In this document: piece after piece, positions 1 to 34,041 of the stretch
Layout: the number at the start of each line of letters is the position of its first letter
How positions within the stretch are numbered: position 1 is the first letter of the stretch
From: Bacteroidota bacterium
Lineage (GTDB): Bacteria > Bacteroidota > Ignavibacteria > Tepidaquicellales > Tepidaquicellaceae
Reading direction: 5' to 3'
NCBI GenBank assembly: GCA_018266895.1
Contig: JAFDZQ010000084.1
Location: forward strand, 1-34,041
Length of the DNA stretch: 34,041 nt
The notes under the pieces: model-generated
Database searches by the model: none
What the model was told of the DNA's origin: nothing
What the model saw: the letters and a program-made list of their open reading frames with translations, nothing else
Translations under genes and position numbers: made by a program

Positions 1-38
1 CAAATCTGAAATTCTTAATTAATTCTAAATTAAACATT

Positions 39-680
39 TTGGACGGATGTGACAAAGAGTATTCAATCAGATTAATTAATGAAAGTGATGCGCAGTCCGT
101 GCTGGACATTTACACACCATATGTGCTTAATACTATTATTTCCTTTGAGTATGAAGTGCCGGCTTTGGACGAATTTATACAGCGCATAACAACTGTCACC
201 GCCGATTATCCATGGCTGGTCTGCCTGTACGGCAGTAAAATAATCGGTTATACTTACGCCGGCAAATACAAGTCCCGCACAGCGTATCAGTGGAGTCCTG
301 AATCAACTATTTATATGTCTCCCGAATTTCATCACAGAGGTATTGCCAGGATTTTATACGAAACTCTTTTTTCTCTTTTGCGACTGCAGGGATATTATAA
401 TGTTTATGCATGTATTGGTTTACCCAATGAAGAAAGCACGGGATTTCACAAAGCAATGGGATTTCAGGAAATCGGCATTTTCAGGAATGTTGGTTACAAA
501 CTCGGTAACTGGCACGACACACACTGGTTTCAGCTTAAACTTGCCGGACATATTTTAAATCCGTTAACTCCAAAAAAATTATATGAAGTTGCATCTGCTT
601 CAGCATTTCAATCTGTCCTGGATGCAGCAAATGAAAGATTAAAAATATTAAACACCGATAAACGTAACATCAATCCTTAA
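39..680 (+). CDS. GNAT N-acetyltransferase, phosphinothricin acetyltransferase (PAT)-like
   Basis: Predicted cytoplasmic acetyl-CoA-dependent N-acetyltransferase of the PAT/Bar-like branch of the GNAT superfamily, which acetylates small amines or amino-acid-like compounds. The GNAT core is visible: an opening strand (residues 9-12, SIRL), a central YTYA strand (71-74) and the acetyl-CoA pyrophosphate loop HHRGIA (98-103), followed by the GFHKAMGF-like C-terminal segment. The family is usually about 170-180 aa; this protein is 213 aa with an extra tail of about 40 residues. The start is uncertain. The only early start in frame is TTG at 39, no in-frame ATG occurs before the core, and the frame stays open to the left edge of the window, so the true start may lie outside. 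The TTG sits inside the recurrent motif TTTTGGACGGA. The substrate cannot be told from sequence. Confidence 0.8.
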   Translation: MDGCDKEYSIRLINESDAQSVLDIYTPYVLNTIISFEYEVPALDEFIQRITTVTADYPWLVCLYGSKIIGYTYAGKYKSRTAYQWSPESTIYMSPEFHHRGIARILYETLFSLLRLQGYYNVYACIGLPNEESTGFHKAMGFQEIGIFRNVGYKLGNWHDTHWFQLKLAGHILNPLTPKKLYEVASASAFQSVLDAANERLKILNTDKRNINP

Positions 681-788
681 CGGACTCGCTGACAGAGATA
701 AGTTTGCCAATTGCACGGAAGATATTCCTGAAAGTAAGTGAAAAAGTTTGGTAACAGGACAGCAAAAAACCAATGAGCAGTAAAAATT

Positions 789-1169
789 ATGATATCAGAC
801 AAAGACATTAAAAACTGTTTATCACAATACAATGAATCAGTTTTTAAAAATGCAATGATTCTTCGTGAGATAATATTGAGAACCCTGCCGGAGGTTATTG
901 AACAGATAGATATACCCGCAAAAATGATATCTTACAGTTACGGAAATAAATACTCTGAAATGGTATGCACTCTCATACCTTCCCAAAAAGGACTTAAACT
1001 TGGTTTTTACAAGGGTACGGATTTACCGGACCCCGGGAAATTACTCAAAGGCAGCGGTAAAATCTCGCGGTATGCCGAGATAAAAAAGACTGAAGATGTT
1101 TATTCAGATGCACTGAAAACACTTATAAAAGAAGCCTTTAATGCATACAAAATAAGAAACAATAAATAA
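789..1169 (+). CDS. DUF1801 domain protein (YdhG-like)
   Basis: Small soluble protein of 126 aa belonging to the DUF1801 (YdhG-like) fold. Recognised from the family layout: an N-terminal helix (residues 15-35), the LPEVIEQI/KMISYSYG strand region (33-52) and the characteristic DPGKLLKGSGKISRY stretch (81-95), followed by a C-terminal helix. The molecular function of the family is not established; some members have been annotated as iron chaperones. It stands alone, about 108 bp after the acetyltransferase and 404 bp before the next gene, with no strong Shine-Dalgarno site. A second, divergent DUF1801 gene lies at 3078-3503, so the family is present twice in this cluster. Confidence 0.75.
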   Translation: MISDKDIKNCLSQYNESVFKNAMILREIILRTLPEVIEQIDIPAKMISYSYGNKYSEMVCTLIPSQKGLKLGFYKGTDLPDPGKLLKGSGKISRYAEIKKTEDVYSDALKTLIKEAFNAYKIRNNK

Positions 1170-1573
1170 CGGTGACGATAAAAATTTATAAAGCACAGTA
1201 AACCCCAATAGTCAGGAAGAAAATATTGGTGCTGTTTAAGTTGAATATACTGAAGATGAGCTTAACGAGACCGGAACTGCTTCATTGAAAATCAAGCTGC
1301 AGGGCGGACGCTATCCTGAACATTTCCAGAAGCGGTAAATCGCCAAACAGGTATATTGAATATAACGACCAGATTCTTTCATTGCAAAAAAATGAATGAG
1401 GTATTATAATTTAAACATTAATTTATGCTGATGATAAATAGGAGAATGAATTTTTCTGATAAGATGCTTCGGAAGAAATGACATACACCGCAGAACTGAA
1501 AAACGTTATGCGTTACTTTTATTCGGTTTCAGATTTTTAAACAAATAATAATTCTGAATAAAATAAAACTGAT
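1170..1573. other. Gene-poor spacer with possible decayed coding remnant
   Basis: 404 bp without an intact gene. Two short open stretches in different + frames overlap at 1240-1338 (32 codons, reading VEYTEDELNETGTASLK...) and 1289-1399 (36 codons, reading ...SGKSPNRYIEYNDQIL...). They look protein-like in composition but are broken by stops and a frame change, as expected for an eroded gene. I could not assign a family. The rest is AT-rich, with no hairpin, RNA gene or convincing promoter. Confidence 0.3.
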
Positions 1574-2056
1574 ATGAACAATCAAATCAATAAGTCCAAA
1601 GGACCCGGAGTTTACATTCCTCCGCCGTTAATATATTTGTTAATATTTATTGCTTCTGTATTTATTCAAAAAAGAATTCCGATTTCCGAAGCAATATTTC
1701 AAACAATGATAATAAAAGTTGCCGGAGTAATTTTTTTAGTTACAGCATTATTTTTTTTACTGAGAAGTCTGAGGCAATTCTTTCTGACAAAAAACACGGT
1801 AATCCTTATAAAGCCGGCAACTTCTCTACAGACAACAGGAATTTATGCAATTACAAGAAATCCAATGTATATAGGATTATCATTTGTATATTTAGGAATA
1901 ACGTGCTTGATAGGAAACTGGTGGAACATTATTCTTTTTCCAATTCTTTTTCTGATTATACAGGAATTCATTATTAAACGGGAGGAAAAATATTTAGAAC
2001 TGGAATTCGGACAGCAATATGCTGAATATAAAAGAACTGTGAGAAGATGGCTGTAA
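1574..2056 (+). CDS. Isoprenylcysteine carboxyl methyltransferase (ICMT)-family membrane protein
   Basis: Integral membrane methyltransferase-like protein of 160 aa. Hydrophobic segments lie at about residues 17-33, 47-65 and 97-133. The C-terminal half carries the ICMT/phospholipid methyltransferase signature: TGIYAITRNPMYIG (88-101, with R95, N96 and P97), then the acidic pair at about 137-138 and the FGQQYAEYKRTVRRW end (145-159). In known members this region binds S-adenosylmethionine and methylates a lipid or prenyl-linked carboxyl. Bacterial homologues rarely have a known substrate and are often annotated only as isoprenylcysteine carboxylmethyltransferase family. It is a single-gene unit with long spacers on both sides. 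Family confidence is high, function is unknown. Confidence 0.8.
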   Translation: MNNQINKSKGPGVYIPPPLIYLLIFIASVFIQKRIPISEAIFQTMIIKVAGVIFLVTALFFLLRSLRQFFLTKNTVILIKPATSLQTTGIYAITRNPMYIGLSFVYLGITCLIGNWWNIILFPILFLIIQEFIIKREEKYLELEFGQQYAEYKRTVRRWL

Positions 2057-2307
2057 GAGAATTGTTATATCAAAAAAACCGTAAACACAATTTGCGTCAG
2101 CTTAGGTGAGGTGTTTCTTAAGACAGATTTATGTATAATTGAATTGTTGTTTTTAGTATAAGATGCAATGCTGTAAAGCCCGCCATTATCAGATCTTCGA
2201 ATCTATGCAGTCATACAGTGACGACAGTTTGAAGCATAAAGAAATATTTTAATTAAGACAATTTTTTAACCAATGAGTTTTTCCATAACAATTAAACAAC
2301 ATACAAA

Positions 2308-2889
2308 ATGAAAAGACAAACAACAATCAAAGCGATTGCAGCGTTTTTGTTAATAGCTGCAACAGTAACATTCACAAGCTGTTCAAATAACAGTCAGGAG
2401 CAGAAAATAAAATCCCTGGAAGCTGAATTAAACAAATACAAATCCGATGAAGCGCTGGCAGAAAAACGGTTTGCAATTTTTGATACGCTTGACTATGATT
2501 TATACAGCAATCAGAAGTGGGACAAGTTTAATCACAGCCATGCCGACAACATCAAAGTGTATTATCCCGACGGCAGTATTACAACGGGTTTGTATCCTCA
2601 GCACATTGACCAGCTTACACCTATGTTTGTGTTTGCACCTGACACAAAAATCAAGACCCATCCCATTAAATTCGGCAGAGGCGACTGGACATGTGTTGTC
2701 GGAGTAATGGAAGGAACATTTTCTCAGCCAATGCCTGTCGGCGACGGCAAAACAATTCCGCCGACCGGTAAAAAGTTCAAATTATCAATGACCACAATCG
2801 GGCATTGGGGACCGGACGGAAAAATGACCGAAGAATATTTATTCTGGGACAATCAGTCTTTTATGAAACAAATTGGTTTAGCAAATTAA
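2308..2889 (+). CDS. SnoaL-like / ester-cyclase-fold lipoprotein
   Basis: Predicted exported lipoprotein of 193 aa. A lipoprotein signal peptide occupies residues 1-24 (positive start MKRQTTIK, hydrophobic core, FTSC box) with C25 as the likely lipidated residue. A short charged helix (about 32-52) follows, then a SnoaL/NTF2-like domain (about 53-190) with the usual pattern for ester-cyclase-type members: an early aromatic helix, HSHADNIKVYYPDG (76-89) and a C-terminal sheet with TTIGHWGPDGKMTEEYLFWDN. SnoaL-fold proteins include polyketide cyclases, but most members are uncharacterised binding or catalytic domains. Surface anchoring makes an extracytoplasmic role likely. Single-gene unit. 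Confidence 0.7.
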   Translation: MKRQTTIKAIAAFLLIAATVTFTSCSNNSQEQKIKSLEAELNKYKSDEALAEKRFAIFDTLDYDLYSNQKWDKFNHSHADNIKVYYPDGSITTGLYPQHIDQLTPMFVFAPDTKIKTHPIKFGRGDWTCVVGVMEGTFSQPMPVGDGKTIPPTGKKFKLSMTTIGHWGPDGKMTEEYLFWDNQSFMKQIGLAN

Positions 2890-3077
2890 AAAATTCATCA
2901 GTGAATTTTAAACCTTTTGTGTATGATCAGTGAAATTAATCCGTGAGAAAAACCATGATGACAGCATTTACGGATGAGATGACAAACAAATGCTGCGTTT
3001 ATGAAGCAATCATTCGAACAAATATCCTGCTGACTAAACAGGAAAGAATTACCGGCAAATCAAAATAATAAATTCAA

Positions 3078-3503
3078 ATGGCTGAAAAAAAATCAAAACC
3101 GGCTGAAATAAAAACAAAACCAACTTCTGCAAGCGTTGAGGATTTTCTTAACACTGTTAAAGATGAACAAAAACGCAAAGACAGTTTTGCCATTTTGGAT
3201 ATGATGAAAAAAGCAACCGGAAAAGATCCGAAAATGTGGGGAAGTTCAGTCATAGGTTTCGGCAATAAAAGATATAAAAGCCCGGCAACAGGCAGAGAAG
3301 TTGACTGGCTTGTTATCGGGTTTTCCCCCCGTAAAGCGAATCTGTCGCTATACCTCAGCATGAATATTAAAGAGCATGAGGCAACTCTTAAAAAATTGGG
3401 AAAGCATAAGACCGGTGTCGGCTGCCTTTATATAAATAAGCTGGAGGATATTGATGTGAAAGTTCTGAAAGAAATTATTAATGCTTCATTAAAACGAAAG
3501 TAA
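3078..3503 (+). CDS. DUF1801 domain protein (second copy, divergent)
   Basis: Soluble 141-aa DUF1801 protein of the other common subtype of the family. Characteristic segments are VEDFLNTV (20-27), the KDPKMWGSSVIGFG stretch (49-62, with W54), TGREVDWLVIGFSPRKANL (71-89) and GVGCLYINKLEDID (113-126). The N-terminus is lysine-rich and probably disordered. It is only distantly related to the DUF1801 protein at 789-1169, so a recent tandem duplication is unlikely. Function unknown. The gene stands alone, 188 bp after the lipoprotein gene. Confidence 0.8.
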   Translation: MAEKKSKPAEIKTKPTSASVEDFLNTVKDEQKRKDSFAILDMMKKATGKDPKMWGSSVIGFGNKRYKSPATGREVDWLVIGFSPRKANLSLYLSMNIKEHEATLKKLGKHKTGVGCLYINKLEDIDVKVLKEIINASLKRK

Positions 3504-3622
3504 ACTGCTTTGTATAATATTATAATGCATACTTTTCTTTGCTGCAAGAGACTTTAGTTTACAATCCTGTGCCGGCGGTAAAATCACTAATTGACAGGAT
3601 TAAACAATGAAGCATAATAAAA

Positions 3623-4267
3623 ATGAAAACTCCGTTTACACACGAACAGTTTTTTGAAGTCTTTAAGGAATACAACGAGGCAGTTTTCCCTGCACAGATA
3701 ATTTTATATCTGCTGAGTTTCACTGCAATATATTTTGCAATCAGGTTTTCTTCAAAATCTGATAAAATTATTTGCAGTATACTTGCTTTCTTTTGGATAT
3801 GGATGGGAACGGTTTATCATCTGATTTTTTTTACTGCAATAAATAAGGCAGCTTACATTTTCGGAGCGGCATTTATTCTGCAGAGTATTTTATTTCTGAT
3901 TTACGGTGTTTTTAAAAACAAACTTTCTTTCAAATTTCATCCCGGCATATATGGTGTTACGGGAATAATACTGGTTTTATTCGCTTTAATTATTTATCCA
4001 GTTTTGGGTTATTTGCCCGGGCATGTTTATCCTTCGTCACCGACTTTCGGACTTCCCTGCCCGACAACAATATTTACTTTTGGCATATTACTCCTTTGTG
4101 ATAAAAACTGTCCCAATGCAATTTTGATTATTCCGTTTGTATGGTCTTTGATCGGATTTACGGCAGCAATTAATTTCGGTATACCGGAAGACACAGGTTT
4201 GCTGATAGCAGGACTTTTATCAATAACCTTATTAATAGGTAAGAACAGAAAGTACAAACAGGCATGA
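3623..4267 (+). CDS. DUF6064 family integral membrane protein
   Basis: Polytopic membrane protein of 214 aa with about seven hydrophobic segments (roughly 22-41, 49-66, 76-95, 107-130, 145-159, 164-180 and 187-205). The N-terminus (TPFTHEQFFEVFKEYNEAVFP) and the central SPTFGLPCPTTIFTFG motif (139-154), with PEDTGLLIAG near the C-terminus, match the DUF6064 family as I remember it. No catalytic motif or transport signature is evident and the function is unknown. Single-gene unit with spacers of about 120 and 210 bp. Confidence 0.7.
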   Translation: MKTPFTHEQFFEVFKEYNEAVFPAQIILYLLSFTAIYFAIRFSSKSDKIICSILAFFWIWMGTVYHLIFFTAINKAAYIFGAAFILQSILFLIYGVFKNKLSFKFHPGIYGVTGIILVLFALIIYPVLGYLPGHVYPSSPTFGLPCPTTIFTFGILLLCDKNCPNAILIIPFVWSLIGFTAAINFGIPEDTGLLIAGLLSITLLIGKNRKYKQA

Positions 4268-4479
4268 CTGATATAATTTCTTTTAAAGTTATTCTGTTAA
4301 TTAATAAAACTTTTTATTACCCGCCCGAACAAGCTCATCAATGTGTAGCAGATATTCAATTAAAATGAGATGAGTTATTACAAGATTCGGTATGGTATGA
4401 CAGAAAACGGTTGACTATTTTACAATTTTAAAAACAAGAAAAAAATCATTAGGTTGAATGATATAAGTGAAAAACAAGA

Positions 4480-5961
4480 ATGAATTTAACTATTGAAAAT
4501 ATACTTTTAGTTGGTTCTCTGCTGCTTTTTGTTAGTATAATTGCAGGTAAGACTTCTTATAAATTCGGTGTTCCGACCTTATTACTCTTTCTGGCAATCG
4601 GAATGCTGGCGGGATCTGACGGCATAGGCGGCATTCATTTTGACAATCCAACAATTGCTCAGTTCATAGGAGTTGTTTCGCTTAACTTCATTTTATTTTC
4701 AGGCGGACTTGATACTAACTGGATTTCTGTAAAACCAATACTCCGTGAAGGGATTGTATTATCGACTATAGGCGTTTTACTTACAGCCGTTTCGCTTGGA
4801 ACTTTCGTCTGGTACGCGACCGATTTTACTTTTTATGAAAGTATGCTGTTAGGTTCGATCGTTTCATCCACAGACGTAGCAGCCGTATTTTCCATATTAC
4901 GCTCAAAAAGTCTTGCATTAAAATCCAACCTGAGACCAACATTAGAGTTAGAAAGCGGAAGTAACGATCCGATGGCTTATGTGCTGACTATTTCATTTCT
5001 GACTTTAGTAATTAACCAGGACCAAAGTTTAGCTTCTGTTATCCCAATGTTCTTTCAGCAAATGATCATTGGAGGAGCAGCCGGTTTTGCATTCGGCAGG
5101 TTAAGTAAATTCATCATTAATAAAATTAAACTTGACTTCGAAGGACTTTATTCAGTTTTAGTCATTTCCCTGATGTTCGTTACATTTTCTGCTACCGACT
5201 TTGCAGGCGGTAATGGTTTTCTTGCAATTTATATATGCGCGGTTTATTTGGGTAATCAGGATTTTATACATAAGAAAACCATTCTTAAGATGTTTGACGG
5301 ATTGGCATGGCTGATGCAGATTGTTCTGTTCCTAACTTTGGGATTACTTGTTTTCCCCTCTCAGGTTTTTCCTTTAATGGGCATCGGACTTCTCATTTCA
5401 TTGTTTTTGATTGTTGTTGCCCGGCCGCTCAGCGTCTTTCTCAGTTTAATGTTTTTTAAAATGAAACTCAGAAGACGTCTTTACATTTCCTGGGTCGGTT
5501 TGCGCGGCGCAGTTCCGATAGTGTTTGCGACTTACCCTCTTTTAGCCGGAATCGAAAAAGCAGAAATGATTTTCAACATAGTATTCTTTATCTCCGTTAC
5601 TTCGGTTCTCATTCAGGGAACGACTCTGTCAATCGTTTCCAAATGGTTACACGTTGCTTTGCCGGAAAAAGTAAAAAAGATAACAGAAATTGACAAACTC
5701 ATAATAGAACATCCGAAATCTTCCTTACGGGAATTTGAAATATCATCCGGCTCTTATACTGTAAGCAAAAGAATAGTTGATTTGAATTTTCCGAAATCAG
5801 CTTTCATTATAATGATAAAGAGAAACGGCGAATACATAAGACCGGGCGGTTCAACACAGATTAAGGAAAATGATATTTTGATGGTGCTTGCTGACAGTGA
5901 AGAGGATTTTATAAAAGTAAATGATTGTCTTTACAAACCAAATAACATAACAAAATCTTAG
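4480..5961 (+). CDS. Potassium/proton antiporter, CPA1 type with C-terminal TrkA-C domain
   Basis: Inner-membrane monovalent cation/proton antiporter of 493 aa, closest in layout to the NhaP2/CvrA K+/H+ antiporters. About 12-13 membrane segments fill residues 5-390. Transport-site residues typical of CPA1 are visible: D132 in SSTDVAA and the ESGSNDPMA motif at 158-166 (N162, D163). A cytosolic TrkA-C (RCK-C) regulatory domain follows at about 405-490. NhaP2 in enterobacteria is longer (about 570-580 aa). The stop codon is followed 4 nt later by the universal stress protein gene, so the two are almost certainly co-transcribed. Likely role: K+ or Na+ extrusion and cytoplasmic pH control, with TrkA-C sensing a nucleotide or ion. 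Confidence 0.88.
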   Translation: MNLTIENILLVGSLLLFVSIIAGKTSYKFGVPTLLLFLAIGMLAGSDGIGGIHFDNPTIAQFIGVVSLNFILFSGGLDTNWISVKPILREGIVLSTIGVLLTAVSLGTFVWYATDFTFYESMLLGSIVSSTDVAAVFSILRSKSLALKSNLRPTLELESGSNDPMAYVLTISFLTLVINQDQSLASVIPMFFQQMIIGGAAGFAFGRLSKFIINKIKLDFEGLYSVLVISLMFVTFSATDFAGGNGFLAIYICAVYLGNQDFIHKKTILKMFDGLAWLMQIVLFLTLGLLVFPSQVFPLMGIGLLISLFLIVVARPLSVFLSLMFFKMKLRRRLYISWVGLRGAVPIVFATYPLLAGIEKAEMIFNIVFFISVTSVLIQGTTLSIVSKWLHVALPEKVKKITEIDKLIIEHPKSSLREFEISSGSYTVSKRIVDLNFPKSAFIIMIKRNGEYIRPGGSTQIKENDILMVLADSEEDFIKVNDCLYKPNNITKS

Positions 5962-5965
5962 TGAA

Positions 5966-6784
5966 ATGAAAAAAAGATTCATATTACTGATTGATTTTTC
6001 AGAATATTCAGGCAACCTGATCAGATATGCCTGCGACTGGGGCAACAAAGTTAATGCTGAACTTCTCTTAGTTCATCAAACCATCGTTTTATCACCTGCA
6101 TTTGCCGAAATTGAGAGCAGAAAAAGTATTGCTGAAGATACTAATGACGAAGCTTTGCAAAATTTAAAAGCATTGGCAAAGGAATTAATCCCGTCAAACG
6201 TCAAAACATCTTTCCTGGCTTCCGAAAATAATCTTCAAATTACTTTAGATAAATTATTAGCTGAGCCATTCGACAATCTGATATTTGTCGGACTAAAAGG
6301 CACCGGATTACTCAAAAAAATATTTCTCGGCAGTGTTGCACTGCAGGTTATTGACAACACCAAAAATATCATTGTTGCAATGCCGAAAGAAATAAATGCT
6401 TTTTCACACGAAAAAATTTTTGTTGCGGTAACGAAAAAACATCCTTTAAACGTATTAGAACTTAACAACTTTTTAAAATTCATTGACAAAGAAAATACCG
6501 GTATAACATTTTTCTATTTGTCGAACCCCAATGAAAAAACCACAGGAACAGAAAAGCAGCTCAGAGATCTGTCCGCATTATTCGCTGACAGATTTAATAC
6601 AAGCTATGAAGTTTACGAAGGCAGCGATCCATTTGAAAGCATTAAGAAAGTAATAAACAATGAGGTTGAGGAAATGCTGATCGTTCAAAAAGGGACACGG
6701 TTTTTAACCGATCAGCTTTTCAGAAAATTTTTAATTAACGAACTGGTCTATGAAGGAAAAACCCCGCTCATTATTTTACCTTAA
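5966..6784 (+). CDS. Tandem universal stress protein (two Usp domains)
   Basis: Cytoplasmic protein of 272 aa made of two Usp domains (about 1-140 and 145-272). The first domain ends with a clear ATP-binding Usp signature, G-2x-G-9x-G-S, seen as GLKGTGLLKKIFLGS. The second lacks an intact version (KGTRFLTDQLFRKF...), so only one nucleotide site is expected. It starts 4 nt after the antiporter stop, so the two genes are probably translated from one mRNA. Usp proteins are known partners or regulators of ion transporters; modulation of the antiporter by ATP-bound Usp is an inference from the neighbourhood. Confidence 0.85.
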   Translation: MKKRFILLIDFSEYSGNLIRYACDWGNKVNAELLLVHQTIVLSPAFAEIESRKSIAEDTNDEALQNLKALAKELIPSNVKTSFLASENNLQITLDKLLAEPFDNLIFVGLKGTGLLKKIFLGSVALQVIDNTKNIIVAMPKEINAFSHEKIFVAVTKKHPLNVLELNNFLKFIDKENTGITFFYLSNPNEKTTGTEKQLRDLSALFADRFNTSYEVYEGSDPFESIKKVINNEVEEMLIVQKGTRFLTDQLFRKFLINELVYEGKTPLIILP

Positions 6785-6880
6785 AAAGATAAACGATATT
6801 AATTTCCGAACAAAAGGACATCCGAAGCAGCGGCAGAGTTAAATTATATAATCTGATACTTCTGAAAATTGCAAGGTTTA

Positions 6881-6911
6881 CCCGTCCACAAAACGTTTTG
6901 GATAATGCTGA
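6881..6911 (+). repeat. Spacer repeat copy A (upstream of DHFR-like gene)
   Basis: The segment contains TCCACAAAACGTTTTGGA followed by TAATGCTGACC. It is an imperfect palindrome (TCC-AAAACGTTTT-GGA) and closely resembles the segment at 8205-8233. It lies about 50 bp before the DHFR-like start codon. Function unknown; it could be an operator-like palindrome or a decayed mobile-element end. Confidence 0.4.
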
Positions 6912-6963
6912 CCGCACCTTACACTGCCGGAATTATTGTAACTCACTTCTATAACATATAACC

Positions 6964-7557
6964 ATGAGAAAAATAATTGTTCTGTCAATGATTACATTAG
7001 ATGGAGTCATGCAGGCACCCGGCGGATCAGTGGAAGACAGATCCGGAGGTTTCAGATATGGCGGCTGGACTGTTCCGTATGGTGACGAAACATATGGTAA
7101 GGCAGTGCGGAATGAACTGAAACCTGCAGATTATCTTCTGGGCAGAAAAACATTTGAGATCTGGGAAACTTACTGGCCAGAGCATTCAGACTTTTGGCCG
7201 GGTATTAATGATGGTACAAAATACGTATTGTCCGGCACCAGGAAAAAGTCTGATTGGAAAAACACGGTATTCATCAAAAACTTATCGGATATCAGGAAGC
7301 TTAAAAATTCTAAAGGTAATGACATTCAGGTTTGGGGCAGCAGTAAACTCATTCATTTATTATTGAAGAATGACCTTGCAGACGAACTCCGGCTCAAAAT
7401 TCACCCGTTGACTCTTGGCAAAGGAAAAAAGTTGTTCGGCAATGATGCATACCCGGCAGCATTTACTTTAACAGAAAGTACTGTTACAACTACCGGAGTG
7501 ATATTGGCGAATTATAAACGTGCCGGAAAAGTTAAGACAGGAAATGCCGGAATTTAA
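6964..7557 (+). CDS. Dihydrofolate reductase / RibD C-terminal domain family protein
   Basis: Soluble 197-aa protein of the DHFR-like RibD-C family (NADPH-binding reductase fold). Visible marks are the opening strand MRKIIVLSMITLDGVMQAPGG, the LGRKTFEIWETYWP helix (about 59-72), the VWGSSKLIHLLLKNDLADEL segment typical of the family, and the LGKGKKLF loop. Related proteins are annotated as deaminase-reductase or DHFR family; the physiological substrate is unknown and this is not the housekeeping folate reductase. Only 31 bp separate it from the VOC gene, so the two may form a small operon. Confidence 0.85.
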   Translation: MRKIIVLSMITLDGVMQAPGGSVEDRSGGFRYGGWTVPYGDETYGKAVRNELKPADYLLGRKTFEIWETYWPEHSDFWPGINDGTKYVLSGTRKKSDWKNTVFIKNLSDIRKLKNSKGNDIQVWGSSKLIHLLLKNDLADELRLKIHPLTLGKGKKLFGNDAYPAAFTLTESTVTTTGVILANYKRAGKVKTGNAGI

Positions 7558-7588
7558 AGTACAAAACAAAAATTAAAATTATATCAAA

Positions 7589-8107
7589 ATGAAAAAAACC
7601 ACTTTACTGATTTTAGGAATTGCAGCAACATTTTACTCGGGTTTCATTCTCAGTACAATCATAACAACACTCCCCGGCAAAAACACAGACATTATTCAAA
7701 CAAACAATAACATTAATCTAAACAATGAAAACAATTTGAAATTAGGAGCATTTTCAGTAAGTCTTAATGTCAGAGACATTAACGCTTCAAAACAATTTTA
7801 TGAAAACCTCGGATTCACGGTTTTTGCAGGAGGGCCGGAAAAAAATTATCTCATAATGAAAAATGAGAATTCGCTGATCGGATTGTTTCAGGGAATGTTT
7901 GAAGGAAATATTTTAACTTTCAATCCGGGCTGGGACGAAAACGCAGCGAACCTTAAAGAGTATGACGATGTCAGGGAAATTCAGAGGCAACTCAAAAGCA
8001 ATGGAATTAAATTAACAATGGAAGCTGATGAGAACACTTCCGGACCGGCAGGAATTATGACTGCTGACCCGGACGGGAATGTAATATTAATAGACCAGCA
8101 TCGTTAA
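7589..8107 (+). CDS. VOC-family (glyoxalase/bleomycin-resistance) protein with N-terminal membrane segment
   Basis: A 172-aa protein with one vicinal oxygen chelate module (about 52-170): the opening VSLNVRDINASKQFYENLGF matches the first beta-alpha-beta unit, and the C-terminus DPDGNVILIDQ supplies the final strand with a polar residue often used for metal binding. Unusually for the family, residues 4-29 form a hydrophobic segment after MKK, indicating a signal peptide or anchor, followed by an Asn-rich linker (about 30-51). The domain is therefore probably extracytoplasmic. Ligand and reaction are unknown. Confidence 0.78.
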   Translation: MKKTTLLILGIAATFYSGFILSTIITTLPGKNTDIIQTNNNINLNNENNLKLGAFSVSLNVRDINASKQFYENLGFTVFAGGPEKNYLIMKNENSLIGLFQGMFEGNILTFNPGWDENAANLKEYDDVREIQRQLKSNGIKLTMEADENTSGPAGIMTADPDGNVILIDQHR

Positions 8108-8204
8108 AGACTTTTTAAAACAAGTGTCATTAAAAAAGTTTTATGCCTGACGCAGAATGCATTCCTGCGAACTAAATGAGACTCTGAAAACCCGCTCTTA
8201 TCAG

Positions 8205-8233
8205 ATCCGCAAAACGTATTTGGAAATGCTGAA
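8205..8233 (+). repeat. Spacer repeat copy B (upstream of DUF4256 gene)
   Basis: The segment contains TCCGCAAAACGTATTTGGA followed by AATGCTGAAC. It matches most positions of copy A at 6881-6911 by eye, allowing two small gaps. It sits about 75 bp before the DUF4256 start. Confidence 0.4.
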
Positions 8234-8308
8234 CAAATGATTTACTCTGCAAAAACACAAAACCATTTGAAAGACATTTTAAGAAAATCAAAATAAAACA
8301 ATTTGACA

Positions 8309-8872
8309 ATGGGAAATAAAAATGTGTTGTCATCTGAACAAAGGGAAGAACTGCTCAGAGCATTGAAGAGCCGCTTTGAGAAAAACAAGAACCGCCATAA
8401 AGGTCTTGAATGGACGAAGGTGCAGTCAAAGCTTGAAGCTGAGCCTGAAAAACTCTGGTCAATCAGCGAAATGGAAAGAACAGGAGGTGAACCTGATGTT
8501 GTTGGTTATGATAAAAAGACCGGCGAATTTATTTTCTATGACTGTTCAGCCGAAAGTCCTGAAGGCAGAAGAAGTATCTGTTACGACCGTGAAGGGCTTG
8601 AGTCAAGAAAAGAACATAAACCGGAAAATAACGCTGTCGATATGGCTGCTGCGATGGGCATTGAAATATTAATTGAAGAACAATACCGTGAATTGCAGAA
8701 ACTCGGAAATTTCGATACGAAAACATCGAGCTGGCTGAAAACACCTTCTGATATCCGGAAGCTCGGCGGAGCAATCTTTGCAGATTTCCGTTACGGCAAT
8801 GTCTTTGTGTATCATAATGGAGCACAATCTTACTATGCAGGCAGGGCATTCCGCGGTTCGGTAAGAGTATGA
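8309..8872 (+). CDS. DUF4256 family protein
   Basis: Soluble 187-aa protein of the DUF4256 family, recognised by LLRALKSRFEKNKNRHKGL near the N-terminus, the EKLWSISEMERTGGEPDVVG segment, and EFIFYDCSAESPEGRRSICY. The C-terminal half contains SSWLKTPSDIRKLGGAIF and ends with YYAGRAFRGSVRV, both characteristic. No enzymatic function is established. I prefer the ATG at 8309 over the TTG two codons upstream (8303). The spacer before it carries a repeat shared with the spacer before the DHFR-like gene. Confidence 0.82.
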   Translation: MGNKNVLSSEQREELLRALKSRFEKNKNRHKGLEWTKVQSKLEAEPEKLWSISEMERTGGEPDVVGYDKKTGEFIFYDCSAESPEGRRSICYDREGLESRKEHKPENNAVDMAAAMGIEILIEEQYRELQKLGNFDTKTSSWLKTPSDIRKLGGAIFADFRYGNVFVYHNGAQSYYAGRAFRGSVRV

Positions 8873-8993
8873 ATTTAGCGCAGACTTACGAAATTTAGTT
8901 TGTGATCAGACATTTTAACACACTGATGAACAGTTTGGTAATCTCAAATTCAACTCTGACATACATTCAATCAAAAACATAAAACATATAATT

Positions 8994-9638
8994 ATGTACG
9001 ATCTCCCGTATCATAAGGAAAAAAATGAAAAAGTAATTAAAGAATTCATTGACCGGCATCCGTTTGCTTTTTTAACAGGATGCGATCCGGAAAATAAACC
9101 GGTTGCTACACAGGTGCCTGTTTTTATTGAAGAAAAAAATGGCAGGAAAATATTACGAGGGCATATCATGAAAAATACGGATCATCACAAAGCCTTTTTG
9201 CATAACAATAATGTCCTTGCGGTTTTCACCGGTCAGCATATCTATGTAAGCGGTACTTGGTACAGCAATCCTTACACACCTTCTACCTGGAATTATATGA
9301 GTGTACATGCAAAAGGCATTATAAGATTTCTTGATGATGCTGGTTTAACAGATGTACTTAGAAAGACAACTCTTCATTTTGAAAACAATAATCAGCAGTC
9401 TTCAACGATTTTTGATAACCTTCCTTCTGATTACACACAAAAATTAATGAAGGCAATTGTTGCTTTTGAAATTGAGATTAAAGAAACGGATACTGTTTTC
9501 AAATTAAGTCAGGACAGAGATGCTGAAAGCTATGACAACATAATAAATCAGCTTAAAGAAAAAGGTGAAGACGGAAAGTCGATTGCTGCTGAGATGGAAA
9601 AAAGAACTAAGGAAGTTTTTCCTGATGAAAAGGAATAA
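8994..9638 (+). CDS. PaiB-like FMN-binding negative regulator family protein
   Basis: Soluble 214-aa protein of the PaiB family (split-barrel flavin-reductase fold). Diagnostic residues are FAFLTGCDPENKPVATQVPV (24-43), an internal GHIMKNTDHHKAF block (56-68) and the hallmark WYSNPYTPSTWNY (89-101) followed by VHAKG (104-108). Bacillus PaiB was described as a negative regulator of sporulation and protease genes, but most homologues are simply FMN- or heme-binding split-barrel proteins. It lacks a recognisable helix-turn-helix, so direct DNA binding is doubtful. It closes the + strand cluster and converges on the exported LamG protein gene. Confidence 0.85.
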   Translation: MYDLPYHKEKNEKVIKEFIDRHPFAFLTGCDPENKPVATQVPVFIEEKNGRKILRGHIMKNTDHHKAFLHNNNVLAVFTGQHIYVSGTWYSNPYTPSTWNYMSVHAKGIIRFLDDAGLTDVLRKTTLHFENNNQQSSTIFDNLPSDYTQKLMKAIVAFEIEIKETDTVFKLSQDRDAESYDNIINQLKEKGEDGKSIAAEMEKRTKEVFPDEKE

Positions 9639-9737
9639 TCAATTGTTAATTCAATTTTAAACAGAATTCCAAGGCATTTCAAATCTATCCGGGGATTTCA
9701 ATCAAATTAATATATAAAAAACAAACCAAAGCTTTTC

Positions 9738-9842
9738 TCTCACAGATGACACAGATTTTCACAGATACACACTTATACTCTTATTCGAGTGTTCAAAAAT
9801 TGAAGAAAAAAGTAGAGTCTAATCTGTGTGTGATCTGTGAGA
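9738..9842. repeat. Long imperfect inverted repeat, CACAGAT type
   Basis: Left arm 9738-9757 (TCTCACAGATGACACAGATT) and right arm 9821-9842 (AATCTGTGTGTGATCTGTGAGA) are inverted copies with small mismatches, around a centre of about 63 nt. An additional CACAGAT unit lies at 9760-9766. It sits between two convergent genes, as does the similar element at 24831-24909. Confidence 0.6.
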
Positions 9843-9935
9843 TACAAGCCGTTTGATTTACAAAATAGTTTTAGTTTCGTGAAATAATATTCTACGTTTT
9901 GGACGGATAGAGCCTGTCTTTGTAATGAGAATTAT

Positions 9936-9963
9936 ATAAGCGGAACATTCCTGCTCCGCTTAT
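9936..9963 (-). terminator. Hairpin downstream of the LamG protein gene
   Basis: A perfect 9-bp stem (ATAAGCGGA / TCCGCTTAT) with a 10-nt loop, located about 35 nt past the stop codon of the - strand LamG gene. There is no long U-tract, so it may be a bidirectional or weak terminator, or an mRNA 3'-end stabiliser, for the convergent pair. Confidence 0.5.
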
Positions 9964-9998
9964 TTGTGTAACGGGGGGGGGGGGGAAATCAAATTACT

Positions 9999-12443
9999 CT
10001 AAGGAGGTGTTATTGCAATGACTGGCACGGATGAATTATTATCAGATATTGATATATCATTTGCATCCACAAAGTTATCACCTGTAAGATCCGTTATGAC
10101 ATATCCGGATGCTGATATTGACGCGTCATTATCAACTGCTCCGACATCAGAAGCGTCGGTTATTCCGTCACGGTTTGTATCTCCTCCGTAAATTGCATAT
10201 CTCAAAGGAATGTTTTCAACCTTTGTTTCATTCGATCCGTAAGCAGAATCTTTGCTGTGAGTAAAATCATACTCAAGTCCGCTGCTCAGAAAATCAAAAC
10301 TCACTGTATGCGCACTCCATGTTTCTACGGAATTCCTGTGTTCAACTTCGATGTAATATTCAGTTCCGGGTAAAGCGGAAATAAACGAATAATTTCCGAT
10401 GTATGTATTGTCGTCAGGCGTTTCCCCTTTTACACCCACTTCAGGATAAGGCGACGTGCTTTCGTGGAGACGGACTTTTATCGTATCCACTATGCAGGAA
10501 TCTACAGGTCTGTAAAATCCTTCCATGAATACCCTGAGACATAAGCTTGAAATGTTCATTGACATATTATTGAACTGCAGTCCCCAGGCGCATAGTCTGC
10601 CTGCCCCTGAGCCGGTTTCATCCTTTATCCTCAGCTTCCAAGTCCCTGCGGAAAACTTTCCGTTAAACAAAGAGTTCATTGAATTCCTCGGTTTTATTAC
10701 CGGAGCATAAGATACAAATCTGAAATTATCAGATACACTGCTGTCCGCCTGATCATCAAATATCGTTACAATGTTATCAGCGTTTGCAACCAATGACTGA
10801 TTCGCAAACAATGACACCGAATCTCCGTTCGGGGCAACAAGATAAATTTTCAGCTCTGTTTCATCTGTATGATTCAGTGCAACAAACAAATTTACATCTG
10901 TAATCAGAGTATCAATACAAATCTCTATCGAATCAGTCATGTAACCTGTTATCCCGGTTTCGGGAATTCTTTTATTTGAAGTCTTCAGCATAAATCCCTG
11001 CTGAAAATTCATGTTATCGGCTCTGTTCAGCGGAGATACCGGCTGATTGTCGACTGCTCCGGAATGACTGAAGTCAGCTCCTGAAACTAAATTCAGCACC
11101 GGACCCGTGTCTGAATTGTCATAAGCATATCCGTCGAGATTATACACCACATTTACCTGACCCGAATTCGGTTTGTTTGCCTGATCAATTGACTGATAAA
11201 GAAATCTGTTTATCAATGCCTGAGGTTTGACATAATTAGATATTCTCACTTCATCAATAAATCCGTCAAAACTGCTGCCTGAAGTTCCCAGACCGCCGAT
11301 GTAAAGACTGTCAGGTCCGTTTACTACTGAACCGAGTGTAAGCACTCCCTCTCCTGCCTTCCTTCCGTTTATGTAAAAAGTGAATTTCCCGTTGCTGCCG
11401 TCATAAGAAAAGGCAACGTGTGTCCACACATTTAAAATTATGGAAGTTGAAGCATTGAATGATATATTATTGTTAATGACTGCATTCAAAATGTTGCCGT
11501 TAAGTCTCAGAGCGTAATTTGCGGTACCTCCTGTAGCCGGACCCTTGTGAATAAGAGTCCTTATACCGGAAATACTCTGAGGGAATATCCACGCTTCCAT
11601 CGTTACCGCGCTGACAGGACTGACTGCGGAATTATCAGCTCCTGATGCGTGATCATTTACACCGTCCAGTTCGAGACATTCGTTAAGCGCTATAGTATTT
11701 GAAGGTCTGCTGCTGAGATCAACCGGAGTCACTCCGGTATTCTTTCCGTTGTTTGAATTTCCCGACCAATCGTTCAGACTGAAGTCTGTTCCTGCAGATT
11801 CGTTATCCTGAAATGTAAAAGACATAATCAGCCCGGAATAATTTCCTGTTCCGGAACCGAGAGTCGTTCTTCTGTATCTGTAAACTTCAGCGCCGGCAAG
11901 AGCTTTATTCCATAATCTCAGTTCGTCCATCAGCCCGTGAAAAGGACTTCCTCCGTTGCCCTTGCCGATGCGGACTGAATCCGTGTTTGTTACCGGATCC
12001 GAATTTGACACAACAGCGCTTGTGTCAAGAATTCCATTAACGTAAATGCTGAATGTGTTTGACACATTATCATAAGTTCCGGCGATATGAGTCCAGGCAT
12101 TATTCTGAATTACGGTGTTGCCGATGAGTCTGACTGCCGAGTTTGTTCTTACAGCAACTTTCCCGTTATTCAGAAAGAATGTATATCCGTTCGATGAGAC
12201 TCCCGTTCTTTTTTCAAGAATGATCTGTGAAGACGGCGTCAGCGAATTGACCGGAAAAATCCATGCTTCAGCCGAAAAGCTTCCTGTTATATTAAGACTT
12301 GCCGAATGCGGCACTGATATGTAACTTGAAGCAGTTCCGGAAAAACCGCCTGCCTGATTCCAGAACATGAATGAATAAGAATTCTGACAGCTTAACAGCA
12401 GAAGATTTAAAATAAGTATTATTAAAAAGTATCTTTGTTTCAT
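9999..12443 (-). CDS. Exported LamG-domain protein with P-domain and dockerin-like C-terminus
   Basis: Predicted surface or extracellular protein of 814 aa. I place the start at the ATG at 12443 because GGGAGGG lies 6 nt upstream; an upstream in-frame ATG (12467) lacks such a site. An N-terminal signal follows MKQRY, with an LLSC box that could make it a lipoprotein. Two concanavalin-A-like LamG domains are evident (about 30-200 and 255-415; repeated AEAWIFP/MEAWIFP, WTHIAGTYD/WTHVAFSYD, DELRLWN/DEVRISN). A P/proprotein-convertase-like domain follows (about 490-625, ending GTWKLRIKDETGSGAGRL). The C-terminus has two Ca-binding dockerin-like loops (DTNRDGITDASD and DLTGDNFVDAND). No Type IX sorting domain is seen at its end. 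Likely role: carbohydrate or matrix adhesion. Confidence 0.8.
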   Translation of the reverse strand: MKQRYFLIILILNLLLLSCQNSYSFMFWNQAGGFSGTASSYISVPHSASLNITGSFSAEAWIFPVNSLTPSSQIILEKRTGVSSNGYTFFLNNGKVAVRTNSAVRLIGNTVIQNNAWTHIAGTYDNVSNTFSIYVNGILDTSAVVSNSDPVTNTDSVRIGKGNGGSPFHGLMDELRLWNKALAGAEVYRYRRTTLGSGTGNYSGLIMSFTFQDNESAGTDFSLNDWSGNSNNGKNTGVTPVDLSSRPSNTIALNECLELDGVNDHASGADNSAVSPVSAVTMEAWIFPQSISGIRTLIHKGPATGGTANYALRLNGNILNAVINNNISFNASTSIILNVWTHVAFSYDGSNGKFTFYINGRKAGEGVLTLGSVVNGPDSLYIGGLGTSGSSFDGFIDEVRISNYVKPQALINRFLYQSIDQANKPNSGQVNVVYNLDGYAYDNSDTGPVLNLVSGADFSHSGAVDNQPVSPLNRADNMNFQQGFMLKTSNKRIPETGITGYMTDSIEICIDTLITDVNLFVALNHTDETELKIYLVAPNGDSVSLFANQSLVANADNIVTIFDDQADSSVSDNFRFVSYAPVIKPRNSMNSLFNGKFSAGTWKLRIKDETGSGAGRLCAWGLQFNNMSMNISSLCLRVFMEGFYRPVDSCIVDTIKVRLHESTSPYPEVGVKGETPDDNTYIGNYSFISALPGTEYYIEVEHRNSVETWSAHTVSFDFLSSGLEYDFTHSKDSAYGSNETKVENIPLRYAIYGGDTNRDGITDASDVGAVDNDASISASGYVITDLTGDNFVDANDISISDNNSSVPVIAITPP

Positions 12444-12569
12444 ATTTCCCTCCCGGAATTGTATCAAATGATTTTAATTTTTCCGTATTTAATTTTCGAT
12501 TAATAAAATTTAATAATATTTTTAATTAATTTAGTTTTATTAATTTTCCGAATAAAGTAAATAAATGTT

Positions 12570-12606
12570 AAAAAAAAAATAACAGGCGAACCGTCTCCGG
12601 TCCGCC
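12570..12606 (-). terminator. Rho-independent terminator of the Type IX-sorted protein gene
   Basis: Read on the - strand, the stem GGCGGACCG / CGGTTCGCC (one mismatch; + strand arms 12585-12593 and 12598-12606) with a 4-nt loop is followed by TGTTA and a run of U from the ten A's at 12570-12579. It lies just past the stop at 12631, so transcription should end before the LamG gene, making that gene a separate unit. Confidence 0.85.
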
Positions 12607-12630
12607 CATTGATCTTTAGAATCGGGTCTT

Positions 12631-14373
12631 TTATTTGACAAGTATCATTTTCTTTATGTCATTGAAATTTCCTGATGAGATCTTGTAATAATATACTCCG
12701 GACGACAGTCCCGAAGCATTAAACATTACTTCATGTTTTCCTGCTGACCTGATCTCATTTACCAGAGAATAAACTTCTTTTCCTGCAACATCAAATACTT
12801 TTATGGAAACAAATCCTGATACAGGGAGATCGAACTTAATGGTTGTTGACGGATTAAAAGGATTCGGATAGTTCTGACCAAGTGCATAATCCGTAACTTC
12901 TTCTGTGTTAATATTGTCCTCTTCAAGTCCCTGCATATTGTCTGTTCCGCTGCAGAAAGTGGATGTAACCATATTCGGAGACATTATTTCGGGATTAAAA
13001 CTCTTATCGTCAAGACCTCTTCTCACAATAATGAAGGAATCCAGCTTTATGTTATTTGTTCTGTGATTAATGACATAATTATTATTACAGTTTCCGCCTG
13101 TCACCTGACCGTTTACATCAGTTCTCCATAGGAATGCATTGCCGGCATTTGCGCTTGCATCACCTGTTACTGCATATCCGCCGGTAACGCCTGTATTCGA
13201 TTTGACAAGATCAAAACCCGCTTCAGATCCCGCAAACGGATCCCATAATCTTGTCCATGTTGCCGGACCGCCTGCCAGAGGAATTTTAATAAGCAATGCA
13301 TCCGTTGTTCCTATCGTGTTTGTTTTATAACCTGTTATTACCAGACTGGCTCCGTCATTGACGATTGAATTTCCGAATTCCCTTACTCCGGTATTTCCGT
13401 ATGTGTAAGACCACATAAGACCGCCGTTTGCATTGACCCTGAACACAATGATATCGCTTTCTGTGCTCACATAAGCGTTTGTAGAACCTACTATTACAAA
13501 TCCTCCGTCTGACATCGGAATTATTTTCCTGGGTTCAGCCGAAGGATAATTAACCGGATTGACAATATTGAATCTGTAAACTTTTTTCCAGATGATTGCT
13601 CCTGCATAGCTGAGTTTCATTACAAGGATATCATACTTTGTTGAAAGTCCCGAAAAAAATGTTGTCCTTGCAGTTACTCCGTAAGATGCGCCTCCTGCCG
13701 GCTGAAAACAAAGGGAATATGCCTCATCAATTGAATTACTAATTGTTGTTGCTGTTATGTATGAGTCATATCTGTAAGCCCAGTTTTTAATGCCTGAGGA
13801 ATTATACTGTGAAACAAGCATCTTGTTTCTGAGCTTTCCGTTATAATTTATTTCATTCCAGCCGGAGAATCCTCTTGTTTGGGAAGGATCATTTACGACC
13901 TGAGAATATACGCTTCCGAGAGAATCATAAATGAACTTCGTGTACTGCAGGCTGCCGGACTTATCAAGCTGTACAAGCGTGGCTCTCTTTCTGCCTGTAA
14001 CCTGATCGAACATGTATCCTGCCATAACATAACCGGAATCTCTGGATGACTGAATCAGTGAATAGCATTTATCGTCGGAAGTTGTGCCGATAAGTTTTAA
14101 CATATCGTGGTTTCCGTCCGGTTTTACTCTAATGAACATCCAGTCGAAAGGTCCGATTCCGCAGGCTGAAGCATAAGAATATCCGCCGATAGCATACCCG
14201 CTGTCGACTCTGTTGATAATTGATCTTCCGTAATCCGTTCCTGATACAGCTCCGCATCTTGTATCATATTCGTTTATGTAATACTGAGCTGATAAATTGA
14301 CGTAACTGAAAACGGAAATTAAGATCACTGCTAAAACTCTGATCGCTTTTAGTTTTAAATTTTGGTTTTTCAT
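12631..14373 (-). CDS. Secreted protein with Type IX secretion (type A) sorting domain
   Basis: Exported protein of 580 aa. A signal peptide covers residues 1-29 (NLSA cut before Q30). The middle consists of repeated blades of the form DSGYxxGG/DGGFVIVGS/GYAVTGD separated by about 50-60 residues, suggesting a beta-propeller similar to other Ignavibacteria cell-surface proteins. The C-terminal 85 residues are a textbook Type A sorting domain: LGQNYPNPFNPSTTIKFDLP, then VFDVAGKEV, the SAGKHEVMFNASGLSSGVYYY strand pair and the final KKMILVK. Such domains direct export across the outer membrane by the Type IX system and are then removed. AAGGAG lies shortly before the ATG. The specific function is unknown. 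Confidence 0.88.
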   Translation of the reverse strand: MKNQNLKLKAIRVLAVILISVFSYVNLSAQYYINEYDTRCGAVSGTDYGRSIINRVDSGYAIGGYSYASACGIGPFDWMFIRVKPDGNHDMLKLIGTTSDDKCYSLIQSSRDSGYVMAGYMFDQVTGRKRATLVQLDKSGSLQYTKFIYDSLGSVYSQVVNDPSQTRGFSGWNEINYNGKLRNKMLVSQYNSSGIKNWAYRYDSYITATTISNSIDEAYSLCFQPAGGASYGVTARTTFFSGLSTKYDILVMKLSYAGAIIWKKVYRFNIVNPVNYPSAEPRKIIPMSDGGFVIVGSTNAYVSTESDIIVFRVNANGGLMWSYTYGNTGVREFGNSIVNDGASLVITGYKTNTIGTTDALLIKIPLAGGPATWTRLWDPFAGSEAGFDLVKSNTGVTGGYAVTGDASANAGNAFLWRTDVNGQVTGGNCNNNYVINHRTNNIKLDSFIIVRRGLDDKSFNPEIMSPNMVTSTFCSGTDNMQGLEEDNINTEEVTDYALGQNYPNPFNPSTTIKFDLPVSGFVSIKVFDVAGKEVYSLVNEIRSAGKHEVMFNASGLSSGVYYYKISSGNFNDIKKMILVK

Positions 14374-14428
14374 TTTAGTGCTCCTTTTTGTTTTTGATTT
14401 TGAATTAGTTGTTTAAATAATTTCTGTA

Positions 14429-14461
14429 CAAAATTACTCAGCATTTGCAAGGGCAATCAAA
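14429..14461 (-). promoter_or_regulatory. Bacteroidota-type promoter for the Type IX-sorted protein gene
   Basis: On the - strand, TTTG (14458-14461) and TAATTTTG (14429-14436) are separated by 21 nt, matching the known Bacteroidota primary-sigma pattern TTTG-N17-23-TAnnTTTG. It lies about 56 bp before the ATG at 14373. Confidence 0.5.
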
Positions 14462-14586
14462 TATAAAATTTTAATAATGTAACGGAATTGTTTTGCGGTA
14501 TTTAAATTTAAAATCCGGATTTACTTAGTTTTTGTGCGGGAAATAAGTGATTTTGCGTTTTGATTTGTATTAAAATAAATGTGATT

Positions 14587-14614
14587 TTTGTTGCTGTTTT
14601 TAGTGTTAAATTTG
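14587..14614 (+). promoter_or_regulatory. Bacteroidota-type promoter for the 474-aa protein gene
   Basis: TTTG (14587-14590) and an exact TAnnTTTG element, TAAATTTG (14607-14614), with a 16-nt spacer that is slightly shorter than usual. It would start transcription about 20 nt before the ATG at 14641. Confidence 0.42.
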
Positions 14615-14640
14615 CTCACTGACAGGATAAAGCAAATCAA

Positions 14641-16065
14641 ATGATAAGATCAAAAGTAATAGATATACTTAGGACCTTCACAAAAGAAGACGTTAAAAAG
14701 TTCGGAGACTATCTTGCATCGCCCCTGTTTAATAAAAGGGCAGTTATCCTGAATCTTTTTAATATTTATAAAAAGTATTATCCTGATTTCAGCGATAAAG
14801 GTCTGACTAAGGAAAAGGTTTTCAGAAAGTTATCGGAAGGAAAGAGTTACAATGACGAAGTTTTCAGGAATCTGAACTCCATCCTTCTGAAACATGCCGA
14901 GGATTTTCTTTCTTATCTGAATTATGCGGGAAATCCGGTTACGGTAAAAAAACATTTGCTCTCAGAGATCAATTTCAGAAGCCTTCTGCCCGTGTTTGAA
15001 AAGAATTTTGAAGAATCCGTAAAGATACTTGAATCCGAAAAGCACAGGGACATAGAATATTTTTTCAGGAATTATAATATGTATCTGCAGAAGGATATTT
15101 ACAACAGTTTTATCAACAGGTTCTCGAGTGAAGACATTATATTTGCCGAAAAAAATCTCGTGATCTTTTTCATTACGAAAATAATGGAGATACAGAATTA
15201 CATTTTGTATGAATGCAGGATCCTCGGGCTTGATAATTCGCTTTACCTGAATGATAATTTTCTCGAAAGCATTCTTAAAAATATTCCTTCTGAAATAAAA
15301 CAGCTTCCTCAGATAAAGATATATTACAATGCGCTGAAACTTGAACAGACTAATAAGGAAAGATATTACGGCAGTCTGAAAAAACTTCTGTCCGAACACG
15401 GTGATCTCATTGAAAAGGAAAAGCATTATAATATGTATGCCGATTTGATTGACTATATAAAGAGAACGCGTCCTAAAGATGATCTTAAAACCACTTCGGA
15501 GATTTTCGAACTCAGGAAAGACATTATAGAAAAGAATCTTTTTACGGAAAATTTTATTACGAACATGTTCTTTCTGAATGTTGTGAAGTCGGGACTTAAG
15601 CTCGGTAAATCCGGCTGGGTGGAAAATTTCATTAAAAAGTACAGCGGACTGCTTACAGAGAAATACAGGGAAAGCACGAAGGAACTGTCTTTTGCTTTTC
15701 TGCATTTCGAAAAAAAAGATTTCGGCACTGCGCTTTCCTTTGCTTCAAGGGTCAGATATGAAGATAATTATTACAATCTTGAGGTAAGGAATCTCACGGC
15801 AAGGATCTATTACGAAACTGACAGTTATGAGATTCTGACTGACTTCATAAACTCATACAGAATGTACCTTTCAAAAAACAGAGCGTTGAATATTAAGGAT
15901 ATAACCTCTCACACACTCTTTCTCAGTTTCACAGGTAAACTCCTGAAGATAAAAGAGCTGAAGAAGTATCACAAACTCGACGAACTTGAAGCGCAGGTCT
16001 TAAAAAAAGATTTCATTAACAAATACTGGATTCTTGAAAAGATAAAAGAATTGGAAAAAGAATAA
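14641..16065 (+). CDS. Conserved-looking cytoplasmic protein of unknown function, helical
   Basis: I cannot assign a named family with confidence. The 474-aa protein has no signal peptide or membrane segment, is rich in K, E, L, F and Y, and looks almost entirely alpha-helical, probably a TPR/HEAT-like repeat solenoid. The N-terminus has a block (FTKEDVKKFGDYLASPLFNK, 13-32) that I recall from uncharacterised Bacteroidota proteins, in which a YL-SP-FN pattern recurs. Repeated pairs of 30-40-residue helices follow. No enzymatic motif is seen. It has its own promoter candidate, is divergent from the Type IX-sorted protein gene, and converges on the permease gene. A scaffold or regulatory role is a guess. 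Confidence 0.7.
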   Translation: MIRSKVIDILRTFTKEDVKKFGDYLASPLFNKRAVILNLFNIYKKYYPDFSDKGLTKEKVFRKLSEGKSYNDEVFRNLNSILLKHAEDFLSYLNYAGNPVTVKKHLLSEINFRSLLPVFEKNFEESVKILESEKHRDIEYFFRNYNMYLQKDIYNSFINRFSSEDIIFAEKNLVIFFITKIMEIQNYILYECRILGLDNSLYLNDNFLESILKNIPSEIKQLPQIKIYYNALKLEQTNKERYYGSLKKLLSEHGDLIEKEKHYNMYADLIDYIKRTRPKDDLKTTSEIFELRKDIIEKNLFTENFITNMFFLNVVKSGLKLGKSGWVENFIKKYSGLLTEKYRESTKELSFAFLHFEKKDFGTALSFASRVRYEDNYYNLEVRNLTARIYYETDSYEILTDFINSYRMYLSKNRALNIKDITSHTLFLSFTGKLLKIKELKKYHKLDELEAQVLKKDFINKYWILEKIKELEKE

Positions 16066-16124
16066 ATGTCTTTGATTTTAGATTTTGGATTATCCTTTTG
16101 TTTCCGGACATTGTTCTTCTGAAT

Positions 16125-17576
16125 TTAATTACTCTGCGTATTCTGAACATTCCGGTTCTTCCTGTTCCAGAAAAGATAAAACGGTATTCCGCTCAGGACA
16201 AGTATAAGTCCTATGCCGGCATCTCTCGGATTTTGTATGATAGTGACGATTACAAGCGTTATGCAGAACAATACAAATATAAACGGAACCACCGGATAAC
16301 CCATTGCTCTATAAGGTCTGTGGGCTTCTTTCATTTTCTTTCTGAGTATGAATACGCCGAAAGCTCCGGCTCCGTAAAAAATAAACGAAGCGAAAATAAG
16401 CATGTCCGTAAGCTGATCAAATGTTCCCGACAGCACAAGCGCCGATGCCCACAATCCCTGCATAAGCAACGAAGTATAAGGTGTTTTGAATTTCGGGTGA
16501 ACATTCCCTGCAGATTTGAAAAATAAATTGTCACGCGACATAGCAAAATAAATCCGCGATGATGCGAGTATTGTGCCGTTAGTGGTTCCGAATGTTGATA
16601 TCATTATCAGTATTGAAATGAAAAAAGCACCCCCGTTTCCGATGAATTTTCTTAAAACTTCCACTGCAATGATCGTGTTTTCCTTATTGGCTATTTCTAT
16701 GATCTCATTCACCGGCATTACATACAGATATACAAAATTTGTCAGAAGGTATATTGCCATTACGACACCCACTCCGGTAAATAATGCAAGAGGAATATTG
16801 CGTTTGGGATTTTTTATTTCACCTCCGAGATAACCGATGTTGTTCCATCCGTCATAAGCCCAGAAAGCTCCCAGCATTGCGGCAAACATCGCCCCGAATA
16901 ATCCGAGAGATGAATCGTAACTTGCAGTTGCGCTCTGTCCTATTGGTCCTATGTTTGCAGCCGAACCTCCGCTGACAGTTAATCCTAAAACTATTATGAT
17001 AAGTATTCCGATCACTTTTAAAGTCGTAAACAAATTGCTTATGAATCCCCCGAAAATCACTCCGAGATAATTTGCGGCAGTAAGAAAAATAATCGTTAGA
17101 ATGGTAAGTCCTTTTACACCGAAACTGTTTAACGGATAAAATATTCCGAACAGGCTTATCTTCTCCATTGCATCGCTTAAATGAGGAAGCGGAATTACTG
17201 CATTTACTGATTCAGCAAAAACATAAGCTATAGATGCTATAGAAGCTGACTGTATCACTGAAAAGCAAGACCATCCGTAAATAAATGCAAATGCCTTTCC
17301 GTACATTTCCTTGAAATAAATATACTGGCCTCCCGGAGCCGCTATCATTCCCGCAATCTCAGCGTTTGTCGCTGCGCCGATCAGAGTTACAACTCCCGCT
17401 ATGACCCAGCATAATAAAAGCAGTCCTCCAGACTGCAGATCAACTGCCATCGGAGCCGCTTTCTTGAATATTCCCGATCCTATCATCGAACTTACGACAA
17501 TAAGAATCGCCGTATAAAGTCCGAGCTTTGTCAGCAGACCGCTGGAATGAACTTCATGAGAATGTTTATCACTCAT
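16125..17576 (-). CDS. APC-superfamily amino acid permease
   Basis: Inner-membrane transporter of 483 aa with about 12 hydrophobic segments. The first helix carries the substrate-binding signature GSGIF (33-37), preceded by SSMI, and the second segment ends with the PGGQYIYFKEMYG stretch typical of the LAT/SteT-like branch of amino acid-polyamine-organocation transporters. The C-terminus is hydrophilic and Asn-rich. It is the last gene of a four-gene - strand run, 44 bp after the ATP-type phosphofructokinase. Substrate unknown; exchange of neutral amino acids would be typical for the branch. Confidence 0.85.
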   Translation of the reverse strand: MSDKHSHEVHSSGLLTKLGLYTAILIVVSSMIGSGIFKKAAPMAVDLQSGGLLLLCWVIAGVVTLIGAATNAEIAGMIAAPGGQYIYFKEMYGKAFAFIYGWSCFSVIQSASIASIAYVFAESVNAVIPLPHLSDAMEKISLFGIFYPLNSFGVKGLTILTIIFLTAANYLGVIFGGFISNLFTTLKVIGILIIIVLGLTVSGGSAANIGPIGQSATASYDSSLGLFGAMFAAMLGAFWAYDGWNNIGYLGGEIKNPKRNIPLALFTGVGVVMAIYLLTNFVYLYVMPVNEIIEIANKENTIIAVEVLRKFIGNGGAFFISILIMISTFGTTNGTILASSRIYFAMSRDNLFFKSAGNVHPKFKTPYTSLLMQGLWASALVLSGTFDQLTDMLIFASFIFYGAGAFGVFILRKKMKEAHRPYRAMGYPVVPFIFVLFCITLVIVTIIQNPRDAGIGLILVLSGIPFYLFWNRKNRNVQNTQSN

Positions 17577-17620
17577 ATGTATTTTTAATTTTTCCGAAAA
17601 CGATAAAAAATATAACTGAT

Positions 17621-18652
17621 TTATTTAAAAAATACCTGAGCAACTTTATAAATATCCAGATCAACTGTCTTAAGTTTGCTTATGGCTTTTTTAATTGTTA
17701 TGTCAGTAATTTCATTGCCCTGTAAGGCGCACATTCTTCCGAATTTTCCTGAATTGATCATTCCAACCGCATATACACCGAGCCGTGTCCCGAGTATCCT
17801 GTCAAAGGAAGACGGTATTCCGCCTCTCTGAACATATCCCAGAATAGTCGACCGGGTTTCAAATCCGGTGCGTTTTTCAATTTCCTCAGCCAGATAAGTG
17901 CTGATGCCTCCGAGACGCTCTCTTCCGAAATCATCCAGCTTCTTTCCCGTAGATGTTTTTGATATTTCAAGTTCCTCAAAAGATGCGCCTTCGGCAATTA
18001 CTATTATCGAAAAAAGTTTTCCGCGCTTATATCTGCTTTTTAAAACTTCAAGAACATCATCAACTTTTATTTTCTTTTCAGGAATGATGACAACATCTGC
18101 TCCGCCGGCAATTCCGCTGTAAAGCGCTATCCATCCTGCATGCCTTCCCATTACTTCAAGTATCATTATCCTGTGATGTGATTCGGCTGTTGTATGAAGC
18201 CGGTCAATTGCTTCAGTTGCAATTCCTACAGCCGTATCAAAGCCGAAAGAATAATCCGTTCCGTAAATATCATTGTCTATTGTCTTCGGAACTCCGACAA
18301 CATTTATGCCTGCTTCATGTGCCGACTGAGCAATATGCATAGAACCTTCACCGCCTATTGCAATTAAAGCATCAAATCCTTCTTTTGATATTTTATGCAG
18401 AAGTGTGTCTTTACCTTCTTTTTCCTGAAAGGGACTGAAACGGGATGTTCCTAAAATAGTCCCGCCGCGGTTTATTATTCCTGCAACTGAAGAAAGATTC
18501 AATTGAATATAACTCTCATCAAAAATTCCCTTCCATCCGTTTTTTATTCCGATAGTCTCAAACTTCATCTGATCACTTTTTCTTACGATAGCTCTTATGA
18601 CAGCGTTAAGCCCGGGACAGTCTCCTCCGCTTGTTAATATTCCTATTTTCAT
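17621..18652 (-). CDS. pfkA: 6-phosphofructokinase, ATP-type signature (mixed-substrate clade)
   Basis: Glycolytic enzyme of 343 aa that phosphorylates fructose 6-phosphate to the 1,6-bisphosphate. The N-terminal nucleotide loop is TSGGDCPGLNAVIR (7-20). The donor-site motif is GGEGS (100-104), with glycine where PPi enzymes have aspartate, pointing to ATP. The catalytic loop is PKTIDND (122-128): its lysine is the residue seen in PPi enzymes and in the mixed-substrate clade that includes actinobacterial ATP-dependent enzymes. The glutamate at 102 replaces the usual aspartate of GGDGS. MGRHAGWIAL and a GYVQRGG loop complete the active site. It lies 30 bp downstream of the PPi-type paralogue. 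ATP is the likelier donor, but the mix of signatures leaves PPi possible. Confidence 0.85.
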   Translation of the reverse strand: MKIGILTSGGDCPGLNAVIRAIVRKSDQMKFETIGIKNGWKGIFDESYIQLNLSSVAGIINRGGTILGTSRFSPFQEKEGKDTLLHKISKEGFDALIAIGGEGSMHIAQSAHEAGINVVGVPKTIDNDIYGTDYSFGFDTAVGIATEAIDRLHTTAESHHRIMILEVMGRHAGWIALYSGIAGGADVVIIPEKKIKVDDVLEVLKSRYKRGKLFSIIVIAEGASFEELEISKTSTGKKLDDFGRERLGGISTYLAEEIEKRTGFETRSTILGYVQRGGIPSSFDRILGTRLGVYAVGMINSGKFGRMCALQGNEITDITIKKAISKLKTVDLDIYKVAQVFFK

Positions 18653-18682
18653 TCAGTTGATTTGATTATACAAATAATCTTT

Positions 18683-19987
18683 TCAGGAAATTATGTCCTG
18701 ATTTGACAAATCTCTTACGGGCGGATCATTAATGAGATATTTAAATTTCTCGATGAAGTCATCCGTTTTCATATTTCCGATAAGCGCTAACCTTGCAATA
18801 TTTTTTACTTCATCAAAGTCCCCGGCTTCAAGTCTTATCATATATTTTCTCGCGACCTGATAACTGTCAGAATCAACATCCACTTCCCTTGTGCTTATTC
18901 TGCCGTCAGCATTGATTATGTCTTCAAATCTTACCGGTATCAGATGACCTTTATCAACGGTGACTATCGCACCGGAATTTCCGTCAAGCAGATATCTGAC
19001 TGCAGCATAACCGAGATCCTGTGTGTATTCACAGTCAAATGGAATTGGCGAAGCGCATCTGAGTTCGTAACCGATGTCTTTATTCACTATCGTAACATTA
19101 ATTCCTCTTTCCCGGAGTCTTCTTCTCACCTCGTCTTTGGTGATTCTTCCGATATCAACTTCCGATAATCTTATGTTTCCGTGCAGGTCCTTTTCAAGAT
19201 TCACATAAGGATGCTTCATCAGATCTTCCTGATCTATTCTTGTGATTATTCCTTCTGCTAGAATTGCCACACCGTAAGGATTTCCCTGAGCCATTCTTTT
19301 AATAATGGATGCTTCGAGTATGTCACAGACGGTTTCAAATCTTATTGTCCTGTCCCGGAATTCTTCGCCGATAATCGTAAGAGTGGCTCCGGCAGCTTTT
19401 CCTATGCCGAGCGCGAGATGTCCGGCTTTGCGTCCCATTGACACAATGTAATACCAGCGCCGAGTAGTTGCTGCATCCATCATTATTGACTGCACAATGC
19501 GAAACCCGAAATCCCGCGCCGTCTGATATCCGAATGTAGGCATGTTTCCCGGAAGAGGAAGATCATTGTCAATTGTTTTCGGGATATGGGCGACCTGTAT
19601 CTGTCCTTTTGCAAGCTGATCTATTTTGTATCCGCTTGTTGCAGTGTCATCGCCGCCGATCGTTACAAGATAATCAACAGACAGCTGTGTCAGAGCTTTA
19701 AGCGTAGCTTCAAGCATTTCCTGGCTTTTTGCCGGATTGACTCTGGATGTATGCAGTATGCTTCCTCCGTCGAAATGAATTCTTGATACATCATCTATTC
19801 TTAATTCAATTATATGGCTTGAATCACCTCTGCTTAAATATTCAAATCCGTCATATATTCCGATCACATTAAGTCCTGAATTGACCGCTTCGATCGTAAT
19901 GGATCTTATGACTCCGTTAATTCCGGGAGCAGGTCCGCCGCCGACAAGTATGGCAAGTGTTTTTTTACGGTAATGTTCTTCTTTCAT
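18683..19987 (-). CDS. pfp: Pyrophosphate-type phosphofructokinase
   Basis: A 434-aa phosphofructokinase-family protein carrying both residues that define PPi as donor: GGDDT (111-115), with aspartate at the second donor position, and PKTIDND (136-142), with lysine. The P-loop-like start is LVGGGPAPGINGVIRS (14-29), and MGRKAGHLALGIGKAAGA supplies the conserved catalytic helix. PPi-dependent enzymes interconvert fructose 6-phosphate and fructose 1,6-bisphosphate reversibly, so one gene can serve glycolysis and gluconeogenesis. It is longer than ATP enzymes (about 320-340 aa), as PPi types often are. It starts 36 bp after the stop of the spermidine-synthase-like gene and is followed 30 bp later by the ATP-type gene. 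Confidence 0.87.
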   Translation of the reverse strand: MKEEHYRKKTLAILVGGGPAPGINGVIRSITIEAVNSGLNVIGIYDGFEYLSRGDSSHIIELRIDDVSRIHFDGGSILHTSRVNPAKSQEMLEATLKALTQLSVDYLVTIGGDDTATSGYKIDQLAKGQIQVAHIPKTIDNDLPLPGNMPTFGYQTARDFGFRIVQSIMMDAATTRRWYYIVSMGRKAGHLALGIGKAAGATLTIIGEEFRDRTIRFETVCDILEASIIKRMAQGNPYGVAILAEGIITRIDQEDLMKHPYVNLEKDLHGNIRLSEVDIGRITKDEVRRRLRERGINVTIVNKDIGYELRCASPIPFDCEYTQDLGYAAVRYLLDGNSGAIVTVDKGHLIPVRFEDIINADGRISTREVDVDSDSYQVARKYMIRLEAGDFDEVKNIARLALIGNMKTDDFIEKFKYLINDPPVRDLSNQDIIS

Positions 19988-20023
19988 ATATTTAATTAAT
20001 TTAATTTACTTCGAACTGAAATT

Positions 20024-22465
20024 TCATACAGTGCTGATCTTTCTGTGTCTGCTTAATGCAAGCAGCATTGCAATAATATAAATGAATGCCGCTAAAATAA
20101 ATACAAACTTAAAGCCCATTATCATTGCGAGTATTATTGCAGAGACTGTTCCTATTACCGAAAAGAATCCGTTCACAGCCCAGGCAAAGGATGTGAATCT
20201 CTTTTCTCCGGGAAGTATCATGGAAATTCCAAGAGGAAAAGGCATCCCGAGAAAAAATCCTAGAGGCAGTATTATTAGTACGGATAAAATTATTCTCCAT
20301 TGCAGATCCATTCTCACAAAATACTCATAAAGGAACGGATGTAAAAATGCGATTGCCAGAATAAGCGCTGCAATTATTCCGAAGACAAGATAAAGTTTTT
20401 TAATGCCGCTTCCGAAAATTTTACCGGAAAAAAAACTCCCGGCTCCCGAACTTACAAGCATTGTCGAAACTACAGTAAGCAGTGTAATTGACGGCTGACC
20501 GAGGAATAATGTGAACTTCTGTACAAGACATATCTGAAGAATTATGTATCCGAATCCAAGGCATGCGAAGTAAAATAAATATTTTCTGTCAGCGGAATAT
20601 TCTCCCTGAGATTTGCTGCTTTTGTCTTCCTTTCTGAAAAGTTTCAGCGGCAAAAGAATGAATAATCCCGCGGCTAAAACACATTGTATGAAAATAGCAA
20701 TTAGAGTTGTCTCTGCAACCGGTTTATCCTTCAATGCCAGTATGGCTTTGTCATCCTGAGAGAAAGTTTCCTTTATTCCCTTAATTGTCAGATTCCCGAA
20801 TCCGATGTTCTGATCAAAGAACGGCTTGTCATCTGTTGCCGGCTTAAGTGATGCATCGGACGAGTAAATGTCTTCGGGTTTGACGGATTCTGCAAGCTCT
20901 TTGTAAATGCTCTGCTGAGTTGTCAGCGGATCATACAGAATATCCATGTTAAGCGAACTTGATTCAGCCCTTATGTCAATTATCTCTTCGTCAGTGAATC
21001 CGTTCTTTTTATAAATCACACCTGCAAGAAAACTTTTATCTCCTTCGAATTCATTCGGCGGTCTTCTGAATATAATGAAGTTTTTCCTGCTGTCCTCTGA
21101 TCCCAGACTGTTTTCCAGACGCGCCTGTTTCAGCGTGTTTATCAGTTTCGGAATCTGAGTCTCGGGTCTTGAAATAAAAAGTATTCCGTCTTTTTCAAGA
21201 TGGTTCAGATAATCCTTTACTGCTTCCTTTGTAAGAATATAATTTTCAACCATGCTCATCGCGCCGCTTGAAACTGCAGATGAGGAAATAGTGTGTGCTG
21301 AAACTATCACATCGTATGTAATTCTCTTCGATGAAAGCACAGACCGCGCATCATCGGTAATGAGTTTCACTCTTTTATTGTCCTTTATCAGAGGTCCGGT
21401 CCAGTATGAAAGATCTCTTTTTATAAGATCATTCAGGATTCCGTTAATCTCTACTGCCGTTATGCTCTTTGCATTATGATAAAGTCCAGTAAGAATCTCT
21501 CCGCCGCCTGCCGATCCGATTATAAAAACTTTTTCCGCAGAGTCTTTAAGCGCAAAAGCAAGATTAGAAGCATCTGCAGGTTTTGTTTTAAGAGGAAATG
21601 ATTTTACATTCGGTATGTTTGTCGTGGCATTTCCGGCATCTATTACGGCGAGATAAATGTCATAACCGTCGGCAGCTTTTTCCTCATCCTTCATTACATC
21701 GATCTTTGAAAATGTGTTCCAGTCAGTCCGCACTTTTAGATCAGGTCTTTCCTTTATATAATTTCCGTAAATTTTATTCGCAGTAACATTTACCGGAAAC
21801 CTGTTGTCCCTGTCTATCATATATGTAAAGCTCAGACCGCAGAGGACTGCCGAAAGGATCACAAGATTTTTGTATTTCTCAAATCCGAAAACCATAGCAG
21901 CGAGAAATCCGAATGCAGCCACGAAAATTATTCCGCCGTTGCCGCCTGCTGCCGGAATGATTAATACGAATGCAAGACAGGCAAGACCGGCTCCGGTCAG
22001 ATCAAAGAAGTAAAGTTTTGAAACACTGTTTTTAAATACTGAAAGCAGAATCGTTATTATTAATCCCGCAAAGAAAAACGGAATGGTGATGAGCAGATAA
22101 TATAATGGCAGGTATAAAAACTGTACCGGATCTGTCAGCAGACTGAAAGGATCAAAAGGAATTTTATTCATCAGCAGAAAGCAGACTATCACGCTTGTTC
22201 CGTAAAGCAGGGCAAGAATTGTCAGAAGTTTATCAGTTTCCGTTTCATTCAGTTTTTTACTGACTGAATAAACAACACCGCTTATTCCGAATCCGAGCAG
22301 CGCAACGCTGATAATCATAAATGCAAAGTGATACCATAGCGCAACCGACAACACTCTTGTCAGCGTGAATTCCAGCAGAAGAGTTGAAAGCGCTATTAAA
22401 AATATCCCTGTGTAATGAGAAGATTTTATTTTTTCGGAACGAACAGAAGAATTATTTAATAACAT
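20024..22465 (-). CDS. Spermidine synthase-like multi-pass membrane protein
   Basis: An 813-aa protein built of an N-terminal membrane block (about 17-215, six or seven hydrophobic segments), a soluble Rossmann methyltransferase/SpeE-like domain (about 225-480) and a C-terminal membrane block (about 580-805). The soluble domain has a glycine-rich loop, IIGSAGGGEILTGL (315-328), the acidic E339 that would hold a ribose, and the DDAR pair (371-374). It lacks the catalytic aspartate of aminopropyltransferases: where DSSDP-like residues are expected the sequence reads VSAHTISSSAV (388-398). It is therefore probably not a true spermidine synthase. Fused membrane/SpeE-like proteins are widespread and poorly understood. 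It is first in the operon that encodes the phosphofructokinases and permease. Confidence 0.78.
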   Translation of the reverse strand: MLLNNSSVRSEKIKSSHYTGIFLIALSTLLLEFTLTRVLSVALWYHFAFMIISVALLGFGISGVVYSVSKKLNETETDKLLTILALLYGTSVIVCFLLMNKIPFDPFSLLTDPVQFLYLPLYYLLITIPFFFAGLIITILLSVFKNSVSKLYFFDLTGAGLACLAFVLIIPAAGGNGGIIFVAAFGFLAAMVFGFEKYKNLVILSAVLCGLSFTYMIDRDNRFPVNVTANKIYGNYIKERPDLKVRTDWNTFSKIDVMKDEEKAADGYDIYLAVIDAGNATTNIPNVKSFPLKTKPADASNLAFALKDSAEKVFIIGSAGGGEILTGLYHNAKSITAVEINGILNDLIKRDLSYWTGPLIKDNKRVKLITDDARSVLSSKRITYDVIVSAHTISSSAVSSGAMSMVENYILTKEAVKDYLNHLEKDGILFISRPETQIPKLINTLKQARLENSLGSEDSRKNFIIFRRPPNEFEGDKSFLAGVIYKKNGFTDEEIIDIRAESSSLNMDILYDPLTTQQSIYKELAESVKPEDIYSSDASLKPATDDKPFFDQNIGFGNLTIKGIKETFSQDDKAILALKDKPVAETTLIAIFIQCVLAAGLFILLPLKLFRKEDKSSKSQGEYSADRKYLFYFACLGFGYIILQICLVQKFTLFLGQPSITLLTVVSTMLVSSGAGSFFSGKIFGSGIKKLYLVFGIIAALILAIAFLHPFLYEYFVRMDLQWRIILSVLIILPLGFFLGMPFPLGISMILPGEKRFTSFAWAVNGFFSVIGTVSAIILAMIMGFKFVFILAAFIYIIAMLLALSRHRKISTV

Positions 22466-22595
22466 TAATAATCAGTTTTGATTTTAAATACTGGCTTTAG
22501 TATTCAGCTTTGTTTATGTCTGTAATTTCGACATTCAGATTAATTACCTGAAAGAAATGATACATGATTAAAGTTTTCGGCTGATTCAATAGATT

Positions 22596-23423
22596 TCATA
22601 TAAATTTTTTTGAAATATCAGAAATTTCTTTTAGCTGCTTCAGCAATTCTTCCATCTTGTCTAACTTTATCATGCTGCCGGCATCGCTCAGCGCTTTTTT
22701 GGGTTCGGGATGCGTTTCAATAAAAAACCCGTCAACTCCTACAGCCGCTGCAGCTCTTGCAAGATGCGGAATGAATTCCGGTGTTCCCCCGCTTACTCCT
22801 TTATCTTTTGAAGGCATCTGTATGGAATGAGTAGCATCGAATATCACGGGATAACCGGAACTTCGCATAATTACAAGACTTCTCATGTCCACAACAAGGT
22901 TATTGTATCCGAATGTTGTTCCCCTTTCAGTTAAAAATATTTTTTTATTTCCTGTTGCAGCAACTTTCTCCACCTGATATTTCATGTCATCGGGAGCAAG
23001 GAACTGTCCTTTCTTAATATTTACTATTCTTCCGCTTTCTCCGGCTGCTTCGAGAAGCTCTGTCTGTCTCGAGAGAAACGCCGGTATCTGAAGCACGTCA
23101 GCGACTTCAGCTGCGATCTCAACTTCAATCTCCGAGTGTATGTCAGTCAGTATCGGCACTCCGAATTCTTTCTTAATATCTGAAAGTATCTGCAGTGACT
23201 TTTCAATGCCTATCGTCCTGAATGATCCTGAAGAAGTCCTGTTGGCTTTTATGTATGAAGATTTGTAAATAAAAGGGATTTTCAGTTTATCCGTAATTTC
23301 TTTCAGTGTTTCACAGGTCCGGAAAGCTATTGACCTCGTTTCGACTACACAGGGACCCGAGATTAAAAGAAAGTTTGAAAGGTTTTTTAATTTTAATTCT
23401 TTATTTAGATAAGAAGGAAGCAT
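22596..23423 (-). CDS. kdsA: 3-deoxy-8-phosphooctulonate synthase (KDO-8-P synthase), metal-dependent type
   Basis: Cytoplasmic enzyme joining arabinose 5-phosphate and phosphoenolpyruvate into KDO 8-phosphate, the precursor of lipopolysaccharide inner core. At 275 aa it has normal length. I place the start at the ATG at 23423, one base after the trmH stop; in-frame ATGs further upstream would overlap trmH by up to 65 bp. Family motifs are SGPCVVE (22-28), YKSSYIKANR, ILTDIH, PAFLSRQT, KKGQFLAP, ERGTTFGYNNLVVDMR, FDATHS and ETHPEP. C25 occupies the position that binds metal in class II enzymes (Aquifex type), where the E. coli enzyme has asparagine. The gene supports an LPS-bearing outer membrane. 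Confidence 0.92.
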   Translation of the reverse strand: MLPSYLNKELKLKNLSNFLLISGPCVVETRSIAFRTCETLKEITDKLKIPFIYKSSYIKANRTSSGSFRTIGIEKSLQILSDIKKEFGVPILTDIHSEIEVEIAAEVADVLQIPAFLSRQTELLEAAGESGRIVNIKKGQFLAPDDMKYQVEKVAATGNKKIFLTERGTTFGYNNLVVDMRSLVIMRSSGYPVIFDATHSIQMPSKDKGVSGGTPEFIPHLARAAAAVGVDGFFIETHPEPKKALSDAGSMIKLDKMEELLKQLKEISDISKKFI

Positions 23424-23424
23424 T

Positions 23425-24054
23425 TTATTTGTTTGTGTAAGTTTTAAGTTTTTCATATAATTCGTCTTTTGAGTATTTGCTTTTATCATACATTCCTTTG
23501 ATCTCCCTCTGCCTCAATGCCTCATAAACGCAAACTGCAACTGAGACTGATACATTCAGGGACTGAACCATACCGTACATCGGAATTGTAAAAGTCTTAT
23601 CGCAAAGCTCTAAAACTTCTTCCGAAACTCCCGTATGTTCATTTCCAAAAACCAGAGCAGTCCTTTTTGAAAGTTCAAGTTCATACAGAGAAATGTTTTT
23701 TCTGTCTTCGCCGATATGAGAAGAATATATTCTGTATTTCAGGTTTTTCAGTACTTTAAAACAATCGGCTGCATTCGAATATCTTTCCAATTCGATCCAT
23801 TTTTTCGCACTGCCGGAGGAGATCCTTCCTATTTTAGGAAATTTATTCGTATTGTATATAAGATAAATCCTGTCAATTCCTACCGCATCTGCGCTTCTCA
23901 GTATCGCGCTGACATTGTGAGGATCATGAATGTTTTCAAGAACTATTGTCAGATATTTCTGTCTTTTTGTAACTACAGCAGTTATCTTTTGAAATCTTTC
24001 TGGAGTCAAGCGTGTTTGGAGTTTTAAATCAAAAATTATATATTTAACTTTCAT
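23425..24054 (-). CDS. trmH: TrmH-family RNA 2'-O-methyltransferase (tRNA Gm18 type)
   Basis: A 209-aa SPOUT methyltransferase with the three knot motifs clearly present: NVSAILRSADAVG (47-59), LVFGNEHTGVSEE (134-146) and IPMYGMVQSLNVSVSVAV (157-174). The N-terminal LTPERFQKI and C-terminal EALRQREIKGMY match tRNA (guanosine-18) methyltransferases. The ATG at 24054 adds 15 residues to the family's usual start; a TTG at 24009 would begin exactly at TPERF and leave 70 bp instead of 25 bp to the divergent neighbour, so I consider it a serious alternative. Its stop lies one base before the preferred kdsA start, implying coupled translation. Confidence 0.88.
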   Translation of the reverse strand: MKVKYIIFDLKLQTRLTPERFQKITAVVTKRQKYLTIVLENIHDPHNVSAILRSADAVGIDRIYLIYNTNKFPKIGRISSGSAKKWIELERYSNAADCFKVLKNLKYRIYSSHIGEDRKNISLYELELSKRTALVFGNEHTGVSEEVLELCDKTFTIPMYGMVQSLNVSVSVAVCVYEALRQREIKGMYDKSKYSKDELYEKLKTYTNK

Positions 24055-24079
24055 TAAACAATTAACAAATAAGACTATT

Positions 24080-24724
24080 ATGAAAAAGATGAATTTTTCA
24101 CTTCTGTTGGTTTTTATAATTTCATTTTCATTTTCTAACCTTTCTTATTCACAGATAAAAGATAATTTTCAGAAAAAAGAAACCAGAAACAACTGGGGTT
24201 TCGGATTTGTTTATTCAGAGAACGGATTCGGATTGTCATCAAGTTTGTATGCTCCTGTAAACAGGAATACTGACTTTTATCTTAACCTCCATATCTCCGG
24301 TGTTTCGGATTCAAGGGAAATAACCAGATATGATATTTACGGAAACTCCGTTGTAGTGGGAAAAGTAAACAGGGTCTATATGATGCCCCTGAGCATAGGT
24401 CTGATCAGGGAACTTTTCAAGGATGAAATTGAAGGAAGTTTCAAACCTTCGGTTAGTTTAGGCGTTGCACCCGCCCTTGTTATGTTCAATCCCTATGACA
24501 GAAGTTTTTTCAATGCACTGGCTTATACAAAAACAAAGTTCGCAGTCGGTCCTTACGCGGGAATCGGAATAAATTACAGACAAAGCAAAAGCACTTCTCT
24601 GAGTGTGAATTTAAGTTATTATTATTTGCCTATACTGGGTAGCGGAGTAGAAAGCATAAAGAACAGTGAAATCAAAAATGTCGGAGGTCTGCAGCTTTCT
24701 TTCGGACTGAATTTTTTGAAATGA
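24080..24724 (+). CDS. Predicted outer-membrane beta-barrel protein of unknown function
   Basis: Exported 214-aa protein. A signal peptide spans about residues 1-24 (cut near SYS/QIK). The mature part has the alternating polar/aromatic pattern and glycine-rich turns of a small outer-membrane barrel: WGFGFVYSENGFGLSSSLYA, NTDFYLNLHISGVS, VGPYAGIGINYRQ, SLSVNLSYYYLPILGSG, ending with a strand LQLSFGLNFLK close to a C-terminal aromatic residue. I do not recognise the family. It is divergent from trmH and converges on ccdA. Confidence 0.7.
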   Translation: MKKMNFSLLLVFIISFSFSNLSYSQIKDNFQKKETRNNWGFGFVYSENGFGLSSSLYAPVNRNTDFYLNLHISGVSDSREITRYDIYGNSVVVGKVNRVYMMPLSIGLIRELFKDEIEGSFKPSVSLGVAPALVMFNPYDRSFFNALAYTKTKFAVGPYAGIGINYRQSKSTSLSVNLSYYYLPILGSGVESIKNSEIKNVGGLQLSFGLNFLK

Positions 24725-24830
24725 TGCTGATTCGCTCAATGGTTTTTTATATGTTGCCGTTTTTTAAATCCAAATTTAATACTGTATTAATCACTTAAGT
24801 TGACCGCTTCAAGATTGAAAACAAGAAATT

Positions 24831-24909
24831 GCCACTAATTTTACTAATAAGACACGAATTTTAAATTGTATTTTTAGTATAATTGGTGTGTATTTGTGTA
24901 ATTTATGGC
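24831..24909. repeat. Long imperfect inverted repeat, CACTAAT/ACACGAATT type
   Basis: The left arm 24831-24862 begins GCCACTAATTTTACTAATAA and continues with GACACGAATTTT. The right arm, about 24881-24909 (AATTGGTGTGTATTTGTGTA then ATTTATGGC), is an imperfect inverted copy. The element lies between the convergent outer-membrane protein gene and ccdA, the same setting as the element at 9738-9842. Confidence 0.5.
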
Positions 24910-24955
24910 GGAAAACGATCTTAAAAGATTAAAGAGTTCGTCAGTAGTTAATAAT

Positions 24956-25666
24956 TTAAAAAGTGTCATAAATCATATATACTCCTCCTAAAACAACCAA
25001 TACACCGCAAATGCGTTTTACATAAACGGTCGCTTTTGATTTTTCAGTCCAGTTAAGATATTGCTGAACTTTTTTGGTTAATGTTCCTGCAGCAACTATT
25101 ACTAAAATATGTCCTGTACCAAAAGCAAGAAGCAGCATAATTGCATACTGTAAATTTGTTTTCGCAACCTGAAACACAACTCCAAGAACAGGAGCCATAT
25201 AGGCAAATGTACACGGACCAAGTCCGATGCCGAAAAGAAGTCCGATTATCAAAGCTGCAAGCACGCCTTTTTGCTTAGTTGGTTTTATGCCTGCGCCATC
25301 GAAAGGGAGTTTTATAATATCCATTAAATAAAAACCAATAATAAAAAATACAGCCGCTACCAAATAGTTTCCTGCAAAACCGATATCACCAAGCAGCCTG
25401 CCGGCAATAGCAGTTATTAAACCAATCAAAGCGATAGTGATCAATATTCCCACACCAAAGACGAGTGAAATAAAAAATGTTTTTTTTAAAGTGATTTCTC
25501 CCCGGGAATTGATAAATCCGACAATCAAAGGAATACTTGAGAGATGACACGGGCTTAAAAGTACACTAACGATACCCCAGCCTAATGCTGCGAATACAGC
25601 GGTCGGAGAATTGCCCGATAATTCAGTACTCAGGAATTCAAAAATTTTATCCGTCATTTCATTCAT
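24956..25666 (-). CDS. ccdA: CcdA-like membrane thiol-disulfide electron carrier
   Basis: Inner-membrane protein of 236 aa with about six hydrophobic segments. The two redox cysteines of the CcdA/DsbD family are present: LLSPCHLSSIP (C40) and GLGPCTFAYMAP (C152). The family transfers reducing equivalents from cytoplasmic thioredoxin across the membrane to extracytoplasmic thiol proteins. It is the last gene of the arsenic operon and overlaps the thioredoxin-like lipoprotein gene by 8 nt, so that lipoprotein is its likely partner. A later in-frame ATG (25657) is an alternative start. Confidence 0.88.
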   Translation of the reverse strand: MNEMTDKIFEFLSTELSGNSPTAVFAALGWGIVSVLLSPCHLSSIPLIVGFINSRGEITLKKTFFISLVFGVGILITIALIGLITAIAGRLLGDIGFAGNYLVAAVFFIIGFYLMDIIKLPFDGAGIKPTKQKGVLAALIIGLLFGIGLGPCTFAYMAPVLGVVFQVAKTNLQYAIMLLLAFGTGHILVIVAAGTLTKKVQQYLNWTEKSKATVYVKRICGVLVVLGGVYMIYDTF

Positions 25667-26096
25667 ATAATTGAGGTAGGATTAGCCCCTGTGACTGTAA
25701 AAATTCATCTATATCTTTTTCAGGGTAAAATCCCTGATGACGCATGATTTCTTTTCCGTTAACATCAAGAAATACCTGGGTAGGTATTAAGTCAATTCCG
25801 AATTTTTTAGCCGGAGCATCATCCTTCCAGACATCGTGAAATGTTACTTTCACCTGTCCTTTATATTTTGTTTCGATTGATTTCATAATCGGCTGCATTT
25901 TTTTACAGGGAATGCAGTTAACGGAACCAAGTTCAACAAATTCTATTTTGAAATTATTAATAACTGAACTATCTTTTCCTGATGAAGTATTCTTACCTTC
26001 ACTTTTATTTTGCTCCTGAATATCGGATCTGTTGCACGCTGTTAATAATACCGTTAAAATGAAAATCAAATATACGGCAGATATTCTTGATCTCAT
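25659..26096 (-). CDS. Thioredoxin-like lipoprotein
   Basis: Exported 145-aa lipoprotein: positive start, hydrophobic core and LLTAC box with C21 as lipid site, a Ser/Lys/Asn-rich linker (22-48) and a thioredoxin fold (49-145). The active site is NCIPCKKM (C61, C64) and the cis-proline loop is IPTQVFLD. The linker should allow it to reach from the membrane. It starts 2 nt after the upstream small thioredoxin-like gene and overlaps ccdA, which would reduce it. Role inferred: reduces arsenical or protein thiols outside the cytoplasm. Confidence 0.82.
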   Translation of the reverse strand: MRSRISAVYLIFILTVLLTACNRSDIQEQNKSEGKNTSSGKDSSVINNFKIEFVELGSVNCIPCKKMQPIMKSIETKYKGQVKVTFHDVWKDDAPAKKFGIDLIPTQVFLDVNGKEIMRHQGFYPEKDIDEFLQSQGLILPQLYE

Positions 26097-26098
26097 TG

Positions 26099-26338
26099 TT
26101 ATAATTCTTCCTTTATCCAGTTTAAAATCTGTTCGTCTTTCAGAGTCAGACCGCTGGATTTTAGTTTTTCGTTTATTACCAGCCCCGGTGTTGCCAGTAT
26201 ACCATATCTCATCATATCCTGTATATCAGTTATTTTTTCAATTTCAGCGGGAATATTGTTGTTTTCAACTATTACTTTCACTTGTTGTTCCAGTTTCTTA
26301 CATCTTGAACAGCCTGTTCCGAGAATTTTTATCAGCAT
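26099..26338 (-). CDS. Small thioredoxin-like redox protein (TM0996/MTH895 type)
   Basis: A 79-aa cytoplasmic protein of the redox-active disulfide protein 2 family, compact thioredoxin/glutaredoxin hybrids. The active site is GTGCSRCKKLE (C10, C13). The cis-proline segment ATPGLVINEKLKSSG matches the consensus, and the full length is normal. It lies between the ArsF-like lipoprotein and thioredoxin lipoprotein genes with gaps of 6 and 2 nt. Such proteins often accompany ArsP-type permeases and thiol pathways; here it is a candidate cytoplasmic electron donor. Confidence 0.85.
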   Translation of the reverse strand: MLIKILGTGCSRCKKLEQQVKVIVENNNIPAEIEKITDIQDMMRYGILATPGLVINEKLKSSGLTLKDEQILNWIKEEL

Positions 26339-26344
26339 ATTTTT

Positions 26345-26761
26345 TTAATTTGAAATTATAAAATCACTAATTTCTCTGTCTGCATATTTCATGAATTTCT
26401 CTTTATCTTCAGTATAAGACCATACTGAGTCCAGGTTTTTCCATTTGTTATTTTTCAGACTCCGGATAATGACAGAGCTGAATTTTAAATCAAAATCTTT
26501 TTTAAAGTGTTCATTTTCGGTTTCATCAATGTTGATTTCTTTAAATCGGAATCCTTCTCTTGCATATTTAGTCTCAACTATCTCTTTAATATAATTCTCC
26601 AGATTTATACAGCTCTCACACCGCGCTGTCGGATGAAAATAATATGCAATATATTTATCACCCGGATTTTTCTTAGTGCTTGCATCTTCTGTTTTTCCGC
26701 AACCGGCAATAATGGGAATAAGTAAAGCAAGAGTAAGAAATATTATACTGTTGGTTTTCAT
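26345..26761 (-). CDS. ArsF-like redox lipoprotein
   Basis: A 138-aa lipoprotein: signal with IIAGC box (C21), then a thioredoxin-like domain starting YIAYYFHPTARCESCINLE, with the cysteine pair C48/C51 in a CESC motif. This matches the family annotated as nitrophenyl-compound nitroreductase subunit ArsF, which I know from arsenic clusters; its biochemical role is not well defined. It lies 9 nt after acr3 and 6 nt before the small thioredoxin, in the middle of the operon. Probably a redox partner of CcdA. Confidence 0.75.
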   Translation of the reverse strand: MKTNSIIFLTLALLIPIIAGCGKTEDASTKKNPGDKYIAYYFHPTARCESCINLENYIKEIVETKYAREGFRFKEINIDETENEHFKKDFDLKFSSVIIRSLKNNKWKNLDSVWSYTEDKEKFMKYADREISDFIISN

Positions 26762-26770
26762 ACAAATAAT

Positions 26771-27853
26771 TTACGGACATAAATCCGGGTATTTTACATT
26801 ATCTTCTTCGTTTGATTTAAAATATTTTTTCTGAAACCACAATGATACATTTACAAGACTTATAAGCACAGGAACTTCTACAAGCGGACCTATGACAGCC
26901 GCAAATGCTTCACCGGAATTTATCCCGAAAACAGCAACAGCAACTGCAATAGCGAGTTCAAAATTATTGCTTGCGGCAGTAAATGAGAGTGTCGCGGTCT
27001 TTGAATAATCCGCTCCTATTTTCTTTCCCATTAAAAAGGAAACAAAAAACATAATTAAAAAATATAAGATTAACGGTATTGCAATCCTTATAACATCAAA
27101 CGGTATTTTTATAATCATTTCGCCCTTCAGTGAAAACATTACAAAGATTGTAAAAAGCAGGGCTATCAGAGTAACAGGACTGATCCTGGGAATAAATTTT
27201 GTGTGATACCATTCTTTACCTTTTAATTTTACTAATATGAGTCTTGTAACAGCACCGGCAATGAAAGGAATACCAAGATAGATAAATACACTTTCTGCTA
27301 TTTGTCCTATTGTAATATTAACCGAGAAGCCTGTTAATCCGAATAATGGCGGCAATACCGTAATGAATACGTAAGCATAAACAGAAAAGAATAAAACCTG
27401 GAATATTGAATTGAAAGCAACCAGACCTGCTGCATATTCGGTATCGCCTTTGGCAAGTTCATTCCATACGATAACCATTGCAATGCATCTTGCAAGCCCG
27501 ATCAATATTAATCCTGTCATATAATGCGGATCGCCCTGAAGAAACAAAATCGCAAGAAAGAACATTAATACAGGACCGATAATCCAGTTCTGAACAAGGG
27601 ATAAGGAGAGAACTTTGAAATTCCTGAATACTTCGCCTAAATCTTCATACCTGACCTTAGCCAGCGGAGGATACATCATCAGAATCAAACCTGCTGCAAT
27701 CGGAATGTTGGTTGTCCCCGATTGAAATTCATTCCAGAAACCGGTTATACCGGGAAAAAAATAACCGGTAATGACAGCTACAAACATTGCGGTAAATATC
27801 CAAAGAGTCAGATACCTGTCTAAAAAAGAAAGTTTTTTTGTAATCTTTTCCAT
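26771..27853 (-). CDS. acr3: ACR3-family arsenite efflux transporter
   Basis: Inner-membrane As(III) extrusion permease of 360 aa with about ten hydrophobic segments. Diagnostic residues are the conserved cysteine in [15 protein letters not shown] (C123) and the glutamate in [14 protein letters not shown], both essential in characterised ACR3 proteins, plus the [12 protein letters not shown] motif. It exports arsenite driven by the proton gradient. It follows the ArsP-like gene by one base. It is the central detoxification transporter of the operon. Confidence 0.93.
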
Positions 27854-27854
27854 A

Positions 27855-28877
27855 CTAATAAATAATATTAAATAAGTAACCGACTGTTACAATGCCCGTT
27901 CCCACTACACCGATGAAAACACAAATCAGAGGGAGCTTTAAAACTTTTTTTAGAATTATCATCTCGGGAAGCGAAAGTCCTATTACAGACATCATAAATG
28001 CAAGAGAAGTCCCGAGTGATGCGCCTTTTTCAATGAGGGACTGGACTACAGGAATAATTCCTGCAGCATTTGAGTAAAGTGGAATTCCGATTAACACCGA
28101 TAAAGGTACAGACCACCAGACATCCTTTCCCATTATGCCGGCCATAAAATTCTCGGGAACATATCCGTGAACGCCGGCTCCTACAGCTATGCCAATTACT
28201 ACATACAGCCAGACTTTTGAAACTATATCTTTCACAGCCATAACTCCGTAATCAATCCTGGAGGCAAAATTAATTTTTTCTTCACCGGCATTGTTGCCTG
28301 CGGATTTTATTTCATATACCCATGGTTCTACAAATCGTTCAAGTTTTAATCTTCCGATGATCCATCCGGCGGCAATCGCAATGAGAAGTCCGGTTAAAAT
28401 GTATATCACAGCCGTCTTCCAGCCGAACAGACCGAAAAGTAATATTACAGCGACTTCATTGATCATCGGAGCTGCAATAAGAAAAGAGAAAGTAACGCCC
28501 AGCGGAATTCTGGCTTCAACAAACCCGAGAAATAAAGGAATTGCAGAGCATGAACAAAAAGGAGTAACAATTCCTAACAGACTTGCCATTATGTTACCGG
28601 CAAAAAGCGGTTTGCCTTCAAGCGCCTTTCTTGTTTTTTCAGGCGAGAAATAAGAGCGGATAATGCCCACCGTAAATACAATTACAGACAGAAGAATTAA
28701 AACTTTTATTACCTCATAGATAAAAAAATGAATGGCTGAAGTGAAAAGTGAATTTGGGTCTAAACTGAGCAGATCGTAAACAAGAACATTTATATTCCCG
28801 TCAAGATGAAAATACACGCCAAACAATACAGGAAAGATAATAAGATAATAATAGGCTTTGTAGTTTTTTTCTTCCAT
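27855..28877 (-). CDS. arsP: ArsP-type permease (DUF318 family)
   Basis: Polytopic membrane protein of 340 aa, about eight to ten hydrophobic segments, with the family signature [12 protein letters not shown] (cysteines C108 and C110) and an [16 protein letters not shown] loop in the second half. ArsP members characterised elsewhere export trivalent organoarsenicals, and wider DUF318 members are uncharacterised permeases. Its ATG overlaps the stop of the small thioredoxin-like gene by one base (TAATG), indicating coupled translation. The substrate here is inferred from the ars context. Confidence 0.82.
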
Positions 28878-29092
28878 TATCTGTCTTTCTCCCCAAGTTT
28901 TCCGCTTAACGTCACTATATTGTTTATTGTTAATGCAGGAGTGATTATTGTTCCGGTATTATTAACTTTCTTTATACCGTTGAACTTCTGCAGGTCAGCG
29001 GTAATATTATTTTCCGCTGTTACATTCACATATAATTTTTCAAGATCACTCCGCCGCTTACAACCCTGACTTAAAACCCTGATGTTTATCAT
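28877..29092 (-). CDS. Degenerate small thioredoxin-like protein lacking the second cysteine
   Basis: A 71-aa homologue of the TM0996-type protein at 26099-26338, as shown by aligning GC(x)xx...LE and the cis-proline segment TPALTINN. The active site reads GCKRRSDLE, so the first cysteine (C11) is kept while the second is replaced by arginine (R14, codon CGG). The C-terminal helix present in the paralogue is also shortened. It is translationally coupled to the permease. It may be a monothiol, an arsenic-binding chaperone, or a decaying copy; the clean frame and coupling argue that it is still translated. Confidence 0.65.
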   Translation of the reverse strand: MINIRVLSQGCKRRSDLEKLYVNVTAENNITADLQKFNGIKKVNNTGTIITPALTINNIVTLSGKLGEKDR

Positions 29093-29127
29093 GGTTAGGC
29101 ATTAAAATTTTATTTCATTTACCTGTT

Positions 29128-29136
29128 TAACGAAAT
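29128..29136 (-). promoter_or_regulatory. Second TAACGAAAT copy, between arsR and the next gene
   Basis: The 53-bp gap between arsR and the CxxC-less thioredoxin-like gene contains TAACGAAAT, identical to 29509-29517. It could be a second operator controlling an internal promoter. The gap is the longest in the operon, all others being 9 nt or less. Confidence 0.25.
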
Positions 29137-29145
29137 ACAAACTAA

Positions 29146-29499
29146 TTATTTTCTGCAAAGAACATTCCTGTCGACGCATTCAATTTCTTTTTTGTCACTC
29201 TCTATAAGAATGTCATCTTCTAACTGCAATTGAACAAAGAGAAGCGCATTTGAAACTCTGTTGTCTTTTGGATCCGGATTAATTTTATAATTTATCCATT
29301 TTTTGTCTTTTTCATCAGTTATTAAGCCGGCATCACGTAGAATACTGAGATGCTTTGAAACAGTTGACGCAGCAAGATTAAGAACTGCAGTTATCTCACA
29401 TACGCAAAGAGACTTTCGCTGAAGCATTTTCAGAATGCGGAGACGGCTTTTATCGGATAGAGCTTTAAATATTATTTCGTACTTGTCTAATGTTTTCAC
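29146..29499 (-). CDS. arsR: ArsR-family arsenic-responsive repressor
   Basis: A winged-helix repressor of 117 aa that would release DNA on binding As(III). The helix-turn-helix is visible as LAASTVSKHLSILRDAGLI, and the metalloid-binding thiols are in SLCVCEI (C32, C34), as in the classical CxC sites. Two further cysteines near the end (C108, C115) could complete a three-thiol site. It starts at GTG (29499), and a perfect 6-bp inverted repeat, TTTCAC-TTC-GTGAAA, spans the start codon. First gene of the eight-gene operon. Confidence 0.9.
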   Translation of the reverse strand: MKTLDKYEIIFKALSDKSRLRILKMLQRKSLCVCEITAVLNLAASTVSKHLSILRDAGLITDEKDKKWINYKINPDPKDNRVSNALLFVQLQLEDDILIESDKKEIECVDRNVLCRK

Positions 29500-29517
29500 T
29501 TCGTGAAATAACGAAAT
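29494..29517 (-). promoter_or_regulatory. Candidate ArsR operator overlapping the arsR start
   Basis: A perfect inverted repeat TTTCACTTCGTGAAA (29494-29508) overlaps the GTG start, followed by TAACGAAAT (29509-29517). The same 9-mer recurs at 29128-29136 in the gap before the next gene. Small AT-rich repeats near the start are typical ArsR targets; the assignment is inferred. Confidence 0.35.
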
Positions 29518-29554
29518 GAAAATGTTAAATCAATGTAATCTGACAGGATAAAAT

Positions 29555-29674
29555 TCATTTAAACAACAGATGTGCCTGGTCAATCTTGCTGTTACCACTG
29601 ACAGCAAGAATTTTTTTGCCTGAGAATTGCTGAACTTCTTCTTTTAAAAGAATAATTGACGGACCTTCGGGCAT
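29555..29674 (-). pseudogene. 5' fragment of an Fpg/Nei-family DNA glycosylase gene
   Basis: An open frame of 39 codons begins with ATG at 29674, four bases after the ku stop, and ends with TGA at 29555-29557. Its first residues, MPEGPSIILLKEEVQQF and then SGKKILAVSGNSKID, match the beginning of Fpg/Nei glycosylases, including the catalytic N-terminal Pro2-Glu3 pair. Family members are about 250-290 aa, so nearly everything including the H2TH and zinc-finger regions is missing. I find no continuation in other frames before arsR. It is therefore a remnant cut off at the boundary with the arsenic operon. The close spacing suggests it once followed ku in one transcript. Confidence 0.75.
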
Positions 29675-29678
29675 TTTA

Positions 29679-30455
29679 CTAAGCTGCTTTACTTTTTTTA
29701 GAACTTAAACTTGCTTTGAGCATATCCATTAAATTGTCACCTTGCTTTTGAACTGTTTTCGTTTTCGGAATTGATATTTTTTTACCTTTTGATTTCTCTT
29801 TAATAATTTTTAAAAGTTTGGAAGTATAAGTGTCCTTGTATTTTGCAATATTGAATTTTTCTGTAAGCTGGTTAACTAATTTATTCGCCATATCCATTTC
29901 TTTCGATTTAGTTTTTGAAACGGGCGGTAATTTTAATTCGGAAGGATCTCTTAACTCCTGTGAAAAACGAATACGGTTTAAAACAATTACGTTTTTGTAC
30001 GGCTTGAGAATGGCTAATCCTTCCTTATTCTTTAACACAAATGATGTAACCCCGACTTTACCTGATAATTGTAAAGCGTCACGCAGCAAAGCATAAGCCT
30101 TCATTGCCGATTTTTCGGGTTCGAGATAGTAGGGCTGTTCATAATAAAGACTGTCAATTTCCTGTTCATTGACAAAATTTATAATTTCAATCGTTTTGGT
30201 TTTTACGGCATCCGCAGCCTCAAAATCTTCTTCTTCTAAAATTACATATCCTTTTTCCAGCTTATATCCTTTCACAATATTTTCATAAGCTACTTCTTTT
30301 CCGGTGGATTCATTTACACGTTTAAATTTAATATTAGAATGATCTTTGCTGTCAAGCATATCCAGGTCAAGAGAACTTTCCTGAACTGCCGGGAATAATT
30401 TTACCGGGATATTAATTAACCCGAAACTGATTGTTCCTGTCCAAATTGAGTGCAT
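29679..30455 (-). CDS. ku: Ku, bacterial non-homologous end-joining protein
   Basis: A 258-aa DNA end-binding protein that forms a ring-shaped homodimer on broken ends and recruits LigD. Recognised from the opening [21 protein letters not shown], the central [45 protein letters not shown] and ELRDPSEL segments, all hallmarks of bacterial Ku. The C-terminal tail (about 215-258) is lysine-rich, as is usual for contacts with DNA and LigD. It lies 243 bp downstream of ligD on the same strand. The spacer is AT-rich, and I see no clear promoter in it. Confidence 0.95.
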
Positions 30456-30698
30456 GATATTTTGTTTTTAGTTTGTTATAAATTTTTATTCTGTAAATAT
30501 TCTGAATTAGGGTGTATCCACAAGTTTTGATATCGGGGAACCAACTTCTCTTAATCAATAAATTATTTCACTTAACTTTTTTCGTCAACTTTAAATCTTT
30601 ACTTCCATTATTCTGTCTTTTTACATCCACTTCTTATTCTTCGGATTTTATTTTATCAGCGTGAAAGAATTTAAGTTGCGCTTCGTTTTTAAAATGTG

Positions 30699-33404
30699 TT
30701 ATTGCTTATTAAATTGTTTAATTACTATTTCTAAATTAATTCCTTTGCCAAGAACCGGTTTAAAAATATCGCCTTCGCTTTTAATTCTGTCTAGAGAATT
30801 ATAAATAGTGAAATCACTCATATTTAAACCTTTTTTTACTTCGTCCCAATGCAAAGGCATGGAAACAGTTGCGCCGGGTTTTGGTCGTAAGGAATAAGGT
30901 GCCGCAATTGTCGCCTGCGGACGATTCTGCAGAAAGTCGATATACATTTTTCCTTTGCGGGCTTTGACAATGCGCTCAATACTTGTATAATTTGGTAATT
31001 CACGTTGTACTAACGTTGCAATAATCCGTGCAAATTCTTTTGATTGATCATAAGTATATTTTGCCCGAAGCGGAATGTAAATATGTATGCCTGTCGAGCC
31101 GCTTGTTTTTGGATATGATTTAACCCCCATGCTTTCCAGAATATCCCTTGTCACTTTTGCCGCTTCTATAACCTGATTGAAAGTATTTTCCGCAGGATCC
31201 AGGTCTATGATGCACCAGTCGGGATAATCTTCTGTTTCCGCTTTACTGTGCCAGGGATTCATTTCAATACAACCTAATGTTGCCATGTATAAAAGGCTTG
31301 CTTCGTCTTTCACAACTAAATATTTTCTTACACGGTTGTCAGAAGGGCTTTTATATTCAAATGTTTCAATCCAATCAGGAGCTGTGTCTGTTACATCTTT
31401 AAAATAAAAACTTTCACCGTTGATGCCGTCAGGATGCCGGTTCATGGACTGAGGTCTGTCTTTCAGATATGGAAGAATGTAAGGAGCAACCTGGTAATAA
31501 TAGTTTAGCATATCACGTTTCGTGATTTTTTCCTTTGGCCAGTATATTTTATTCAGGTTATTGAATTTTATTTCATGACCGCTGATTTTACGGACTTGTG
31601 TGTCATCGGATGGATTCAAAAAAGTTTTGAGGTCTTTCTTTCCTGCAGGTTTTATTATGGAATCTGACTGAGCTTTTTTCTTTGAAGTGATTTTTTTTGA
31701 GTCAACTGCTATTTCTCTTGTCACATCTTTTGCTTTTTTGTCAATGCGCATGGCTTCAAAAGATGGATGACGCATAATACCGTCTGCTGTCATTTCTGTA
31801 TAACTTACTTCGCAAACCAGTTCAGGTTTCATCCAAACTGCCGTTGCATGAGGATCCGGACGAAATCGTGAGGGTTTATTTATATCAGGCAATTCTGTGA
31901 AAGGAGAAGATTTTGTAATGTAACTTTGGAATTGTTTCAGCATTTCTTTTTGCTGCTTATTGCTAAAACCCGTTCCTGCTTTACCTGTGTATATTAATTT
32001 GCCTTTTTCAAAAACACCAAGCAGTAAGGAACTGAAGAATTTGGATGAATCATCGTTCTTAGTATATCCGCCAATTACCATTTCCTGTCTTTTGTCAGCT
32101 TTTATTTTCAGCCATTCTCCGGAACGGATCCCGGGTGAATATGTACTGTCGGATTTTTTTGCAATGATGCCTTCAAGCCCCATTTTTTTTGCTGCTTCAA
32201 AAAATTCAATTCCGCTTACTTTAAAATTTTCACTAAACCTGATGATGTTACTTTCAGGAATCATTTGTTTTAAAACTATTCTTCTTTCTGATAAAGGAAT
32301 TTGCATCAGGTCTTTTCCGTTCAGCCAAAGAATATCAAACACATAATAATTTAATTCTCCTTCGGCTTCACTCCTCCAGTTTTGCAATGCGCCAAAATTT
32401 GATTTGCCGTTTTCATCAGGCACTACCACTTCCCCGTCTATCACGGCATTTATATTCCAGTCCTGAACCGCTTTGTGAACGGGATAAAATTTGTTGTTAA
32501 ACGATTTATCGTTGCGGGATTTTAATTCGACTTTGCTTTTTTTGCAAAATGCTAAAGTCCTGTAGCCGTCCCATTTTATTTCGAACTGCCATGCTTCATT
32601 ATCAAAAGGTTTATCAACAAGTGTTGCAAGCATTGGTGATAATTTAGAAGGAAATTTTGCGCGTCTGCCTTTACTTATAATTTTATTGGTAGAAATTTTT
32701 TTTTCTGACTCTGTTTCTTTTTTATTTTTTGCGGTAGCTGTCTTTACATCATCGCGCTTGTTCAGTGCAAGTTCTTTTTTACTTTTTGCTTTCGATTCCT
32801 TTACCCGTTTTGCTCCGTAAAAACCGGTTGTGGTTTTTTCCAGCTGCGCTAATGTTTTTTTTGAAATGACTGATTTATCTTTCAGGGTTATATCCTTTTT
32901 TGAAACATACTTGTCTTTTATCTTAAACAGCAGCCATGCATTATCTCCCCGGCCACGTGTTTTTACAAGCGCATATTCACCTTTTAATTTTTTGCCGTGA
33001 AGTACAAAATGTAACTTACCCGAATAAATTCCCTTGAGTAATTCTTTCTCCAGTGTTTTTTTATCTTTCCCTGTAGCATCAGCAGGCTCATAATAACCTT
33101 CATCCCATACGATAACCGTACCGGCACCATAACCGCCAGGAATTATTCCTTCAAAATTCCTGTAATCGTACGGATGGTCTTCCACCATCATGGCAAGCCG
33201 CTTTACATCAGGATCGGCAGATGGTCCTTTAGGCACCGCCCAGCTCTTAAGCACACCTTCCATTTCCAAACGGAAATCATAATGCAGATGCGAAGCATTG
33301 TGTTTCTGAATTACAAAACGCAGCTTATCAGTGTCAGCATTGCCGCCGATAGGTTCCGGGGTTTCTTTAAAATTTCTTTTTGCTTTGTATTTGGTTAATG
33401 CCAT
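30699..33404 (-). CDS. ligD: ATP-dependent DNA ligase D (phosphoesterase-ligase-polymerase)
   Basis: Multifunctional NHEJ enzyme of 901 aa with domain order PE-Lig-Pol, as in Pseudomonas-type LigD. Residues about 15-165 form the 3'-phosphoesterase (SHLHYDFRLEMEGVLKSWAV, DHPYDYRNFEG and GGYGAGTVIVWD). A Lys/Glu-rich linker spans about 185-245. The ligase core (about 255-560) has the adenylated lysine K277 in EIKWDGYRT, followed by IDGEVV and the EGIIAKK motif. The polymerase (about 605-895) has SFYFKDV, the catalytic DLDP and the conserved GSTGIHIYIPL. I choose the ATG at 33404 (MALTKYKAKR) rather than the TTG five codons upstream because the family typically begins this way. Confidence 0.95.
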   Translation of the reverse strand: MALTKYKAKRNFKETPEPIGGNADTDKLRFVIQKHNASHLHYDFRLEMEGVLKSWAVPKGPSADPDVKRLAMMVEDHPYDYRNFEGIIPGGYGAGTVIVWDEGYYEPADATGKDKKTLEKELLKGIYSGKLHFVLHGKKLKGEYALVKTRGRGDNAWLLFKIKDKYVSKKDITLKDKSVISKKTLAQLEKTTTGFYGAKRVKESKAKSKKELALNKRDDVKTATAKNKKETESEKKISTNKIISKGRRAKFPSKLSPMLATLVDKPFDNEAWQFEIKWDGYRTLAFCKKSKVELKSRNDKSFNNKFYPVHKAVQDWNINAVIDGEVVVPDENGKSNFGALQNWRSEAEGELNYYVFDILWLNGKDLMQIPLSERRIVLKQMIPESNIIRFSENFKVSGIEFFEAAKKMGLEGIIAKKSDSTYSPGIRSGEWLKIKADKRQEMVIGGYTKNDDSSKFFSSLLLGVFEKGKLIYTGKAGTGFSNKQQKEMLKQFQSYITKSSPFTELPDINKPSRFRPDPHATAVWMKPELVCEVSYTEMTADGIMRHPSFEAMRIDKKAKDVTREIAVDSKKITSKKKAQSDSIIKPAGKKDLKTFLNPSDDTQVRKISGHEIKFNNLNKIYWPKEKITKRDMLNYYYQVAPYILPYLKDRPQSMNRHPDGINGESFYFKDVTDTAPDWIETFEYKSPSDNRVRKYLVVKDEASLLYMATLGCIEMNPWHSKAETEDYPDWCIIDLDPAENTFNQVIEAAKVTRDILESMGVKSYPKTSGSTGIHIYIPLRAKYTYDQSKEFARIIATLVQRELPNYTSIERIVKARKGKMYIDFLQNRPQATIAAPYSLRPKPGATVSMPLHWDEVKKGLNMSDFTIYNSLDRIKSEGDIFKPVLGKGINLEIVIKQFNKQ

Positions 33405-33525
33405 GTTCCTAATTTTCAATTCCTGTGCGGTAATTAATTTATAATCCGAAAACTGTTAAATGTTTATTAATTGTTAAATGCATCTCCGATTTCATCAACA
33501 GGTTATTTGGTTTATAAAATAGATG

Positions 33526-33556
33526 CAAATTAAATATATGCACTTTGTGTGCCAAA
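33526..33556 (-). promoter_or_regulatory. Candidate Bacteroidota-type promoter of ligD
   Basis: On the - strand TTTG (33553-33556) and TTAATTTG (33526-33533, one mismatch to TAnnTTTG) are separated by exactly 19 nt. It lies about 120 bp before the ligD ATG. A direct repeat GTTAAATG occurs twice between it and the gene. Confidence 0.4.
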
Positions 33557-33804
33557 CTATTTTTTATGTTTTTATTTCAAAATCCAGACTCATTGGTTCG
33601 TTTTAACATAGGAAGTTTTTCAAATTCTAAATTTTATGACATTTCTTGTCAATGATGTCAAGAGATCATATTCAAAAATAAAAATTTATATACTATTGCT
33701 TAAAACTTTGCCGTCCAAAATATTTTTGAATATATAATTTTCATTTGTTTTTTAAATGTAATTCAAATTTAATTATTCTTTATTAAAACAAACCCGCCTG
33801 TGAG

Positions 33805-33911
33805 AAATTGCCGTTAAGAAATTCTGAGCAATTGCGTTAAGCAAAAATTTCTGTTCGAGCCGAAGGCGAGTTAAATTTTTGCAGCAATTGCGAAAGAATT
33901 TCAGGCAATTT
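33805..33911. repeat. Large imperfect palindrome
   Basis: The left arm 33805-33850 (from AAATTGCC through GAAATTCT and CAATTGC to GCAAAAATTT) pairs with the right arm 33873-33911 (AAATTTTTGC, GCAATTG, AGAATTTC, GGCAATTT) around a 22-nt loop containing GAGCCGAAGGCGAG. Four matching blocks are interrupted by small unpaired GTTAA-type bulges. The regular spacing of pairs suggests a structured extragenic repeat or small nonautonomous element, not chance. Confidence 0.75.
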
Positions 33912-33983
33912 ATCACCAGCCAACCTCGCCGGTATGCCTCGCCGAAGGCGGGCTAGGCGGGCGGGCGATTTTTCTTTGGTTCT

Positions 33984-34041
33984 GGGGCTGTCCCAAAAGT
34001 ATAGATGGAGTTAAATTGGAAATATAAAAAGTTGATTTACA
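33984..34041 (+). mobile_element. Possible terminal inverted repeat of an insertion sequence, cut by the window edge
   Basis: The sequence GGGGCTGTCCCAAAAGT at 33984-34000 resembles terminal repeats of DDE-transposase insertion sequences found in this group of bacteria. It interrupts a CTTTGGTTCT tract that, from memory, usually continues differently in similar extragenic repeats. No transposase is visible because the window ends 41 bp later. Confidence 0.3.

Follow-up and report, generated by a model that had tools for sequence, protein, structure and literature searches.

The locus

The window, by which we mean the whole 34,041-nucleotide stretch of DNA that was analysed, brings together an ars operon and a ligD-ku pair of NHEJ genes, all on the minus strand, with a short frame between them. 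The features are listed below in window coordinates.

24956..29092, minus strand: rest of the ars operon, with genes for a Thioredoxin_3 protein, an ArsP_1 permease, ACR3 (SBF), a 138-aa protein, a second Thioredoxin_3 protein, a thioredoxin and a DsbD_TM protein (Pfam; similar gene set in the host family)
29146..29499, minus strand: arsR, which opens the resident ars operon (PF01022, NF033788)
29525..29557, no strand: junction between the nei remnant and the ars control region, confined to about 33 bp at most; nei homology ends at about 29558, and the operator-like sequence TTTCGTTA, common to the arsR loci of the family, starts at about 29525
29555..29557, minus strand: TGA stop made at or just beyond the break, where nei codon homology runs out (about codon 39)
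29558..29674, minus strand: pseudogene made up of the first 39 codons of a nei-type DNA glycosylase gene, with 77-84% identity to the ku-adjacent nei of three related loci (L004, L005 and L044) at an equal offset from the ku stop
29679..30455, minus strand: ku (PF02735, TIGR02772)
30699..33404, minus strand: ligD, encoding phosphoesterase, ligase and polymerase (PF13298, PF01068, PF04679, PF21686)
33780..34041, no strand: host multi-copy repeat on the other flank of the cassette, at the contig end

The short frame runs on the minus strand from an ATG at 29674 to a TGA at 29557-29555 and encodes 39 residues (MPEGPSIILLKEEVQQFSGKKILAVSGNSKIDQAHLLFK), and the plus strand is closed at 29555-29674, with no open reading frame. 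The ku stop codon (TAG, 29681-29679) is followed by four bases (TAAA) and then by the ATG of the remnant. A preliminary description had placed a 39-codon frame four bases past ku, ending just before the arsR control region, and both statements hold, the one correction being its minus-strand orientation: the frame is real, and arsR starts 55 nt further downstream, at 29499.

The ars operon (24956-29499) includes two Thioredoxin_3 proteins and a 138-aa protein without assigned family. It has homologues in eight members of the host family (80-90% identity for ACR3 and 61-73% for ArsR), and in most family ars loci a palindrome, TTTCGTTAnnTAACGAAA, is found at the arsR start, of which the window carries an imperfect version; by its sequence, this palindrome would be an ArsR operator-like element. 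At the opposite end of the contig, the repeat at 33780-34041 matches its own genome at about 50 places, over varying lengths and in many cases at contig ends, and it ends near an IS-like GGCTGTCCCAAAAG stretch.

Identity of the 39-codon frame

A whole Nei/NEIL2-like Fpg/Nei glycosylase has about 240 aa, and the frame matches its N-terminal sixth, from nei codon 1 to about codon 39, where the match stops. The N-terminal MPEGP that marks Fpg/Nei ancestry is there, with both Pro2 and Glu3. A tblastn search with the 214-aa nei of L004 reaches the window with an E-value of about 1e-16, and a 60-residue query from the start of an intact Nei gets 54 bits in the window, where none of 100 shuffled windows exceeds 22 bits, so that the similarity to Nei N-termini is far above chance. 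Pfam and NCBIfam searches with the 39 residues by themselves gave no match, because they are too short. Similar frames at an equal offset after ku were recovered in 5 other loci by protein comparison, and the earlier view of a truncated Fpg/Nei gene that keeps the catalytic Pro-Glu pair is thus borne out by the residues, by both similarity tests and by ku-adjacent homologues.

What a working enzyme would need beyond this point is missing. The N-terminal domain (PF01149) is incomplete, with 39 codons and no Pfam match; the H2TH domain (PF06831) is absent from the window and, above the cut-off, from the host's own genome; and the C-terminal zinc finger is lacking, as the window copy goes no further than about codon 39, a Cys-rich C-terminus being seen in intact Nei relatives. 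With all three incomplete or gone, the remnant, judged from its sequence, cannot act as a glycosylase. The missing 3' part was sought in the window and elsewhere in the host genome, as the preliminary description had proposed, and was not found, nor was a second nei or any other Fpg/Nei or H2TH gene above the cut-off in that genome. The 39-codon frame is in itself nothing out of the ordinary, a pseudogene remnant lying at a junction left by horizontal transfer.

nei beside ku in related cassettes

Genome contigs yielded 57 loci with a relative of the window Ku, and the clade that holds the window copy comprises nine cassettes (the window, L002-L008 and L044). In six of these nine (the window, L004, L005, L044, L007 and L008), nei starts right after ku: a frame like the 39 residues is found at the equal offset in L004 (84%) and in L005 and L044 (77% each), and L007 and L008 have decayed copies. 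The longest ku-adjacent copy is that of L004 (Bacteroidetes MAG 336R_metabat_52), which has Fapy_DNA_glyco (PF01149) and H2TH (PF06831) domains and whose nearest solved structures by sequence are NEIL2-type glycosylases. It occupies the same place after ku and is 84% identical to the window frame over 37 residues, but, unlike the window copy, it keeps 214 aa with the catalytic and H2TH domains before a frameshift ahead of the zinc finger, and the ku beside it has a nonsense codon. The other three cassettes, L002, L003 and L006, are without nei; in L002 and L003, nothing but the stretch where ku stops and nei begins is retained.

All six ku-adjacent copies are broken, and at differing places. 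The window copy is truncated at about codon 39, an A-run carries the frameshift of L004, and in L005 a frameshift at about codons 76-86 is followed by divergent sequence. Frameshifts lie at about 147 and 174 in L044, L007 combines frameshifts with an internal deletion, and L008 is frameshifted several times and truncated at its end. The comparison suggested at the outset, with intact Fpg/Nei genes straight after ku in relatives, came out negative, as no intact nei was found next to ku in any relative examined; the family of L004 has no intact ku-nei pair either, its single extra ku (L148) being without nei. Broken copies make up 6/6 of the ku-linked nei genes vs 1/30 of the unlinked ones (Fisher p ~4e-6, a guide only, as the test ignores shared ancestry and metagenome assembly error). 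The decay is not purely an assembly effect, because L007 comes from an isolate. Entire cassettes decay in some hosts, since ku has an internal stop in L004 (4506-5282) and a frameshift in L044 (411-1153), and ligD is split in L008 (2157-4743). With the caveats that attach to metagenome assemblies, we find it mildly interesting that nei beside ku appears to have been lost in parallel, the window junction being one among several such losses.

The remnant and its relatives carry signatures of descent from a protein gene under purifying selection (dN/dS ~0.1-0.2): the ratio is about 0.19 between the window and L004 over 37 codons (dN 0.085, dS 0.45) and 0.08-0.13 for longer nei pairs (dN and dS of 0.093/0.74 for L005/L044 and 0.20/2.5 for L004/L044), all estimates that rest on few codons. 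That ku, ligD and a base-excision glycosylase once formed a repair cluster, as had been proposed, is supported as a matter of ancestry by the nei found at the same spot after ku in five other cassettes.

The interval between ligD and ku varies among the relatives. It holds a topoisomerase IB gene in L008 (4899-5987) or a DUF6766 gene in L002 (826-1491) and L007 (4879-5544). In the window it measures only 243 bp, and its flanks resemble L002 DNA on either side of the DUF6766 gene, which suggests that this gene may have been deleted here; no protein-level DUF6766 remnant was found between the window ligD and ku.

Intact nei genes and the host lineage

Intact nei homologues, of 243-251 aa, were found in Flavobacterium and in one host-family member (G007), with no ku within the flanks examined. 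These Bacteroidota Nei (PF01149 and PF06831; L158:3855-4610 in G007 and L159:3755-4486 in Flavobacterium circumlabens) share 62-63% identity with the N-terminus of the window frame over about 42 residues and the same MPEGPSI start, whereas the window copy lacks everything past about codon 39 and, unlike theirs, lies beside ku. As G007 alone among 30 genomes of the host and its relatives has an H2TH (Fpg/Nei) gene above the cut-off, the host lineage seems to live mostly without Fpg/Nei.

In the Flavobacterium loci L159 and L161, a conserved gene island has the order topoisomerase IB, DUF892, nei and DUF72. Neighbours common to the cassettes and to intact nei are topoisomerase IB, DUF892, DUF72, Mn-catalase, catalase and DUF6766; topoisomerase IB, for instance, sits between ligD and ku in L008 and upstream of nei in Flavobacterium. 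Such genes seem to be interchangeable components of stress-resistance islands, of which the ku-nei adjacency would be one combination.

A probable foreign cassette at a resident ars operon

The two sides of the junction have different affinities. The window Ku is 83-88% identical to the Ku of L002-L008, whose source records are Chitinophagaceae, Bacteroidales, Flavobacterium and unplaced Bacteroidetes, vs about 51% to the Ku of two other host-family members, and LigD is 79-89% identical within the clade vs 45-59% to the host family and order. The Ku tree groups the window with L002-L008 and L044 (support 95/90) and places the Ku of the host family far away. Because ku and ligD are phylogenetically misplaced while the ars genes are typical of the host family, the LigD-Ku cassette is most likely the foreign part of the locus. 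The transfer from donor to host was probably one across classes, a distance drawn from kinship labels (Flavobacterium-like genomes belong to the same phylum, not to the same class) and gene order, not from names. The cassette truly lies in the host genome, because the contig also carries a DAHP synthase, a core gene of the host family (84% to G002 and 81% to the genus-mate G001), and host repeats at its far end. On its outer side, the cassette is truncated by the contig end, and a search of plasmids and viral contigs found no mobile carrier of this ku.

In our view, the frame is very likely the dead 5' fragment of nei, which stood last in a ligD-ku-nei cassette acquired by horizontal transfer and lost its 3' part beside the resident ars operon. 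This reading starts from what the comparisons give directly, namely the identity and position of the fragment, the absence of the rest, the foreign affinity of ku and ligD and the family affinity of ars; the order of events and the mechanism of the join we infer as follows. A ligD-ku-nei cassette, with nei last, would have arrived horizontally from other Bacteroidota; it would have been joined to the host's resident ars operon, by insertion or by a later rearrangement; and all of nei past about codon 39 would have been lost, at most about 33 bp from the arsR control region. The joint shows neither a target duplication nor an IS, the direct and inverted repeats that flank the cassette are only short, chance-like ones, and GC content gives no contrast.

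The preliminary description had it that the rest of the glycosylase was replaced by the arsenic operon. A junction does lie at the remnant, between 29558 and about 29525, and the loss most likely took place at the ars joint; the direction is probably the reverse. A history in which a complete ligD-ku-nei locus was resident and lost the remainder of nei to an arriving arsenic operon would fit a break exactly at the ars control region, and identity to some family members is indeed higher for ACR3 (90% to G021, 89% to G009) than for the core gene DAHP synthase (75% to G009), so that ars may have moved within the family. We nevertheless consider this history unlikely, since ars genes occur across the host family, unlike the NHEJ cassette, the misplaced genes are ku and ligD, and a search of the window found no nei on the far side of the ars operon. 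The cassette is thus the likeliest newcomer, with Ku and LigD foreign, ars shared with the family, and a core gene and a host repeat on the contig. A misjoin of a ku contig to an ars contig in the metagenome assembly is very improbable: the host assembly is fragmented (136 contigs) and the cassette sits at a contig end, but the joint has no long repeat to mislead an assembler, host-type sequence flanks the cassette on both sides, and nei is lost in related cassettes as well. Finally, a functional small protein, such as a Ku-coupled peptide, is hardly credible despite the kept ATG, the close spacing to ku and the lack of an in-frame stop before codon 40, as none of the relatives encodes a protein of equal length that could stand for a conserved separate gene, descent from the full gene accounts for the constraint and almost the whole fold is missing.

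NHEJ and base excision

Bacterial NHEJ has been gained and lost horizontally (PMC7719229), and the operonic Ku and LigD systems described there, with horizontal spread and ligD and ku on one strand, resemble the window cassette. The word glycosylase occurs 0 times in that survey, whereas the window cassette has a nei remnant, and none of the papers found in our literature search describes a ku-nei cluster. In Bacillus subtilis, Ku and LigD have AP/dRP lyase activity, which links them to base excision repair (PMC4245934, PMC4770248) and could give a functional reason for a glycosylase near ku; in the passages of these two papers that were consulted, the link is biochemical only, with no gene cluster described.

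We would only tentatively suggest, and think it rather doubtful, that a mobile ligD-ku-nei cassette of Bacteroidota once coupled Nei to NHEJ and that nei was then lost in parallel because it was useless or harmful in its recipients, for example through clustered lesions turned into double-strand breaks. Processing of clustered lesions can yield such breaks (reviewed in PMC3112496), and they are a possible reason for the loss of nei; neutral loss after transfer is a simpler one.

The junction gives a direction to one horizontal transfer of NHEJ genes within the Bacteroidota and belongs to a set of loci in which a base-excision glycosylase sat beside ku repeatedly and decayed repeatedly. If an intact ku-nei pair exists, the proposed coupling of NHEJ to base excision would become testable.
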